The notes under the pieces were generated by a model. It did not search any database, was not told where the DNA came from, and worked only from the letters and a program-made list of their open reading frames with translations. Below, piece by piece: positions 1 to 64,000 of a stretch of 64,000 bases of DNA. Both the position numbers and the translations under genes were made by a program. The DNA is from Mycobacterium saskatchewanense (GTDB lineage Bacteria; Actinomycetota; Actinomycetes; Mycobacteriales; Mycobacteriaceae): NCBI RefSeq assembly GCF_010729105.1, contig NZ_AP022573.1:930001-994000 (forward strand), read 5' to 3'. How positions within the stretch are numbered: position 1 is the first letter of the stretch; every line of letters starts with the position of its first letter.

Positions 1-360
1 GTCTTTGACCAATTCCCCGATCTGCAAGTAATAGCTGGCCATTGGGGGGAGGTGGTGCTGTTCTATCTCGAGCGGGTCGACAACCTCGCCGCCGCCGCTT
101 CGCTGAAGCAGCCGGTTTCGGAATACTTCCGCAGCAACGTCTTCGTCACACCCAGCGGCATCTTCAGTCAGCGGTATCTGCGCTGGGCGCTCGAAGTGAT
201 GGGCCCCGATCGCATCCTGTTCTCCACCGACTACCCCTACCGGTTCGTGCCCGACGGCGGAGCGCGCCGCTTCCTGCAAGACGCAGACCTCAGCGAGGCC
301 GACCGGGAGAAGGTCGCGTCGGGCAATTGGGAGCGGATCTGCGCCGCCATACGCCGCTGA
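1..360 (+). CDS. Amidohydrolase family protein, C-terminal part (5' end outside window)
   Basis: The reading frame is open from base 1 and ends at TGA 358-360, so only the last 119 residues are present. A GHWGE motif about 13 residues in, and LFSTDYPY followed by a short helical tail ending near NWERICA, match the C-terminal half of the amidohydrolase-2 / ACMSD-like family (metal-dependent decarboxylases and hydrolases with a TIM barrel). The Asp of STDYP is the usual metal or catalytic residue. The substrate cannot be told from this fragment. The next gene is convergent. Confidence 0.8.
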   Translation, partial: VFDQFPDLQVIAGHWGEVVLFYLERVDNLAAAASLKQPVSEYFRSNVFVTPSGIFSQRYLRWALEVMGPDRILFSTDYPYRFVPDGGARRFLQDADLSEADREKVASGNWERICAAIRR

Positions 361-386
361 GCGCCGGCAGCAAGTGTCGAACGCGC

Positions 387-866
387 TCAGGCTGAACCCC
401 TTTCGGTGAGCCGGACCCGTGTCACATCGGCGGGGTCCACCCGCTCACCGCAGACGTCGCAGGTATGGCCGATCGACAGCGCGTGGTCGTGGTGCCGCAC
501 CGCGACGGGGGGTTGCTCCACGGCCCACCGGTCGCCCCATTGGCGCAGCACTTGCAGCACGGGGACCAGTTCGCGCCCCGCCTCGGTCAGGTAGTACGCG
601 GAGCGTGACGGCGACTCCTGGTACTCCCGTCGCTCGAGGACGCCTGCGGCGACCAGTTCCTTGAGCCGGGCCGCCAGGCGATCCCGCGGGGCGGCGGTGT
701 TCTGGGCGATCTCGCCGAATCGGTGGTGACCCAGGTTGACCTCGCGGACGATCAAGAGGCTCCACCGGTCGCCGACGATCTCCAGGGCGGCCGCGATCGA
801 ACACGGGTTGCCCCGGACGACGGGGGTCTGCAACGGCCCCGGCGTTTTCACGACGCGCTCTGACAT
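387..866 (-). CDS. HxlR-family winged-helix transcriptional regulator
   Basis: The 159-residue protein starts with a short tail followed by the HxlR winged helix: NPCSIAAALEIVGDRWSLLI at about 20-39, then a wing region with RREYQESPSRSAYYLTEAG. This family usually binds DNA as a dimer and often answers redox or aldehyde stress through cysteines. A C-terminal extension has a CDVCG pair that could bind metal or form a thiol switch; the Cys in NPCS is also typical. It is convergent with the amidohydrolase, and its target is unknown. Confidence 0.85.
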   Translation of the reverse strand: MSERVVKTPGPLQTPVVRGNPCSIAAALEIVGDRWSLLIVREVNLGHHRFGEIAQNTAAPRDRLAARLKELVAAGVLERREYQESPSRSAYYLTEAGRELVPVLQVLRQWGDRWAVEQPPVAVRHHDHALSIGHTCDVCGERVDPADVTRVRLTERGSA

Positions 867-884
867 AACCCCTAGGTTCGCATA

Positions 885-1157
885 TCAAACCGGTAGTTGA
901 ACCAATGGGCGGCCGGTCTCTCGCCACGCCTCATCCGACAGCAGCACATCCAGGTCTACGTGACTGCTCGCGTGCGCGATGTGCTCGACGATCCTTTGGC
1001 GCCGCGTCGTCGTGGACTCGTCACCGTGGGCCACCAGTTGACGCAGGGCGCGCTCGACCTTAGCCCGCAAGGTTTCTCCGGCGATTGGCCTGTGCGGCTT
1101 CCCCCCGCTGCAATCGCCGCCCAGGCCGCGATTAAATACGCCGTCAAGCTGGCGCAC
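885..1157 (-). CDS. Possible small hypothetical protein or gene remnant
   Basis: This 90-codon frame from GTG 1157 has no recognised domain. The second half (about residues 30-85) has protein-like composition with alternating charged and hydrophobic residues, while the first 25 residues are Gly/Arg-rich and look non-coding. There is no convincing ribosome binding site. It may be a decayed fragment rather than a gene. Confidence 0.25.
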   Translation of the reverse strand: MRQLDGVFNRGLGGDCSGGKPHRPIAGETLRAKVERALRQLVAHGDESTTTRRQRIVEHIAHASSHVDLDVLLSDEAWRETGRPLVQLPV

Positions 1158-1709
1158 CGGCGGTCAGAGTGGCATGCCACTTGTAACGGTTCTAGCGACT
1201 TCCGCCTCAGCTAGGGGCATCACCTGTCCGTCCCCAGTAACACCCCCGGCCCGAGACGAACGGCTGGAAGGAATTAAAACTGCTCTTCAGAAGGCCTTCG
1301 TGTCGCGGAGACCGGGTGCGAAGTCGCATCAAGGAACGCGCACTGCCCGGCGTCTACGCGAAACGAAGCCGAAATATGACCGCCAACCCCTAAACCTACT
1401 AGAAACGTTACGAGTATTTGGGGGTGACATCTGGATCATAGCTTCAAAGGCGCAGTCAGATACCATACCCCGCTTCAGCAGACTCGATAGAAACGGTACG
1501 ACCACATCTCGGCGGCGCTGCTACCGGCTGCCACGCTCAACGGGATGCCGCCGCGCTTGCCGGCCCGCAACTACGGCAACGTGTCGGGTCTGCTGCGCAG
1601 CCTCTGCGGGCGCCGGGGTGTCTGTAGTTTCGAGCGCCCAGCGGCGGGCGGCCTTTCGGGGCGCTTTTGTGGCCCTGCTACCGATCTAGCGAACTAAGGG
1701 CAAAGCACA
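1158..1709. other. Intergenic leader upstream of the permease operon, with a short relic frame
   Basis: No full gene is visible. The central part (about 1370-1500) is clearly less GC-rich than its surroundings and would suit a promoter. On the + strand a short open frame (1491-1697) reads like real protein (for example NGMPPRLPARNYGNVSGLL) but has a stop directly upstream and no start, so it is probably the tail of a lost gene. A CCCC/GGGGG pairing is possible between about 1386 and 1427; no known riboswitch was recognised. Confidence 0.4.
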
Positions 1710-3104
1710 GTGAAGACACTTGAAGTCGAGCATCGGACGACCGCCAGAGTGCCGCAGGACGAGCGCTTCGGTCGAGCACGGGACCTGCTCGGGATCTGGT
1801 TCGCGTTCAACATGGGCCCGCTGGGCCTCGTGGAAGGGGCCGTCGGAGTCACCCTCGGCCTGTCTACGGTGTGGGTAATCGTGGGACTCTTGCTTGGCAA
1901 CATGCTCGGCGGGCTGACGATGGCCTTCCATGCGGCACAAGGGCCTGCGCTGGGAGTACCGCAGATGTTGCAGGCTCGGGGGCAGTTCGGCATGCGCGGC
2001 GCCTCCGTGCTGACGAGCGTACAAGTCGTGGTGGCGCTGGGATATTTCGTGTCGGTTCTCATCGCCTCGGCGCAGTCGGTGAACCGGCTGTTTCCAGCCA
2101 TCAGTGTGACGACGGCAATTTTTGTTTCGATTGCGATGAGTTTCTTGATCACCTTTGTCGGGTTCAGGCTCATCAGCGCGATGGCGAAGGTGGTTGCGGG
2201 GGCCATCGGGATATTCGCGGTGATCCTCATCATGGCGATGGTGATGAACGGCTCGCTCGACAGCACGATGTTGCGAGGGGGCGACTTCAAGGTCCAGAGT
2301 TTCTTCCTCGTTGTCAGCGTCGCTGCTTCGTGGCAACTCGCCTGGGCGCCTGATGTCTCGGACTATTCACGCTACTTGCCGTCGACGACGGGCTCCCGCC
2401 CCGCGTTTTGGTGCACCTACCTGGGCTGCTCGTTGGGCGGGGCACTCATGATGATTCTCGGCGCTCTCGCCGCCGCGACCGTGTCCTCCGCAGACGCATT
2501 GGAGGGATTGCACACCGGGGTTGGCGCGCTCGGTGCGGTCGCGCTGGTCTTGTGCGTTGCCGCCGCGGCGACGATGAATACGGTCAATTCCTACAGTGCG
2601 ACGATCTGCGTGGTGTCGACCTACGAAGGCTTCCGGCCTGTCAAACCCCTGAAGAACAGCCGGTTCGTGGCTCTGGGCGCAATCTATGTGCTGGCTTTGG
2701 TTTTGGCTTTAGCCGGCTCGAGCAACTTCACCACCCACCTCATCACGTTCGTCTACATGTGCATGTACGTGCTCATTCCTTGGTCGGCAATCAACTTGGC
2801 CGACTACTACATCGTCAGGCACGGGCATTACGACGTGCAGCAGTTCTTCATGCCGCACGCGGGCATCTATGGCGACTGGAACAAGCGGGCGGGGGTCGTT
2901 TTCCTCATTGGCCTGGCGGTCGAGGTGCCCTTCATGGCCACCGAGCTGTACCAGGGGCCGATCGCACACATGCTCGGAGGAATAGACGTCGCCTGGGTCG
3001 TCGGGTACGTCGTTTCGTTCGGTCTGTACGTAGCGATCGCGCAGCGTTCGAAGTCCGTCACCGAAACTGTGCGTTCCCTCGACCCGACGTTGGCCGTCGA
3101 GTAG
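1710..3104 (+). CDS. NCS1-family (cytosine/purine/allantoin-type) permease
   Basis: This 464-residue polytopic membrane protein has about 12 hydrophobic segments. The N-terminal pattern RARDLLGIWFAFNMGPLG is typical of nucleobase-cation-symport-1 carriers (CodB/PucI type), as are the later DVSDYSRYLP and NLADYYIVRHGHYD motifs. Such carriers import nucleobases, hydantoins, thiamine precursors or pyridine-type vitamins with H+ or Na+. GTG 1710 is chosen because AAGGG lies about 10 bases before it. A monooxygenase and a NAMPT-like phosphoribosyltransferase follow 96 bp downstream, so this is probably the uptake step for the substrate they share. Confidence 0.85.
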   Translation: MKTLEVEHRTTARVPQDERFGRARDLLGIWFAFNMGPLGLVEGAVGVTLGLSTVWVIVGLLLGNMLGGLTMAFHAAQGPALGVPQMLQARGQFGMRGASVLTSVQVVVALGYFVSVLIASAQSVNRLFPAISVTTAIFVSIAMSFLITFVGFRLISAMAKVVAGAIGIFAVILIMAMVMNGSLDSTMLRGGDFKVQSFFLVVSVAASWQLAWAPDVSDYSRYLPSTTGSRPAFWCTYLGCSLGGALMMILGALAAATVSSADALEGLHTGVGALGAVALVLCVAAAATMNTVNSYSATICVVSTYEGFRPVKPLKNSRFVALGAIYVLALVLALAGSSNFTTHLITFVYMCMYVLIPWSAINLADYYIVRHGHYDVQQFFMPHAGIYGDWNKRAGVVFLIGLAVEVPFMATELYQGPIAHMLGGIDVAWVVGYVVSFGLYVAIAQRSKSVTETVRSLDPTLAVE

Positions 3105-3200
3105 CAGCACCGTCGGCCGCGGAGTCGAGTGGCTCCGCACCGGACCGAGCCCGTTGCGAAGTACGACCAACAAGCTTGAGACAGAAAGGAATAGCAGTCG

Positions 3201-4526
3201 ATGTCGCGGACGATGCACCTGGTCGCCTTCTTGGGGACCGGCCCCACGATTTTTCATCAAGGAGCTTGGCGCCACCCGGCGACCGAGAACGATTTCCTGG
3301 ACGGTGACTTTCTTGTGCGGCTCACCCAGACCCTCGAGCGGGCGAAGTTCGACGCTGTCTTCTTCGCCGACGGTCTGGTCCTCTACGACGGTCAGGCGGA
3401 AAAGGGCGGCCTGCTGTACCTTTTGGACCCCATCGTCGTCGCCGCAACCGTGGCGCAGGCGACGAGCAGGATCGGGATCGGTATCACAGTGTCGACGAGC
3501 TATTTCGAGCCCTACGGAATCGCGCGGAGCTTGGGATCGGTGGATGTACTGAGCAAGGGCCGCATGGCGTGGAACATCGTCACCGGCGGCGCCGAAGTCG
3601 ACGCCGAGGCGAGAAAGTTCGGCTATGAGGTCGGGCTGAACAGAGAGGAACGGTACGACCGCGCTACCGAGGTCGTCGAAGCCTGCCTTCAGCTCTGGGA
3701 CAGCTTCCCAGCCGACGCCATCGTCGCCGACCGCGAAAGCGGCAGGTTCATGGACGCTTCCAAGCTGGTGAACTTTCAATACAGAGGCAAGTACGTCGGG
3801 ACCGAGGGCCCCCTGAACGTTCCCGCGAGCCCGCAAGGCAGACCGATCCTGATGCAGGCGGGAAGCTCACCCCGAGGCCGGGACTTCGCCGCACAGTTCG
3901 CCGAGGTCATCTTCGTCGTACAGAAGACCGCGGACGATATCCGGGCCTTTGTCGACGACATGACCGCCCGGCTGGCAAAGTTCGGGCGGTCGCGGTCTGA
4001 GTGCCTCATCCTTTCCCAGGTCAATGTCGTCGTCGCGGAAACATCGAGCATCGCACGAGAGCGGTGGGATCTGCTCAACTCGCTCATCGACGAAGAAACG
4101 GCGCTCCGGTGGGCGTCGTCGGCCACTGGAGTCGATCTGCGCGGGCTCCCCTTGGACACGCCGATCCGAGAACTGGATTTCAGCGCCGTCGACCCCGACG
4201 GAAAGGGTTCGTCGGGGTACGTCCAATTGCTCCTTCAGCAGGCTGCCGAGGGCGAAGACATCACGCTTCGCCAGGCGGCAATCCGAGTCAGTAACTCCGC
4301 CGCCGAGATCGTCGGCGACCCCGACGAAGTGACCGACGGACTGGAAGAGCTCTTCCGCAGCGGGGGTGGGGACGGATTCATCCTGTGTGCGCCCGTGATG
4401 CCGAGTGGCTTCGAGGACTTCGCGCGACTCGTCATCCCCTGCCTTCGGCGGAGGGGGCTCGTCGCCGCCGACTACCCGGGAACCACTTTGCGTTCGACGC
4501 TCTTTGGCTTGTGCTCCGATGAGTGA
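3201..4526 (+). CDS. LLM-class flavin-dependent monooxygenase, NtaA/SnaA/DszA group
   Basis: The 441-residue protein matches the long bacterial-luciferase-like subgroup (nitrilotriacetate monooxygenase component A, DszA and related enzymes): HLVAFLG at the start, GWHxP-type GAWRHP at 21-26, LLDPIVVAATVAQATSRIG and the AWNIVTGG signature near residue 118. These enzymes use reduced FMN from a separate reductase to oxygenate C-N or C-S bonds; no reductase gene is adjacent. AGAAAGGA lies just before ATG 3201. Its stop overlaps the start of the phosphoribosyltransferase by 8 bp, so translation is coupled. The substrate is unknown; its position between a nucleobase-type carrier and a NAMPT homologue suggests an N-heterocycle. 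Confidence 0.85.
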   Translation: MSRTMHLVAFLGTGPTIFHQGAWRHPATENDFLDGDFLVRLTQTLERAKFDAVFFADGLVLYDGQAEKGGLLYLLDPIVVAATVAQATSRIGIGITVSTSYFEPYGIARSLGSVDVLSKGRMAWNIVTGGAEVDAEARKFGYEVGLNREERYDRATEVVEACLQLWDSFPADAIVADRESGRFMDASKLVNFQYRGKYVGTEGPLNVPASPQGRPILMQAGSSPRGRDFAAQFAEVIFVVQKTADDIRAFVDDMTARLAKFGRSRSECLILSQVNVVVAETSSIARERWDLLNSLIDEETALRWASSATGVDLRGLPLDTPIRELDFSAVDPDGKGSSGYVQLLLQQAAEGEDITLRQAAIRVSNSAAEIVGDPDEVTDGLEELFRSGGGDGFILCAPVMPSGFEDFARLVIPCLRRRGLVAADYPGTTLRSTLFGLCSDE

Positions 4527-5937
4527 ACGCTCTTTCTGGCGCAACTTCATCCTGAACATCGACGCCAACAAACACACGAATTTCGCGCAGTACCCGGACG
4601 GCATGGAGTACCTGTCGGGTTACCTGGAGGCGCGTGGGGGTCCCTACCCGGTGTCGCTGTTCGTCGGGCTCCAGGCATTCCTCATCGAGTACCTGTCGCG
4701 TCGGATTACGACGAAAGATGTGCAGCAGGCCGAGGCGTTCATGGGCCACGGACTCGGAGTGCGGTTCAACCGCGACGGATGGCAGGGCATCGTCAATGAG
4801 CACGACGGGTATCTGCCCATCGAGATCGAAGCTGTTCCGGAGGGAACGGTCCTCCCGATCGGGAATGTGCTCCTCCAGGTCGTGAACACCGACCCAAAAT
4901 ACGCATGGCTCACGACTTACATCGAAACCGCGCTGCTACGAGCGGTGTGGTACCCGACGACCGTCGGCACACTGAGCTGGCTGCTGAAGCAGGCGCTGCG
5001 CGAAGCTTTCGAGCGCACGTCGGACCACTGCGAGCTGCTGCGGCTGTACCTGGAAGACTTTGGCTTTCGTGGTGTGAGCTCGTTTGAATCGGCAGCGCTG
5101 GGCGGCATGGCGCATTTGGTGAACTTTGATCAGACCAACACCATCGCCGGTGCCATCGCGGCCACGCAGTATTACAACGCGGCGATGCCCAACGCTGCAT
5201 CCTGGCTGCAGGAGCACTCGGTGACGACGGCGTGGGGGCGTGAGCACGAAAGCGATTCGTTCCGAAAGATATTGGCCTACACCGGCGATAACTCGGCGGG
5301 CCTACTCGCCGACACCTATAACCACGAGAACGCGGTGAGCAACATCATAGGCAAGGAGTTGCACGACGAGATTGTCACGTTCCCCGGCCTGGTCACGGTG
5401 CGTTGCGACTCGGGTGACGTGATCACGGTCCCGGCGGACACCGTCGAACGGCTGATGGAGAACTTCGGCTACGACATCAACAGCAAAGGATTCAGGGTGC
5501 TGCCGCCGAACCTCCGCGTGGTGCAGGGCGATGGTCTGGTGCTAGACACGCACACAGCGCTTTACGCGGAGCTCGAGCGTCGCGGACTCGCCGCCGACAA
5601 TGTCATCTGCGGAATGGGCGGTGGCCTGCTGCAGCAGGTGAACCGAGACACCATGCGATTCGGCTTCAAGGCCAACGCCGTGTGCATCCAAGGCAGCTGG
5701 CGCGATGTCTCCAAAAGCCCGACCGGCGACACCGTCAAGAAGTCCAAGCCCGGCCGCCTGGCACTGGAGTACCGGGATGGCCAGTACCGCACAGTGCCGC
5801 GCGATTCGATCCCACCCGAGCAGAACCTGCTCCAACCGGTGTTTCGCGACGGAAAGGTACTGCGGCTGCAGCACTTTCAGGAAGTCATCGAGCGCAGCGA
5901 GCGTCCTACGCCGAGGCACTACTACATGGGGACGTAG
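4519..5937 (+). CDS. NAMPT/NadV-family phosphoribosyltransferase with altered base pocket
   Basis: The 472-residue product aligns along its length with nicotinamide phosphoribosyltransferase. ATG 4519 overlaps the upstream stop (ATGAGTGA). Conserved: Asp15, DFGFRGVSS (Phe181, Arg184; human Phe193, Arg196), catalytic EH (His233; human His247), RCDSGD (Arg295, Asp297; human Arg311, Asp313), QGDG and GGGLLQ. Two residues that define the nicotinamide site differ. The stacking Tyr18 of the human enzyme is Asn17 here (IDANK instead of TDSYK), and the amide-reading Asp219 is Asn207 (QTNT instead of GTDT). Family members couple a base to PRPP to make a mononucleotide. This one may take nicotinate or another heterocycle, delivered by the upstream permease and perhaps modified by the monooxygenase. 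Confidence 0.85.
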   Translation: MSERSFWRNFILNIDANKHTNFAQYPDGMEYLSGYLEARGGPYPVSLFVGLQAFLIEYLSRRITTKDVQQAEAFMGHGLGVRFNRDGWQGIVNEHDGYLPIEIEAVPEGTVLPIGNVLLQVVNTDPKYAWLTTYIETALLRAVWYPTTVGTLSWLLKQALREAFERTSDHCELLRLYLEDFGFRGVSSFESAALGGMAHLVNFDQTNTIAGAIAATQYYNAAMPNAASWLQEHSVTTAWGREHESDSFRKILAYTGDNSAGLLADTYNHENAVSNIIGKELHDEIVTFPGLVTVRCDSGDVITVPADTVERLMENFGYDINSKGFRVLPPNLRVVQGDGLVLDTHTALYAELERRGLAADNVICGMGGGLLQQVNRDTMRFGFKANAVCIQGSWRDVSKSPTGDTVKKSKPGRLALEYRDGQYRTVPRDSIPPEQNLLQPVFRDGKVLRLQHFQEVIERSERPTPRHYYMGT

Positions 5938-6028
5938 AACCGATTAAGCCCTGCGGATCTTCGCGCAGCTACGACAGGGGACTTCCGTTAGCCGCTGCGA
6001 GCGCTGAGCGGGAGACGCGATCGGCTTC

Positions 6029-6847
6029 TCACGACAAGGTTTCGAGCGGAACGATCCCCGGGGCCGGAAAGCTCTCATCGAGCACTCGCAGCTCGTCAGC
6101 GGATAGCCTCAAGTGCATCGCTGCAGCGTTCTGCTCGATGTGCGCCCGACGAGTCGCCTTCGGAACGGCGATTACGTCGCCATCTCGTACGGCCCAGGAG
6201 AGCGCAACCTGCGCGGGTGTTATCCCACGCGCCTGGGCTATGTCCACCAACGCGGGCCTGTCCAACAGGCGCCCCTTTTCTATCGGCGAGTACGCCATGA
6301 TCGTGGTGCCTGACGCGCGAGACCTAGGAAATAGGTTGGCCTCTGGGCCGCGCCGGGTGATGTTGTATAGGACTTGATTGGCGGCCGGAACGGCACCGGC
6401 GGGTAGATCGTCAAGATCAGCAACGTCGAGGTTGCTGACGCCCCATTCGCGGATGTCACCCGCCTCCTGCAACCGGTGGAACGCTTGCACCGTCTCGCTG
6501 AGCGGGACTTCACGGCGCCAATGCAATAAATACACGTCGATGCGGTCGGTTCCCAGTCGACGCAGGCTTGCATGGCAGGCGCGGACGGTCCCCTCCTCTG
6601 TCGCATTGGCTGGCAGCACCTTGCTCACCACGCAAACCTCGTCGCGGCGACCTAAGATCGCTTTGCCCACAATGACTTCAGCATTGCCGTCCGCGTAGAG
6701 CTCAGCAGTGTCGATCAACGTCATGCCCAGATCGATGCCAGCGCGCAAAGCCGTGATTTCGTCGGCTTCGCTATGGTGGTCCTCGCCGAACCGCCACGTT
6801 CCCTGGCCGATTGCGGCAAGGTCGCGCAGCGTGCCGATGCTAACCAT
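6029..6847 (-). CDS. Aldo/keto reductase
   Basis: This 272-residue (beta/alpha)8 oxidoreductase has the catalytic tetrad in order: Asp in DTAELY near residue 47, Tyr in the same motif, Lys in VVSK near 76, and His in YLLHW near 109. The C-terminal IAVPKATRRAHIEQNAAA is the NADPH-phosphate binding region. Family members reduce aldehydes and ketones with NADPH; the substrate is unknown. It is convergent with the permease/phosphoribosyltransferase operon and probably unrelated to it. Confidence 0.9.
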   Translation of the reverse strand: MVSIGTLRDLAAIGQGTWRFGEDHHSEADEITALRAGIDLGMTLIDTAELYADGNAEVIVGKAILGRRDEVCVVSKVLPANATEEGTVRACHASLRRLGTDRIDVYLLHWRREVPLSETVQAFHRLQEAGDIREWGVSNLDVADLDDLPAGAVPAANQVLYNITRRGPEANLFPRSRASGTTIMAYSPIEKGRLLDRPALVDIAQARGITPAQVALSWAVRDGDVIAVPKATRRAHIEQNAAAMHLRLSADELRVLDESFPAPGIVPLETLS

Positions 6848-7369
6848 CAGCCATGGCTACGCCGCCGGCGATGCACCGAGGAACGGCTCGGGTTTGTCCC
6901 CGTAATACCTTGAGGGGGTATGGATTTCACTTCGCCGGATGAGACCGTGTATGTGCCCTCTTGTGTCTGTCGACGTTGGTGATGATATTGCCCTAGTGAC
7001 TCCATTGCGCCATGGTCTTCTTCCTGTCCTGTTTGTGCGCTAAACACGCGTAAGAGAGGTGTGGAGTCTGCGAGGCTCTCCGCCGATCGGGCGCGAGCCG
7101 CCAACCAGTTCTGAAGTCTAGGAGTTCCACTCTGGAGCCGCAAACGCAAGTAACGTTTCTATTGTGACACGCTGATCGCCCTTGAGCGCCCTCGATTCTC
7201 GTGAGAGATGCCCGACCGACGCGTAGCCACCAAGAGCTGGAACTTGCTTGAAACGTATCTTTCTCAGCCATTGGCGGAAGGGGGCTGGAGCCCCCGCTCG
7301 AGCGGGCCGTCACCGCAAAGGACCCGCCGGCTTGGTGGCCGATACCCGGGTTGGACTCCTTCTTCCTCA
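6848..7369. other. Intergenic region without a supported gene
   Basis: Short open frames exist on both strands, but none has family motifs, a plausible ribosome binding site and coding-like third-position bias together. The GC content is lower than in neighbouring genes. It presumably holds the aldo/keto reductase promoter and the lost 5' end of the broken gene that follows. Confidence 0.4.
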
Positions 7370-7798
7370 GCCTTCGCCGGCAACTGCTCACCCGACTGCC
7401 GTTGATCCAGTTCCATCACCACACGGGCCGATGGAGGATCTGGCGGTCTCGGCGAGCTTCGGTGGATTGGTGCGCAACTTCGTTGACGCGGGCAAGCCGG
7501 TTGGGCGGTGTGCCATGGTCCCGCTGCGTTGTTGTCGGCCAACACCGCGGGGGGAAGGTGGCTCTTTGCCGGATATCAGCTGACGGGCGTCAGCAGTAGC
7601 GAAGAGGAACAGGTCGGCTTTGCAGACGAGGCAGCCTGGCTGCTGGAGGACTGCCTCAGAAACCGAGGCGGCTTGTACGCGAAGTCCGCGGAGCCGTGGA
7701 AGGAATTCGTCATCGTCGAGCGCAATGTCTACACCCGCGCCTACGTCGAAGGGCGCCGCGCAGAGGACGTACGACCGGACAGATCCGACGCTGCCTGA
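7370..7798 (+). pseudogene. DJ-1/PfpI (type 1 glutamine amidotransferase-like) gene, frameshifted and lacking its 5' end
   Basis: Two adjacent frames together give the C-terminal two thirds of a DJ-1/PfpI protein. The first reads HGPMEDLAV ... DAGKPVG (to about 7503). The second continues as CHGPAALLSAN, then FAGYQLTGVSSSEEEQVGF and LLEDCLRNRGGLY. The catalytic nucleophile is the Cys of CHGPAA. The break is in GGTTGGGCGGTG, where one more G would restore PVGAVCHGP. The N-terminal strand with the family's conserved Glu is not visible, so the gene looks dead whatever the status of the shift. Confidence 0.75.
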
Positions 7799-7826
7799 TC
7801 TGTTCTGCTCCGCTAGTGTGTTGGTT

Positions 7827-9257
7827 GTGACGGTTCGAAAATCAAACCGTAAGACGCCCCGCTGGGTTCTCGCATCCGTCGTCGTGGCGGCCGTGTTCAT
7901 GGCGAACCTCGATCTGTGGATCGTCAACGTCGCGCTCGTCGACATGGGGCGCGGTTTCGGCAACTCGCTGTCCGCGGTCTCCTGGGTGCTCAACGCATAC
8001 GCCATCGGGCTGGCCGCGCTGTTGGTCCCGGCCGGCCGACTCGGCGACCGCCTGGGGCAGCGGCGGGTGTTCCTCAGCGGCATCGCGGTGTTCACCCTCG
8101 CCTCGCTGGGCTGCGCCGTCGCGCCGAACCTCGCGTTGCTTGTGGCCGCGCGCGTCCTGCAGGCCGTCGGCGCCGCCGCGCAACTGCCCACGTCCCTCGC
8201 TCTGCTGATGGCCTCGGTGGAACCGCACCGCCGCACCAACGTGGCCCGCGGCTGGGCCGCCGTCGGGGCACTCGCGGCGGTGTGCGGCCCGGTGCTCGGC
8301 GGCCTCCTGGTCACCTTCGACTGGCGGTGGGTGTTCGTGGTGAACCTGCCGGTCGGGCTCGCCGCGTGGCTCGTCGGGCGCCGCGTGCTGCCGGTCGAAC
8401 CTGCCCGCCGCGACGAGCGGCTGCCCGACCTCGTCGGCAGCGCGCTGCTGATCGTCGCCGTGGCCGCCCTGACCGGCGCGCTCGTGCAGGCGCCCATCTG
8501 GGGCTGGGCTTCGGCCGGCACGGCCGCGCTGGTGGCGCTCACCGTGCTGGGCACCGGGGCGTTCGTGTGGCGGTCGGCCCGGCATCCGCAGCCGCTGCTC
8601 GAACTGCCGCTGCTGAGGATCCGCCACTTCGCCATCGCCAACGTCGCGTTCTTCTGCTTCGGCGCCGCCTTCGCCATCATGCTGTTGTCCAATTCGCTGT
8701 GGTGCCAGAACGTTTGGCACTACAGCGTGCTGCGCACAGGCTTGGCCATGGCGCCGAGCCCGGCCGTGGTGCCGTTCGTCACATTCGGGTCGACCCGGCT
8801 GGTGCACCGCATCGGGCCCGGCCCGGTGGCCGCGATCGGCAGCGTGCTATTCGCCGCCGCGCTACTGTGGCGGATCGTGCTGGCCAAGGCCGCACCGCAC
8901 TACCTGACCGATCTGTTGCCCAGCATGCTGTTCAGCGGAATCGGGGTCGGGCTGACGCTGAGCACGCTCATGGCCGCCGGCGCGACGGCGCTACCCCCAG
9001 CCCGCGCCGCGACGGGCTCGGCGCTGGTCAACTCCGGACGGCAGGTCGCCTCGGCGCTGGGCGTGGCGATCTTGGTGACGGCGCTCGGACCGACCGCTTC
9101 CGTCCGCGAGTTCGACCTGGGGTGGTGGCTGGCGCTGGCCTTCATCGCCGCGACCGCGGTGATCAGCCTGACGCTGCAGCACGTCCGCTCCGAAGTCTCC
9201 GCCGCCGCGTCCGTTCCGGCCGCCGCACCCGCCGAGCCGATTGCCGAATTGGCCTGA
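7827..9257 (+). CDS. MFS drug/solute exporter, DHA2 (14-TM, EmrB/QacA) type
   Basis: The 476-residue product has about 14 hydrophobic segments. Motif A, GRLGDRLGQRRVF, follows TM2, and the TM1 sequence FMANLDLWIVNVALVDM is typical of EmrB/QacA-type exporters (D in TM1). GTG 7827 (TVRKSNRK...) is preferred because it puts a short basic tail before TM1; GTG 7818 is possible. Members export drugs, dyes or metabolites by proton antiport. No regulator is adjacent. The stop is 46 bases before the next start. Confidence 0.85.
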   Translation: MTVRKSNRKTPRWVLASVVVAAVFMANLDLWIVNVALVDMGRGFGNSLSAVSWVLNAYAIGLAALLVPAGRLGDRLGQRRVFLSGIAVFTLASLGCAVAPNLALLVAARVLQAVGAAAQLPTSLALLMASVEPHRRTNVARGWAAVGALAAVCGPVLGGLLVTFDWRWVFVVNLPVGLAAWLVGRRVLPVEPARRDERLPDLVGSALLIVAVAALTGALVQAPIWGWASAGTAALVALTVLGTGAFVWRSARHPQPLLELPLLRIRHFAIANVAFFCFGAAFAIMLLSNSLWCQNVWHYSVLRTGLAMAPSPAVVPFVTFGSTRLVHRIGPGPVAAIGSVLFAAALLWRIVLAKAAPHYLTDLLPSMLFSGIGVGLTLSTLMAAGATALPPARAATGSALVNSGRQVASALGVAILVTALGPTASVREFDLGWWLALAFIAATAVISLTLQHVRSEVSAAASVPAAAPAEPIAELA

Positions 9258-9303
9258 GGTCATAGGGCTGCAGACACCGCGCCGCGATGGAAGTATCGCA
9301 GGG

Positions 9304-10803
9304 GTGGCCAACACGAACCCGCAAACAATCTCTTACCCGGCACCGGACAAACGACGGCGCCGCCATGACACCGAGGCGCTCGACCCCCACGTCATCGTCC
9401 TATTCGGCGCAACCGGGGATCTGGCCAAACGCAAGTTGATTCCCGGCCTGGCCTACTTGGACCAGTCCGAGCTGGCGCCCGACATCCAGATCGTCGCGAC
9501 ATCGCTGGAAGACCTCACCGTCGACGAATTCCGCGAACTCGCCAAGAACGCTATCGATTCATTCGGCGCCCACAAGCTCACCGCCGAACAGTGGGCCAAC
9601 TTCGCCAAGGTCATCACCTACGTCCCGCAGGGTATGGGACCCGAGGCACTCGCCGAGGCGGTCGCCGAGGCCGAGAACAACCTGGCCCCCAACGTCCGGC
9701 GACTGCATTACCTGTCGGTTCCGCCGAAAGCGGCGCGTGATGTCATCACCATGCTGCGCGACGCGAACCTGGTCGAACGCTCTCGCGTGGTGATGGAGAA
9801 GCCGTTCGGCACCGACCTGGACAGTGCGGTGGCGCTCAACGACTTTGTGCACCAGACGTTCGAGGAATCGCAGATCTTCCGCATCGACCACTTCCTGGGC
9901 AAGGAAGCGGCTCAGAACATCCTGGCGTTCCGCTTCGCCAACGGGCTGTTCGAGCCGATCTGGAACCGCAACTTCATCGACCACATCCAGATCGACATTC
10001 CCGAGGCCCTCGGGCTCGATCAGCGGGCCAACTTCTACGAGGAGACCGGCGCCTATAAGGACATGGTGGTGACCCACCTGTTCCAGGTGATGGCCTTCGT
10101 GGTCATGGAGCCGCCGACCGCGCTCGAGCCGTTCGCCATCAGCGAGGAGAAGAACAAGGTGTTCCGGTCGATGCTGCCGGTCCTGCCCTCCAACGTGGTG
10201 CGCGGCCAGTACAACGGCTACCGCGAAGAGACCGGCGTGGCAAAGGATTCCGACACCGAGACGTTCATCGCGTTGAAAGTCGGCATCGACAACTGGCGCT
10301 GGGCCGGCGTGCCGATCTATCTGCGGACCGGCAAGAGGATGGCCGAGGGTATCCGCATCATTTCGATCGCGTTCAAGGAGGCCCCGCGCACGATGTTCCC
10401 GCCCGGCTCAGGCGTGGGCACCCAGGGGCCCGATCACCTGACGTTCGACCTCGCCGACAACTCGAAGGTCTCGCTGTCGTTCTACGGCAAGCGGCCCGGC
10501 CCCGGCATGAAGCTGGACAAAATGTCGATGCAGTTCTCGTCGCAGGAGATCGACAGCTCGGTCGACGTGCTGGAGGCTTACGAACGGCTCATCCTCGACG
10601 CGATGCGTGGCGATCACACCCTGTTCACTACCGCTGAGGGCATCGAATCGTTGTGGGAGCGTTCGGAGGACCTGCTCGCCGACCCGCCGCCGGCCAAGCT
10701 GTACCAGCCCGGCACCTGGGGTCCCAACGCGATCCACCAGCTGATCGCGCCCAACGCGTGGCGGCTGCCGTTCGAGCGCGAGTGGCGGGAATCCAGGGGG
10801 TAG
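9304..10803 (+). CDS. zwf: Glucose-6-phosphate 1-dehydrogenase (accessory type)
   Basis: The 499-residue enzyme oxidises glucose 6-phosphate to 6-phosphogluconolactone with NAD(P)+. The dinucleotide-binding loop GATGDLAKRK lies at about 35-44 and the active-site signature RIDHFLGKE has its catalytic His at about 196; RWAGVPIYLRTGKR is a further family block. GTG 9304 gives the expected N-terminus; the frame is open further upstream, overlapping the MFS stop. It stands alone, without the tal/tkt/opcA cluster around the main mycobacterial zwf, and its N-terminus differs from the two M. tuberculosis paralogues as I remember them, so it is probably an additional copy. Confidence 0.9.
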   Translation: MANTNPQTISYPAPDKRRRRHDTEALDPHVIVLFGATGDLAKRKLIPGLAYLDQSELAPDIQIVATSLEDLTVDEFRELAKNAIDSFGAHKLTAEQWANFAKVITYVPQGMGPEALAEAVAEAENNLAPNVRRLHYLSVPPKAARDVITMLRDANLVERSRVVMEKPFGTDLDSAVALNDFVHQTFEESQIFRIDHFLGKEAAQNILAFRFANGLFEPIWNRNFIDHIQIDIPEALGLDQRANFYEETGAYKDMVVTHLFQVMAFVVMEPPTALEPFAISEEKNKVFRSMLPVLPSNVVRGQYNGYREETGVAKDSDTETFIALKVGIDNWRWAGVPIYLRTGKRMAEGIRIISIAFKEAPRTMFPPGSGVGTQGPDHLTFDLADNSKVSLSFYGKRPGPGMKLDKMSMQFSSQEIDSSVDVLEAYERLILDAMRGDHTLFTTAEGIESLWERSEDLLADPPPAKLYQPGTWGPNAIHQLIAPNAWRLPFEREWRESRG

Positions 10804-10960
10804 CCCTTCGTGCGCCAACCACCTGAGGGTCGTACCGTACCGATGCCCGGGTGGGCTGTCAGCGGCGATATCGCACACCATCGCCTCATGGGGACTTTCC
10901 GGGACCTCGGGCGGTCCAAAACCGTTGCCGTACCGGGGCCGAAGGGGACCGACGTACCCC

Positions 10961-11734
10961 TCAGCGACCCCGCCACTGCGGCTTGCGTTTCTCGCGCCAT
11001 GCCCGCAGCCCCTCGGCCACGTCCTCGGTCGCGGCGGCCACCTTGCGCATCGTCTCACCGAAGCGGACCGACTCGACCCAGCCCATGTCCGGGGTTCGCC
11101 ACGCGACCTCCTTGGTCGCCCGCTGGGCCAGGGGAGCGGCCTCGGTGAGGGTCCGGCCCCACGCACGCGCCTCGGCATGTAGCTCGTCGGGCTCGACGAG
11201 CTTCCACACCAGCCCGACTTCCTTGGCCCGCGCGGCGCTCATCGGCTTGCCGGTCAACAGCAGCTCCATCGCGTTGGCCCAGCCCACCCGCTCGGGCAGC
11301 CGGATGGCCCCCACGATGGTAGGCACCCCGAGCGACACCTCCGGGAAGCAGAACGTGGCTTCCGTGCTGGCGATCACGAAGTCGCAGAACAACACCCCGG
11401 TCAACCCGTAGCCGACACACGGGCCGTGCACGGCGGCGATCGTCGGCTTGAACAACTCCATGCCGCTTTCGAAGGAGTTGATCGTCGGCTTCTCCCAGAA
11501 GGTGCCGCCGAAGGTGCCGACGGACCCCTCACCGTCTTTGAGGTCACCTCCGGCGCAGAAGACGCTGCCGTTGGCGGTCAGGATGCCGACCCATGCGTCC
11601 AGGTCGTCGCGAAACCGATCCCACGCCGCGTTCAGGTCCTGGCGGAGCGGGCCGTTGATGGCGTTGCGGGCCTCGGGCCGGTTGAGGGTGATAGTGGCGA
11701 CGTGGTCTTGCAGCTCATAGGTGACGAGGCTCAT
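10961..11734 (-). CDS. Enoyl-CoA hydratase/isomerase (crotonase) family protein
   Basis: The 257-residue crotonase has LNRPEARNAI at about 18-27, the first oxyanion segment VFCAGGDLK near 59-67, and the second AAVHGPCVGYGLTG near 100-113. At the usual catalytic Glu positions there is Phe-Pro-Glu (CFPEVSLGVP), so one acid is retained. Members hydrate, isomerise or hydrolyse acyl-CoA thioesters. The exact reaction is not deducible. It is convergent with zwf. Confidence 0.88.
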   Translation of the reverse strand: MSLVTYELQDHVATITLNRPEARNAINGPLRQDLNAAWDRFRDDLDAWVGILTANGSVFCAGGDLKDGEGSVGTFGGTFWEKPTINSFESGMELFKPTIAAVHGPCVGYGLTGVLFCDFVIASTEATFCFPEVSLGVPTIVGAIRLPERVGWANAMELLLTGKPMSAARAKEVGLVWKLVEPDELHAEARAWGRTLTEAAPLAQRATKEVAWRTPDMGWVESVRFGETMRKVAAATEDVAEGLRAWREKRKPQWRGR

Positions 11735-11760
11735 GCCTGCACCCTATTTCGCCCGGCTGT

Positions 11761-11940
11761 TCAGTCGGGTGGCTCTCGCTCCAGGGCTTCCGAGCCGACG
11801 CGTTCGGTGTGCTCGCGGTCGCTGCGCTTGCCCGGAACGCCTTCCGCTTCCCGTTCGCTGGCGACCTTCTCGTCGAGCTCGTCGACGATGTTTTCCAGCT
11901 GCTCGGTGCGACTCAGGGGCTCTTTGTCGGGTTCCGTCAT
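11761..11940 (-). CDS. Small acidic/charged hypothetical protein
   Basis: The 59-residue protein is rich in Glu, Asp, Arg and Lys, with one likely helix or coiled coil (RTEQLENIVDELDEKVASE, about 10-29). ATG 11940 is preceded by GGAAAGC at a suitable distance; the longer upstream frame is non-coding in composition. No transmembrane or signal segment. The function is unknown. It sits 26 bases upstream of the crotonase on the same strand and could be co-transcribed with it. Confidence 0.6.
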   Translation of the reverse strand: MTEPDKEPLSRTEQLENIVDELDEKVASEREAEGVPGKRSDREHTERVGSEALEREPPD

Positions 11941-12157
11941 ATCGCTTTCCGTTGCTGTCCATCGGCGGATAGCGCCTCCCGTCGACGCGAGGCGGTGGCT
12001 ATCCAATACCCTGCCGTGCTCTTGCTGATCCGGCAAAGCATACGGCCGAGCGGCGAGCCGTGCGCCGGCGCGGGGCCGGATTCGCGTCCGGCCGACGACC
12101 GCCCGCCCGCCCGCGCCAGGCGTCGGACCGAGCCGCACGGCGCCTATCCTGGCCACA

Positions 12158-15100
12158 GTGGCCGAACCGACCGTCTCCGCAGCGGACTTGCGCAAACGCC
12201 TCGACGGCCTCACCATCCGCGACGCGGCGCGCCTCGGGAGGCGCCTGAAGAATTTGCGCGGCGCCACGCCCGAGAAGCTGCATCAGCTCGCCGACCAGAT
12301 CGGTAAGGCCGAAGCACTCGTTGCCGCCCGCGTGGCCGCGGTACCGACCGTTGCCTACCCCGACCTGCCCGTCAGCGACCGGCGCCGCGATATCGCCGAC
12401 GCCATCCGGTCGAACCAGGTCATCGTCGTCGCCGGGGAGACCGGCTCGGGCAAGACCACCCAGCTGCCCAAGATCTGCCTCGAGCTGGGGCGCGGCATCC
12501 GCGGGACGATCGGGCACACCCAGCCCCGCCGCCTGGCGGCCCGCACGGTCGCGCAACGCATCGCCGACGAGCTGGACAGCCCGCTCGGCGAGGCCGTGGG
12601 CTACAGCGTGCGCTTCACCGACCAGGTCAGTGACCGCACGCTGGTCAGGCTCATGACCGACGGCATCCTGCTCGCCGAGATCCAGCGTGACCGCCGGCTG
12701 CTGCGCTATGACACCCTCATCCTCGACGAAGCCCACGAGCGCAGCCTCAATATCGACTTCCTGCTGGGCTACCTGCGCGAGCTGCTGCCGCGCCGCCCCG
12801 ACCTCAAGCTGATCGTCACGTCCGCGACCATCGAGCCGCAGCGCTTCGCGGCGCACTTCGGCGGCGCACCCATCGTCGAGGTCTCGGGGCGGACGTATCC
12901 CGTCGAGATCCGGTACCGGCCACTGGAAGTCCCGGTCCCGTCCGACCCCGGCGAGGACCCGGACGACCCCGACCACGAGATCGTGCGCACCGAAACCCGC
13001 GACGAGATCGAGGCGATCGTCGACGCCATCCACGAGCTGGAGGCCGAGCCGCCCGGCGACGTCCTGGTGTTCCTGTCCGGCGAGCGCGAGATCCGCGACA
13101 CCGCCGAAGCCCTGGCGGGGCTGCGGCACACCGAGGTCCTCCCGCTCTACGCCCGGCTGCCGACCGCCGAACAACAGAAGGTCTTCGCGCCGCACACCGG
13201 CCGCCGCGTCGTGCTGGCCACCAACGTCGCCGAGACGTCGCTGACCGTGCCGGGCATCCGCTACGTGGTGGACCCGGGCACGGCGCGCATCTCGCGCTAC
13301 AGCCGCCGCCTGAAGGTGCAGCGGCTGCCGATCGAGCCGATCTCGCAGGCGTCCGCCGCGCAGCGGGCCGGGCGGTGCGGCCGCGTCGCGCCCGGCGTGT
13401 GCATCCGCCTGTACTCCGAGGAGGATCTAGCGGCGCGCCCGCGCTATACCGACCCCGAGATCCTGCGGACGAACCTCGCCGCGGTGCTCCTGCAGATGGC
13501 GGCGCTGCAGCTCGGTGACGTCGAGAACTTTCCGTTCCTCGACCCGCCGGACCGGCGCAGCGTCCGCGACGGCGTACAGCTGCTGCAGGAACTCGGCGCG
13601 TTCGACGCTCAGGGTGGGATCACCGACCTCGGCCGCCGGCTCGCGCGCCTGCCCCTGGACCCGCGCCTGGGCCGGATGATCCTGCAGGCTGACACCGAGG
13701 GATGCCTGCGGGAGGTGCTGGTGCTGGCCGCGGCGCTGACCATCCCCGACCCGCGGGAACGGCCCGCCGACCGCGAGGAGGCCGCCCGCCAGAAGCATGC
13801 CCGGTTCGCCGACGACGACTCCGACTTCGTGTCCTACCTCAACCTTTGGAATTATCTGCGTGAACAGCGAAAAGAGCTGTCGGGCAATCAGTTTCGACGC
13901 TTGTGCCGTGAGGAGTTCCTGCACTACCTGCGCATCCGCGAGTGGCAGGACTTGGTCGGGCAGCTGCGCAGCATCGCCCGGGATCTCGGCATCGTCGAGT
14001 CCTCCGACGCCCGGGCGCCCGCCGACGCCGCCCGCATCCACGCGGCGCTGCTCGCCGGGCTGCTATCGCACGTCGGGATGCGCCGCGAGGACGCACGCGA
14101 GTACCTGGGGGCGCGCAATTCGCGGTTCGTCCTGGCGCCGGGCTCCGTGCTCACCAGGCGGCCGCCGCGCTGGGTGGTGGTGGCCGAGCTGGTCGAGACG
14201 AGCCGCCTGTACGGGCGGACCGCCGCGCGCATCCAGCCCGAGGTGGTCGAGCGGGTCGCCGGTGACCTGGTGCAGCGCACCTACAGCGAGCCGCACTGGG
14301 AGGCCAAGCGCGGCGAGGTGATGGCATTCGAGCGGGTAACGCTCTACGGGCTGCCGCTGGCGGCGCGCCGCCGGGTGGGCTACGCCCGGGTGGAGCCCGA
14401 TGTCGCGCGCGAATTGTTCATCCGGCACGCGCTCGTGGAGGGCGACTGGCAGACGCGGCATCACTTCTTTCGCGACAACGCGCGGCTGCGCGCCGAACTC
14501 GAGGAGCTCGAGGAGCGCGCCCGCCGCCGCGACCTACTGGTCGGGGACGACGACGTCTACGCGCTCTACGACGCCCGCATCCCCGCCGACGTCGTCTCCG
14601 CGCGGCACTTCGACGCGTGGTGGAAACGGCAGCGGCACAAGACACCCGAGCTCCTGACGTTCACCCGCGAAGACTTGCTGCGGACCGCGGACGCCGCCGA
14701 CGCCGACCGGCCGCGCACGTGGCGGACGGGTGACGTAACGCTGCCGCTGACCTACCGGTTCGAACCCGGCGCCGCCGACGACGGTGTGACGGTGCACGTG
14801 CCGATCGACGTGCTGGCGCGGCTGGGCGGTGACGACTTCGCGTGGCAGGTGCCGGCACTGCGCGAGGAGCTGGTGACCGCGCTCATCCGCTCGCTCCCGA
14901 AAGACCTGCGCCGCAACTTCGTTCCCGCGCCCGACACCGCCCGAGCGGTGCTGACGGCGATCGATCCGGCCGGCGAACCCCTGTTGCCGGCATTGCAGCG
15001 CGAATTGCGCAGGCGCACAGGTGTGTTGGTGCCTATTGATGCATTCGACCTGGACAAGCTGCCGCCGCACCTGCGGGTGACGTTCGCCGTCGAGTCGCCC

Positions 15101-16066
15101 GACGGTCGGGAGGTCGCCCGCGGCAAGGACCTGCCCGCGCTGCAGGAAAGGCTGGCCGCGCCGGCCCGGCGGGCCGTCGCCGACGCGGTCGGCGGGCTGG
15201 AACGACGCGGGCTGCGCGGCTGGCCCGACGACCTGGACGAGCTGCCGCGCGTGGTCGAGCGCGCGGTCGAGGGGCGCGCCGTGCGGGGATTTCCCGCGTT
15301 CGTCGACGCGGGCTCCGCGGTCGACGTGCGGGTCTTCGCAACGTCGGCCGAGCAGGGCGCCGCGATGGGCCCCGGCCTGCGCCGCCTGCTGCGTCTCAGT
15401 ATCCCATCGCCCGTGAAAGCGGTTGAGCGGCAGCTTGATCCGCGCACCCGCCTGGCGCTCGGCGTGAACCCGGACGGTTCGCTGTCGGCCCTGCTGGAGG
15501 ATTGCGCCGACGCGGCGGTGGATGCGCTGGCGCCGGCGCCGGTGTGGACGCGCGACGAGTTCGCGGCGCTGCGCGACCGGGTCGGGGAGAACCTTTATGC
15601 GACCACTGTCGATATCGTCGGCCGTGTGCAGCGGGTCCTGGCCGCCGCGCAGGACGCGCAGGTCCTGCTGCCGACCCGGCCGCCGCCGGCACAGGCCGAG
15701 GCGATCGCGGACGTCCGCGACCAGCTGGACCGGCTGTTGCCGGCCGGCTTCGTCACCGCCACTGGTAGCGCGCATCTCGCCGACCTCACCCGCTACCTCA
15801 CCGCCACCCACCGGCGCCTCGAGCGGCTGCCCCAGGCGATCGAGGGCGATCGGGAGCGGATGCGGCGGGTGCACGCGGTGCAGGACGCCTACGACGAACT
15901 CGTGCGCGCCCTTCCTGCCGCACGAGCCGCGGCGACCGACGTTCGTGACATCGCCCGGCAGATCGAGGAGCTGCGGGTGAGCCTGTGGGCCCAGCAGCTC
16001 GGCACTCCGCGCCCGGTCAGCGAGCAGCGAATCTACCGCGCGATCGACGCGGCGGGCGATGGTTGA
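12158..16066 (+). CDS. hrpA: ATP-dependent RNA helicase HrpA (DEAH/RHA family)
   Basis: The 1302-residue protein has the full HrpA layout: Walker A GETGSGKT at 93-100, DEAH at 190-193, SAT (motif III), a C-terminal RecA-like domain with QRAGRCGR (motif VI), the ratchet/OB region, and the long bacterial C-terminal DUF3418-type extension. HrpA unwinds RNA and has been linked to mRNA processing and to rescue of stalled ribosomes. GTG 12158 is the first in-frame start before the conserved N-terminal region. Full length, no breaks. Confidence 0.95.
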   Translation: MAEPTVSAADLRKRLDGLTIRDAARLGRRLKNLRGATPEKLHQLADQIGKAEALVAARVAAVPTVAYPDLPVSDRRRDIADAIRSNQVIVVAGETGSGKTTQLPKICLELGRGIRGTIGHTQPRRLAARTVAQRIADELDSPLGEAVGYSVRFTDQVSDRTLVRLMTDGILLAEIQRDRRLLRYDTLILDEAHERSLNIDFLLGYLRELLPRRPDLKLIVTSATIEPQRFAAHFGGAPIVEVSGRTYPVEIRYRPLEVPVPSDPGEDPDDPDHEIVRTETRDEIEAIVDAIHELEAEPPGDVLVFLSGEREIRDTAEALAGLRHTEVLPLYARLPTAEQQKVFAPHTGRRVVLATNVAETSLTVPGIRYVVDPGTARISRYSRRLKVQRLPIEPISQASAAQRAGRCGRVAPGVCIRLYSEEDLAARPRYTDPEILRTNLAAVLLQMAALQLGDVENFPFLDPPDRRSVRDGVQLLQELGAFDAQGGITDLGRRLARLPLDPRLGRMILQADTEGCLREVLVLAAALTIPDPRERPADREEAARQKHARFADDDSDFVSYLNLWNYLREQRKELSGNQFRRLCREEFLHYLRIREWQDLVGQLRSIARDLGIVESSDARAPADAARIHAALLAGLLSHVGMRREDAREYLGARNSRFVLAPGSVLTRRPPRWVVVAELVETSRLYGRTAARIQPEVVERVAGDLVQRTYSEPHWEAKRGEVMAFERVTLYGLPLAARRRVGYARVEPDVARELFIRHALVEGDWQTRHHFFRDNARLRAELEELEERARRRDLLVGDDDVYALYDARIPADVVSARHFDAWWKRQRHKTPELLTFTREDLLRTADAADADRPRTWRTGDVTLPLTYRFEPGAADDGVTVHVPIDVLARLGGDDFAWQVPALREELVTALIRSLPKDLRRNFVPAPDTARAVLTAIDPAGEPLLPALQRELRRRTGVLVPIDAFDLDKLPPHLRVTFAVESPDGREVARGKDLPALQERLAAPARRAVADAVGGLERRGLRGWPDDLDELPRVVERAVEGRAVRGFPAFVDAGSAVDVRVFATSAEQGAAMGPGLRRLLRLSIPSPVKAVERQLDPRTRLALGVNPDGSLSALLEDCADAAVDALAPAPVWTRDEFAALRDRVGENLYATTVDIVGRVQRVLAAAQDAQVLLPTRPPPAQAEAIADVRDQLDRLLPAGFVTATGSAHLADLTRYLTATHRRLERLPQAIEGDRERMRRVHAVQDAYDELVRALPAARAAATDVRDIARQIEELRVSLWAQQLGTPRPVSEQRIYRAIDAAGDG

Positions 16067-16110
16067 TCCCGGCAGCGTCGAGGCGAACCGGCCTGGGAGA
16101 GGATGAGGCC

Positions 16111-16992
16111 ATGGCACCGACACTGCGCCCGCGCCGATCCGCCCTGTACCTGCCCGGGAACAAGGCCCGCGCGCTGGAGAAGGGGAGGACGTTGCCCGCG
16201 GACGTGTTGATCTTCGATCTCGAGGATGCCGTGGGCCCCGACGCCAAGGCGGACTCGCGGGCGAGGGTGTGCGACGCGGTCTCGTCGGGCGGCTACGGGT
16301 CCCGGGAGGTCGTGGTGCGCGTCAACGGGCTGGGCACCGACTGGCACGAGGACGACCTGGCCGCGGTGGCCGGTTCGGGCGCCGACGGCGTGCTCGTGCC
16401 CAAGGTCGAGCACGGCGACCACGTCCGGTCGCTGACCGGCGCGCTCGACGCCCTCGGGGCGCCGGAATCGTTGCAGCTGTGGGTCATGATCGAAACGCCC
16501 CGGTCCTTCCTCAGGGCGGAGGAGATCGCCGCCGCGAACGATCGCTTGGCCGCCCTGGTGATCGGCACCAACGACCTCGTGAACGACCTGCATGCGCTAC
16601 ACGTGCCGGGCCGCGCACCCGTCGTACCGGCGCTGGCACTGGCCGTGCTGGGAGCGCGGGCAGCCGGGAAGGTGGTGTTGGACGGGGTGTTCAACGACAT
16701 CAGCGACGAAGCGGGCTTCCGGTCCGAGGCGCGCCAAGGTCGTGAGATGGGTTTCGACGGCAAGACGTTGATTCACCCTTCCCAGGTCGGGCCCGCCAAC
16801 GACCTGTTCGGCCCCTCGCCCGACGAAGTGGCGGAGGCCCGCAAGATCGTGGCGGCCTATCGGAAGGCGCAATCGGACGGCGGCAGCGTCATAACGGTCG
16901 ACGGCCGAATGATCGAGAGCCTGCACGTGCGCAACGCCGAGCGGATCCTCACGTTGGCCGCACTCATCTCCGAAATGCAGACGGGTTCCTGA
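16111..16992 (+). CDS. HpcH/HpaI aldolase / citrate lyase beta subunit (CitE)-like protein
   Basis: This 293-residue TIM-barrel lyase has RRSALYLPGNK at about 8-18 (CoA contact), IFDLEDAV near 33-40 (metal and general acid/base region), VRVNG and WVMIETPRS (metal Glu), and KTLIHPSQV near the C-terminus. CitE-like proteins cleave or form C-C bonds of malyl-, citramalyl- or related CoA esters with Mg2+. GAGAGGATGAGG precedes ATG 16111. No citrate lyase alpha or gamma subunits are nearby, so this is a stand-alone CitE homologue. Confidence 0.88.
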   Translation: MAPTLRPRRSALYLPGNKARALEKGRTLPADVLIFDLEDAVGPDAKADSRARVCDAVSSGGYGSREVVVRVNGLGTDWHEDDLAAVAGSGADGVLVPKVEHGDHVRSLTGALDALGAPESLQLWVMIETPRSFLRAEEIAAANDRLAALVIGTNDLVNDLHALHVPGRAPVVPALALAVLGARAAGKVVLDGVFNDISDEAGFRSEARQGREMGFDGKTLIHPSQVGPANDLFGPSPDEVAEARKIVAAYRKAQSDGGSVITVDGRMIESLHVRNAERILTLAALISEMQTGS

Positions 16993-17111
16993 GGCCGCCG
17001 ACTTGCCCAACTTCTCTTCGACGGAACCCCTCCCATTCTCAACTTATAGGGCAACGGGGGGCTTGCCGCAAGACCCGGGTCCTGCCGCAAAATCGCTGGC
17101 CGAACACATAA

Positions 17112-18623
<1,512 letters not shown>

Positions 18624-18625
18624 CG

Positions 18626-19204
18626 TCACGCCGGCCACCGTGCTGACAACTCGCGCGGTGCCCACACCGGCCAACTTGTGGCGCCGATCAATTCGCCGCC
18701 ACTGAGCTGGGCGACGATGCGAGGCCCTTTCAGCGCGCTGTTGTCGTACACGGTGGCCGAGTCGCAGCGGGGGATCGCGGCGACGGCCAGCGCCCAAAGA
18801 CGTTGGAACCGTTGGCGGATCTTGTCCTCGGGGACGTCATGTCCGCCGGCGACGACTCGGTGTCTGACCCGCTGCACGGCCAGCTCTTCGGGGATGAGCA
18901 GAACGTGCAACACCACGGTGTAGCCGGCCGCGCGCGCGGTGCCGATCAACTCGAGCTTGGAGGGATGGGAGAACACGGTTTCGGCGATGAAGGAGCGGCG
19001 CAATTCGATCAGCCGGGAACGGGTTTCGGCGGCCACCCGGGCGGCCTCGTAGGCGTGCGCGGTCGGATGGGCGGGCCAGCGACGCTTGGCGATCTCGTCG
19101 GCGTTGACGAACGCGCTTCCCGGCAGTAAGGGCGCGAGCGTGAATTCGACGAAGGTGGATTTTCCGGCTCCGTTGGGCCCGATGACCAAGTCCAGCCGGT
19201 TCAT
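18626..19204 (-). CDS. Zeta-toxin-like P-loop kinase (probable toxin of a type II TA pair)
   Basis: The 192-residue P-loop protein has Walker A GPNGAGKS at 9-16, NADEIAKRRWP at about 34-44, FIAETVFSHP near 70-79 and a downstream Arg-rich region (RHRVVAGGHDVPEDKI) typical of zeta toxin/AAA kinases. Zeta toxins phosphorylate UDP-N-acetylglucosamine or related nucleotide sugars; the activity here is not proven. The gene lies 12 bp downstream of a ParD-like antitoxin gene on the same strand, as expected for an antitoxin-first operon. Confidence 0.75.
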   Translation of the reverse strand: MNRLDLVIGPNGAGKSTFVEFTLAPLLPGSAFVNADEIAKRRWPAHPTAHAYEAARVAAETRSRLIELRRSFIAETVFSHPSKLELIGTARAAGYTVVLHVLLIPEELAVQRVRHRVVAGGHDVPEDKIRQRFQRLWALAVAAIPRCDSATVYDNSALKGPRIVAQLSGGELIGATSWPVWAPRELSARWPA

Positions 19205-19216
19205 CGGCCGGCGGCG

Positions 19217-19630
19217 TTACTTTCCGCGGCGGGCGCGCCGGCGGCCGGCGGTCACGACGACGGGGCGTCCGTCGGGCGGGTATTCGACGATCTCACCGGC
19301 CTCGTCGAGCGCCACGGTGGCGATGCCGCGCTGGGCGAGCCGGTCGCCGTAGTGGGCTTTGACGAGGTTTTCCTCGACCGCCGCGGCGATCTCGGCGTTG
19401 AAGACGACGCCCTCTTCGACGCTGAGTTCACGTAGCTCGAGGTCGCCGGCCAGCGCGGCCTCGACCCGCCGGCGCGCGGCCGTGTGCTGGCTGGAGACCG
19501 CCCGACCCACGCGCGCCCAATGGTCGAGTTGCTGCTTGGCCGAGCGGCTCTGTCGGGCCCCCTCGGCGGCTGCGCTGTCCACCAGATCGGCAGCGAAGCG
19601 GGTTACCCGATCCGCGGCAACGTCAACCAT
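19217..19630 (-). CDS. ParD-like antitoxin paired with the zeta-like toxin
   Basis: The 137-residue product begins at ATG 19630, preceded by GAGAAG. Residues about 5-60 (VTRFAADLVDSAAAEGARQS, then SAKQQLDHWARVGRAV) match the ParD-like ribbon-helix-helix antitoxin family. The C-terminal part carries KAHYGDRLAQRGIATVALDE and a basic tail, likely the toxin-binding region. A longer frame upstream is open but has no start with a ribosome site. The promoter has three spaced repeats that could be its own operator. Confidence 0.75.
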   Translation of the reverse strand: MVDVAADRVTRFAADLVDSAAAEGARQSRSAKQQLDHWARVGRAVSSQHTAARRRVEAALAGDLELRELSVEEGVVFNAEIAAAVEENLVKAHYGDRLAQRGIATVALDEAGEIVEYPPDGRPVVVTAGRRRARRGK

Positions 19631-19943
19631 CACTTCTCGCTTCCGTAGCATCTTGTAACGATTGTAGCGTCCTGTTACGCCGGGGGCGATCCGTCGGCGG
19701 TGCGGATGCGAATAGGGCGCGCCATCCGCCATCGGGGTCGAGGACCCGGCCGCCCCGAGTGATCAGGACGCCGCCGTCTTTCGCCAGGTCACGCGCCGCG
19801 GCGGCATCGTCCGTCAGGTCGCGCCAGGTCGGGCCGCCGACGGCCCTCGCCGCAGCCCAGTCCCCATCGCGTGAGGGGGGTTCGCGCGCCAGCCGGACAA
19901 CATCGTTGAACGCAAGTCCACTCGGGCGTTGAACAATGGCGGC
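19623..19943 (-). pseudogene. Coding-like fragment without a start, running into the antitoxin promoter
   Basis: On the minus strand a 107-codon frame is open from a TAA at 19944-19946 to a TGA at 19623-19625. From about 19915 to 19700 it has strong GC-rich third positions and protein-like content (VVRLAREPPSRDGDWAAARA, GGVLITRGGRVLDPDGGW). No usable start codon precedes this. It looks like the 3' end of a lost gene; I do not recognise the family. The TA promoter and antitoxin start lie inside its end. Confidence 0.35.
19654..19679 (-). promoter_or_regulatory. Three spaced repeats (TGTAACG / TGTAGCG / TGTTACG), likely TA operator
   Basis: TGTAACG at 19654-19660, TGTAGCG at 19663-19669 and TGTTACG at 19673-19679 recur at 9-10 bp, about one helical turn. 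The outer copies form an inverted repeat (GTAAC...GTTAC). They lie 24-49 bases upstream of the antitoxin start, where ribbon-helix-helix antitoxins commonly repress their own operon. Confidence 0.5.
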
Positions 19944-19997
19944 TTAGCCACCCGCTTCCAGAAAAGCCGCCGCCGTCTACTGTGCCGCCACCCTGGC

Positions 19998-21431
19998 TCA
20001 GGCCCGGAGGGGTTGTGGCAGCGAGGTTTCCGAGCGGGTCTGCCGCGCGCGAGCGCCGATCCGAATGTCCTTGCTGACTTCGTCGAGCGCGAGGCCGTTC
20101 GGCTCGCGCAACAGCATCGTCGCGGCGATCGCAGCGGCGTAGCAACAGAATGCCAAGAGCATCACCGAGCGCAGCCCCTCGCCGGTCAGCAGCAACGGCA
20201 CTAGCAGTGCGCCGACGAACGCGCCCACCTTGGCGACGCCGGCCGACACGCCGTGGCACGTGCTGCGGATCGAGGTCGGATACGACTCCGCCGCCAGCAA
20301 CATGGTGGTGTAGTTGGGACCGAACGCGATTCCGAACAGCGAGACCCCGAAGACAAACGCAAACGGAACCACGCTGACGCTGAGGCTGGGCACCACGGCG
20401 ATGACCAGCATCGCCACGGCGCATAGTCCGAAGCCCACGATCTGCAGCCGTCGTCGCGGCACCCGATCCAAGGCGAGCAGGCCGGCGATGCCGCCGCCGA
20501 GGGTGAAGCACACCACCAGGACGGCGTTGAGCGCGATGTTCGACAGTACGGTACCGTGCGGCGCGATGCTCTTGATGAGCAGCGGCTGGCTGACCGCATT
20601 GCCATACACCGCCACGTTGAAGAAGAACCAGCTGCCCGCGGTGCCCGCCAGGGTGATCAGGACGCGCCGGTTAGCGAGGACCGAGCGGATGCCCACGTGC
20701 GGCGCGCCCAACGCAAAGGGGGCGGAGAAGGCGGAGTTGCCCGACTGTGCCGAGAACGATTCGAAGTCCTCACGCGCCCGCTTCTCGTCGCCCCGCTCGG
20801 CGGTCCACCGCGGTGACTCGGGCATGTGCCTGCGCTGGTACAGCACCAGCAGCGACGGCAACACGCCCAACCCCAGGATGAGCCGCCACGCCGTGTCGTC
20901 GGGAATGCCCACGGCGAGGACCAACAGGCTGACCAGGTAGGCGCACGCTTGACCGAACACGTAGAAAATGAAGGTCAGTCCGACGAGCCGGCCGCGGTTT
21001 CGGCGGTTGGCGTACTCGGTCATGATCACCCCGCTGGCCGGGTAGTCGCCGCCGATGCCCAGCCCGAGGATCAGCCGGCCGACCAGCAGCATCGTGAAAT
21101 TCGGTGCCAGCGCGGAGATCAAGGCGCCGATCATCATCAGCACCGCTTCCAGGCCGTATACGCGGCGGCGCCCGAACACATCGCCGAGCCGCCCGAAAAG
21201 GACGGCGCCCAACGCGACTGCCAGCAGCGTGGAACTCGTCAGCATGGAGATCTGCTTGCCGTTGAGGTGAAACTCCGTGGTGGCCAACAGCGTTACCGTG
21301 CCGATCACGTTCAGGTCGTAGGAGTCGGTGAAGAAGCCGGCGCCGGCGGTTGCCGCCGCCTTGAAGTGAAAGACACCGAGTTTCGCGTCGTCGATCGCCT
21401 TCGCGACGCCGGCTTCCGTCGTTGTGGTCAT
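19998..21431 (-). CDS. MFS transporter of the phosphate/sugar-porter type, divergent from the phosphonate-type locus
   Basis: The 477-residue membrane protein has 12 predicted segments. GAGFFTDSYDLNVIG in TM1 and GGDYPASGVIMTEYA near TM4 resemble the phosphate:H+ symporter (PHS) and related MFS groups; GRLGDVFGRRRVYG is motif A. ATG 21431 follows a strong GGAGGA. It is divergent from a GntR regulator and phosphonate-type enzyme genes, which suggests it imports their organophosphonate substrate or moves phosphate. This link is inferred from position only. Confidence 0.85.
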   Translation of the reverse strand: MTTTTEAGVAKAIDDAKLGVFHFKAAATAGAGFFTDSYDLNVIGTVTLLATTEFHLNGKQISMLTSSTLLAVALGAVLFGRLGDVFGRRRVYGLEAVLMMIGALISALAPNFTMLLVGRLILGLGIGGDYPASGVIMTEYANRRNRGRLVGLTFIFYVFGQACAYLVSLLVLAVGIPDDTAWRLILGLGVLPSLLVLYQRRHMPESPRWTAERGDEKRAREDFESFSAQSGNSAFSAPFALGAPHVGIRSVLANRRVLITLAGTAGSWFFFNVAVYGNAVSQPLLIKSIAPHGTVLSNIALNAVLVVCFTLGGGIAGLLALDRVPRRRLQIVGFGLCAVAMLVIAVVPSLSVSVVPFAFVFGVSLFGIAFGPNYTTMLLAAESYPTSIRSTCHGVSAGVAKVGAFVGALLVPLLLTGEGLRSVMLLAFCCYAAAIAATMLLREPNGLALDEVSKDIRIGARARQTRSETSLPQPLRA

Positions 21432-21635
21432 GGCGTCCTCCGGACAGCGGTGGGCATGGGGCGAAACGCACGAGCGGAGCGCCAGGCTCGGCGTCCACCG
21501 CCAACTTGTCATGAGAAGTACCGTCATTCATCCGGGTGCACCATGTCAACTTCTTGCTGCAATCGGAGTCAGATTTCAGAAACGATTAATCTGCAGTCTA
21601 TTTGAGGTCGCCTGCTCTATTCGGACCTCGCCCAG

Positions 21636-21651
21636 ACCTGTATAGTCAAGT
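21636..21651 (+). promoter_or_regulatory. Imperfect palindrome ACCTGTATAGTCAAGT, candidate GntR operator
   Basis: The 16-bp element has the symmetrical pattern AC-TG------CA-GT around a TATAGT core and ends 2 bases before the GntR start codon. The core resembles the TGGTATAGACCA-type site reported for the HutC-subfamily regulator PhnF. It lies in the divergent promoter region with the MFS gene. Confidence 0.4.
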
Positions 21652-21653
21652 TC

Positions 21654-22397
21654 ATGACCGTGGCGTTGCACGAGATGATCGCCGACAGCCTGCGCGAACA
21701 GATCCAGCGGGGGGAACTCGCACTTGGCGCGGCGCTGCCGTCCGAGTCACAGCTATGCCACCGGTGGAACGCATCACGCGGACCCGTGCGTCAGGCGCTC
21801 GCCGCACTGCGCGCGGAGGGGGTCATCTCAGGTGGGCGCGGAAAGCCGCCAGTGGTGTGTTCTTCCTCGGTCGGCCAGCCGTTCGACACTCTGCTCTCAT
21901 ATTCCGCCTGGGCACATTCGATCGGCCGCACGCCCGGACAGCGCACCCTGGAGCTTGCGTTGCGCCGGGCCGACGACACCGCGGCGGCCGAACTCGGTGT
22001 CGACGAGGGCGTGCCGGTGGTGCAGATGCTGCGGTTGCGGCTTCTCGACGGCGAGCCGGCCATGCTCGAGCGCGCCACGTTCGTCGAGCACGTCGGCCGT
22101 CGGTTGTTCGACTTCGATTGCGACTCAGGGTCGTTGTGGGCGTATCTGCTGTCTCAGGGCGTCCAGTTCCGCACGGCCTCCCACGTCATCGACGCGATCG
22201 CCGCCGACCCGGTCGACGCAGTGCATCTCGACGTCGCCGAGGGCGCGCCCTTGCTGCGGCAACAACGCCGCACCCGCAGCGCCGACGGCGAGGTCATCGA
22301 ATATCACGACGACCGCTATCTGCCGGGGCTGGTCAGCTTCACGCTCGAGAACACCCTCGACGCGCGCTGCGCTCTGGCCCGCAACGCCAAGCCCTGA
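21654..22397 (+). CDS. GntR-family (HutC/UTRA) transcriptional regulator
   Basis: The 247-residue regulator has a GntR winged helix at about 5-70 (LREQIQRGELALGAALPSES, then RGPVRQALAALRAEGVI) and a UTRA effector domain from about 85 (LRRADDTAAAELGV ... LLRQQRRTRSADGEVIEYHD). HutC-type regulators usually repress the adjacent catabolic genes until an intermediate binds. The operon enzymes (HAD hydrolase and alcohol dehydrogenase) follow 13 bp downstream; the carrier gene is divergent. Confidence 0.9.
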   Translation: MTVALHEMIADSLREQIQRGELALGAALPSESQLCHRWNASRGPVRQALAALRAEGVISGGRGKPPVVCSSSVGQPFDTLLSYSAWAHSIGRTPGQRTLELALRRADDTAAAELGVDEGVPVVQMLRLRLLDGEPAMLERATFVEHVGRRLFDFDCDSGSLWAYLLSQGVQFRTASHVIDAIAADPVDAVHLDVAEGAPLLRQQRRTRSADGEVIEYHDDRYLPGLVSFTLENTLDARCALARNAKP

Positions 22398-22410
22398 TCA
22401 GGAGGTCCGC

Positions 22411-23115
22411 ATGATCACACCCGAACTCGTCGTCCTGGATATGGCGGGCACCACCATCGACGACGGTCAGCAGGTATATCGGGTACTCGCCGAGACCGCG
22501 GTCGCGCACGGCGGCACGCCCACCCCCGACGACATCGGGCGCTGGCACGGCGCAGCCAAACACGAAGCCCTGCGGGCGTTGCTCACCCCGCCCGGCGGCC
22601 CCCCGCCGGATGCCGGGCGGCTGCGGACCGTCGTCGCCGACTTCCATGCGCGGTTGACGGCGGCCTACACCGCCGCCGCGCCGGTGCCACTGCCCGGCGT
22701 GCCCGAAGCGCTGGCCGATCTGCGGCGGGCCGGCATTCGAGTCGCACTCAACACTGGCTTCGAGCGCGAAATCGTCGAATCTTTGCTCGAAGCGCTGGGC
22801 TGGCAAGGGGATTCGACCGTCGACGCCGTCGTGTGCGGCAGTGATGTGCCGGCCGGGCGGCCCGCCCCCTTCATGATCTTCCGGGCGATGGAACTCCTCG
22901 GGGTCATCGACGTCGCGCGCGTTCTCGTCGCCGGGGACACGCCGCGCGATCTCGAGGCCGGCACAAATGCCGGCGCGGCCTCCGTCGTCGGCGTGCTCTC
23001 CGGCGCCGGCACGGCCGAGGAACTCGGAGCTCATAAGCACACGCACCTGCTGCCCTCGGTGGCCGACCTGCCGGCCTTAATCGGCGCACCCGTTGCCGCA
23101 GCGAGCATTTCGTGA
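22411..23115 (+). CDS. Phosphonatase-like HAD hydrolase (PhnX-like)
   Basis: The 234-residue HAD protein starts with LVVLDMAGTTIDDG: the nucleophile Asp10 and the DMAGTT signature are hallmarks of the phosphonatase branch. Lys50 in WHGAAKHEALRALL is at about the place of the Schiff-base Lys of phosphonoacetaldehyde hydrolase. VPAGRPAP and VAGDTPRDLEAGTNAG supply motifs III and IV. Phosphonatase cleaves the C-P bond of phosphonoacetaldehyde to acetaldehyde and phosphate; members of the 'phosphonatase-like' subgroup are less well defined. AGGAGG precedes ATG 22411. Its stop overlaps the next start (GTGA). Confidence 0.8.
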   Translation: MITPELVVLDMAGTTIDDGQQVYRVLAETAVAHGGTPTPDDIGRWHGAAKHEALRALLTPPGGPPPDAGRLRTVVADFHARLTAAYTAAAPVPLPGVPEALADLRRAGIRVALNTGFEREIVESLLEALGWQGDSTVDAVVCGSDVPAGRPAPFMIFRAMELLGVIDVARVLVAGDTPRDLEAGTNAGAASVVGVLSGAGTAEELGAHKHTHLLPSVADLPALIGAPVAAASIS

Positions 23116-24155
23116 CCACAAAGACCCTCGCCGCCGTATGGCGCGGAGGCGGGAACATCAGCATGCAACTGGTCCCCGTCCCGCCGCTGGGCCGGGGCGA
23201 GGTTTTGGTGCGGGTGCGGCTGGCCACGGTCTGCGGCAGCGACCGCCACACCGTCAGCGGACGCCGCACCCAACCCTGTCCGTCGATCCTCGGCCATGAA
23301 GCCGTCGGTGAGATCGTCTCGCTCGGGGAGGGCGACCCTGGTGCAGTCGACGGCCGCCCGTTGCGGGTGGGGCAGCGCGTCATCTGGTCGGTCACGCTGG
23401 CGTGCGGCGCGTGCGATCGGTGCCGCGCCGGCGTGACCGCGAAATGCCGCACCGTGCGCAAGGCCGGGCACGAAGCGCTGGATTCGGGGTGGGCGCTTTC
23501 CGGCGGCTATGCCCAACACGCGGTGTTGCCGAAAGGTTTGCCGATCGCGATCGTCGCCGACGACCTGCCCGACGCTGTCGCTGCGCCCGCCGCGTGCGCG
23601 ACCGCCACGGTCATGGCGGTTACCGAGCGTGCAGGCGCGATGGCCGGCCGACGAGTGGTGGTCGTGGGAGCGGGCATGCTGGGCCTGAGTGCGGTGGCCG
23701 CGGCGGCCTGGGCCGGAGCCGCCTCGGTGCTGGCAGTCGACCCGGTGCCCGCCAGACGCCAATTCGCACAACGCTTCGGCGCGACCTCAGTGGAACCGTC
23801 AATCCCCGAGAACGCCGATTGCGACGTGCTGTTGGAGTTCTCCGGCTCGTCGGCGGCGCTGGGAGCCGGGATACGCGCGCTCGACGTCCAGGGGGTGGCG
23901 GTGCTGGCCGGGTCCGTGGCTCCCGACACACCGATCAGCGTGGACCCGGAGTCGGTGGTGCGTCGCCAGTTGTGCATCGCAGGGGTGCACAACTACGAGC
24001 CGCGCCACCTCACCGCCGCGCTGGACTTCCTGCGCCAGACGGGCGAGCGGTTTCCCTGGCCGCAACTCGTCGCCCGGCCGCACCGCCTCGACGACATCGC
24101 CACCCTCCTGATGGCGTCAGGCGGAACGGTGCCCCGCTATTCGATCGCCCCTTGA
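23112..24155 (+). CDS. Zinc alcohol dehydrogenase, phosphonate-catabolism-associated (HpnZ-like)
   Basis: This 347-residue medium-chain dehydrogenase has catalytic zinc ligands Cys41 (CGSDRH) and His62-Glu63 (GHE), structural zinc cysteines 98, 101, 104 and 112 (CGACDRC...C), and an NAD site VVVVGAGMLGLSAV. GTG 23112 overlaps the HAD stop by 4 bp. An alcohol dehydrogenase of this kind next to a phosphonatase-like HAD is a recurring arrangement proposed to act in phosphonate breakdown. It could oxidise a hydroxyalkyl-phosphonate to the aldehyde that the HAD enzyme cleaves. Confidence 0.85.
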   Translation: MTTKTLAAVWRGGGNISMQLVPVPPLGRGEVLVRVRLATVCGSDRHTVSGRRTQPCPSILGHEAVGEIVSLGEGDPGAVDGRPLRVGQRVIWSVTLACGACDRCRAGVTAKCRTVRKAGHEALDSGWALSGGYAQHAVLPKGLPIAIVADDLPDAVAAPAACATATVMAVTERAGAMAGRRVVVVGAGMLGLSAVAAAAWAGAASVLAVDPVPARRQFAQRFGATSVEPSIPENADCDVLLEFSGSSAALGAGIRALDVQGVAVLAGSVAPDTPISVDPESVVRRQLCIAGVHNYEPRHLTAALDFLRQTGERFPWPQLVARPHRLDDIATLLMASGGTVPRYSIAP

Positions 24156-24203
24156 GCACGCGCCGGCCGCGGTGAAACGCGGCGCGCATCGGGAGAACAC
24201 TTC

Positions 24204-24938
24204 ATGCTCGCCTGCGCATCGCTGTTCCTGATCGCTCTGGCCGCCGGCACGCTCGGGGGACTGGTCGGCACCGGGTCTTCACTCGTGCTGCTGCCGGTGC
24301 TGGTCACCATGTACGGTCCGCGCGTCGCCGTGCCGATCATGGCCGTCGCGGCCGTCATGGCGAACGTGAGCCGAGTCGCGGCCTGGTGGAAGCACATTCG
24401 CTGGAGACCGGTGCTGGCCTACGCCGTTCCCGGTACGCCCGCCGCGGTACTCGGCGCGCACACCCTGCTCACCATTCCCCAGACCGTCGTGGAGAACGTG
24501 CTCGGCGGCTTCTTCCTGCTCATGATCCCGGTACGGAGAATCATTGCGGCGCGTCAATGGCGGGTTCGGCTGTGGCAACTCGGCGGTGCGGGCGGGCTCG
24601 TCGGATTTCTGACCGGACTGATCTTGTCCACCGGCCCCCTCAGCGTGCCGGTGTTCACCGGGTACGGGCTCACCGGCGGCTCGTTCCTGGGCACCGAGGC
24701 CGCCAGCGCCATGATGCTCTACCTGGCCAAGATGGCGACCTTCGACCAATTCGGCGCGCTGAACCACTCCGTCGTCATCCGCGGCCTCGCGATCGGGGCC
24801 GCGCTGATGATCGGCCCGTTCCTGGCGCGTCCGCTCGTGCGCCGCTTACACACCCGCACCTACGGCCTGCTCATCGACCTCGTGCTCCTGGTCGCAGGCG
24901 TAGGCCTCTTCGTCACGACCCTGGGCACCGCACGCTGA
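24204..24938 (+). CDS. TauE/SafE-family membrane permease
   Basis: The 244-residue protein has about 7-8 hydrophobic segments and begins with an ALAAGTLGGLVGTGSSLVLL segment, the first TauE/SafE repeat. GGAGAAC precedes ATG 24204. The family moves sulfite, sulfoacetate and other small organic anions, usually outward. It lies 48 bp after the alcohol dehydrogenase, so it probably belongs to the same operon and may export a product or import a phosphonate or sulfonate. The substrate is unknown. Confidence 0.8.
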   Translation: MLACASLFLIALAAGTLGGLVGTGSSLVLLPVLVTMYGPRVAVPIMAVAAVMANVSRVAAWWKHIRWRPVLAYAVPGTPAAVLGAHTLLTIPQTVVENVLGGFFLLMIPVRRIIAARQWRVRLWQLGGAGGLVGFLTGLILSTGPLSVPVFTGYGLTGGSFLGTEAASAMMLYLAKMATFDQFGALNHSVVIRGLAIGAALMIGPFLARPLVRRLHTRTYGLLIDLVLLVAGVGLFVTTLGTAR

Positions 24939-25142
24939 CGTGTGGAGTCGGATCGGTTGGCGCACAATAAGCGTCATATCCATCGCCCACGACCTACCGT
25001 CTCGGCTGGTTGGGCGCCAAGCCCTCACGAACACAGCGTGCCGAAATCGGCAACCGCTTACTTCATGGCAAACTCGTCTGGTCAAACGCGGAATCTTCAA
25101 CTGGCGGTATGCATGAAGCCTTTGTCCGAGCGCGAACTGCGA

Positions 25143-25886
25143 ATGAACCAACAGGCCGCAGCGGTTGCTGCAGCGGTGCTGTCCCAGCCCGTCGAGGCGG
25201 CGACGCGCTGCGAGCACGCGTCGACGGACATGGTGGCCGAGGCCGCCGGCGCGAGCCGGTTCACCCGCGGAGTGGCGAAGTTCTTCGGCCGCGTCCCGAC
25301 GCTGGGGAACCTGGGCGGAATGCTCAAGCAGATGGAGACGGGTGGGCTGCCCGAAACCTTCGTCCTCGCGGTCACGAGGGACCAGGTCCACGTGATCGAG
25401 GACAAGCGGAGCCACAGAGACCTTGTCGCCGGCCGGGTGCTGAGGTCCTGGGACAGGGCGGACTTCAAGGCTCGCACCGTCACCCCGGAGTGGAACGTGT
25501 CGCGGGGAGTGCCCGACGACCGGCAACTGCTGGTGCTCTGGGTGCCGATCGAGGCGAGCAGCAATCCGTATCTGCAGGCCGGCGTGCGGGCCGCAGCCGA
25601 GGCCGGTCAGCCGGGCTTGCCGACCGACTTCATGGTCGCCAAAGACGCCCCGAGCCAGCGGCTCATCGACGCCCTCGACGCCGCGGGCCACGTCCGCGTC
25701 GTCGACGTCCTGGGTGACGCCGAGGAGGCGCAGGACCCGGAGGACGCCGCGGACCCGTCAGACGTCTCTTCCCCGCGGCCGTCGACCACCGAACGGCTCC
25801 AGGAGCTGGAAACGCTGCGCGCCACCGGAGTGGTCTCGGAGGCCGAATACGCCCGCAAGCGGGAGCAGATCATCGACGAACTGTGA
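25143..25886 (+). CDS. SHOCT-domain protein of unknown function
   Basis: From ATG 25143 the product has 247 residues. ATG 25113 is also possible and no ribosome site decides between them. Residues about 60-170 form an uncharacterised alpha/beta region (PETFVLAVTRDQVHVIEDK). An acidic linker follows, and the C-terminus (LQELETLRATGVVSEAEYAR...) is a SHOCT domain, a short oligomerisation or binding module often at protein ends. No signal peptide or membrane segment. Likely cytosolic; function unknown. Confidence 0.75.
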   Translation: MNQQAAAVAAAVLSQPVEAATRCEHASTDMVAEAAGASRFTRGVAKFFGRVPTLGNLGGMLKQMETGGLPETFVLAVTRDQVHVIEDKRSHRDLVAGRVLRSWDRADFKARTVTPEWNVSRGVPDDRQLLVLWVPIEASSNPYLQAGVRAAAEAGQPGLPTDFMVAKDAPSQRLIDALDAAGHVRVVDVLGDAEEAQDPEDAADPSDVSSPRPSTTERLQELETLRATGVVSEAEYARKREQIIDEL

Positions 25887-26012
25887 CGCGTGTCTCCGGA
25901 CCGCCCGTCGCCGGCAGATGAACCTTTGGATCCGATACCCCGGGCCGGTCGCGGCCGGCGGACTTTTCGGTAGGTTGAACGCGGTTCGATCCGACCGGGA
26001 AGGGAGACACCG

Positions 26013-27248
26013 TTGCGTCAAACCGCGGCCATGGCCGAGGCCGACCGCGTCTGGATGATCGACACGCTGCTCGCGCTGCTCCAGACTCCGAGCCCCTCGG
26101 GGCGGACGGACGCGGTGATGCAGTCGATCGGCGACATCTTCGACGACCTCGGGGTGCGGTTCTCGCTGACCCGTCGCGGGGCGCTGACCGCCGAGCTGCC
26201 GGGTGAGTCGGCCACCACCGACCGGGCGCTGATCGTGCACGCGGACACCATCGGTTGCATGGTGCGGAGGCTGAAGGACAACGGCCGGCTCGAGATCATC
26301 CCGGTCGGGACTTTCTCGGCCCGGTTCGCCGCGGGCGCGCGCGTCCGGATCTTCTCCGACGACCCGGACGAGTTCATCACGGGCACGATCCTGCCGGTCA
26401 AGGCCAGTGGGCATGCGTTCGGCGACGAGATCGACACCCAGCCGACCGATTGGGAGCATGTCGAGGTCCGTGTCGACCGCAAGGTGTCGAACCGCGAGGA
26501 CCTGGTCCGTCTCGGCCTGAACATCGGCGACTTCGTCGCGCTGATCGCGAGCCCCGAGCTGACCGCCGACGGCTTCATCGTCTCGCGCCATCTCGACGGG
26601 AAGGCGGGCGTCGCGATAGCGCTGGCGCTGGCCAAGAATGTCGCCGAGAACAAGATGGTGCTGCCGCACCGCACCATCATCATGGTCACCATCACCGAGG
26701 AGGTCGGGCACGGAGCCAGCCATGGCCTGCCCGCCGACGTCGCCGAACTGGTTTCGGTGGACAACGCGGTGTGCGCACCCGGTCAGCACTCCATCGAGGA
26801 CGGCGTGACGATCCCGATGGCGGACATGCACGGCGCGTTCGACTACCACCTGACCCGAAAACTCTGCAGGCTCGCCGACGAACGCGGCATCCCGTGTGCG
26901 CGGGACGTGTTCCGGTACTATCGGTCCGACGCCGCCGCGGCGATCGAGGCCGGTGCCGGCACCCGAGCCGCGCTCGTCGGGTTCGGCGTCGACGGCAGCC
27001 ACGGCTGGGAGCGCACCCACATTCAGTCGCTGGAATCGGCCTATTGCCTGCTGCTTTCGTGGCTGCAGACGCCGCTGACGTTCGCCAAATGGGATGCCAA
27101 ACCGACGGGCAAGCTCCGCGATTTTCCCTCGTCGGAGCAGCCCGCCCCGACCGAGAAGTGGGTGCCGCTGTCCCGCGGCGAACATGCCGAACCCGGCGAC
27201 GCATCGCCCGGTTCGCACTGGCCGCCCTCGGAAGGGCCCCACACCTGA
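26013..27248 (+). CDS. M42-family metallopeptidase (NAGGN-osmoprotectant-type)
   Basis: The 411-residue product matches the M42 aminopeptidase-like subgroup usually encoded with N-acetylglutaminylglutamine amide (NAGGN) synthesis genes. Metal-site segments are VHADTIG near 76 (His-Ala-Asp), HLDGKAG near 196 (bridging Asp), and ITEEVGHG near 230 (catalytic and metal Glu). VDNAV and DMHGAFDYHL follow. TTG 26013 is preferred: AGGGAG lies 6 bases before it, while ATG 26031 is too far. No NAGGN synthetase or amidotransferase gene is in the window, so this copy is orphaned or works elsewhere. Confidence 0.8.
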   Translation: MRQTAAMAEADRVWMIDTLLALLQTPSPSGRTDAVMQSIGDIFDDLGVRFSLTRRGALTAELPGESATTDRALIVHADTIGCMVRRLKDNGRLEIIPVGTFSARFAAGARVRIFSDDPDEFITGTILPVKASGHAFGDEIDTQPTDWEHVEVRVDRKVSNREDLVRLGLNIGDFVALIASPELTADGFIVSRHLDGKAGVAIALALAKNVAENKMVLPHRTIIMVTITEEVGHGASHGLPADVAELVSVDNAVCAPGQHSIEDGVTIPMADMHGAFDYHLTRKLCRLADERGIPCARDVFRYYRSDAAAAIEAGAGTRAALVGFGVDGSHGWERTHIQSLESAYCLLLSWLQTPLTFAKWDAKPTGKLRDFPSSEQPAPTEKWVPLSRGEHAEPGDASPGSHWPPSEGPHT

Positions 27249-27580
27249 GGCGGAACGTTCGTCGGCCCTTACCCGATTACGTGGGAGCTGTCGGCCGTCC
27301 GCCTTCGAGCCTGCGCTGACGGCGCCGAGCCTGCGCACAGGTCGCGATTTTCGTGCTCAAAGTCAAGTGGTTGGTGCAACTGGGGTGCAGGCTCGGCGAC
27401 TTCGCCCGGTGAGAGTGCCCGCGGTCGGGTCTCGCGATCGTCGGTATTTGCCCGGGTGACTTCGCGTGCGGCGGTACCGTCGGAAATGTGACGGTGTTGA
27501 GTCAGCTCGCATCGGTGCGAGAGTCGCTCGGCGCCGGCCTGTTCCACCAAATCCGTTGGGCGATGACCGACTGACGACCG
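27249..27580. other. Intergenic region between convergent genes
   Basis: No supported gene. A 28-codon frame from GTG 27488 to TGA 27574 lacks a ribosome site. The region separates the M42 peptidase from a convergent oxidoreductase; no strong terminator hairpin stands out. Confidence 0.4.
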
Positions 27581-28417
27581 TCAGAAGACCCGCTCCGCCA
27601 GCCTGTCCAGCTTCCCGGTGACCTCCGAGTCGTCACCGTCGGGCAAGAGGAACAGGCACCGGTCGACGCCCGCTGCCGCATATCGCTCGATCATCTCCTG
27701 CTTCGACGACGCGGCAAACAGGCTGATCTCGACGGCGTCACGCCCTGCCTCTGTGACGCGCCGCTGCAGCTTGGCCACCCGGTCGCGGAAGGCGTCAAGG
27801 TTTTCGCTGGTGACGTCCTGGGCGAGCCATCCGTCCCCGAAGTCGATAATGCGGTCCTCCACGGTCGGCCCCATCCCGCCGACCAGGACCGGCAGCGGCG
27901 ACTGGATCGGCTTGGGATAGGACCAGATTGGGTCGAAGTTCACGTAGTCGCCGTGGTATTCGGCTTCCTCGGCGGTCCAGATCGATCGCATGGCCTCGAC
28001 GCGCTCACGAAGTATGGACATGCGAACGCGCGCATCGGTGCCGTGATTGGCCATCTCCTCGCGGTTCCATCCGGCCCCCACCCCGAACAGAAACCTCCCA
28101 CCCGAGAGGCGGTCCACGCTGGCCACTTCCTTCGCCGTCGTGATGGGGTCGCGCTCCACGACGAGACAAACTCCCGTGCCGACCTTCAGGCGGCGGGTCG
28201 CGGCAGCGGCAGCGGTGCACGCCACAAACGGGTCGTAGGTGTGCGCGTACATCTTCGGCAGCTCACCGCCGCCGGGATAGGGGGACTTCCTGCTCACCGG
28301 GATGTGGGTGTGCTCGCAGAACAGCAGGGACTCGAAGCCGCGTTCCTCCGCGGCCGCCGCGAGCTCACCCGGCGCCATGCCGTAGTGGGTGGGGAAGTAG
28401 CACAGGCCGAATTGCAT
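27581..28417 (-). CDS. LLM-class F420-dependent oxidoreductase
   Basis: The 278-residue protein belongs to the luciferase-like F420 group: FGLCYFPTHYGMAPGELA at the N-terminus, LLFCEHTHIPVS at about 30-41, RRLKVGTGVCLV and GRFLFGVGAGWNREE near 107-121 (flavin/F420 phosphate region), and VLVGGMGP in the C-terminal half. GGAGGCGCCCTC precedes ATG 28417. Such enzymes move hydride between F420 and alcohols, imines or other substrates; the substrate is unknown. Confidence 0.88.
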   Translation of the reverse strand: MQFGLCYFPTHYGMAPGELAAAAEERGFESLLFCEHTHIPVSRKSPYPGGGELPKMYAHTYDPFVACTAAAAATRRLKVGTGVCLVVERDPITTAKEVASVDRLSGGRFLFGVGAGWNREEMANHGTDARVRMSILRERVEAMRSIWTAEEAEYHGDYVNFDPIWSYPKPIQSPLPVLVGGMGPTVEDRIIDFGDGWLAQDVTSENLDAFRDRVAKLQRRVTEAGRDAVEISLFAASSKQEMIERYAAAGVDRCLFLLPDGDDSEVTGKLDRLAERVF

Positions 28418-28613
28418 GAGGGCGCCTCCTTGCCTCCGAGTAATGGGTTCCCATTGTTCTTACCCGTGACGGTGGCATCGAAGCGTGGCCGCCGCGTCGG
28501 TGATCCTTCGGCGACGATGCGCTAACAGTCGTGCAACGCCTCCCGCGGCGCGGCGGTTCGTGCCGCCTCGTCGACAACAATGCGGGACATGACGCAAGCG
28601 CGGGAGTCCGACG

Positions 28614-30062
28614 TTGGCGCGTGAGATCTCGCGCCAGACGTTCCTGCGCGGCGCCGCCGGGGCGTTGGCCGCCGGCGCACTGATCGGGTCGGGCCGAGTC
28701 GGCTCGGTACGGGCCACCGCGGCCCCCAATACGTCCGGGTGGGAGGGTCTGTCCAGCGCCCTCGGCGGGAAGGTGGTGCTCCCGGGCAGTCCCCAATTCG
28801 GCTCGGCCAAGCAGGTTTTCAACACCAACTACAACGGTCTCACACCGGCGGCAGTCGTCACGCCGACTTCGCCGGCCGACGTGCAGAAGGCGATGGCGTT
28901 CGCCGCGGCGCACAACCTCAAGGTCGCGCCGCGCAGTGGCGGGCATTCGTACGTGGGGGCGTCTACGGCCAACGGCAGCATGGTGATCGACTTGCGTCAG
29001 CTGCCCGGGGACGTCAAGTACGACGCGTCCACCGGGTATGTCACGGTGGCCCCCGCGACCAGTCTGTATGAGATGCACCAAACGCTGGCCGCGGCCGGCC
29101 GGGGGATCCCGACGGGCACCTGCCCGTCGGTCGGCGCCGCGGGGCACGCGCTGGGCGGCGGCCTGGGCGCCCAGTCCCGTCACGCGGGCCTGCTCTGTGA
29201 CCAACTGACGTCGGCGACGGTCGTGCTGCCCGGCGGCCAGGCGGTCACCGCGTCCCCCGCGAGTAATCCCGACCTGTTCTGGGCGCTGCGCGGCGGCGGG
29301 GGCGGCAACTTCGGCGTGACGACCTCTCTGACGTTCGCGACGTTCCCCACCCAGGACGTCGACGTCGTAAACCTCAACTTCCCGCCGCAGTCGTTCGCGC
29401 AGGTGCTGGTCGGCTGGCAGAACTGGCTACGTACCGCCGACCGGAACAGCTGGGCGCTGGCGGACAACACCGTCGATGGGTTCGGCACGCACCCTCGTAT
29501 CCTCGCGACGTGCCCGGTCGGGTCGGCGAGCAAGGTGGGCAACGCCATCGTGTCGGCCGTCGGGGTGCAACCGACCGGGACCGAGAATCACACGTTCAAC
29601 TATTTGGATCTGGTGCGGTATCTGGCCGTCAACAATCTCAACCCGTCACCGCTCGGATACGTCGGCGGCTCGGACGTGATCACCACCCTCAATGCGGGCG
29701 CGGCCCAGGGAATCGCCGCGGCGGTCGAGGCCTTCCCCCGGGGAGCGGGCCGCATGCTGGCGATCATGCACGCGCTCGACGGCGCCCTGGCGAGTGTGGC
29801 GCCGAGCGCCACCGCCTTCCCGTGGCGCCAGCAGTCGTCGCTGGTGCAGTGGTACGTCGAAACGAATGATCCGTCGGCGGCCACCAACTGGCTGAGCACG
29901 GCACACCGAGCCGTGCAACCCTATTCGGCCGGCGGCTACGTCAATTACATCGAGGCCAACCAACCGGCGGCACGCTACTTCGGGCCGAACTTGGCTCGGC
30001 TGACGGCCGTGCGGCAGAAGTACGATCCGGGCCGCGTCATGTTCTCGAGTCTGAACTTCTGA
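28614..30062 (+). CDS. Exported FAD-linked oxidoreductase (BBE-type) with N-terminal signal
   Basis: The 482-residue protein has a Tat-like signal, SRQTFLRGAAGALAAGAL, where Gln replaces the second Arg of the usual twin-arginine pair. The PCMH FAD domain carries RSGGHSYVG with the His expected for covalent FAD (about residue 107) and GHALGGGLGAQSRHAGL. The C-terminal YVNYIEANQP and YDPGRVMFSS blocks are typical of BBE oxidases. Members oxidise sugars, alkaloids or polyphenols with O2. TTG 28614 is the only start before the signal. Probably acts outside the membrane. Confidence 0.85.
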   Translation: MAREISRQTFLRGAAGALAAGALIGSGRVGSVRATAAPNTSGWEGLSSALGGKVVLPGSPQFGSAKQVFNTNYNGLTPAAVVTPTSPADVQKAMAFAAAHNLKVAPRSGGHSYVGASTANGSMVIDLRQLPGDVKYDASTGYVTVAPATSLYEMHQTLAAAGRGIPTGTCPSVGAAGHALGGGLGAQSRHAGLLCDQLTSATVVLPGGQAVTASPASNPDLFWALRGGGGGNFGVTTSLTFATFPTQDVDVVNLNFPPQSFAQVLVGWQNWLRTADRNSWALADNTVDGFGTHPRILATCPVGSASKVGNAIVSAVGVQPTGTENHTFNYLDLVRYLAVNNLNPSPLGYVGGSDVITTLNAGAAQGIAAAVEAFPRGAGRMLAIMHALDGALASVAPSATAFPWRQQSSLVQWYVETNDPSAATNWLSTAHRAVQPYSAGGYVNYIEANQPAARYFGPNLARLTAVRQKYDPGRVMFSSLNF

Positions 30063-30104
30063 CTCGCCGGTCCCACCCCCAGCGCCGAGCTGGCGTCGCA
30101 GGTA

Positions 30105-30920
30105 TCACGCCGTCGGCGTCCAGGACGACGCGGCGCCTCGGGCCAAGTCCGCTGTGGCGGAACGCAATTGGTCGGCGGAAACGAGCGGCGCCGGGAATCC
30201 GACGCGGGTATAGGCCACGCCGCGCGGCGTGTGCACCCGCAGGTCGAGGCCGTAGCGGTCGATGCCAGAGCAGACTGCGGTGTCGGTGTCGGGGTAGCCG
30301 CCGAACGCCCGGGCCATCGCCGCGAGCGCGTCGGCGTGGTCGGCGTTGAGGTGGGCCGTCGCCCGAGCGGCGGCCGGTGCGATCGGATCCGGCGCCGCCC
30401 CGGCGTACTGTTCACCGGAGGCCGAGTCCATCCGGCCGTACCCGCCCACCCAGCGCACCCGCTCGACCCGCAGCAGCCACAGGCTGAAGTCGCTGAAGTC
30501 CAGGTAGAAACGGGCAGCGGGCACCGCGCTCAGGTAGGCCGCCCGGGCGGCGTCCAGTTCGATGTCCGAGGGCCGAACGACCTTGCCGGCCAGGGTGATT
30601 CGGCTGCAGGCCAGCGGGTCGGCTCCGGTGGCCGCCGCCACGATGGACAGACTGGCCCTCGGATCGCCCGCCAGGTTGCGGCCGTGCTCGGCCAGGCTGG
30701 ACACGCACAGCACCGCCGTCCCGTCGAGCAGCCCATAAGCCACCAACGACGCCCACGGGTCGCCTTCGGCAGTCAGCGACGCGAGCGTGGCGGCGTTCGC
30801 GGCGGCCGCGATCGTGCGGGCCTGCTCCGCCGCGGACGGGCGCGCGCCCGAACTCGGCGGCCGAAGCGGCGGCGGCGCGGAGGGCGCATCCCCAGGGTCG
30901 CCATGGTCACGAATCACCAC
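30105..30920 (-). CDS. HugZ-like (pyridoxamine-phosphate-oxidase fold + DUF2470) protein
   Basis: From GTG 30920 the product has 271 residues. The first two thirds form a split-barrel flavin/heme-binding domain (RTIAAAANAATLASLTAEGD, ASLVAYGLLDGTAVLCVSSL, then RFYLDFSDFSLWLLRVERVR). The C-terminal part (ATAHLNADHADALAAMARAF) is the DUF2470 helical domain, whose NxDHxDA motif contacts heme in HugZ. HugZ-type proteins bind or degrade heme. Upstream in-frame sequence is antisense-like and was excluded. Confidence 0.75.
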   Translation of the reverse strand: MVIRDHGDPGDAPSAPPPLRPPSSGARPSAAEQARTIAAAANAATLASLTAEGDPWASLVAYGLLDGTAVLCVSSLAEHGRNLAGDPRASLSIVAAATGADPLACSRITLAGKVVRPSDIELDAARAAYLSAVPAARFYLDFSDFSLWLLRVERVRWVGGYGRMDSASGEQYAGAAPDPIAPAAARATAHLNADHADALAAMARAFGGYPDTDTAVCSGIDRYGLDLRVHTPRGVAYTRVGFPAPLVSADQLRSATADLARGAASSWTPTA

Positions 30921-31182
30921 GATCCCGACGCTACTGCATCGGCGGTTTCGGGGACCCGTCCACGCCGGACTGCCGGGACTGCGCAGGCTTTGCGAGCCCA
31001 ATCCAGCCGCCGGCCTACCAACGGGCGAGATGGAAAACTTGATCGTTCTCAGTTTCCGGGCGGGCGCGTCGGCCGTCATGTCGAATACCTGGGCCGGGTG
31101 CAGGGCATCAACCTCCAGGCGATTGCCGCGAGCCTCACCGCGGGCTGATCGCTGCTGATTGGATCGGGGGAACGAGTCCTCG

Positions 31183-32010
31183 TCAGCCGATCGGCCGCCA
31201 TGCCCCCAGCACGGCGGTCCGGTACCAGCCGGTCCGATCGCGGACCTGGACCCCGACACGATTTTGGGCGCTGACCCGACTGTCGATGATGTGTGCGTCG
31301 TCGATGTAGATGACCACGTGGGACGCCAGGCTCGCATTCCCCTTGGGATGCAGGTAGACAACGTCGCCGGGCTCGAATGGTCCGTCTGCTGAGATGCGGG
31401 TTCCCATCGGGCCCGCGGTGCCGTCCGCCTGTCGATGGACGTCGCCGCCGAACTTGATGCCCAGACCGTAGTTGTAGACCCACGCAGTGAAGTTGGAGCA
31501 GTCCAAACCTGGCCCAGGATCCCAGGCGGCCAATCCCTGCGGCGCGTCGGTGTCGGGATTCTCTCCAGAAACACCCGCGTAGGTCGAGGTAGGCGGCTGC
31601 CAACCCGGGATGTGGTGGTGGCGGTATTGCAGGCCCAGCGGGTTGTCCGGCGAATAGATGTAGCGCATGGCCACCGCGAGGATGCGTTCCCGCTTCCAGA
31701 TGGCGGAATCACAGCCCGCGTTTTGGGGGACGTCCGGCGCGGGGAGGGCGTCCGCCCGCGGCCCCCATCCTCCGTTTTGGTAGTGCCCCTGGGCGTCCGT
31801 GCGGTACCAGGTGTCCGGCGGCTCTTGGCTTTGCGGCAACTCGTCACGGCCGGCGAAATCCCCCGTCAGCGAGCCCCAGCTGCACGAGAAGGGGTAGGAC
31901 AGCCCGCCGCCGTCGGCGCGGGACAACCCAGGCACGCCGATGCCTATCGCCGAAGTCGCTCCCCAAAGCATGCAGGCGACCATGACTCGGAACTTCGATC
32001 GATGCGTCAA
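31183..32010 (-). CDS. Secreted NlpC/P60-type cysteine peptidase
   Basis: TTG 32010, with AGAGGG just upstream, gives 275 residues starting with a signal peptide (MVACMLWGATSAIGIG, cleavage near LSRADGG). The catalytic domain has the nucleophile Cys in GPGLDCSNFTAWVYNYG and the His in LASHVVIYID; FEPGDVVYLHP is a typical NlpC/P60 strand. Such enzymes cut peptidoglycan stem peptides. A central RHHHIPGWQPP segment is extra to the minimal domain. It would act in the cell wall. Confidence 0.8.
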   Translation of the reverse strand: MTHRSKFRVMVACMLWGATSAIGIGVPGLSRADGGGLSYPFSCSWGSLTGDFAGRDELPQSQEPPDTWYRTDAQGHYQNGGWGPRADALPAPDVPQNAGCDSAIWKRERILAVAMRYIYSPDNPLGLQYRHHHIPGWQPPTSTYAGVSGENPDTDAPQGLAAWDPGPGLDCSNFTAWVYNYGLGIKFGGDVHRQADGTAGPMGTRISADGPFEPGDVVYLHPKGNASLASHVVIYIDDAHIIDSRVSAQNRVGVQVRDRTGWYRTAVLGAWRPIG

Positions 32011-32054
32011 CAGGCCCTCTGTTCGGTCGACCGGTTCGCGCTGCCGAAGCAATG

Positions 32055-32711
32055 CTAGGCCGGGCTCGGCTTCGCGCGCCGCGAGTGCTGCGGAGTTGGC
32101 CAGCGAGTGCACACCAAGAGGGCGCTGTCGACAATGCGATCGGCAAAGGCGTCGTCCACCGGTTCACCCGTCACGAGGACCCGATAGTGAACCGGGCCCA
32201 TCAGCCACTCGGCCAGCGAGGCCACATCGGTTTCGGGCGACAGCTCACCGCGGGCGACCGCACGGACAAACGGTTTTTGGTCCCGGACCTGCTGGTCGTG
32301 CAAGTAGCGGGCCCGAAACGTCCGGGCAAGCTCCTCATCGTGCTGCGCTTGCCCCACCAGCGCGCGATAGACGGCACCGGCGTCGTCAGTAGTCAGAAAT
32401 CGGATGGTGTCGCGCACGTGTGTGCGCAGATCGGACTCGAGGCTGCCGGTGTCGGGCGGCTCCAGGTCGGCGGCCGCGTCCTCGAGGAAGGCGTCCATGA
32501 GCACGTCGGTCTTGGAGTTCCACCAGCGGTAGACCGTTTGTTTTGCAACCCCGGCGGCCCTGGCGATCCCCTCGACCGTGACGCCCGCGAACCCCTTTTC
32601 AACGAGTAAATCGTCGGCGGCGCGCAGGATGGCCTCTCGCGCGGCCTCACTGCGCCCGTGCCGGTTGCCGCGATGCGGTTGGGTACCTGCCACAGTTCGA
32701 TCAAACACCAC
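32055..32711 (-). CDS. TetR-family repressor divergent from an O-methyltransferase
   Basis: The 218-residue regulator has a TetR helix-turn-helix at about 22-68 (REAILRAADDLLVEKGFAGV, then IARAAGVAKQTVYRWW) and a C-terminal ligand domain of the TetR_C type (YRALVGQAQHDEELARTF). ATG 32711 lies 47 bp from the divergent methyltransferase start. A near-perfect palindrome in this gap is the likely operator, so it would repress itself and the methyltransferase. Confidence 0.9.
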   Translation of the reverse strand: MVFDRTVAGTQPHRGNRHGRSEAAREAILRAADDLLVEKGFAGVTVEGIARAAGVAKQTVYRWWNSKTDVLMDAFLEDAAADLEPPDTGSLESDLRTHVRDTIRFLTTDDAGAVYRALVGQAQHDEELARTFRARYLHDQQVRDQKPFVRAVARGELSPETDVASLAEWLMGPVHYRVLVTGEPVDDAFADRIVDSALLVCTRWPTPQHSRRAKPSPA

Positions 32712-32719
32712 GGGCGAAC

Positions 32720-32753
32720 CCTAGACTAGACGCAACGCTTCGTCTACTCTAGG
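32720..32753. promoter_or_regulatory. 13-bp inverted repeat between TetR and O-methyltransferase genes (operator)
   Basis: CCTAGACTAGACG (32720-32732) and CGTCTACTCTAGG (32741-32753) are inverted copies matching at 12 of 13 positions with an 8-bp spacer. The site ends 4 bases before the methyltransferase ATG and starts 8 bases from the TetR ATG. It fits a TetR-dimer operator covering both divergent promoters. Confidence 0.75.
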
Positions 32754-32757
32754 CAGC

Positions 32758-33396
32758 ATGACCTCTACCTTGACCCAACCGGAATACGCCTCGATCATCG
32801 ATCGGCTGTTTGCCGATGCACGCCTGGACGCCGAACGGCGACAAGGAGTTTCGCCGCGCGACTATCCCGTAGAAGAACGCGCCGACGCGTGCCAGGACTA
32901 TTACCTCTCCGTGGCCCCCGAATCAGGCCGGCTGCTGTACAGCCTCGTTCGCGCGGTCAAACCGACGACGATCGTCGAATACGGCATGTCGTACGGGATT
33001 TCGACCCTGCACCTGGCGGCTGCGGTCCGCGACAACGGCAAAGGGCACATCATCACCACCGAGATGAGCTCCCGCAAGCTGGCGGCGGCACGCGCCACGT
33101 TCGCCGAGGCGGGAGTCTCGGACTTGATCACCATCCTCGAAGGCGACGCCCGCACGACCCTCGAGACGGTCCGCGGGCCGGTGGAGTTCTTGCTTCTCGA
33201 CGGCTGGCCCGACCTCGACCTGACGGTGCTGAAGATTCTCGAACCCGTACTCGAGCCCGGCTCGCTCATCCTCGGCGACAACGTCAACCTGGACCCGGAT
33301 CACGCCTACCTCGATTACGTCCGCGCCCCGCAGAACGGCTATGTCAGCACTCCGGTGCCCCTCGACAAGGGCCTGGAGCTCACCGTCCGGATGTAG
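32758..33396 (+). CDS. Class I SAM-dependent O-methyltransferase
   Basis: The 212-residue protein matches the catechol/caffeoyl-CoA O-methyltransferase-like group: IVEYGMSYGISTLHLA (SAM motif I, about 72-87), GHIITTEMSSRKLA (motif post I), FLLLDGWPDL (acidic metal/SAM strand) and LILGDNVN. Typical members methylate phenolic hydroxyls with a divalent metal. Control by the divergent TetR suggests induction by a small aromatic or antibiotic-like compound. Confidence 0.85.
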   Translation: MTSTLTQPEYASIIDRLFADARLDAERRQGVSPRDYPVEERADACQDYYLSVAPESGRLLYSLVRAVKPTTIVEYGMSYGISTLHLAAAVRDNGKGHIITTEMSSRKLAAARATFAEAGVSDLITILEGDARTTLETVRGPVEFLLLDGWPDLDLTVLKILEPVLEPGSLILGDNVNLDPDHAYLDYVRAPQNGYVSTPVPLDKGLELTVRM

Positions 33397-33424
33397 CCAC
33401 GGGACGCGGAGGTCGCGGTGCGGC

Positions 33425-33982
33425 TCAACTCGATGCGCTGAGGATCTTGATCGCGAAGACGAGCGAGTCGCCCGGCCGGATTCCGGCGCTTGGCTGACCG
33501 TCGGGGTAACCGTCCGCGGACGTCATCGCGACCGCGACTGTGGACCCGACGGTTTGCCCCGCGATCGCCTTCTGGAAGCCCGGCACGACGCCGTTGAGTG
33601 GGAAGTCGACCGGGGCGCCGCGGTCGTAGCTGCTGTCGAACACCGATCCGTCACGCCCGTTGACGCCCATGTAGCAGACGGAGACCCTGGCGGTCGCCGG
33701 GACCACCGGGCCGTCTCCGGCGCGCAGGGTGTGCACCTGCGTCTGGGTGACACTGAACGGTGTCGTCACGTTCACCCGCGGCGCCGTGGTGTCCGTGGAC
33801 CCGGTGACGCCGATGCTGCCGGTGGTCCCGGCCAGCGTCCACTCGGGCGACCCGCCGGCGGGCGGCGCCGCGGTGGGGCATGAGCCGGCCGCAGCCGCCG
33901 TGCCCGAGGTGGCGAGCGTGCAAACGGTTGCTGCGACACAGGCGGTGAGCGCGACGGTGGGATACGTCCGGAACAACTTCAC
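33425..33982 (-). CDS. Secreted FKBP-type peptidyl-prolyl cis-trans isomerase
   Basis: GTG 33982 gives 185 residues: a signal peptide (about 1-33, ending TSGTAAAA), a short linker, then an FKBP domain from about 95: VSVCYMGVNGRDGSVFDSSY, PLNGVVPGFQKAIAGQTVGS and RPGDSLVFAIKIL. FKBPs catalyse prolyl isomerisation and help exported proteins fold. The longer upstream frame is excluded as non-coding. Convergent with the O-methyltransferase. Confidence 0.85.
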   Translation of the reverse strand: MKLFRTYPTVALTACVAATVCTLATSGTAAAAGSCPTAAPPAGGSPEWTLAGTTGSIGVTGSTDTTAPRVNVTTPFSVTQTQVHTLRAGDGPVVPATARVSVCYMGVNGRDGSVFDSSYDRGAPVDFPLNGVVPGFQKAIAGQTVGSTVAVAMTSADGYPDGQPSAGIRPGDSLVFAIKILSASS

Positions 33983-34056
33983 GGCGGCCACGCTACTGCC
34001 TACTGGTCGGCCCGCCGCAGGTAGGCCCGAGGCGGCGAAGAGGCGAACGTCCCGAG

Positions 34057-34215
34057 TTACCCGGTTTTGATCCGTGGAGGTCCGAGGTTCACGGGGAGGT
34101 GTTTGATTCCGTGCAGCACGGTGCTGTTGTTCGGGACGGGCTCCCCGGCGAGCGCCAGTCGGGGGAAACGCTCGAAAAGTGATTGCAGGCCGATGTGCAG
34201 TTCCATGACCTTTCC
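34057..34215 (-). pseudogene. Cytochrome P450 C-terminal relic
   Basis: A minus-strand frame ending at TAA 34057 reads VMELHIGLQSLFERFPRLAL, then HGIKHLPVNL. This is the L-helix and C-terminal beta region that follows the heme Cys in bacterial P450s (ARxELxxALxxLxxRFP ... GLxxLPV). The heme loop and everything before it are missing; upstream codons do not resemble a P450. It appears to be the tail of a deleted gene. Confidence 0.55.
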
Positions 34216-34274
34216 CGGGTCCAGAGGTACGCGACAACATAGTGCCCCTTGCCGGCCGGCCGCCAACGGGTGAA

Positions 34275-34859
34275 GTGACGGCGATCCAGTCCCGCTGCAC
34301 ACTGGCGGCTGTGAACGTGGCGATGTTCGTAGCGGCTCTCGTGGTCGCCGTGTCGGGCTCGACGCCGTCCGCAGCCGCCGACCCCAATCAGTTCCCGGAC
34401 CTGAGCAGCTACGCCGCTGTCAACGCAGCCGACTACACGACGTACCACGCGTATATGACCACCGGCGTGCAGTTCTCCGCCCCGGCCGGTTACCGATGCC
34501 GCATGAGCTTCACGCACAAGCAGAACGGCGCACACGTGGCCTGCTGGGGAACGCTTCCGGGCACACCGCACAACTACGTCGGATTGGACTACATGGTGGG
34601 CGGGTCCCTGGTCTCTTCGGGCTTCTCCACCATCGACCTCTCCAGAATGGAGGAGATCCAACCTGTCGGTGACCTGCCCGGTGGAACAGTCAACCCGGCG
34701 GACTACAAGCCGCTGCCCACGCACAGCAAGGTCGGCTATGCCGGGGATGGACCGCTGCAGACGTGTGCCGTGGACGCGTCGATGACCGCCTGCGCGATAA
34801 CGGACCAAGACCGGCGACACGGCTTCGTTCTTTCACCGCAAGGCAGTTGGCTGTTCTGA
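34275..34859 (+). CDS. Secreted hypothetical protein
   Basis: From GTG 34275 the product has 194 residues with a signal peptide (NVAMFVAALVVAVSGS, cleavage near PSAAA-DP). The mature part contains four Cys in two likely pairs (YRCRMSF ... HVACWG, and LQTCAVDASMTACAI), which suggests a disulfide-stabilised exported domain. This pattern is common among mycobacterial secreted proteins of unknown function; I do not recognise the family. GTG 34311 is an alternative start but would shorten the signal. Confidence 0.65.
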   Translation: MTAIQSRCTLAAVNVAMFVAALVVAVSGSTPSAAADPNQFPDLSSYAAVNAADYTTYHAYMTTGVQFSAPAGYRCRMSFTHKQNGAHVACWGTLPGTPHNYVGLDYMVGGSLVSSGFSTIDLSRMEEIQPVGDLPGGTVNPADYKPLPTHSKVGYAGDGPLQTCAVDASMTACAITDQDRRHGFVLSPQGSWLF

Positions 34860-34889
34860 GCGACAACGCGCGCAAGGCGACCTCCGGAA

Positions 34890-36098
34890 CTACCTGGTGA
34901 TTCCAACCAACTCGCTTGCCACCGAATCGAATGCGCGCAGCGTGTCCAACATGTGCGGCTCCTGAGAGTGCGGCTGGGCGGACACCTTGGCGGCCACCAT
35001 TTCGGCGGCGCGGTTGATGTAGATCATCTGACCGCACATACCCAGGCATAACACGATGTCGCTGCCGGGGTAGGGGAACCACATTTGGTTGCGGTACATC
35101 CCGCCGGGCAGTTCGGTGTCCTCGGGGCAGGCGGCGAACGCCTCACGCGAATCGGGGCCGCCGTCAAGGGTATCCGCAAGCCACGCTTCCGGAATCACTT
35201 GGTGCCCCGTCAGCGAGACGCCGTCCTGCAAGAACAGCGACCCGAACCGAACCATATCGGTGAGGCAGGCGCTGATTCCGCCGTTGAACATCCCGGTGCC
35301 TTCCGTGTCGACGCCGATGGTTGCGTCGTCTTGGGCGCCGATGCGGCTCCACAGCAACTCGGACATCAGGTCGGGCATCCGCTGCGCCCCGGCGACCTCG
35401 CAGACCCAGCCGAGGACGTCGGTTTCGCACGAACGGTATTCGAAGGGCCCGCCGTGCGCCGACTTCTGCCGCAAGGTCAACAGGAACTCCCGCAGTGTGG
35501 CGGGGGCATCCGGACGGCTCCTCGGTGCCCACCCCATCGCCTGGTCGAGGAGGTGTATCTGCGCGTCGGGATCCTCGTAGTCCTCGGAGAAGGCGATACC
35601 CGACCTCATGTCCAGCAGATGGCGCACCGTTGCGCCGGCATAGCCGCAATCAGCCAGGGCGGGAACGTATGCCGTGACCGGCGCGTCGACCTCGATCGCA
35701 CCGGCCTCGTGCAACGCGCCGACGACGCATGCCACCAGCGACTTGCTCACTGAGAACAGCAGGTGCCGGGTGTGGGGGCCCATGCCGCCGAGGTATTCCT
35801 CGGCGACCATCGACCCGCGATGGGCGACGGCCCAGCCGTCGGTGACGGTGGCGGCCATCACCTCGCCGACGGTGGTGGACGTGCCGTTGGTGTTGGTCAC
35901 CGGTACCTCGGCCAGGGGAGCGGGTGCCGCGGGCATCTCCGCGACCGGGGCGGTCCCGCGGGAGATCCGCGCCGTGCGCACGAAGTCCTCGACGTGCTGA
36001 AAAGACCAGTGCGAATAGGGCGGCGACAGCCAGTTGCCCAGTGTGATGCCGGCCGGCGCGCGACCGGGCTCGCCGTCGATCGCGCTGCCGCCGCTCAC
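34890..36098 (-). CDS. Beta-lactamase-fold serine hydrolase, NylB-like (class C group)
   Basis: The 402-residue protein has SVSK near residue 118 (nucleophile Ser and Lys), Tyr in EYRSCETDVLGWVCE (equivalent to the catalytic Tyr of 6-aminohexanoate-dimer hydrolase) and NGGISACLTDMVRFG. The layout resembles NylB and EstB esterases rather than true beta-lactamases. No signal peptide is visible, so it is probably cytosolic. Its start overlaps the upstream ATP-grasp stop by 4 bp, so the two are coupled. Confidence 0.82.
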   Translation of the reverse strand: MSGGSAIDGEPGRAPAGITLGNWLSPPYSHWSFQHVEDFVRTARISRGTAPVAEMPAAPAPLAEVPVTNTNGTSTTVGEVMAATVTDGWAVAHRGSMVAEEYLGGMGPHTRHLLFSVSKSLVACVVGALHEAGAIEVDAPVTAYVPALADCGYAGATVRHLLDMRSGIAFSEDYEDPDAQIHLLDQAMGWAPRSRPDAPATLREFLLTLRQKSAHGGPFEYRSCETDVLGWVCEVAGAQRMPDLMSELLWSRIGAQDDATIGVDTEGTGMFNGGISACLTDMVRFGSLFLQDGVSLTGHQVIPEAWLADTLDGGPDSREAFAACPEDTELPGGMYRNQMWFPYPGSDIVLCLGMCGQMIYINRAAEMVAAKVSAQPHSQEPHMLDTLRAFDSVASELVGITR

Positions 36099-37639
36099 GC
36101 GCGTGCGACGAGCCGAGAGACGATCGGCGAGGCGGGCGTCAGGGGCGTTGAGGTGAACTTCGCCCTCATACCCTTGACCCAGCGCTGGCAGCGGTCGCTC
36201 AGCCGATAGTCGTCGGTCTGCAGGTGTCCACGGGTGACGAGCACGCCGAGTTGAGCGCCCTCGGAGCGCAAGTCGCCGGGCGCCGCGACCCTCATGTAGA
36301 ACGCCTCGGAACCGTCGAGCAGGGTTGCCCAGTCATTGGCGGTCCGCGAAAAGGAGACCCGCCCGTCGTCGTCGATGCGCCACACACCGGTGCGCGGCGT
36401 CGAGGTGAAGATCTCGATATCCGGCGACGTCTCCGTGATGATCACCTGGCCCCAGACCTCGTCCTCGCCATACCCTCGCTCCCAGCGCGCGTTGATCTCG
36501 TCGATGTCGAGCTCGTATTCCACGTCCATGTACTCGAGCAGGTGAAAGAGGAACAGCGGCATGTCGGCGTACGCCTCGGTGGTCAAGTTCGTCATCGGGC
36601 TGGCTCCACTCAGGCGCGGATTCACCTCGCCCAGGTAGAGCTCGTCCGAGTCGAGGTCATGCAGAAGGTCCACCTCGAAGTAGCCGAGGTATCCCTCACG
36701 GCGCATGACGTCGCCCAGCTTTGTCACCATTTCGCGCGCGGCGTGGGTCTGGGCGGGCGGCAGCACCTCGTGCCAGATGTCGTTGCCACACCAGCTGCCC
36801 CGGCTCGGCGTCAGCTCTGAATACCCGACGAGACTCGTCATCGCGGGACCGACCACAGTGCCGTGGCGGGTGACGGCACCCTCGAGGCACACCTCGACAT
36901 TGCGGATGCGTTTCATGACTTTGAGATCCTGCCCGACCAGGTCACCGGCGTGCTGGTCCCAGTCGCGCTGACCATGCACAAAGAACGTCCCGCTGCCGGC
37001 GTTGCCGTAAGCGATCGAGATGACGAGATCATCGCCCAAGCCGGCGTCTTGCGCGAGCGTCAGCAATTCGTCGTAGGAGCCGGCCCGTCCGATCGTGTTG
37101 GGCACGCTCGGGATACCCGCGTCGTTGGCCAGGCGCGTCATGACGATCTTGGAGCCCAGGCGCTGGCGCAGCTCGATCGGCGGATGCATGACCTCGAGGC
37201 CCGCCGACCGCGCCAGGGCCTGGATTTCCTCATTCATCATCACAAAGCAGCACTTGCCCCCGGGGCCTTTACCCCCGATGAAGTCGAGCGTCTCGGGATC
37301 GGACAGGAGGTGGCTGCACACCTCGTCCATGGAGTCGAAATCACGGCGGTCGCGCCGCCGCGGCACGAACACGCGCGAATGTGTGCCCTCAAAAGCGTCG
37401 AAATAGGTCAGGTAGAAAAAATTTTGTATCCAGCGGTCAACGCCTAGCAGGTTGAACGGCGTCGGCGAGATGAAGTACAGCGGCACCTTGTTGGTGTGGA
37501 AGAACGCGCGGATGTCCGATAGGCCGTTCAGCGGGCGATGCGGGTCGGACGCCATCACGCCTGCCGCAGGGAGGTCGGCGCGTGACTCCGGCGCGAGGAC
37601 AGGGGAGGCGCGGCCGGCGCGACGCGGGTGCAGGGACAT
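36095..37639 (-). CDS. ATP-grasp ligase (biotin-carboxylase-like)
   Basis: The product has up to 514 residues. ATG 37639 opens the frame, and an internal ATG at 37555 (MASDPHRPLNG) may be the true start because the first 28 residues look non-coding. ATP-grasp features: GSKIVMTRLANDAGIPSVPN near 170-190, the glycine-containing loop VISIAYGNAGSGTFFV, and metal-binding GYFEVDLLHD ... YLGEVNPRLSG. Such ligases join a carboxylate to an amine or thiol with ATP. It is coupled by a 4-bp overlap to a NylB-like amide/ester hydrolase, suggesting a make-and-break or make-and-modify pathway for a small amide. Confidence 0.8.
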   Translation of the reverse strand: MSLHPRRAGRASPVLAPESRADLPAAGVMASDPHRPLNGLSDIRAFFHTNKVPLYFISPTPFNLLGVDRWIQNFFYLTYFDAFEGTHSRVFVPRRRDRRDFDSMDEVCSHLLSDPETLDFIGGKGPGGKCCFVMMNEEIQALARSAGLEVMHPPIELRQRLGSKIVMTRLANDAGIPSVPNTIGRAGSYDELLTLAQDAGLGDDLVISIAYGNAGSGTFFVHGQRDWDQHAGDLVGQDLKVMKRIRNVEVCLEGAVTRHGTVVGPAMTSLVGYSELTPSRGSWCGNDIWHEVLPPAQTHAAREMVTKLGDVMRREGYLGYFEVDLLHDLDSDELYLGEVNPRLSGASPMTNLTTEAYADMPLFLFHLLEYMDVEYELDIDEINARWERGYGEDEVWGQVIITETSPDIEIFTSTPRTGVWRIDDDGRVSFSRTANDWATLLDGSEAFYMRVAAPGDLRSEGAQLGVLVTRGHLQTDDYRLSDRCQRWVKGMRAKFTSTPLTPASPIVSRLVARA

Positions 37640-37735
37640 ACCGTCATGTCCCCGATTCTGCCGCCCTGCCGATGGTCGTGTCGACGCAAATGAGATATCG
37701 GCGGACGGCTACGCGCGTTGCCTTCGCCGAGTCGA

Positions 37736-38113
37736 TCAGTTCTCGCCGCCGGTGACCGTCTCCAGGAGGCGCGTCACGAACTCGTCGTCCACCGGTTCCT
37801 TGGAAAACCAGCGCCGATAGAAGAGCGGGCCAACGAGGCTGGCGACGATCTCGGCGGGGGGCCGGCCGGGGGGCAGTTCACCGCGTCGTTGCGCGCGTTC
37901 GACCACGGCGACGAAGGGGGACATCAACTCCGTGTGGAGCGCGGCTTCCACACGGGCCACTTCCGGGTCGCGTTCGGCGGCATCGATGATCAACGGCAGG
38001 ACCGAAGCCCATTGGGCGCCCCGAAGTTCCGCGCCTGGAAGACCTGATGTCACCGCGACGAATCGGCCGGGGCGTTCACCAGGTGTCCACATCGATGACC
38101 TCGTCAAGGGGTA
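37736..38113 (-). pseudogene. Truncated TetR regulator (C-terminal domain only)
   Basis: The C-terminal ligand domain of a TetR protein is clear: LRGAQWASVLPLIIDAAERD, then RRGELPPGRPPAEIVASLVG and FYRRWFSKEPVDDEFV. The preceding PLDEVIDVDT segment is in another frame (near 38095), and no helix-turn-helix is found upstream. It appears to be a decayed repressor that can no longer bind DNA. Confidence 0.7.
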
Positions 38114-38325
38114 AGCGTTTGCCCGGCTTAATAGAGCTGCCGGTGTAATACGCGACCGGTTAGGAGAGTCGCATGGTAGACGTTGCCGGGATAGCCGATG
38201 ACAGAACGGATCTCGTCTTTGACTCGCCGCGCGTTCGTCTGCCAGCACGGCGTGAGTAGCAGCACAACGCTTTTGGCCACTGCTCTGTTCTGAATCGCTC
38301 CCAGCGATCGACGGAAAAGTGCCGC

Positions 38326-38928
38326 CTAGCGCTTGGCCGCGCGTGTCGCTCTCCGTCCGCCCGTGATCTGTTTGACGAGCAGTTCGAGACGCTCCGAGTC
38401 ATATCCAGGCCGCAGTCGACCGGTCCGGCTGAGGGTCACCAGGCCGTGTAGCGCGGCCCAGAACACTTCGGTGAGCGTGTCCGCATCCCGCCCGTCCGCG
38501 ACAAGGCGGACCGCCTGGTGTAGCTCGCCGAAGGCCGCCGTCAGCTCGGGCGGTGTGTCTTGGGCGGCAAACCGCAACCCGGTCGCGCGGGTGAACATCG
38601 CGTCATAAACCGCCGGGTTATCGCGGGCGAAGTCGAGATAGGCGCGCGCGATCCGGCTCAGGGAGTCGTCGGAGGCGTCACCGTCGGAACGAGCGGCACG
38701 AATCGCCTCCGCGAGCTCGCCGAAGCCATCAAGGGCGACAGCGTCAGCGATCTGCTCCATGCCGGTGAAGTGCTTGTACAGCACAGGCTGGCTGTATTCG
38801 ATCTGCGTGGACAACCGGCGGGTGGTGACGGCATCCCAACCCTCGTCCTCGGCTAATTTGCGCGCCGTGGTGACGATCAGCCGCCGCCTGGCGGCTCGCT
38901 CGCGCTCGCGACGATCCTCAATTGCCAT
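38326..38928 (-). CDS. TetR-family regulator of the DUF1772/NIPSNAP cluster
   Basis: From ATG 38928 the 200-residue protein has an N-terminal helix-turn-helix (RLIVTTARKLAEDEGWDAVT, then YSQPVLYKHFTGMEQI) and a TetR_C-like ligand domain (AYLDFARDNPAVYDAMFTRA, TLTEVFWAALHGLVTLSRTG). It is divergent from the DUF1772 gene. Three GCTAGC boxes in the 97-bp gap are the likely operator. Confidence 0.88.
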   Translation of the reverse strand: MAIEDRRERERAARRRLIVTTARKLAEDEGWDAVTTRRLSTQIEYSQPVLYKHFTGMEQIADAVALDGFGELAEAIRAARSDGDASDDSLSRIARAYLDFARDNPAVYDAMFTRATGLRFAAQDTPPELTAAFGELHQAVRLVADGRDADTLTEVFWAALHGLVTLSRTGRLRPGYDSERLELLVKQITGGRRATRAAKR

Positions 38929-38934
38929 GCTTGA

Positions 38935-39004
38935 TGCTAGCACGGACAGAAACGCTAGCACTGCTATTGACGCGACGGCGGGCTGGGGTTAGCGTTGCTA
39001 GCAA
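38935..39004. promoter_or_regulatory. Three GCTAGC palindromes in the divergent TetR/DUF1772 promoter
   Basis: GCTAGC occurs at 38936-38941 (inside TGCTAGCA), 38954-38959 and 38997-39002 (inside TTGCTAGCAA, 38995-39004). The first two are 18 bp apart. They flank the presumed promoters of the TetR gene and of the cluster on the other strand, which fits binding by the adjacent TetR. Confidence 0.55.
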
Positions 39005-39025
39005 TGAGCTGAGAGGAGCTACGAC

Positions 39026-39502
39026 ATGGACGTAAACGTCATCACCCGCGCCGCCGCACTGATCGCGGTGCTGGGAACCGCGGTGGTCTATGGCACCGAT
39101 GTGTTCTGCGCGATGGTGCTGAGGCCGGCTTTGGCGCTGGTCGACGACCGTGCCCTGGTCGCGGTCGCGGGAGGCATGCATCGCTACGGAGACCGGCGCA
39201 TGCCACTGCCTGGGGTACTGGGAGTCGTCGCCACCGCAGCAAGCGCGGCGCTGGCCACGGTGGCCGCACATTGGGCGCAGGCCATCGCCTCGGGCGCCGC
39301 GTTGATCCTGCTGTTGGCCTGGATCGGCCTCTATGCACGCGTGAGCGCGCCGATCAATCGACAGTTGACAGCCGCCGCCAACGCCGGGTGTGCGCTGCCG
39401 AATGGGCGTGCGCTGCAGGCAAAGTGGGACTCGGTCATCAACGCGCGTGCGATGCTGCAAGGTTTGGCGGTGGCCGCCCTGTGTGTCGCGCTGATGGTCT
39501 GA
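39026..39502 (+). CDS. DUF1772 (anthrone-oxygenase-like) membrane protein
   Basis: The 158-residue protein has four hydrophobic segments. The conserved central Arg/His loop, the long first helix (ALIAVLGTAVVYGTDVFCAM) and a polar segment before the last helix (ALQAKWDSVINARAMLQG) match DUF1772. This family includes anthrone oxygenase-like proteins, but most bacterial members are uncharacterised. GAGGAG precedes ATG 39026. First gene of a four-gene cluster under the divergent TetR. Confidence 0.75.
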   Translation: MDVNVITRAAALIAVLGTAVVYGTDVFCAMVLRPALALVDDRALVAVAGGMHRYGDRRMPLPGVLGVVATAASAALATVAAHWAQAIASGAALILLLAWIGLYARVSAPINRQLTAAANAGCALPNGRALQAKWDSVINARAMLQGLAVAALCVALMV

Positions 39503-39553
39503 CACGACGTCTCATTGACGCCGTAGCAAACCAATTGAGGGAGAACACCGGCC

Positions 39554-39871
39554 ATGTTTCAGTTCAGGATCTACACCCTGCGATCACCAGAAGCGTTGCG
39601 CCGATACGCGACGGTTCACTGGGCCCGTCATCTGCCGACCTTCGAGACATTCGGGGTCACCACCATCGGGGTGTGGACCGATCCGAGCGGTGGGTTGAAC
39701 CGCCTCGTCGCGCTGATCCGTTACCCACCGGGCGCGGACCCCGAAGACGTCACCCGGCGCGTCATGGAAAGCCCCGAATTCGCCGCCGACATGGCCGGCT
39801 TCGACGTCGGCCAGATCGTCGAAGTCCAGTCGATACTGCTTGACCCTACATCGTTTTCACCGATTCGCTAA
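39554..39871 (+). CDS. NIPSNAP-family protein
   Basis: The 105-residue ferredoxin-like fold protein starts with FQFRIYTLRSPEALRRYATV, the NIPSNAP signature, followed by HLPTFETFGVTTIGVW. GAGGGAGAA precedes ATG 39554. Bacterial NIPSNAP proteins are often encoded with oxidoreductases and may bind small aromatic ligands; the activity is unknown. Second gene of the cluster. Confidence 0.8.
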   Translation: MFQFRIYTLRSPEALRRYATVHWARHLPTFETFGVTTIGVWTDPSGGLNRLVALIRYPPGADPEDVTRRVMESPEFAADMAGFDVGQIVEVQSILLDPTSFSPIR

Positions 39872-39892
39872 CAAACCCAAGGAGTGCTCGAC

Positions 39893-40270
39893 ATGACCAC
39901 CATCATCGGCTACCTACTCGCCGGACTGCTCGCCGCGGGCATCATCTTCATCGGTGCACGCTTCCTCGTCGCGCCGCGCGTCGCCGCGGCCGGCTACGGC
40001 GTGCTGCCGGACCTGGACCAACCGGGCGCGGGCGCCTACCTGAGCGTCAAGGGCGTGCGCGACATCGCGGCGGGACTGTTCGTCATCATTCTCATGGTCG
40101 CCGAAGCGACGCACCTGCTCGGCTCGGTCATGTTGGCTGCCACGATCATTCCGCTCGCCGATGCGGCCATCGTGCTCCGCAACGGCGGCTCGAAGTCGGT
40201 CGCCTGGGGTGTGCATGGCGCCACCGCCGCCGTCATGCTCGTCACGACCGCACTGCTGCTGGTGTCCTGA
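39893..40270 (+). CDS. DUF4267 small membrane protein
   Basis: ATG 39893 is chosen over GTG 39884 because AAGGAG (39877-39882) is correctly spaced for it. The 125-residue protein has four hydrophobic helices. The sequences GARFLVAPRVAAAGYG and SVKGVRDIAAGL match the DUF4267 family, of unknown function. Third gene of the cluster. Confidence 0.75.
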   Translation: MTTIIGYLLAGLLAAGIIFIGARFLVAPRVAAAGYGVLPDLDQPGAGAYLSVKGVRDIAAGLFVIILMVAEATHLLGSVMLAATIIPLADAAIVLRNGGSKSVAWGVHGATAAVMLVTTALLLVS

Positions 40271-40298
40271 GAATGTCAACATATCGACGAAGGACGGG

Positions 40299-40885
40299 AT
40301 GACCGAGATGAGAAACGATCTGCTGTCACCGCCGGGGAGCCCCGCATACCTGACCGGGACCAACCCGCACGACGCCACAGTAGCGCAGCACCCGGCCATG
40401 ATGGCTCACCCGGGCAACGCGGAAGAGGTCGGCCAAGCCGTGCGGTGGACCGCGCAGGGCAGCCTGCAGGTACAGGCCAGCGGACACGGCGCGGGCGCCC
40501 CGACCGAATCCGACCGGCTGTTGGTGGACACGTCCGGATTGAACACCGCAGACGTCGACGCGCGGGCATGCGTGGCCCGCATCGGTGCGGGCGCGACCTG
40601 TTCGGCGGTCAATGCGGTGGCCGAACGCGACGGGCTGCCCGGACTCGCGGGCACCTCGCCCACGGTCGCCGTCGCCGGCTACACGTTCGGGGTGGAGTCG
40701 CGTTCTTGACCCGCCCGCATGGGATGGCCAGTTCGACGCTGCTGGCCGTCGACTATGTCGACGGCAACGGCCTGCTACACCGGGCGGCAGAGGACACCCC
40801 TGACGCGATCGATCGGGAGGCACTGGGGGCATTTCGCGGCGGGGGAGGAGTCGGCGTGGCCACCTCTCCGACGTGGAACTTGTAG
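40299..40885 (+). pseudogene. FAD-binding (PCMH) oxidoreductase, frameshifted and truncated
   Basis: ATG 40299 opens a frame that matches the N-terminal PCMH FAD domain (HPGNAEEVGQAVRW, then ATCSAVNAVAERDGLPGLAG). After AGYTFG near 40693 it continues in the next frame as FLTRPHGMASSTLLAVDYVD ... GAFRGGGGVGVATSPTWNL, then stops at 40883-40885. One more G in the TTCGGGGTGG run would restore GYTFGGG. The substrate and BBE domains after the FAD domain are missing, so the gene is truncated even if the shift is an error. The His expected for covalent FAD may be GHGAG. Confidence 0.75.
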
Positions 40886-41126
40886 CTCCACAAGAACTGT
40901 GGGCCAGATAGCAATTGGGGACAGCCCTCGGCCGTCAACAACCCATCGGCGACATGCCTCGATGTGCCAAGCGCTACCGTTTCGGGCGCGACGCCCCGCT
41001 GAAGCCAGTTGTGTTGCAGCCCAACCACCTCTGCCGGAGGCGCCGCCCTGCTCGGGAAGGGGCGAGCCGAACACGGTTACGACCAAAGACGCCGACGGCC
41101 ACGCCGTGGTGAGGCAGGATTAAGCG

Positions 41127-42134
41127 ATGAGCGCTGGTTGGGGGAGCGGGCGGGGCAACGAGGGCATGAACGAGCAGCCGGGATGGCCCCCGTATCCGTC
41201 TGTACCGATGCCGCCGCCCGGGCCGGCCGCCCCGCCGTGGCCGGGCATGCCCTCGCCACCCTGGCAGGGCCTCCCGGTTCCGCCGCCATTTCCCTATGCG
41301 CCGGGCGGCACGGGCATGCCAGCCGGCGGGTACCCGCCGTCGCCGCCGCACCGCCCCGTGTGGCCATGGTGGGTCGCGGGCGCCGCGGTGGTAATCGCCG
41401 CGGTTCTGGTGATCACACTCGTTGTGCTGGGCAGGAGCGATTCCGGGCCCACGTCCAGCACGGCACGGTCGTCGTCCACCCAACCGTCCGCCTCGGCCAG
41501 CCCGGGGCCAGCCTCACCGTCACCAAGCGCCGCCGCGGCGGCACCGGCGTTGGACGTCGGAACGTTGCCGAGCCTGCTCGCGACTGCCGAGCAGGTCGGG
41601 AAGGTGCTCAATAACGTGCCCATGACCGCCCACGACGTGGAGACGTCACCCGCCTCAGGGGTGTCGATGAACCCGGCCACATGCAGCAGCGCGGTGGCGC
41701 CCGTATTGGACAGCACCTATGCGGGATCGGGGTATACCGGCCTGGCGGCCCAGGGTCTGGAGGAAGCCAAGCCCGGGCGGCATAAGATGATCCAAGCGGT
41801 CGTCGCCTTTCCCGACGCGTCTGGGGCACAACGCTTTTACGAGCGGCAGCTGTCAGCGTGGCAGGGCTGCCGGCTCAAAGAGGTGACCGTCTTCTACAGC
41901 AACGGCAAACCGGATGATCACGCCAAGATCACGGTGGTCACCGACAGCGCGGGCATCGCCACGACGGTGCTGCTGCCGGCCGACCCGACCCAGCACAAGG
42001 GCGGCGAGTGTGAGCGCTCGATGAGCGCGCGCCGCAACGTCGTCGTGGATGTGCGAGCGTGCGGGCAAAACACCATGACCGCCGCCTTCATGCTCGTCCG
42101 AGGGATCAACGACAACATCATCAGCCACCCGTAG
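41127..42134 (+). CDS. PknH-like sensor-domain membrane protein
   Basis: The 335-residue protein has a proline-rich cytosolic N-terminus (about 1-80, many PPP/PPW), one transmembrane helix (VWPWWVAGAAVVIAAVLVIT), a Ser/Ala/Pro stalk and a C-terminal extracytoplasmic domain. Cysteines in NPATCSSAV, WQGCRL, GGECERS and VRACGQ fit the two disulfides of the PknH C-terminal sensor fold. There is no kinase domain. ATG 41127 is preferred because AGGCAGGATT precedes it. It probably senses or binds a ligand at the cell surface. Confidence 0.8.
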   Translation: MSAGWGSGRGNEGMNEQPGWPPYPSVPMPPPGPAAPPWPGMPSPPWQGLPVPPPFPYAPGGTGMPAGGYPPSPPHRPVWPWWVAGAAVVIAAVLVITLVVLGRSDSGPTSSTARSSSTQPSASASPGPASPSPSAAAAAPALDVGTLPSLLATAEQVGKVLNNVPMTAHDVETSPASGVSMNPATCSSAVAPVLDSTYAGSGYTGLAAQGLEEAKPGRHKMIQAVVAFPDASGAQRFYERQLSAWQGCRLKEVTVFYSNGKPDDHAKITVVTDSAGIATTVLLPADPTQHKGGECERSMSARRNVVVDVRACGQNTMTAAFMLVRGINDNIISHP

Positions 42135-42416
42135 CCACATCGACGCGAGGCACACGACTTACGAAACGGCGGGGGAGAGACGTATTGCGCCCCGAAGAGC
42201 GGCTCACCACGTGGCTGCGCCGGTTCCGCCAAGCGACCGGTCGCGCTCGGGCTGCTCGACGCGGCAATCGCCGGACGCAGGCGCGGCGCCGCGCCTTCCA
42301 CAGACTCACCGCACTGACGAATCCGGCTGCGCGGTAAACCGCGGCCAGCGCATGCCGGGCCCCAAAGGGGGCGGAGTATTCATCGGTGCGTCGTCCCGAC
42401 GGTAGCCTTACGTGGC

Positions 42417-42647
42417 ATGAACGACTCCGTCGTCGTCAAGGTCAAGCCCGGCAGCCGCAGGGGGCCCCTTGTCGAGGTCGGTCCGGATGGCGAGCTGACG
42501 ATCTTCGTCCGGGAGCGAGCGATTGACGGAAAGGCCAATGAGGCAGTCATCCGGCTGTTGGCAGCACACCTCGGATTGCCAAGAAGCAGAGTCGAATTGG
42601 TGTCGGGGGCGACGTCGCGACTCAAGCGTTTCAGCGTGAGCGACTGA
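42417..42647 (+). CDS. DUF167 (YggU-like) protein
   Basis: The 76-residue protein has VVKVKPGSRRGPLVEV, then RERAIDGKANEAVIRLLAAH and LVSGATSRLKRFSV, the three DUF167 blocks. This small conserved family occurs across bacteria and eukaryotes and has no agreed function. Complete and of normal length. Confidence 0.88.
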   Translation: MNDSVVVKVKPGSRRGPLVEVGPDGELTIFVRERAIDGKANEAVIRLLAAHLGLPRSRVELVSGATSRLKRFSVSD

Positions 42648-43048
42648 TTACAACCTGACAACCGCCGGCAAATTTCAGCAGGCTGCGGTTCTGACGACTG
42701 TGCGGCCGCGGCCCCGACGTGGAAGCAACAGAAATAGCGACGGATACGGCGGGGCCGGGGTCGGTTGAATCTCGCTATCGCGGGCGAGACTTGAGGGGAG
42801 CTGCCGGGGGCCGTCCCACCGAGAGCCAGATGAATCGATCGGCTCCCCTCGGCCACCCATTGACGCCGAATTGGTCGCGACGATCGGGGTGCCCCACAAG
42901 TCGCCGCGCGCGGACGGGTACGGTCGCTTTTGGGTGCGCCGCAGCGGTCAGCAGATCATGGTCTCGGCGTAGGGATACGCCCATGGCGCACGGGCGGCGA
43001 CTTTGCGGGAATGAAGGCGCCACACCGCTGAGAATAAGCAGGGGGCAC
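42648..43048. other. Region upstream of the short P450
   Basis: No supported gene. The P450 frame is open through most of this stretch, but its composition (Arg/Ser-rich, no P450 motifs) is non-coding. The region presumably holds the P450 promoter; no operator-like repeat was seen. Confidence 0.4.
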
Positions 43049-43981
43049 GTGAAGCTCGCCGATTGTCCGGTCTTTCCCGCCGAGGCGGGAACCGCCCTAA
43101 GCACAGACCGCGGCTTGGGTTGGCGCCTGGCGCGACAGGCCGGTCCGGTTTTGCGAGATCCAGGGGCTAACTGGGTGTTCGTCGTCGGGCGGGACGAGGT
43201 GTTAGCGCACCTGGACGATGCGAGGTTGGATCGCGCCCGCGCTCTTCCCGAGAGCGACCTCGACGTTCACCAGCAGCTGTTCGCACCGAAATCAGCTCAT
43301 GAGATTGCGGCGGCGCTCCGTCCGACCGTCGCCGGGCTGATCGATCGTACTTCAACCGCCGGTGGGGGTGACGCGGTGGCCGAGGTGACCACGCCGATTT
43401 CTGGCGCCCTTTTCGACATCGTGGCGCGCCTGCGGTTACTGCCTGCTGAGCACCTGGCTGGGCGGTCCGGCCACGTCTTGTCCGAGGCGTTCCGCAACCT
43501 GTCCAAACACGCCGGCTGGCACTTGTTCGAGTTGGCCCGCCGCCCCGAATTGTGCGAGATGCTTCGACATCAGCCTGAGCTGATACGCGAGTTCGTTGAA
43601 GAGGTCTTACGGTTGGAGCCGATGGTGCAGGGCTGCCAACGTTTTACGACACAACCAACGACGGTCGGCGGGGTCGAGGTGCCGCCCGGCCGGGTGGTGA
43701 TGTTGTGTATCGCCGCGGTGCAGCGAGACGGCAGCGACGCGATGTCCACCGACGATCTCGTGATTGGCGTTAGGGCGCACCGGCATTGGAGTCTGGGTGC
43801 GGGGTCGATGCGTTGCCGCGGCGGGCACATTGTCCGGCAGGTGTTGCACGTGCTGGTTGAGGAGTGGGTCGACCGCGCCGGGCATCTTGAGCTGGTTTCT
43901 GGTTTCCTGCCGGCTGCTGGGTTCCCGAATACTGAGAGCGCTTTGTTTCTGCCGGAACTGCCGCTAGTGACGAGGACGTAG
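43049..43981 (+). CDS. Short cytochrome P450-like protein lacking the I-helix region
   Basis: GTG 43049, preceded by AGCAGGGGG, gives 310 residues, about 90 fewer than a typical bacterial P450. ExxR is present (Glu185-Arg188, FVEEVLRLEP). The heme loop HWSLGAGSMRCRGGH has Cys256 but Leu and Met where Phe and His are usual (FGxGxHxCxG). Between LLPAEHLAGRSG and HLFELARRPELC the F-to-I helices, including the oxygen-activating (A/G)Gx(D/E)T(T/S), are absent. It might be a deletion derivative that still binds heme but does not turn over as a monooxygenase. Confidence 0.7.
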   Translation: MKLADCPVFPAEAGTALSTDRGLGWRLARQAGPVLRDPGANWVFVVGRDEVLAHLDDARLDRARALPESDLDVHQQLFAPKSAHEIAAALRPTVAGLIDRTSTAGGGDAVAEVTTPISGALFDIVARLRLLPAEHLAGRSGHVLSEAFRNLSKHAGWHLFELARRPELCEMLRHQPELIREFVEEVLRLEPMVQGCQRFTTQPTTVGGVEVPPGRVVMLCIAAVQRDGSDAMSTDDLVIGVRAHRHWSLGAGSMRCRGGHIVRQVLHVLVEEWVDRAGHLELVSGFLPAAGFPNTESALFLPELPLVTRT

Positions 43982-44089
43982 TACTGGCCGACACAGCGCG
44001 ATCGGCAGGAAGATCGACCGTTGAAGATTAATGAAAATAGGCACCTGAGAAGGGCGCGATGATGCCGAGCGCAGCGCCTATCAGCAGCC

Positions 44090-44917
44090 CTACCTCACAT
44101 CGCCATTCGGATGACTCGACGGATGGAGGTTCCACTGGCCGCAATCGGGGGCTAGGACGTCGTTGACGTCGACTGCGAGTCCGCCGACCAGCGGACCGGG
44201 ATTGGACGCGGTGCTCACGACGCGCTGGTAGAGAACAGCGGCGGGGTGGACTTGACTGCCGGACCATGCGCGAGTTTGCCAGGCCCACCGGCGGCCAGTT
44301 GTGCTCGAAGCCCCGATAACGCCATCGGCCACGGCCCACTGGCAGACATTGATGCCTCCGTAGACCCCGGTACGTTGAACTCCGAGAACCGCATTGATTC
44401 CGCGAAACCACTGCAGCGCAACGCGATTCCAGGTGTCTCGGTTGATGTCCTCGTCGATGGTGAAGAAGATCGGCGCACCCTGACCGCCGCCTGCCGCGGT
44501 GTGCAGCTGCCAGGCGGTACGCGCGTCCGCAATGCCGCCGGCGTAACCCCGCGTGAAGTCCGACGGTGCCGTCCCACCTGGCTTCCCGTATTGGTAGTTA
44601 CTGACGATCACCAAGCCCGCGGCCGTGAGTGACTCGGCGTAGGGCCGAGTGATCGGCTTGGCGCCAAACGACGCGCCAGGACGTGACAGCGAGACGTAGT
44701 TGACCACCCCGCTATAACCGGCGGCCCGGATCTGCTGCGCCGGAATTTGGCGCGCGGCGAAGTCGATCAGTTGAGGGGGCGCACCGGCCGCCATGGGCAT
44801 GCCGCAACCCATTGATGCGGCACCCAGACCGGCCAACGCAGTGGCGTAGCGCAGCGCGTCGCGCCGAGAAACCGTACGCAGTCGCCCATGGCTGGCCGCC
44901 GGGGGCAAATTGTGCAT
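44090..44917 (-). CDS. Tat-exported DUF1906 (glycoside-hydrolase-like) protein
   Basis: The 275-residue product has a twin-arginine signal (VSRRDALRYATALAGLG, about 16-32) and a DUF1906 domain: LIDFAARQIPAQQIRAAGYS, FFTIDEDIN near 155-163 (acidic residues as in GH25-like barrels) and GVYGGINVCQWA. M. tuberculosis Rv2525c, a Tat substrate linked to the cell envelope, has this fold. Possible role in peptidoglycan or glycan remodelling. Confidence 0.85.
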   Translation of the reverse strand: MHNLPPAASHGRLRTVSRRDALRYATALAGLGAASMGCGMPMAAGAPPQLIDFAARQIPAQQIRAAGYSGVVNYVSLSRPGASFGAKPITRPYAESLTAAGLVIVSNYQYGKPGGTAPSDFTRGYAGGIADARTAWQLHTAAGGGQGAPIFFTIDEDINRDTWNRVALQWFRGINAVLGVQRTGVYGGINVCQWAVADGVIGASSTTGRRWAWQTRAWSGSQVHPAAVLYQRVVSTASNPGPLVGGLAVDVNDVLAPDCGQWNLHPSSHPNGDVR

Positions 44918-45472
44918 CGCAGGATGTTAACGATGTGACTAGTGTCAACGGTAGACCTCTGCTGGCTGAAACTCCGTTGCGTTTGCAAATGGATACCGAG
45001 CGGTGACCGTTGCAACGGTTATGGCCTCGAGTCGACGATCCCGTCGATCCTCGCGGATGCGCCGAACGCGGTGTGGGCCATCATCTTCCAGCCCGACATC
45101 AGGCCGCAGGACTCCAAAACCCTGATGGACTCATCCACGGGGAACCGGGTGCTTGCCGAGCAGGCCGCGGCGGTTGACGTCGCCGGCTCGGCAAGAGCGT
45201 CGGGTTCCTCAGTTTCGATGAGATGCGTCTGATGCGGCACTGCGCATCGTCCTTGACCTCTAAGCACTGCGCCGTCACCGCTGTCCAGTCTCAGTATTGT
45301 TGTCACCCTTCAGCTGGAAAATGGCCAACTTATCGATGTCCGTTTTCATTCGATTTGGCGGTCGCGTGGTTTGGTGCCCGGCGCGGCGAACCCTCAGCGT
45401 TGCGTCGCGCCTCTCGGCTTGGCACTCAAACACCGACATACCGTTGTCGCAGCAGTGTCTGATGCTGGTGGC
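44918..45472. other. Intergenic region with a decayed mazF copy
   Basis: No intact gene is supported. Part of it (45138-45263) is a mazF relic listed separately. The segment before the relic has protein-like readings on both strands but no recognised family. Confidence 0.45.
45138..45263 (+). pseudogene. Degenerate mazF 3' end
   Basis: The stretch reads NRVLAEQAAAVD, then in another frame RLGKSVGFLSFDEMR, then AALRIVLDL-stop. This closely copies the end of the intact MazF at 47164-47475 (TRVLAEQAAAVDPGRLG, TSVGFLSFDEMRR and AALRIVLDL). DNA identity is also high over about 120 bases. Two small deletions break the frame and the N-terminal half is missing. Confidence 0.75.
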
Positions 45473-45877
45473 ATGAACGAGAACGCGAACATGATGTATA
45501 AAAACTGGGCTGCTGCCGATGCGGCGCTCGCGGTGTGGCTGGAGATGTGGAACACGGACAGTGAGATCGCCCGTCGGATCTGCAGTGAGAATTTCCGGAT
45601 TCATTTCTTGATCTCAGAGACCGATGGGTCGAACCCGGGGGACGACGTGCTGGGCGCCGAGAGTTTCGTTCGGTTCCTGGATCGGTATCGCGAACAGCAT
45701 CCGGATGTGGTGTTCACCGAAGTGGCGCGATCCGTAGACGGTGTGCACGGGCGGATGCTGTGGAACGTGCAGATGGGGGAATTTGCTGCAGGCGGGATCG
45801 ACGTCTTCGACTTCACGGAGGATGGGCTGATCCGCGAGGTGTGGTCGGTGACCGGGACGCGCACGCATCTCACCTGA
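45473..45877 (+). CDS. SnoaL-like (NTF2-fold) protein
   Basis: From ATG 45473 the product has 134 residues. The helix AADAALAVWLEMWNTDSEIA, FRIHFLI, FVRFLDRYREQHPDVVFTEV and a final strand FTEDGLIREVWSVTG fit the cone-shaped SnoaL/NTF2 fold, used by cyclases, isomerases and ligand-binding proteins. The WYL regulator follows 19 bp downstream and may control it. No catalytic residues can be assigned. Confidence 0.7.
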   Translation: MNENANMMYKNWAAADAALAVWLEMWNTDSEIARRICSENFRIHFLISETDGSNPGDDVLGAESFVRFLDRYREQHPDVVFTEVARSVDGVHGRMLWNVQMGEFAAGGIDVFDFTEDGLIREVWSVTGTRTHLT

Positions 45878-45896
45878 GACCGGGAGACTCACGTTC

Positions 45897-46589
45897 ATGA
45901 GGAGAGCCGAGCGGTTATACGCGCTGGTGGATCTGCTGCGCGGATCACGTCGGCCTTTGTCGGCCGCTCGGCTCTCGGAGGAATTCGAGGTGTCGAAGCG
46001 CACGATTGAGCGTGACATCCAGTCGCTTCAGCTTGCAGGGGTCCCGATATATGCCGACCACGGAGCGTCGGGCGGGTATTCGATCCTGCGGGAACACTCC
46101 CTGCCGCCACTGAATCTCACGGTGCCCGAGTCGCTGGCGGTGCTCGCGGGGCTTGGTTTGCTGGAGACCTCGCCGTATGGTGCAGCGGCGCGTCGGGCGC
46201 GGGCGAAGGTCCTTGCAATCAGCCGCGAGGAACAGCTCGCCCCAGTCGATGAGGCTTTGGCGTCGATGTTCGTCATCGACTCTCAGTCGCCGTCGGAAGC
46301 GGCGATCTCGCTGATTCCCGAGGCGATCGCCGCGCGCAGAATCGTACGGTTGGACTACACCTCTGAGGACGGCAAGACCCGCACCACCCGTGACGTCGAG
46401 GCGATGGGTCTGCTGCGCGGAGGTGATGCGTGGGTGTTCGTGGGATGGTGTCGGCTGCGCGAAGGCATCCGCGGATTTCACCTCGACCGCATCCGGCACC
46501 TGGCGATCACCGAAGAAATCTTTCCCGAAAGGGATCCTGCGGTGCTCGACGCGGATCTGTCGCGGTGGCGCACTCGTCGGCTCGGGTGA
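45897..46589 (+). CDS. HTH and WYL-domain transcriptional regulator
   Basis: The 230-residue regulator has an N-terminal HTH_11 winged helix (RLYALVDLLRGSRRPLSAAR, then FEVSKRTIERDIQSL), a middle helical region, and a WYL domain from about 145 (AIAARRIVRLDYTSEDGK ... FVGWCRLREGIRGFHLDRI). WYL domains bind nucleic acids or small ligands. It is probably co-transcribed with the upstream SnoaL-like gene and may regulate it. Confidence 0.88.
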   Translation: MRRAERLYALVDLLRGSRRPLSAARLSEEFEVSKRTIERDIQSLQLAGVPIYADHGASGGYSILREHSLPPLNLTVPESLAVLAGLGLLETSPYGAAARRARAKVLAISREEQLAPVDEALASMFVIDSQSPSEAAISLIPEAIAARRIVRLDYTSEDGKTRTTRDVEAMGLLRGGDAWVFVGWCRLREGIRGFHLDRIRHLAITEEIFPERDPAVLDADLSRWRTRRLG

Positions 46590-46766
46590 CGCCCCGAGCC
46601 GACGACCACAGGCATGTCGCGCGGTGCGCCCAGGTTCGATGAGAAAGCCGCCAAGCCCGATGCGACCCAGCTTACTGGTAACCCGCGATATTCGATTCCG
46701 TCGTATTCAACCTGAATCGAGCGCCGACGCGAGCGCTGGGCAGGACTGGAGCTTCTGATCTTTATA

Positions 46767-46782
46767 GTGGCACGGGTGCCAC
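46767..46782. repeat. Perfect 16-bp palindrome GTGGCACGGGTGCCAC
   Basis: GTGGCAC (46767-46773) and GTGCCAC (46776-46782) pair exactly around GG. It follows CTTTATA in the gap between the WYL gene and mazEF. It could be a short terminator for the WYL operon or an operator for the TA promoter. Confidence 0.5.
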
Positions 46783-46940
46783 TGAGAGCAATGGCCGAGA
46801 CGATCCAGACGCGCATATTTTGTTTGCTCCGGGCCACACCGGTTGTCGGTGGATAGGCGCTGCTGGAGTTGCCGATGCTGGGTGAAAAAACGCTCAGGTG
46901 GATCCAGCGGTCGTCTTACAAAACGTCGTACACTGTTGCA

Positions 46941-47174
46941 ATGGCTGACACAATCACATTCAGGCCCGACGAAGACACATCGAAGGCGCTGGAGGTCTTG
47001 ACCAAAGATGGAACCGCCGTGTCCGTAGCCGTCCGATCTGCTCTTATCGATGCTGCACGACGGAAGGCCGGCGCGGCGATTCGTGCCGAGGCGGAAAGGC
47101 TTGCTGAAGACGAGTCTGACCGCGCTGAGGCCATGCAGGTGCTGCGCGACATGGAGACGTTGCGTGCGTGGTGA
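46941..47174 (+). CDS. MazE-type antitoxin
   Basis: From ATG 46941 the product has 77 residues: an N-terminal ribbon-helix-helix (ITFRPDEDTSKALEVL, then AVSVAVRSALIDAAR) and an acidic C-terminal helix (AEAERLAEDESDRAEAMQVL) that likely wraps the toxin. The toxin start lies inside its 3' end (11-bp overlap). The upstream GTCGTACACTGTTGC contains a TACACT that could be a -10 box. Confidence 0.8.
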   Translation: MADTITFRPDEDTSKALEVLTKDGTAVSVAVRSALIDAARRKAGAAIRAEAERLAEDESDRAEAMQVLRDMETLRAW

Positions 47175-47475
47175 GGTCTTTCAGTTGCGTGCCCCGCGCG
47201 GGAGTCGCGGTCACGAGCAGTCCGGTTCCCGCTACGCCGTAGTAGTCCAGTCAGATCAACTGCCCCTGTCGACGTGGCTGGTTGCACCAACATCCACGTC
47301 GGCCCGTGCCGCCAGCTTTCGTCCCGAAGTTGAAATCGGCGGCGTGAACACCCGCGTGCTTGCCGAACAGGCCGCCGCAGTCGACCCGGGCCGACTCGGC
47401 ACGAGCGTCGGGTTCCTAAGCTTCGATGAGATGCGCCGCGTTGATGCGGCACTGCGCATCGTCCTCGATCTATGA
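47164..47475 (+). CDS. mazF: MazF/PemK-family endoribonuclease toxin
   Basis: GTG 47164 gives 103 residues: VRGEVFQLRAPRGSRGHEQS is the MazF N-terminal strand-loop, SRYAVVVQSDQLPLSTWLVA the core barrel, NTRVLAEQAAAVDPGRLG and FLSFDEMRRVDAALRI the C-terminal part. MazF enzymes cut single-stranded RNA at short motifs. The 11-bp overlap with the antitoxin couples their translation. Confidence 0.85.
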   Translation: MRGEVFQLRAPRGSRGHEQSGSRYAVVVQSDQLPLSTWLVAPTSTSARAASFRPEVEIGGVNTRVLAEQAAAVDPGRLGTSVGFLSFDEMRRVDAALRIVLDL

Positions 47476-47515
47476 GCGTTGGACAGCCTCGATAGACCAC
47501 GGGGTAATACGGCGT

Positions 47516-47543
47516 ACTTGACATAATGTCGCTTATCGGCACA
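47516..47543. repeat. 28-bp dif-like (Xer-type) recombination site candidate
   Basis: ACTTGACATAA (47516-47526), a 6-bp centre TGTCGC (47527-47532), and TTATCGGCACA (47533-47543) share the 11-6-11 layout and the inner ATAA/TTAT symmetry of XerCD dif sites (E. coli dif also has CATAA-TGTATA-TTATG). It is 40 bp after mazF. No recombinase gene is in the window. Confidence 0.4.
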
Positions 47544-48038
47544 ACGGGGTCGCGCGCCGACGGCCGGACCTGCGGAGATGCTCCATCCGACCAGTCTCCG
47601 ATCCGGAACTGGTTGAGATTAATCCGCAAGACCATGAGCGGTCCGATGAGGGCCTGGGCCGCCGCGTAACGATGGCGATCCAACCGTGCAACTGCCCAGT
47701 CGCCCGCGATCGCTCCGCGCTTCATTCCCTGCGGAACCTGGCCGAATCGTCACAGTGACGGAATGCCCGTCTTCGGGCAGGGCGAGCGATCACTGCGATG
47801 TTCGCCCCGGATGCTGGTCGATCGCGCCTCGGCGCGGCCTTGGCGGAGATTGCCTCAATGGCGCCCGACATATCGGCCGGCACCGCCTCAGACCCCTTAT
47901 TCGAAGAAGCCCGGAATCGCCCATTTCGTCACTGTTACGTTTTAGGCGCGCCCAGCGGCGCCGTCCGTCCAAAGACCGAGGCGAGCCAGTCCGTACCTCG
48001 CGCGCGATTCGCGCGGTGACCCCCGGGGTCGTCGGGAC
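47544..48038. other. Intergenic region after mazEF
   Basis: Short frames occur on both strands, but none has family motifs or a ribosome site. Nothing else was recognised here. Confidence 0.4.
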
Positions 48039-48233
48039 CTAGCTGGCCCGCGCGATCGGATTGGGCGCGGAGCCCCATACCTCGGATTTCTGCCGCGAAC
48101 TGGTCGGCGGATAGACCCCATCGAACTGTTGGCCACCATTCAGCGCTTGTCCGGCGATGGGCCGGCAATAGAAGCACAGCTCCAGACCAACCGTGGGATA
48201 ACCGCAGGCGCAGCAAATAAGAACCGTCGCCAT
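48039..48233 (-). CDS. Small zinc-ribbon protein
   Basis: ATG 48233 is preceded by a clear GGAGG. The 64-residue product has two CxxC knuckles, CCACGYPTVG and LCFYCRP, at about 6-25, which would bind one zinc. The rest (GGQQFDGVYPPTSSRQ...) looks unstructured. The function is unknown. The longer upstream frame is excluded. Confidence 0.65.
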   Translation of the reverse strand: MATVLICCACGYPTVGLELCFYCRPIAGQALNGGQQFDGVYPPTSSRQKSEVWGSAPNPIARAS

Positions 48234-48339
48234 CAGCGGCCTCCTAGCTCGACGTGTGTTGAATCGCTGGTCCTTCCATTCCCCGATTCCCGGCGGTCTA
48301 AACGCGGCACAGTCGGCGCTGCGGGACCGCGTGGGCTCG

Positions 48340-48945
48340 CTAGACCACCCGAAGGACCGCGACCAGAAAGTCCGCGTCATCGCTGAACGGTCGCAGGTCC
48401 CAGGTAGACAGCAGCAGGTCCGGCACCAACCCCGCCTCCGCCGCGTCCGCGAGAAATTGCTTGAACTCGTACCCGCGACCGGCGCCGAAGCCGATCACCG
48501 CCCGACCGCTGACACCGAGGTGGGCCCGCACCCGGCCCAGCACCCGGACGTGGCTGCCGGGGGCAAGAAATGTCATGACATTTCCTGCCATCACTATGAC
48601 GTCGAATGGCTCGGCGATGCCGCGCGCCGGCAGGTCGAGCTCGGCCAGGTCGCCGACGAGCCAGCGCGGCCCAGGGTGGTCCTGCTCGGCCGCCTCGATC
48701 AGAGCCGGGTCGACGTCGACACCGACCACCCGGTGACCGACCTCGGCCAGGTAGCCGCCCACCCTGCCGGGACCGCACCCGGCATCGAGGATGCGGGCAC
48801 CACGCGGCACCATTGCGTCCACCATGCGGGCCTCGCCCGCCAAGTCTTCGCCGGCGCGAGCCATGGAACGAAAGCGCTCGATGTACCAGCGCGAGTGACC
48901 GGGGTTGGCCGCAACCTTCTGCATCCAGATGCTTTGTTCAGCCAT
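48340..48945 (-). CDS. Class I SAM-dependent methyltransferase
   Basis: ATG 48945 gives 201 residues. Motif I is ARILDAGCGPGRVGGYLAE (about 49-67), followed by VVGVDVDPALIEAA, WLVGDLAELD and FDVIVMAGNVMTFLAP. This is a Methyltransf_11/25-type enzyme. The substrate is unknown. It lies downstream of cspA on the same strand, separated by a strong hairpin. Confidence 0.82.
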   Translation of the reverse strand: MAEQSIWMQKVAANPGHSRWYIERFRSMARAGEDLAGEARMVDAMVPRGARILDAGCGPGRVGGYLAEVGHRVVGVDVDPALIEAAEQDHPGPRWLVGDLAELDLPARGIAEPFDVIVMAGNVMTFLAPGSHVRVLGRVRAHLGVSGRAVIGFGAGRGYEFKQFLADAAEAGLVPDLLLSTWDLRPFSDDADFLVAVLRVV

Positions 48946-49010
48946 GCGAACCATTGTCGCAATATAGGCGCGGGTGGCCCCGGCCTGGGCGTACCACTCT
49001 TGAAACGCCA

Positions 49011-49041
49011 GTGGGCTGGTGCGAGAGTCGCACCAGCCCAC
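49011..49041 (-). terminator. Perfect 14-bp stem hairpin after cspA
   Basis: GTGGGCTGGTGCGA (49011-49024) and TCGCACCAGCCCAC (49028-49041) pair perfectly around GAG. It begins 19 bp after the cspA stop. There is only a weak U-rich tail on the minus strand, which is common for mycobacterial terminators. Confidence 0.75.
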
Positions 49042-49060
49042 TAGTCAGGTATGGGGTTTC

Positions 49061-49264
49061 TTAGACGGCAGTAACTCCTACTGCCTGGGGTCCTTTGGCT
49101 CCTTGCTGAACCTCGAATTGAACGCGCTGGTTCTCTTCGAGTGAGCGGTAGCCATTCCCCTGGATCTCGGAGTAGTGGACGAAGAGGTCCTTCGCACCGT
49201 CGTCAGGGGTGATAAAGCCGAAGCCCTTGTCACCGTTGAACCATTTCACAGTTCCCTGTGCCAT
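49061..49264 (-). CDS. cspA: Cold-shock domain protein CspA
   Basis: The 67-residue protein has both RNA-binding motifs: [15 protein letters not shown] (RNP1) and [13 protein letters not shown] (RNP2). Cold-shock proteins bind single-stranded RNA and DNA and melt RNA structure. AGAGAAG precedes ATG 49264. The DEAD-box helicase is immediately upstream on the same strand. Confidence 0.95.
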
Positions 49265-49368
49265 TTACTTACTTCTCTCATTTCAATGCGGATGTACCTT
49301 CAACACCCGACCCACAAGCCTAGCATGTGCCACCCAAAATATTTAAAAGAATTGTGGCGCAAAGTTGT

Positions 49369-50643
49369 TCAGGCTCTGCGGCCGGAGCGACGGCCCCGCC
49401 CCCGACTGGCCGAGCTGGAACGGCGCGGCGGCGACGCAGGCGGCGGTACCGTCTTTTTCGGCGCGGGAGCCTGGTAGGGAGCCACCTCACCGGCCACCGC
49501 ATGCACGGCCGCTGAGTCGGCGGTGACCTCCCGCGGGGTGACACGGATGCCCGCGCGTCGCATCAGCGCCTGAGCGTCCTTGCGCTGCTCGGGCAGCACG
49601 ACGGTCACGACCTCGCCTGCGTTTCCGGCCCGCGCCGTGCGTCCGGATCGGTGCAGGTACGCCTTGTGTTCGGCGGGCGGATCGATGTGCACCACCAATT
49701 CGATTCCGTCGACATGTACTCCGCGCGCGGCGATGTCAGTAGCCACCAACACGCGCGCCTCCCCGGCGGCGAAGGCCGCGAGATTTCTGTCCCTCGCGGG
49801 CTGGGATAGGTTGCCGTGCAAGTCAACTGCGGGCACCCCGGATTCGGTCAGCTGCCTTGCCAACTTGCGTGCCTGATGTTTGGTGCGCATGAACAGAATT
49901 CGGCGGCCGGTACCGGAGGCAAGCCGGTGGACTAATGCGTTCTTGGCTTCCGCGCCCGCGACATGGAAGACGTGATGGGTCATTTCGGGGACCGGCGAGT
50001 TGGAGCTGTCGACGGAGTGCAGCACCGCGTCGTGCAGGAATCGATTGACGAGCTTGTCGACGCCGTTGTCGAGGGTCGCAGAGAACAGCAGCCGCTGGCC
50101 ACCGCTCGGGGTGGCCGCCAGAATGCGGGTGACCCCGGGCAGGAAGCCGAGATCGGCCATGTGGTCGGCCTCGTCGATCACCGTGACCTCGATCGAGTCG
50201 AGGCTGACCAAGCGTTGCTTCATCAGATCTTCGAGGCGGCCCGGGCAGGCCACCACGATGTCGACACCTGACTTCAGCGCCGCCACCTGCCTACCTTGCG
50301 ACACGCCGCCGAAGATCGTGGTCACCCGGAGATTGTTGACGGCGGCCAACGGCTCCAGCGTCGCGGTGATCTGGCTCGCGAGCTCCCGGGTCGGGGCCAG
50401 CACCAGACCCGAAGGGCGCGACGGGCGGCGCGGGCGGCCGGCCAGCCGACTGACCATAGGGATCGAGAAGGCGAGCGTCTTGCCGCTGCCGGTCTTGCCG
50501 CGGCCTAGGACGTCGCGGCCGGCGAGTGTGTCGGGAAGTGTCTCGACCTGGATGGGAAAGGGATGGGTGATCCCGCGGTCGGCGAGCACTCCGATGAGTG
50601 ATTCGCGCACGCCAAGATCGGCAAACGTTTTGCCAGTAGTCAC
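49369..50643 (-). CDS. DEAD-box RNA helicase (RhlE/CsdA-like)
   Basis: GTG 50643 gives 424 residues. Motifs in order: Q motif PFPIQVETLP, variant Walker A RGKTGSGKT, PTRELASQ (Ia), DEAD (VIDEADHMADLG), SAT (FSATLD), ARGVHVDG and HRSGRTARAG (VI). The C-terminal tail (RRSSSASRGRGRRSGRRA) is basic and probably binds RNA. Such helicases remodel RNA, often in the cold, which suits the cspA neighbour 104 bp downstream. Confidence 0.92.
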   Translation of the reverse strand: MTTGKTFADLGVRESLIGVLADRGITHPFPIQVETLPDTLAGRDVLGRGKTGSGKTLAFSIPMVSRLAGRPRRPSRPSGLVLAPTRELASQITATLEPLAAVNNLRVTTIFGGVSQGRQVAALKSGVDIVVACPGRLEDLMKQRLVSLDSIEVTVIDEADHMADLGFLPGVTRILAATPSGGQRLLFSATLDNGVDKLVNRFLHDAVLHSVDSSNSPVPEMTHHVFHVAGAEAKNALVHRLASGTGRRILFMRTKHQARKLARQLTESGVPAVDLHGNLSQPARDRNLAAFAAGEARVLVATDIAARGVHVDGIELVVHIDPPAEHKAYLHRSGRTARAGNAGEVVTVVLPEQRKDAQALMRRAGIRVTPREVTADSAAVHAVAGEVAPYQAPAPKKTVPPPASPPRRSSSASRGRGRRSGRRA

Positions 50644-51063
50644 TTGATGTCTTTCAGCATCGGTTGTGCCGAGTTGGCGGCGGCAATGCACGCGGTCGGT
50701 CAGCACAAGGTGGCGAGATTGCCGGTGGGCAAAATCGATCGCCGCGATACGAACTGCCGGATTGAGTGCGTCAGCCACTGATTCAGGGGTGACACCGGAA
50801 GGATAGAGAAACGTTTCACGACGTGCCGGCCGTCGCATTGACGGCCAACGTTGAGTCCAGCATACAGCACTCCGAACGTGCCCACCCGCCGCGCACGGCC
50901 GGTGCCCCTACCTGCCCCGCGCCAGCTGCCTGTACAGTTGAGGGCGAACCGTCTTCTCGCGGTCATCGCGAATCGTAAGCGCATCACCAGAGAGATCAGT
51001 GCGCGATTGTCGTTCATCCGTCAACACCGCGCACCAGCCGAGGATTCATCTTTAAGGACCCAC
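50644..51063. other. Divergent promoter region of the DEAD-box helicase
   Basis: No supported gene. At 420 bp it could hold a long 5' leader for the helicase, as is common for cold-induced RNA helicases, plus the promoter of the small + strand gene. No known RNA motif was recognised. Confidence 0.4.
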
Positions 51064-51201
51064 ATGGACAACTCAAACCTTTTCTCCCACCCCGAAGCAC
51101 CTGAGCATGTCGCTCCGTCGGAGGCATCCAGTAAGCCGGTCGAATACCCCGCGTTTTCGGATCGCCCCGACAAGGCCGTGCCAGCACCGCAGCGCCCCTG
51201 A
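51064..51201 (+). CDS. Small hydrophilic protein
   Basis: ATG 51064, preceded by AAGGA, gives 45 residues rich in Pro, Ser and Glu (SHPEAPEHVAPSEASSKPVE, then SDRPDKAVPAPQRP). It has no predicted fold or membrane segment. It could be a short intrinsically disordered protein. Family not recognised. Confidence 0.5.
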   Translation: MDNSNLFSHPEAPEHVAPSEASSKPVEYPAFSDRPDKAVPAPQRP

Positions 51202-51243
51202 GCGGCCAGGTCGGTTCAATTCAAGGCTTCAAGGGAGCCGCCA

Positions 51244-51465
51244 TTACTGCCAGTTGAGCTCGTCGTTCAACTCTTCGCCACCCTCGGTGCGCTGCCCAGT
51301 TGGGCGAGTGTCGATCATGACCTCTTGCCAGTGCCCGGGGCTGAAAAGGTGAATATCCTTGCCGCTGGTCACCTTCAATACACCACCGGTGACGATTTCA
51401 TAGGTCGCGCCATCCGGGTATTCATCGTCGTCGTCGTGACCCTGGATTTGTATCCACATCTTCAT
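51244..51465 (-). CDS. Small hypothetical protein
   Basis: ATG 51465, preceded by AGGGA, gives 73 residues. KMWIQIQGHDDDDEYPDGAT, YEIVTGGVLKVTSGKDIHLF and SPGHWQEVMIDTRP suggest a small all-beta domain with an acidic loop. The family is not recognised. The upstream in-frame ATGs have no ribosome site. Confidence 0.6.
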   Translation of the reverse strand: MKMWIQIQGHDDDDEYPDGATYEIVTGGVLKVTSGKDIHLFSPGHWQEVMIDTRPTGQRTEGGEELNDELNWQ

Positions 51466-51554
51466 GATCAAGTGTCCCTGCCGTATGTCGGACATCATGG
51501 AACTTGCCAGCGCAATCCGAACCTGTTGACTGGAAGCGGTTTCCGCGCCGTTCG

Positions 51555-52013
51555 TCAGTCCTCGTCGTCGATGATGTGAACTGCCGCTTCTTCGGCGGAT
51601 GCTGCGCCTCCGCTGATCCCGACGTCCTCGGCGACCAACTCTTCGTCAACGTCTTCGCCGAATCCGTGGTCGGGCGCGACCAGACGGCCCGCTCGCACAC
51701 CACCTACCTCGCGTCGCTCCGCGGGGAATTCGAATTCGCGCTCGAATGCGTCGGAGCGCTGCCGCTCGGCTTCGTCGAGCACGACATTGATCCGGGACGC
51801 AGGATCCGGCTCTTCCTCGGCCAGTATCTGGTCCATGCTTTCCGACGGACCGAAGGCGCCCCGTCCGTACGGTCGCTCCGGCGGTGAATACCCCTCGTCG
51901 AGCACGTCGTCGAGGCCACGGTCGATGAGGGTGTCCTCCGGCTGAAGCTGGTTGTCGTCATCCGTGCTGTATTCGCCTGCGGCCGGACCCGTTCCACCAT
52001 AGGGGGTACTCAT
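51555..52013 (-). CDS. DUF5709 protein
   Basis: The 152-residue, strongly acidic protein has PEDTLIDRGLDDVLDEGYSP and PPERPYGRGAFG near the N-terminus, then EEEPDPASRI and GRLVAPDHGFGEDVDEELVA, the DUF5709 pattern. The family is restricted to actinobacteria and has no known function. The sequence suggests a mostly disordered cytosolic protein. Confidence 0.8.
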   Translation of the reverse strand: MSTPYGGTGPAAGEYSTDDDNQLQPEDTLIDRGLDDVLDEGYSPPERPYGRGAFGPSESMDQILAEEEPDPASRINVVLDEAERQRSDAFEREFEFPAERREVGGVRAGRLVAPDHGFGEDVDEELVAEDVGISGGAASAEEAAVHIIDDED

Positions 52014-52248
52014 CGGATGGCAACCAAGTCATCAACGGTCATCGCGCACTCCTGAATCGTTGTTGGGTCCCTGCATTTTGGGCCGGACAGTTCGAAATTA
52101 AGGGCGGCATGGTTAGCCCGCCTAGGGTCATTCGTCCCTTCCGGCGAAGCCGTTCGACCGGAGGGGACGCCGGGATCGGCCGCCACTCCCCTGGTAGGCC
52201 CCCTGAGGGGCCATCGTGTTGGCCTTCCAAGCTGGTAGCGTCGCCGTC

Positions 52249-52545
52249 GTGACCAACCTGACGGTGACCGTGCCCGAGACAGTCGATGCCACGGAACTTG
52301 AAGAAGAGGTTGTGACGGCCCTGGCGGACCGGCTCAGGGACGACCACGGACTCGAGCTGACTGCCGGCGCGCCGGGCTCCAACGAGTACCCACTGCGCCC
52401 GTCCGGCAGCATCGTCATCGACACGCGGCCGGGCGAGCTCCGCGTCAGGCTCAGGGGCCTCGACGTCGACGCGCACAATCTCTTCATCGGTGTGAGCAGC
52501 GAACTCGAGCAGCGACACGAAGGGCTTCGCGCCGAAATCGGCTGA
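52249..52545 (+). CDS. Hypothetical protein
   Basis: GTG 52249 gives 98 residues with alternating charged and hydrophobic segments (ATELEEEVVTALADRLRDDH, GSIVIDTRPGELRVRLRGLD). This suggests a small alpha/beta domain, perhaps a dimer. The family is not recognised. Convergent with the fusion gene. Confidence 0.55.
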   Translation: MTNLTVTVPETVDATELEEEVVTALADRLRDDHGLELTAGAPGSNEYPLRPSGSIVIDTRPGELRVRLRGLDVDAHNLFIGVSSELEQRHEGLRAEIG

Positions 52546-52571
52546 GCCGCTTGCATCGCCGCGGTGCAGGG

Positions 52572-53984
52572 TCACTGGCTTTGAGCCGTCGCGGCCACTT
52601 GGCTGAGGTGCTCGATGAACCAGCGGCGAGCGAGCACCGCTACCTGCTCGAGGGTGCCGGGCTCTTCGAAGAGGTGCGTTGCGCCGGGAACGACGGTGAG
52701 CTTGCAGACGCCCGGCATCATCGACTTTGCCTGCCGATTCAGCCCGAGGACCACGTCATCGCGCCCGCCCACGATCAGCAGCGTCGGCGCCTGAACCTTG
52801 GTCAACGCCCAACCGGCCAGATCAGGGCGGCCGCCTCTGGAGACGACGGCGCTGACGTTCACCCGCGGATCGGCGGCCGCCGCCAGCGCCGCGCCGGCTC
52901 CTGTGCTGGCACCGAAGTAGCCGATCCGCAGCCCGACCGTCTCGCGCTGAGTCGCCAGCCAAGCCGTGACGTCCACCAGCCGTCGGGCTAACAATTCGAT
53001 GTCAAAGACGTTGGCGCGATTGAGTTCTTCTTCGGGAGTCAGCAGGTCGAACAGCAGGGTGGCGATGCCCGCATCGTTCAAAACTTCTGCCACGTAGCGG
53101 TTTCGGGCACTGTGGCGGCTGCTTCCGCTCCCGTGCGCGAAGACGACGATTCCGAGCGGCCGCTCCGGAACCGTCAGATGCCCCGCGACCATGACTGGTC
53201 CGGCGCTGACCCGAACTTCCTCATCACGCAGCGGCGGGTCGTCGGCTGCGACGCCGGCAGGCGGCTCGGAAAACCCTTCCCGCGCGCGGTCAAGCAGCGC
53301 GGCCACCTCGGCGTCGGAGGTTTCGGTGAAATTGCGGTATCCCTGCCCAACGGCGAAAAAGAATGCTGGTGTATGCATGCAGATCACCTCGTCGGCGTAG
53401 CTGGAAAAGCGCGCGAAGATATCGCCCCCACCAATGGGCACCGCGAGGATCACTCGGCTGGCACCCTGCGCGCGCGCCACCTCGCAGGCGGCCTTGGCGG
53501 TCGCGCCGGTGGCGACACCGTCATCGATGATGAGTGCTGTCCGCCCCGCCAAAGAGATCCGCTCGCGCCTTTGACGGAATCGCTCCGAGCGGCGCGCCAC
53601 CTCGGCGCGCTCCTTCGCTTCGACTGCGGCGATATCCGCTTCGGACAACCGGACCTCCCGCGCGACGTCCTGGTTGATCACACGGACGCCGCCCTCACCA
53701 ATCGCCCCGAAGGCCAGTTCCGGCTGGAACGGCACCCCCAGTTTGCGAACCACGAGAACGTCCAACGGGGCGTTCAGCGCCTTGGCGACTTCGAAGGCGA
53801 CCGGAACGCCGCCGCGGGGCAGTCCCAATACCACTACGTCTTGGCCGCGCAAGGATTTGAGGCGCTCGCCCAACTGCCTCCCAGCATCCTCCCGGTCGTC
53901 GAACAGCCTTTGATGGCCCCGCAGCGAAACCAACCGATCGGCCAGTAGACGCTCAGCGGCGCCGCCACCGTCAAACTGCGTCAT
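52572..53984 (-). CDS. Phosphoribosyltransferase-alpha/beta-hydrolase fusion
   Basis: ATG 53984 gives 470 residues. Residues about 15-225 are a PRTase domain with the PRPP loop [37 protein letters not shown] and [19 protein letters not shown]. Residues about 240-460 are a dienelactone-hydrolase-like domain: [12 protein letters not shown] (oxyanion), [14 protein letters not shown] (nucleophile Ser), GGRDDVVLG (Asp) and [11 protein letters not shown] (His). M. tuberculosis Rv0571c, a DosR-regulon protein, has the same two-domain layout. The substrates are unknown. Confidence 0.85.
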
Positions 53985-54328
53985 CCAACGAGTGTGGCCG
54001 CGACGGGCCGCCGCGGCGAAGGGTCGAAGGACCACACCTTGCCGGGACAATGGCCTTGCGGCGCGTGGGCCCGTCTGAGGGCCGCGGTCAGCGCTCGCCT
54101 CACGCGGCCCGCTGGGACGCAGGGAGAATCACCCGAATAACCCTCATATGCAGAAAACTAGCAGCAATTAATCCGCATCTACGGATATTGACTACGTACA
54201 CTGTTGTCGGCGGAACAAGTCGCCTCGTCAACTTCGCCCGAAAGGGGGCTGCGTGGGCGCGGGTGGACCGGGGTACGGCACCGTCGATCGTCCCGTTACG
54301 CAACGTTTGTCGATACCACCTGCCTGAC
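53985..54328. other. Divergent promoter region, fusion gene / PPE gene
   Basis: No supported gene. A good DosR-type site (GGGACTTTNGTCCC) was looked for and not found; GGGTCGAAGGACC near 54025 is only a weak resemblance. The AT-rich piece around 54150-54200 may be the PPE promoter. Confidence 0.4.
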
Positions 54329-55982
54329 GTGACAACGCCAATCTGGATGGCTTTACCGCCCGAGCTGCACTCGCTGCTGCTTTCGAGCGGGCCGGGCCCC
54401 GGCTCGCTGCTGACTGCTGCGGCAGCATGGACCGCCCTGGGCCGCGAGTACGCGGCGGCGGCAGGCGACCTCTCCACATTGCTTGCAGGCGTCCACATTG
54501 CTTGCAGGCGCACAGGCCGGGGCGTGGCAGGGCCCGAGCGCCGCGCAATACGTGGTCGCGCACGCCCCTTACGTGGCCTGGCTGCTGCAGGCCAGCGCCG
54601 ACTGCGCCGCGCTGGCCGCCCAGCACGAAACCGCGGCGACGGCCTACACGGCTGCCGTGGCCTCCATGCCGACGCCGGCCGAGCTCACAGCGAATCACAC
54701 CGTCCACGGCGTGCTGGTGGCGACGAACTTCTTCGGCATCAACACCGTCCCGATCGCCCTCAACGAGGCGGACTACGCGCGTATGTGGATCCAGGCCGCC
54801 ACCGCCATGGCCACCTACGAAGCGACATCGACCGCCGCGATGGCCGCCGCGCCGAGCACCGCACCGGCGCCGCAGATCACGAAGGCGGACTCGGGGAGTG
54901 GGGGGAACACCAGCGGAATGGGTGTTGGCTCCGGGATGGGCATGGGCTCCGGAATGGGCAACATGCCCGGCATGGGGACGTCATTGCCCACAACTCCCGA
55001 GCAGTGGCTGCAAGCGATCTTCCCCATCAACCCGCTTGGGCCTCCCACGACACTGAACCCGACGCTGTCGATGTTTCTCTCGCGCGCCGAGACAATGCTC
55101 CCGATGTATGCGAACAACCCCGAGCAACTTGTCGAGGCCATCGCGTTGTTGGGTACGCAGTTCGTCGTTCACCGAACGCTGGTGCTGATCAACATCTTCT
55201 ACAACTATCCGACGCTGCTGACGGCCCTGCCCACGTTCGTCGCCGGCAATCCGGTGTATTCGCTAGGGCTGATCGCATCGGCTGCGGCCGCCCCGGCGCC
55301 GGCGAGCGGATTCACCGGTCTCGCTGGCTTGGCGGGCATGGCCGCACCGGCGGCCAGTCCGGCGGCAGTGGTCCCGGCACCCGTTGCAACGCTGTCCAAT
55401 CCGCCGGTCACTCCCCCAGCTCCCGCCGTCGCGTCGGCGGTCACCCCCACGTTCGCTCCCGGGCCGGGCCCCGCCCCGCCCCCTTGGGGCGCGCCAACCG
55501 CACCGCCACCGTTCACGGGAACCGAGGGAGGCCCGGCTACAGACACTTTGGCCCTCCCGTACCTGGTCGGCGGATTGCCGACCGACGCCGAATCGCGGAC
55601 ACCATGCCCGGTGCGGAGGCCGACATCGGCCGCCGCCGCCGCTCCGTCGGCGGCAGCGGCATCAGATCCGAAGCCCGACCAAACGCGGCAGCGCCGACGA
55701 GCGGCGCCTGGGCACATCGACAGGGGCTACCGCTACGAATTCCTCGACGCGGACTCCGTGGCCCGCGCCGCAACGGTCGATCCTGACGAAACGTCCGCGG
55801 CGGAGCCCACCGGTCAGGGCGGCGCGGGCCCCCTCGGCTTCGCTGGCACCGCGAGTGGGAGACCCGGACAACCGGCGAGCGGCCTGACCACGTTGGCGGG
55901 CGACAACTTCGGTAACCAATCGACCGCCCCGATGTTGCCCGGAAACTGGCAGTCCGGCTCCGAGGGACCGGGCAGCGGATAA
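54329..55982 (+). pseudogene. PPE-family protein (PPE-PPW subgroup), out of frame through a 19-bp tandem duplication
   Basis: GTG 54329 starts a PPE N-terminus ([39 protein letters not shown]) that leaves frame after STLLAGV. The next frame continues directly with [20 protein letters not shown] and runs to 55982. Removing one of two 19-bp copies at 54473-54510 joins the frames as [16 protein letters not shown]. The C-terminus has [33 protein letters not shown] and PMLPGNW (PxxPxxW), the PPW signature. Intact PPE proteins pair with PE partners and are secreted by ESX systems. No PE or Esx gene is adjacent. Confidence 0.88.
54473..54510 (+). repeat. Perfect 19-bp tandem duplication inside the PPE gene
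   Basis: TCCACATTGCTTGCAGGCG occurs twice back to back (54473-54491 and 54492-54510). 19 is not a multiple of 3, so the extra copy shifts the frame by one. Loss of one copy restores the PPE reading frame exactly. Confidence 0.95.
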
Positions 55983-56315
55983 GCGGTGGCGCCACAGGGC
56001 CGGCTGCAAGCGGCTACGCGGCGTCGTGAAAGATCGGGCCGAGCGTCTAGCGCTCGCCCGGGACGAACGACCGACACCCGGTGGCGCGGAAGTTGGTCTC
56101 GTCGGCGTAGAGCGCGCGGATATCCGTGCATTCGGCAGGACCGTCGACGCGCTGCTGCCACTGCGATGCCATCGCAAGAATTTAGGCCCGTCACCGATGC
56201 GCGGCAGCCGCCGGGCAGGCAGTCCCGGGGGTTCCGTGCCGAGGTCAAAGGAAAAAACGCTCCGACTGGGCTGTCCCATGGCGGTCACGCCGCTGCTGTG
56301 GCCGTGAGCCTCGGA
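55983..56315. other. Intergenic region upstream of the LuxR regulator
   Basis: The LuxR frame is open here but non-coding in composition. On the minus strand a 41-codon frame from about 56171 to a TAG near 56049 reads fairly protein-like (ALYADETNFRATGCRSFV) but has no ribosome site or family. It was not called as a gene. Confidence 0.4.
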
Positions 56316-59105
56316 ATGGCTGACAATGGACCCGTGAACCCCCTGGTAGCGCCGGTGCAGTCGAAACGGGTGCTGGTCGGCCGGGATCGCGAGCTCGAAG
56401 CGGTCAGGCGGTTTGTCGACCAAACCGCCAGTAGCGGCGGCGCGCAACTCCTGGTCGGGCCGGCTGGTGTCGGCAAGACCAGGCTGCTCGACGAGGCGAA
56501 AGCGATCGCGGGCGCCCTCGGCCTCTGCGTGCTGGCAACGGAGGGCGTTGAGTTCGAAGCCACGCTCAGCTATGCGGGCCTCAACCGTTTGATCGCTCCA
56601 CTGCGGGTTCACTTCGACCTTATCCAGCGCGCACATCGACAGGCCCTTGACGTCGCACTGGGGTATGCGGCCGGTCCGCCCTCGACCCCGCTGTTGATTT
56701 ATGACGCGGCTTCGACACTTCTCGAGCGGGCCTCCCGTCAGCGGCCGATCCTCATCGTGGTCGATGATCTTCCGTGGCTGGATGCGGCGAGCGCGAAAGT
56801 CCTCGGGTTTGTCATCCAGCGAGTTGCCGGCACGCGGACCGGCTTCATCGGGACCGCGCGGGACACCGAGCAGTTGCCGTTTGACCGACGCGTACTGACA
56901 GAACTCGACGTCCGGCCGCTCAACGGTGAAGAATCCGAACTGTTGCTAAGGCAACGGCACCCGCATTTGCCGACAGCATCGCGGCGCCGGGTCCTGGAAC
57001 ACGCCCAAGGCAATCCGCTGGCGATCCTGGAGCTCGGCACCGTCTTTCAGCATCGTCACCGAGATCGCGGCGAAAGTGGCCATCACGTCCCTTTGACCGA
57101 TCGCCTGAAAGAATCGTTTGCTTTTCGAATCTCCGATCTCGAGGATGCAACCAGACGATCGCTGTTGTTGCTCGCGCTGGATGGGCGGGAAGATCTCTCC
57201 GTGCTGGCACGCGTGGGCATAGACTTCCGCGACCTGGCACCCGCCGAGCGGGCCGGTCTGGTGGTCGTTGATCATTCGCAGTTGTCGCTCAGGTTCGTGC
57301 ATCCGCTCATCAGGTCCGCGGTGGTCGAGGACGCCGATGCCGAGCAGGTTCGCATGGCTCATTTGTTCCTCGCCGAGGCACTGTGCGACCAGCCATCAAG
57401 GCGGGCCTGGCATCTCGCCGACGCCGCGGTCGACCTCGATGGGGACACAGCGCACCTGCTTCAGGAGGCGGCCAACGAGGCGTTGCGGCGCGGTGATGTT
57501 TACGGCTGCGCCCATGGCCTCGTGCGTGCGGCCCGGCTGAGCCCCGACATCGAGGCTCGCCGCCGCTGGCTTGCCCAGGCGGCGTATCTCGAGGCGGAGG
57601 TGATCGGCGAGCCGGCCGACGCGTCGCGGCACCTTAACGACTTCCGGCATCTACCCGAATGTGATGCGGGTAATTTGCACGCCGTCATCGCCACGGCAGT
57701 ACTCTACGCGGATACCGGCGGTGACTGCGGGTCTGCACACCACATGATCGAAAATGTGGTCGCCGCGGGATGGCACGGCTGGCATGCCGACAACGATGAA
57801 CTCGTCGAGCTCTTCTACGCGTGGTTCATCATCTGCTGGCAGGCGGGGGTGCCCAGCTATTTCGACTCGTATTTTCAAGCGCTCGAAAGGCTCCGACCTC
57901 TTTGTCCGCAAGAACTTTCGCTGCTGGCCCGGGCTTTTGGTGATCCCGTTCGACTCGGGTCCGGTGTTCGCGACGAACTGAAACGTGTGATCGACGCGAA
58001 GGCGGACGATGCCGACTCGATGACGATCGTCCGATTGAACACTGCGGGCACCTATGTCGATCTCCTTGCGCCTGGGCGGAGAGCGACCTGGCGTCTCATC
58101 GAAGACGGACGGCACGGGGACGCGTTGCGGCCATACTTCCGTGCGCTGATGGTGCAGTTCCTCGACGACTACGCCGCCGGACACTGGCAGCGAGCCCAGG
58201 AGTTGGCCGACGAAGGGGTTGAGGCGTCGAAAAACACTGGTATGACTTCTAGTTGGTATTTTCTCTACGCGGAGGCCCTTCTTGCCGCGGTGCGCGGTGA
58301 TGTCACCGAAGCTGCCCGGTGGGCCGCCCAGCTTGACGTGAGCGCATTGGCCCGGGAAGCGTTTGGAATACAACGCCTCAACCATCACGCACGCACCCTG
58401 GCGGCCCAAGCGCAGGGCGACTGGGAAAGCGCCTATCGTCACGCGAGGGCCCTGAGCCGACCGGGAACCTTCGACCGCTACCAACCACACGCGCTTTGGG
58501 TCGCTTACGACCTGGTCGAGGCCGCGCTGCGCACCGGGCGCCGCGAAGATGCTATGGCTCACGTCCAGGCGATGATCGACCTGAAGATACGCGACCTTTC
58601 GCCGCGCCTGGCGCTCTTGACGGCCGGTGCCGCCGGTCTTGCAGACGAAAGCCCCGAAGGTATAGCGAACTTCGAGACCGCCTTGCACGCCACGGACCCG
58701 TCGTCGTGGCCGTTCGATTACGCCCGGGTACAGCTCGCCTACGGAAGTCGCCTGCGTCGAGAGCTGCGTCTGCAAGACGCGCGACTGCTCCTACACGAGG
58801 CGCTCGCCACGTTCGAGGCCCTCGGAGCGGCTCCTTGGGCGGAACGCACACGAGGCGAGTTGCGGGCAGCGCGAGACAAGGCCGGCGCGCCAGAGGGTGC
58901 GACTGAGCTGACTCCACAGGAATTGACTATCGCGGAGCTCGCGGCCGGCGGTCTGTCCAACAAAGAGATTGGTGCCCAGCTGTTTCTCTCGCCTCGCACC
59001 GTGGGAGGGCACCTCTACCGGATCTACCCGAAACTGGGTATCAGTAGTCGTGCGGCCCTGCGGGACGCGATCTCGGCGCTGCGGTCCGGAATCGACAACG
59101 AATAG
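56316..59105 (+). CDS. LuxR-family regulator with AAA/STAND ATPase domain
   Basis: ATG 56316 gives 929 residues (GTG 56334 is possible). The N-terminal ATPase has LVGRDRELEAVRRFVD, Walker A LLVGPAGVGKTRLL near 47-60, and Walker B LIVVDDLPWLD near 146. A long helical middle part follows, probably TPR-like sensor repeats. The C-terminal LuxR helix-turn-helix is LTPQELTIAELAAGGLSNKE, then SPRTVGGHLYRIYPKLGI. These large regulators switch on target genes after binding a ligand and ATP. The target is unknown; the PPE gene upstream is a candidate. Confidence 0.88.
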   Translation: MADNGPVNPLVAPVQSKRVLVGRDRELEAVRRFVDQTASSGGAQLLVGPAGVGKTRLLDEAKAIAGALGLCVLATEGVEFEATLSYAGLNRLIAPLRVHFDLIQRAHRQALDVALGYAAGPPSTPLLIYDAASTLLERASRQRPILIVVDDLPWLDAASAKVLGFVIQRVAGTRTGFIGTARDTEQLPFDRRVLTELDVRPLNGEESELLLRQRHPHLPTASRRRVLEHAQGNPLAILELGTVFQHRHRDRGESGHHVPLTDRLKESFAFRISDLEDATRRSLLLLALDGREDLSVLARVGIDFRDLAPAERAGLVVVDHSQLSLRFVHPLIRSAVVEDADAEQVRMAHLFLAEALCDQPSRRAWHLADAAVDLDGDTAHLLQEAANEALRRGDVYGCAHGLVRAARLSPDIEARRRWLAQAAYLEAEVIGEPADASRHLNDFRHLPECDAGNLHAVIATAVLYADTGGDCGSAHHMIENVVAAGWHGWHADNDELVELFYAWFIICWQAGVPSYFDSYFQALERLRPLCPQELSLLARAFGDPVRLGSGVRDELKRVIDAKADDADSMTIVRLNTAGTYVDLLAPGRRATWRLIEDGRHGDALRPYFRALMVQFLDDYAAGHWQRAQELADEGVEASKNTGMTSSWYFLYAEALLAAVRGDVTEAARWAAQLDVSALAREAFGIQRLNHHARTLAAQAQGDWESAYRHARALSRPGTFDRYQPHALWVAYDLVEAALRTGRREDAMAHVQAMIDLKIRDLSPRLALLTAGAAGLADESPEGIANFETALHATDPSSWPFDYARVQLAYGSRLRRELRLQDARLLLHEALATFEALGAAPWAERTRGELRAARDKAGAPEGATELTPQELTIAELAAGGLSNKEIGAQLFLSPRTVGGHLYRIYPKLGISSRAALRDAISALRSGIDNE

Positions 59106-59260
59106 CTCACTGCCTCGGATGTCGCGAGTAAGGGGCGCGTCGAGCATCCGCGCGTCGCGGCCAGGTGCCGCACCGGCGCTTGGGCGGCCTCGGGTAAGGA
59201 CACCGACAAGACAATCGACGATGACGCGGGCTGTCGAAGCTCACCCCTGAAGCGTTGATC

Positions 59261-60274
59261 TCACGTCGGGTCGGCGTTCGGCAGCTCGTGGTAGACAGAT
59301 CGGGCCACCTGCTCGCCGAGAATTTCTACTGCCCGGATGGTCTTACCGATCGGCATGTTATTGCGGCCGATTTCGAATAGGACGCGCTGCGGTCTGAGGA
59401 CGGCGTGAAGCTGCAGCAGCTGCTCGGTCACCGCCGGCGCATGTCCGAGGATCATCGGCCCCGAGAGCATGACCTTGTTTGCGTCCGCGTGTCCACGCAG
59501 CAGATGGGGTCCGTAGAACGGGCCGGCCTGGCGCAATGCGCGTTCGGGAGTTTCGGCCAGATGAGCCGGCACGAGGATGGTGATGTGGGGACGCGCGGCA
59601 ACCCTGCTGTCGAAGCTGTTTCGGTAGAGGTCTGCGTAAGGGACGTAAGAATCCCACCGGCCCCTTCCGATGAGGATGGTCAGCGGCACCGCCGACGATG
59701 CCGCCAACCCGATGCGCCGCCTGTTCTTGCTCGTTGTGATACCGATCGGCAAGGCGGGCCGGGGTATTGGCGCCACGGATGCGTTTCGAAGCGCCGCTCT
59801 CCACCTGCCGGACCACGTAACGTTCGCCTTGCCCCGCAGGAGCAGCAAGAGCTCAAGCTTCTCCTCCAGTAGGTCGTCGTCATCAGTGAGTCGGTGGCCG
59901 AACAGTGTAAAAGCCTCGGGAAACTCGTCGCGTCCCACAAACAACTCGGCGCGACCGTTTGACAAGGCGTCCAAGGTAGAAAACTGCTCAAGGACCCGAA
60001 GGGGGTCGTCCGAGGCGAGCACGGTCAGTACGCTGGCGAGCCGGACGTATCTGGTGTGTTCGGCCAGTGAAGCCAAAACTACCGCGGGCGCAGAGATGGC
60101 GAATTCCCGCCGATGGTGCTCGCCCAGGCCGAACAGGTCGAGGCCGACCGACTCGGTGACTGCGGCTAATTCCTTGAGTTCGCCGAGCTTCTGGACGGGA
60201 GTCGACACGTCGACTGACTTGTCGACATAACTGCCCAACTCGCCGTAACCGAAGACGCCGAGCTGGATCCTCAC
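59261..60274 (-). CDS. LLM-class flavin-dependent oxidoreductase
   Basis: GTG 60274 gives 337 residues of the luciferase-like fold: IQLGVFGYGELGSYVDKSVD near the start, LFGLGEHHRREFAISAPAVV, TRYVRLASVLTVLASDDPLR, and NGRAELFVGRDEFPEAFTLF (FMN/F420 phosphate loop). The variation in the phosphate loop (VGRDEF, where VGRGSF is common) is unusual. The substrate is unknown. It lies 24 bp downstream of the interrupted alcohol dehydrogenase on the same strand, so the IS insertion may also reduce its transcription. Confidence 0.85.
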   Translation of the reverse strand: MRIQLGVFGYGELGSYVDKSVDVSTPVQKLGELKELAAVTESVGLDLFGLGEHHRREFAISAPAVVLASLAEHTRYVRLASVLTVLASDDPLRVLEQFSTLDALSNGRAELFVGRDEFPEAFTLFGHRLTDDDDLLEEKLELLLLLRGKANVTWSGRWRAALRNASVAPIPRPALPIGITTSKNRRRIGLAASSAVPLTILIGRGRWDSYVPYADLYRNSFDSRVAARPHITILVPAHLAETPERALRQAGPFYGPHLLRGHADANKVMLSGPMILGHAPAVTEQLLQLHAVLRPQRVLFEIGRNNMPIGKTIRAVEILGEQVARSVYHELPNADPT

Positions 60275-60298
60275 ATGTCCCCGTACTGTCGAAGCGGC

Positions 60299-61023
60299 TC
60301 AGAACAGGTCGGCGACGGTAACCAGCGACTTGATGGCACGCCGCTCATCCATTGCGGCGTAAGCAACTCCGATGCTGTCGAGGTCGGTTCTGAAGTCGAA
60401 AACCTTTCCTGGATCGATACGTTGGGTCAACACGTCACCCATGAGCTCCGGCAGGTACACGCGCACCGGCGCCGTCCCCCCGTGCACGCCCACGTTCCGG
60501 GCAAAGATCTCCGGCGCGGATATCTCCACGCCGTGTGGCAGCCCCACATTGCCCACCATCGCCCCCGCACGGCAGATTCCGATTGCCGTCTGCATCGACT
60601 GATTCGTTCCGACGCACTCCAGAGCCGCGTCCACGCCGATGCCGCCGGTGAGCTCCTTCACCGCCGCGACCGCATCTTCGCCCCTTTCCGCGACGACGTC
60701 GGTGGCCCCGAACCGTTCGGCGAGCCGCTGGCGTGATGGGTTGCGGCTCAACGCGACGATCCGCTCGGCACCAAGTCTTTTCGCCGCGATCACCCCGCAC
60801 AGCCCCACAGCTCCGTCGCCCACCACCGCGACGGTGTCACCTTTCTGGACCTCGGCCGATACCGCGGCATGATTGCCGGTCCCCATAACGTCAGACAGCG
60901 TCAGGAGGGACGCGAGAATATCCGTCGAATAATCAGCCATCGAACCGGGCACTTTGACGAGTGTGCCGTCGGCCAGCGGCAGACGGACCAGCTCTCCTTG
61001 ACCACCACTGTGATTGTCGCGGG
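60299..61023 (-). pseudogene. Zinc alcohol dehydrogenase, 3' part (interrupted by IS)
   Basis: This is the downstream part of a medium-chain zinc dehydrogenase. It reads DNHSGGQGELVRLPLADG from the IS edge, then the Rossmann site TVAVVGDGAVGLCGVIAAKR, ALECVGTNQSM, and ends SLVTVADLF. Together with 62395-62726 it makes one gene of about 350 codons; the frames match if one CGGG copy is removed. It has no start of its own, so it is almost certainly not expressed as an enzyme. Confidence 0.85.
61020..61023. repeat. Target-site duplication, left copy (CGGG)
   Basis: CGGG directly before the IS left end at 61024 matches CGGG at 62395-62398 directly after the right end. Four bases is a usual IS3-family duplication, and removing one copy restores the dehydrogenase frame (FIPRDNHS). 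Confidence 0.75.
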
Positions 61024-61050
61024 TGAGCCGTCCCGGCGTTTCCGGAGACT
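61024..61050 (+). repeat. IS left inverted repeat
   Basis: TGAGCCGTCCCGG begins the element and matches the reverse complement of the right end in 24 of the first 27 bases. The TG...CA ends are typical of IS3-family elements. Confidence 0.85.
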
Positions 61051-61074
61051 CCCGATCTTGGGAGGATCTGGGTT

Positions 61075-61394
61075 ATGGGACGTGTCAGCAAGTACCCCGA
61101 CGAGCTTCGTGAACGTGCGGTGCGCATGGTCGCTGAGGTGCGCCCGCAGTACCCGTCGCAGTGGGCGGCGATCACGGCGGTCACGGGCATGTTGGGGATC
61201 GGCACACCGGAGACGTTGCGGACCTGGATCCGCCGCTCGGAGGTCGATACCGGCCAGCGGCCGGGTGTGACCTCCGCGATGGCCGAGGAGAACAAGGCGC
61301 TGCGCAAGGAGATTGCCGAGCTGCGCCGGGCCAACGAGATCTTGAAAGCAGCGGCGATTTTCTTCGGGGCCGAGCTCGACCGGCCCGGGAGACG

Positions 61395-61398
<4 letters not shown>
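61075..61398 (+). CDS. IS3-family transposase OrfA
   Basis: The 107-residue protein has a helix-turn-helix (YPDELRERAVRMVAEVRPQY, GIGTPETLRTWIRRSE) and a leucine-zipper-like coiled coil near the end (AEENKALRKEIAELRRANEI). OrfA binds the IS ends. Its TGA overlaps a GTG (61395) of orfB as GTGA; IS3 elements usually join the two by -1 frameshifting. Confidence 0.88.
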
Positions 61399-62355
<957 letters not shown>

Positions 62356-62367
62356 TTCAACGAATGC

Positions 62368-62394
62368 AGTCTCCGGACTCACCGGGACGGCTCA
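62368..62394 (-). repeat. IS right inverted repeat
   Basis: AGTCTCCGGACTCACCGGGACGGCTCA is the complement partner of the left repeat with 3 mismatches in 27 bases; it ends in CA. Confidence 0.85.
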
Positions 62395-62398
62395 CGGG
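62395..62398. repeat. Target-site duplication, right copy (CGGG)
   Basis: Matches 61020-61023; see the left copy. Confidence 0.75.
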
Positions 62399-62726
62399 GG
62401 ATGAACCCACCGTTCACACAAGCAGTGGTCATGCCCGCCCGGCAGTTCGGGCACGTGCCGTCGCTGTAAGACCAGGGTGAAATCACGAAATCCCCGGGCG
62501 CAACCGTGGCCACATCACTGCCGACCTGCTCGACGATGCCAATGAATTCGTGTCCGATCGGGCTGCCCGGCACGTAGTCGGTGAGCCCGCGGTAGTGCCA
62601 CAGGTCCGAGCCGCACACGGAGGCCAGCCCGACTCGCACGATGGCATCCGCGGGATCGACGATGTGCGGATCCGGTCGATATTCACATTCCACGGTGCGT
62701 TCACCCAGGAAAACTGCCGCTCTCAT
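62395..62726 (-). pseudogene. Zinc alcohol dehydrogenase, 5' part (interrupted by IS)
   Basis: ATG 62726, preceded by GGGAGG, starts a zinc dehydrogenase N-terminus: MRAAVFLGERTVECEY, catalytic zinc CGSDLWHYRG with GHEF, and two Cys of the structural zinc site in the order CPNC before the break. The frame ends at the IS boundary after GGFIPR. The remainder is at 60299-61023. Substrate unknown; the family includes glutathione-independent formaldehyde and other alcohol dehydrogenases. Confidence 0.85.
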
Positions 62727-63042
62727 CGCCGCCTCCCGACTACCGCTAGGGGCCGCGCCCCCACGGGTCGCAGTCCCAGCAAGACCATCACGGGGTCGGC
62801 CCCCCAGTCCTGAGTCATTTGACCTGTTTGCACCGGGTGACCCGGTCAGTCGCGGAGCTCGAATGGACAAGCGAGTCAAACGACTCAGGACACGGCCGTG
62901 GTCGTCATGGTGTCCTGGCTACGACGGCGTTCAGGGACAGATTGCGAAGGCGTAAGCCAGGTCGGTCCACGAAACCCTGTGCGCAACAACGTCACTAGGG
63001 GACGCCTCGTGAGACGTCCATCATGACCGGCAAAGGAGGACG
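62727..63042. other. Divergent promoter region
   Basis: 316 bp between the divergent alcohol dehydrogenase and an unknown protein. No gene is supported. A short GCAAAGGAGG ribosome site precedes the + strand gene. No clear operator was seen. Confidence 0.4.
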
Positions 63043-63609
63043 ATGACAACCTTGGACGAATCGCGGCCCCCCTTCGAGCGACGCATCCTGTGCGAGTCGA
63101 GCGCAAAATTCACTATCAACGCACCCTCGTCACTGATCGACATCACCGACTGGCTGTACACCCTGGGCGACCAGGAGTACATCAACTGCACGCCCCGTTC
63201 GAAAGCCCACCTTGCGGCCGGCACCACCACCACCCCGGACGGGCGGCGCATGTCGATCAACGTCGAAGACATCGGTGGTGTCCTCATCGTCGAGCACTAC
63301 GTCGAAGACATCAGCGAGAAGCTGCATTGCCGCGTTCACTCCATCTCCGACAACTTGGTCGGTCGCGAGTACACGGCCACTGAAGTGGTCTGGGAACTGA
63401 TCGCCGAGCCCAAGGGTGACGACTACCACGAGTTCACCAACAACGTCTGGGTGTGGACGACGCCGAGTTACGACCGTTACCTCGACGCGCACCGCATGCC
63501 GTACGAAGATGCACGCCACGACTACCAGCGTGCCGTGGAGCTCCATAACGCCGAGGAGACGCCGTTTTTCGCGGCCTCGATCGAGAGACGCGCGCTTCGC
63601 AACCGGTGA
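63043..63609 (+). CDS. Uncharacterised protein, possibly SRPBCC-like
   Basis: The 188-residue protein (RBS AAAGGAGG) has alternating beta and loop segments: [40 protein letters not shown] and [21 protein letters not shown] long hydrophobic-pocket protein of the SRPBCC/START type is plausible but not proven. It is 86 bp upstream of oxalyl-CoA decarboxylase and may act in the same pathway. Confidence 0.5.
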
Positions 63610-63695
63610 GCCGGCCCGCGCAAGGAGCGCGGCCACTGGCCCACACCGCCTGGCGCATCTGTAATCAGCCCTGCTCGTTATCGAAGGAGCCGACT

Positions 63696-64000
63696 ATGGC
63701 CGCACCGCACGCCGACGCATGCGCCCAATCCCCCACCCCCGTGGACACCACAAAGACCGACGGTTACCACCTGGTCGTGGACGCACTCAAGCTCAATGGA
63801 GTCTCGACCATCTATGGTCTGGTCGGTATCCCGGTGACCGACCTGGCTCGAGTCGCTCAAGCCTCCGGCGTCCGATTTCTTGGATTCCGTCACGAAAGCG
63901 CGGCCGGCCACGCGGCCGCGGCGGCCGGGTTTCTCACCGGCAAACCGGGTATGTGCCTCACGGTCTCCGGTCCCGGTTTCCTCAATGGCCTTGTCTCCCT
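63696..64000 (+). CDS. oxc: Oxalyl-CoA decarboxylase, N-terminal part (3' end outside window)
   Basis: The first 101 codons match oxalyl-CoA decarboxylase closely: [51 protein letters not shown] and [15 protein letters not shown] are near-identical to the TPP-binding N-terminal domain of Oxc (the Glu of RHE contacts TPP). The enzyme turns oxalyl-CoA into formyl-CoA and CO2 with thiamine diphosphate. GAAGGA precedes ATG 63696. A close relative, 2-hydroxyacyl-CoA lyase, is the main alternative. Confidence 0.85.

What the first reader, a model, noticed from the sequence alone, without database searches (positions are those of the whole stretch)
1710..5937. Permease, flavin monooxygenase and altered NAMPT homologue: a possible new base-salvage pathway
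Three genes in one direction (NCS1 carrier, 96-bp gap, LLM monooxygenase, 8-bp overlap, NAMPT-family PRTase) look like one operon. Seen: the PRTase keeps the catalytic His, PRPP-site Arg/Asp and stacking Phe, but Tyr18 and Asp219 of human NAMPT, which stack on and read nicotinamide, are Asn17 and Asn207. Known: Asp219 is important for choosing nicotinamide over nicotinate, and both residues are kept in the H. ducreyi NadV sequence as I recall it. Inference: the carrier brings in a heterocycle other than nicotinamide, the monooxygenase modifies it or a relative, and the PRTase turns a base into a nucleotide. I do not know this combination as a described system.
Basis: partly seen in the sequence, partly recalled or inferred. 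Interest (0 to 1): 0.75.

Follow-up and report, generated by a model that had tools for sequence, protein, structure and literature searches.

The report
Ribose-tagging genes for N-ring breakdown
The three genes are real and linked, and their relatives suggest that bacteria attach ribose-phosphate to stubborn nitrogen rings such as pyridine in order to break them down, rather than to salvage them as building blocks; no enzyme has yet been tested.

Summary
NCS1 carrier, NtaA/DmoA-type LLM and NAMPT-family PRTase form one unit, and human Tyr18/Asp219 map to Asn17/Asn207. The pair marks a subclade (6 of 205 aligned rows) that also has Glu for His191. A convergent aldo-keto reductase (6029-6847) probably belongs: its family follows the PRTase in 6 other loci.

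'Base salvage' is not favoured. The genome has five such PRTases. In 66 merged regions of relatives the neighbours are HAD phosphatase (55), LacI (44), GATase-like (40), PRPP synthetase (39), ribokinase (34), aldehyde dehydrogenase (32) and nucleoside hydrolase (28), with either an F420-type reductase (28) or an LLM (15), never both. Glutaryl-CoA dehydrogenase goes with the reductase (8) and not the LLM (0). This fits a ribotide-primed catabolic module: phosphoribosylate the ring, open it by reduction or oxygenation, recycle the ribose. End products suggest pyridines.

Weak points: the window has none of six core ribose-handling genes nearby and would need the 1.47-Mb cluster in trans; its substrate is unknown; nothing is assayed.

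The parts
1710..3104 (+). NCS1-type nucleobase/heterocycle:cation symporter, 464 aa, GTG start
   Evidence: PF02133 164.9 bits against a cut-off of 23.5; TIGR00800 113.2 bits, below its cut-off of 353.1; nearest outside protein 46% identical
3201..4526 (+). FMN-dependent LLM monooxygenase, NtaA/DmoA/DszA family, 441 aa (ATG at 3201, or 437 aa from 3213)
   Evidence: TIGR03860 above cut-off; best solved relative DszA 5tlc, E 2.7e-94; nearest outside protein Gordonia sp. Z-3, 64%
4519..5937 (+). NAMPT-family phosphoribosyltransferase, 472 aa, with Asn17, Asn21, Glu179, Phe181, Asn207
6029..6847 (-). aldo-keto reductase, 272 aa, convergent with the operon; its family directly follows the PRTase in 6 Pseudonocardia/Actinomycetospora loci
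   Evidence: PF00248; 64-72% identity to the AKR in L013-L017 and L061 (L015 copy partial)
900..7500 (.). lower-GC stretch (61.5-63.7%) between 66.8% (1-900) and 70.2% (7500-9300); window mean 66.4%, so the contrast is modest; suggests acquired DNA

Best explanation
The window unit is a satellite of a ribotide-primed catabolic system for N-heteroaromatic bases, most likely pyridine-type rings. Proposed working: (1) the NCS1 carrier imports the base; (2) the NAMPT-like PRTase attaches phosphoribose from PRPP to the ring nitrogen, giving a cationic, electrophilic N-ribotide; (3) the LLM (FMNH2 + O2) attacks and opens that activated ring; (4) the aldo-keto reductase reduces an aldehyde of the opened ring; (5) phosphatase, nucleoside hydrolase, ribokinase and a dedicated PRPP synthetase, encoded in this genome at 1.467-1.482 Mb, remove and recycle the ribose. 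In sister systems an F420-type reductase takes the place of the LLM and the carbon goes to glutaryl-CoA. Shown: gene content, linkage, clade membership, pocket substitutions, non-overlap of the two ring-opening genes. Inferred: order of reactions, substrate, supply of step 5 in trans.
For: Neighbour tally (merged): of 66 regions with catabolic-clade PRTases, HAD 55, LacI 44, GATase1-like 40, PRPS 39, RbsK 34, ALDH 32, NH 28. All are 0 of 13 beside NAD-type PRTases, which have NadM in 10 of 13 (catabolic 0 of 69). F420-type reductase (28) and LLMb (15) never coexist (naive hypergeometric 6e-5, relatedness ignored), nor in 8 further loci outside the tally (5 LLMb, 3 reductase). Glutaryl-CoA dehydrogenase (3swo, E 2.7e-181): 8 of 28 reductase regions, 0 of 15 LLMb; CaiB CoA-transferase 11 and 0; F420-glucose-6-phosphate dehydrogenase (above cut-off) 9 and 0. 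Rhodococcus pDK1 and pRZP2 carry F420-biosynthesis genes in the cluster. Clusters in R. pyridinivorans P23 and the coking-wastewater strain PD04 have LLM, flavin reductase, amidohydrolase, succinate-semialdehyde dehydrogenase and an FdhF/YdeP oxidoreductase. Own genome: this HAD type occurs 3 times, all in PRTase clusters; one of two PRPP synthetases lies in the cluster; the GATase1-like protein occurs once, in the cluster. AKR link. Precedent: a UPRT is part of the yeast URC route from uracil to ribosylurea (PMC7530994, passages).
Against: None of the six core ribose-handling genes lies in the first 14 kb of the window or the 8 kb before it, so the link to the pathway rests on the PRTase clade and the AKR. 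The window LLM is not of LLMb type and was found in 1 of 66 regions, its own. One LLMb locus outside the tally (L110) has a 40% CoA-transferase, and on the PD04 plasmid CoA-transferases and an acyl-CoA dehydrogenase lie about 15 kb from the PRTase. The acyl-CoA dehydrogenases of pDK1 are not of the glutaryl type (28% to the seed). Ten of 66 regions have GCDH at all, 2 of them without reductase. From recall (paper not held), Arthrobacter 68b pyridine monooxygenase opens free pyridine without a ribose step. None of the five closest PRTases (74-77%) shares its longest-contig length with any of the 119 listed outside LLM relatives. No assay, metabolite or ligand-bound model.
Confidence: 0.5

Rival explanations
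1. LLM first: the monooxygenase opens or oxidises the free base (as recalled for pyridine monooxygenase PyrA), and the PRTase with the ribose genes handles a different substrate, a by-product, or detoxification.
For: Recalled PyrA work on free pyridine; gene order puts LLM before PRTase; NtaA/DmoA relatives such as DszA act on free substrates (function recalled).
Against: PRTase, PRPP synthetase, phosphatase and ribokinase recur with both the reductase and the LLM type, so the ribotide step looks common to both and upstream of the divergence.
Confidence: 0.2
2. Base salvage: the PRTase makes a nucleotide of an unusual or oxidised base for use as cofactor or nucleic-acid precursor.
For: NCS1 carriers and PRTases often serve salvage (general knowledge); the window itself carries no ribose-recycling genes.
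Against: Relatives sit with ribotide-dismantling and carbon-oxidising genes and not with NadM (0 of 69).
Confidence: 0.12
3. Ordinary nicotinamide PRTase for NAD synthesis with drifted pocket residues.
For: NCBIfam PRK09198 above cut-off; NAMPT fold; catalytic and PRPP-site residues kept.
Against: Tyr18Asn, His191Glu and Asp219Asn together in six sequences; five paralogues in one genome; no NadM nearby.
Confidence: 0.08
4. Biosynthesis of a nucleoside-type natural product.
For: PRTase plus oxygenase plus reductase could build one.
Against: Nucleoside hydrolase, ribokinase, glutaryl-CoA dehydrogenase and, in a few loci, an ammonium transporter point to breakdown.
Confidence: 0.04

Closest known systems
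Nicotinamide phosphoribosyltransferase (NAMPT/NadV)
   Same: Fold, catalytic His, PRPP-site Arg/Asp, stacking Phe
   Different: Tyr18, His191 and Asp219 replaced by Asn, Glu and Asn; clade members sit in catabolic-looking clusters; no NadM nearby
Yeast URC pathway (uracil to ribosylurea)
   Same: Logic: a PRTase step, ring opening, then splitting off the ribose part (passages of PMC7530994)
   Different: Uracil PRTase and other ring-opening enzymes; here nucleoside hydrolase, ribokinase and a dedicated PRPP synthetase; homology to URC proteins not tested
Arthrobacter 68b pyridine pathway PyrABCDE (recalled; paper not held)
   Same: LLM, flavin reductase, aldehyde dehydrogenase, amidohydrolase and succinate-semialdehyde dehydrogenase are all annotated in the R. 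pyridinivorans P23 and PD04 clusters
   Different: Recalled pathway has no ribosylation; identity of these LLMs to PyrA could not be tested
Trigonelline degradation (TgnAB, recalled)
   Same: An LLM-type flavoenzyme opening an N-substituted pyridinium ring
   Different: N-methyl instead of N-ribosyl; sequence relation not tested

Membership tests
NAMPT family (fold and PRTase chemistry) | NAMPT fold with catalytic His and PRPP-site Arg/Asp | tested here: met
NAMPT as nicotinamide-specific NAD-salvage enzyme | Tyr18 and Asp219 reading nicotinamide | tested here: not met
   Asn17 and Asn207
NAMPT as nicotinamide-specific NAD-salvage enzyme | NMN adenylyltransferase (NadM) beside it, as in most of the related bacterial NAMPTs | tested here: not met
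   0 of 69 catabolic-clade loci, window included; 10 of 13 NAD-type loci
NtaA/DmoA FMN monooxygenase | score above curated cut-off of TIGR03860 | tested here: met
   426.8 against 279.7 bits
NCS1 symporter | PF02133 domain over nearly the whole chain | tested here: met
   residues 14-432 of 464; the TIGR00800 cut-off was not reached
Ribotide-primed catabolic module (defined here) | PRTase in the catabolic clade | tested here: met
   89-row clade, 100 SH-aLRT
Ribotide-primed catabolic module (defined here) | phosphatase, PRPP synthetase, ribokinase, nucleoside hydrolase, LacI, GATase1-like beside the PRTase | tested here: not met
   none in the first 14 kb of the window or the 8 kb before it; all six present elsewhere in the genome at 1.467-1.482 Mb
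Ribotide-primed catabolic module (defined here) | ring opening acts on the ribotide | not testable with these tools
   needs enzyme assay
PyrABCDE pyridine pathway | LLM homologous to PyrA | not testable with these tools
   PyrA sequence and paper not held
URC pathway | URC1, URC4 and URC6 homologues | not tested
   only the logic was compared

The most novel reading that the evidence does not exclude
Bacteria activate unreactive aromatic N-heterocycles by N-phosphoribosylation, as CoA thioesters activate benzoate. One PRTase-centred module with its own PRPP supply and ribose recycling feeds either an F420H2-dependent reduction of the N-ribosyl-pyridinium (chemistry like the reduction of NADP+, ending in glutarate and glutaryl-CoA) or an LLM oxygenation (ending in succinate semialdehyde and formate). 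It would supply genes for the two pyridine routes proposed in the 1970s (recalled). A CinA/OMP-decarboxylase-like branch would deamidate and decarboxylate carboxamide ribotides into it. The window operon is a specialised version with a rebuilt pocket for another heterocycle.
Probability: 0.42. Interest if true: 0.92.

Novelty: new variant of a known kind. Interest (0 to 1): 0.76.

Why it matters
Unsubstituted pyridine and related rings are stable pollutants, and the genes of the reductive route to glutarate are, as far as I recall, unassigned. If the inference holds, phosphoribosylation is a bacterial way of priming N-aromatics, genes of this clade annotated 'nicotinate phosphoribosyltransferase' (as on the Rhodococcus and Arthrobacter plasmids) are misnamed, and an F420-linked pyridine pathway can be tested directly. 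The six-member Asn/Glu/Asn subclade offers a set for learning how NAMPT specificity changes.

Tried and rejected
Literature: ten PMC searches. Four joined a PRTase to an LLM or to pyridine breakdown and found 0 papers. Four on pyridine genes found 0, 2, 2 and 25 papers (20 of the 25 listed). Two looked for precedents (41, uracil; 69, trigonelline; 1 paper each). Passages were read in PMC7530994, PMC7356986, PMC8498797 and PMC10142695; the rest was seen as listings only. bioRxiv and most subscription papers are not held, so absence from print is not shown. The first genome-contig scan with the single protein found nothing; the alignment scan kept 77 loci (80 of 92 confirmed matches). LacI-type palindromes: none upstream of the NCS1 gene. 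Contexts of the closest PRTases P0004-P0008 could not be fetched; contig-length coincidence was used instead and is indirect. Strong matches in 4 of 397, 4 of 394 and 2 of 396 genomes of the order, class and phylum samples, own genome included each time (limits 1e-100, 1e-120, 1e-120). The LLM at 1e-120 matched only the own genome, 1 of 397.

Limits of the tally: gene order comes from my own codon-usage caller; many contigs are short, so counts are lower bounds; the seeds come from these same loci, so each seed counts its own locus; identity limits were set by me. PRTases under about 420-430 aa were left out of the residue table and the tree; 7 of the 205 rows repeat others.

Considered and not favoured: nicotinamide salvage (pocket changed, no NadM); nucleoside natural product (breakdown genes).

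Full report
Check of the observation. The three genes lie where stated: 1710-3104, 3201-4526 and 4519-5937, all on the + strand, with a 96-bp gap and an 8-bp overlap. Family scans support NCS1 carrier, NtaA/DmoA monooxygenase and NAMPT-type PRTase. Human NAMPT Tyr18 and Asp219 align with Asn17 and Asn207; His247, Arg311, Asp313 and Phe193 are kept. The predicted structure (mean pLDDT 89.5) has human NAMPT as best PDB match at TM about 0.9. Foldseek printed no residue pairs, so the residue assignment rests on the sequence alignment.

Pocket. Among 205 aligned PRTase rows (198 distinct) the pattern at 17/181/184/207/233/295/297 is YYRDHRD in 161, YFRDHRD in 14 (13 NAD-type, NadV included, plus P0031), NFRNHRD in 6 (window and P0004-P0008) and others in 24. 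Six of six also have Glu179 (human His191), found elsewhere only in P0038; five of six have Asn21 (human His22). Position 181 (human Phe193) is Tyr in 173 of 205 rows and Phe in 32; position 205 (human Gly217) is Gln in 180 and Gly in 15. That these human positions line the nicotinamide pocket is recalled. Partial forms occur: Asn17 with Asp207 in 9 distinct rows, including the genome's own 1,484-kb copy, and Tyr17 with Asn207 in 3, including the own 255-kb copy. The full change is thus a clade feature.

The genome. The window is 930,001-994,000 of a 6,008,916-bp contig. Five full PRTases and one fragment are present: the window copy; one at 1,484 kb (65% identical); two in tandem at 1,473-1,476 kb (58-59%); one at 255 kb (55%) with a 5' fragment at 252 kb. 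The stretch 1.467-1.487 Mb holds ribokinase, LacI, GATase1-like, two HAD phosphatases, three PRTases, nucleoside hydrolase, OYE, a PRPP synthetase, an NCS1 carrier, a phosphotriesterase-family protein, a second LLM (LLMb) and NIPSNAP. The HAD type has three matches in the genome, all in these clusters; the PRPP synthetase is one of two matches, the other 44% identical at 2.5 Mb; the GATase1-like gene matches once; LLMb matches once at E up to 1e-50. The F420-type reductase has only a 27% match, so this host would use LLMs.

Relatives. The alignment scan gave 77 loci. With the four own loci and one same-genus genome (L012) these are 82: 69 catabolic-clade and 13 NAD-type. Merging three overlapping pairs leaves 66 catabolic regions: HAD 55, LacI 44, GATase1-like 40, PRPS 39, RbsK 34, ALDH 32, NH 28, F420-type reductase 28, EutQ-like cupin 28, NIPSNAP 16, LLMb 15, CoA-transferase 13, LOG 13, GCDH 10, PTE 9, FGD 9, AKR 8, CinA 8, OMPDC-like 7, window-type LLM 1. 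All are 0 of 13 in the NAD-type loci, where NadM is 10 of 13. 62 of 66 regions have at least one of six core genes and 43 have three or more; the four without any are the window, L018, L029 and L064. Many contigs are short, so counts are lower bounds. The catabolic PRTases form an 89-row clade at 100 SH-aLRT next to NAD-type enzymes (quick tree); it had long branches among the outgroups.

Two chemistries. The reductase (28 regions) and LLMb (15) never share a region, nor do they in eight further loci, five with LLMb and three with the reductase. GCDH (8 of 28), CoA-transferase (11 of 28) and FGD (9 of 28) occur with the reductase and in 0 of 15 LLMb regions; two GCDH and two CoA-transferase regions have neither ring-opening gene. 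Against this, one of the further LLMb loci (L110) has a 40% CoA-transferase; on the PD04 plasmid CoA-transferases and an acyl-CoA dehydrogenase lie about 15 kb from the PRTase; and the acyl-CoA dehydrogenases of reductase-type pDK1 are not of the glutaryl type (28%). The GCDH assignment of the seed is firm (3swo). The CoA-transferase has succinate-glutarate CoA-transferase as best model but below its cut-off; FGD and CofD pass theirs. The reductase is a PNPOx-type protein with weak hits to Rv2991 and to the F420-dependent PPOX model (below cut-off); its F420 use is inferred from FGD and from F420-biosynthesis genes in some clusters. A glutarate end product means five skeletal carbons, hence my inference of a pyridine ring. 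The LLM-type plasmid clusters of R. pyridinivorans P23 and strain PD04 carry LLM, flavin reductase, amidohydrolase, succinate-semialdehyde dehydrogenase, FdhF/YdeP oxidoreductase and FdhD, matching a C4+C1 split. Arthrobacter crystallopoietes pLDW-10 has LLM, flavin reductase, amidohydrolase and an aldehyde dehydrogenase, but no gene named succinate-semialdehyde dehydrogenase or FdhF in the 31 kb shown. The 1970s glutarate and succinate semialdehyde routes and the PyrABCDE pathway are recalled, not read; the reference to the latter was seen in PMC10142695.

The window within this picture. It shares the PRTase clade and the AKR but no core ribose gene and no LLMb. Its GC is somewhat lower than the near flanks, and strong matches are rare in order, class and phylum samples, consistent with horizontal transfer. 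Asn207, Glu179 and Asn17 suggest a base with other hydrogen-bonding groups than nicotinamide; which one is open.

Verdict. Real and more interesting than described, but as catabolism rather than salvage. The general module is well supported by gene linkage; the chemistry, the pyridine assignment and the window operon's own substrate are inference.

Noticed in passing
L008:6553-12953 (G000 about 252.5-259 kb): PRTase 5' fragment with OMPDC-like and CinA-like genes, followed by a full set with HAD and MFS: a decayed tandem duplication. The 8 OMPDC-like proteins listed all keep a Lys and a D(HQ)K..D motif reminiscent of OMP decarboxylase (my reading), suggesting deamidation and decarboxylation of a carboxamide ribotide.
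   Followed up: partly
L047 (Gammaproteobacteria MAG OFTM106): PRTase, CinA and OMPDC-like genes lie beside an F420-reductase-type PRTase cluster, as if feeding it.
   Followed up: no
L051 and L053 (Methyloligella sp. GL2), L091, L094: F420 biosynthesis genes are carried inside the cluster, in L051/L053 in a proteobacterium.
   Followed up: partly
L093:543-2358: Nitrile hydratase genes about 16 kb from the PRTase on the Rhodococcus sp. PD04 plasmid; could supply pyridine carboxamides.
   Followed up: no
GATase1-like family (PF07090), e.g. L009:7287-8087: Protein with no NCBIfam match in 40 of 66 regions; an unassigned step of the module.
   Followed up: no
window:1-866: Amidohydrolase end and HxlR regulator upstream on higher-GC DNA; probably not part of the unit.
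   Followed up: partly
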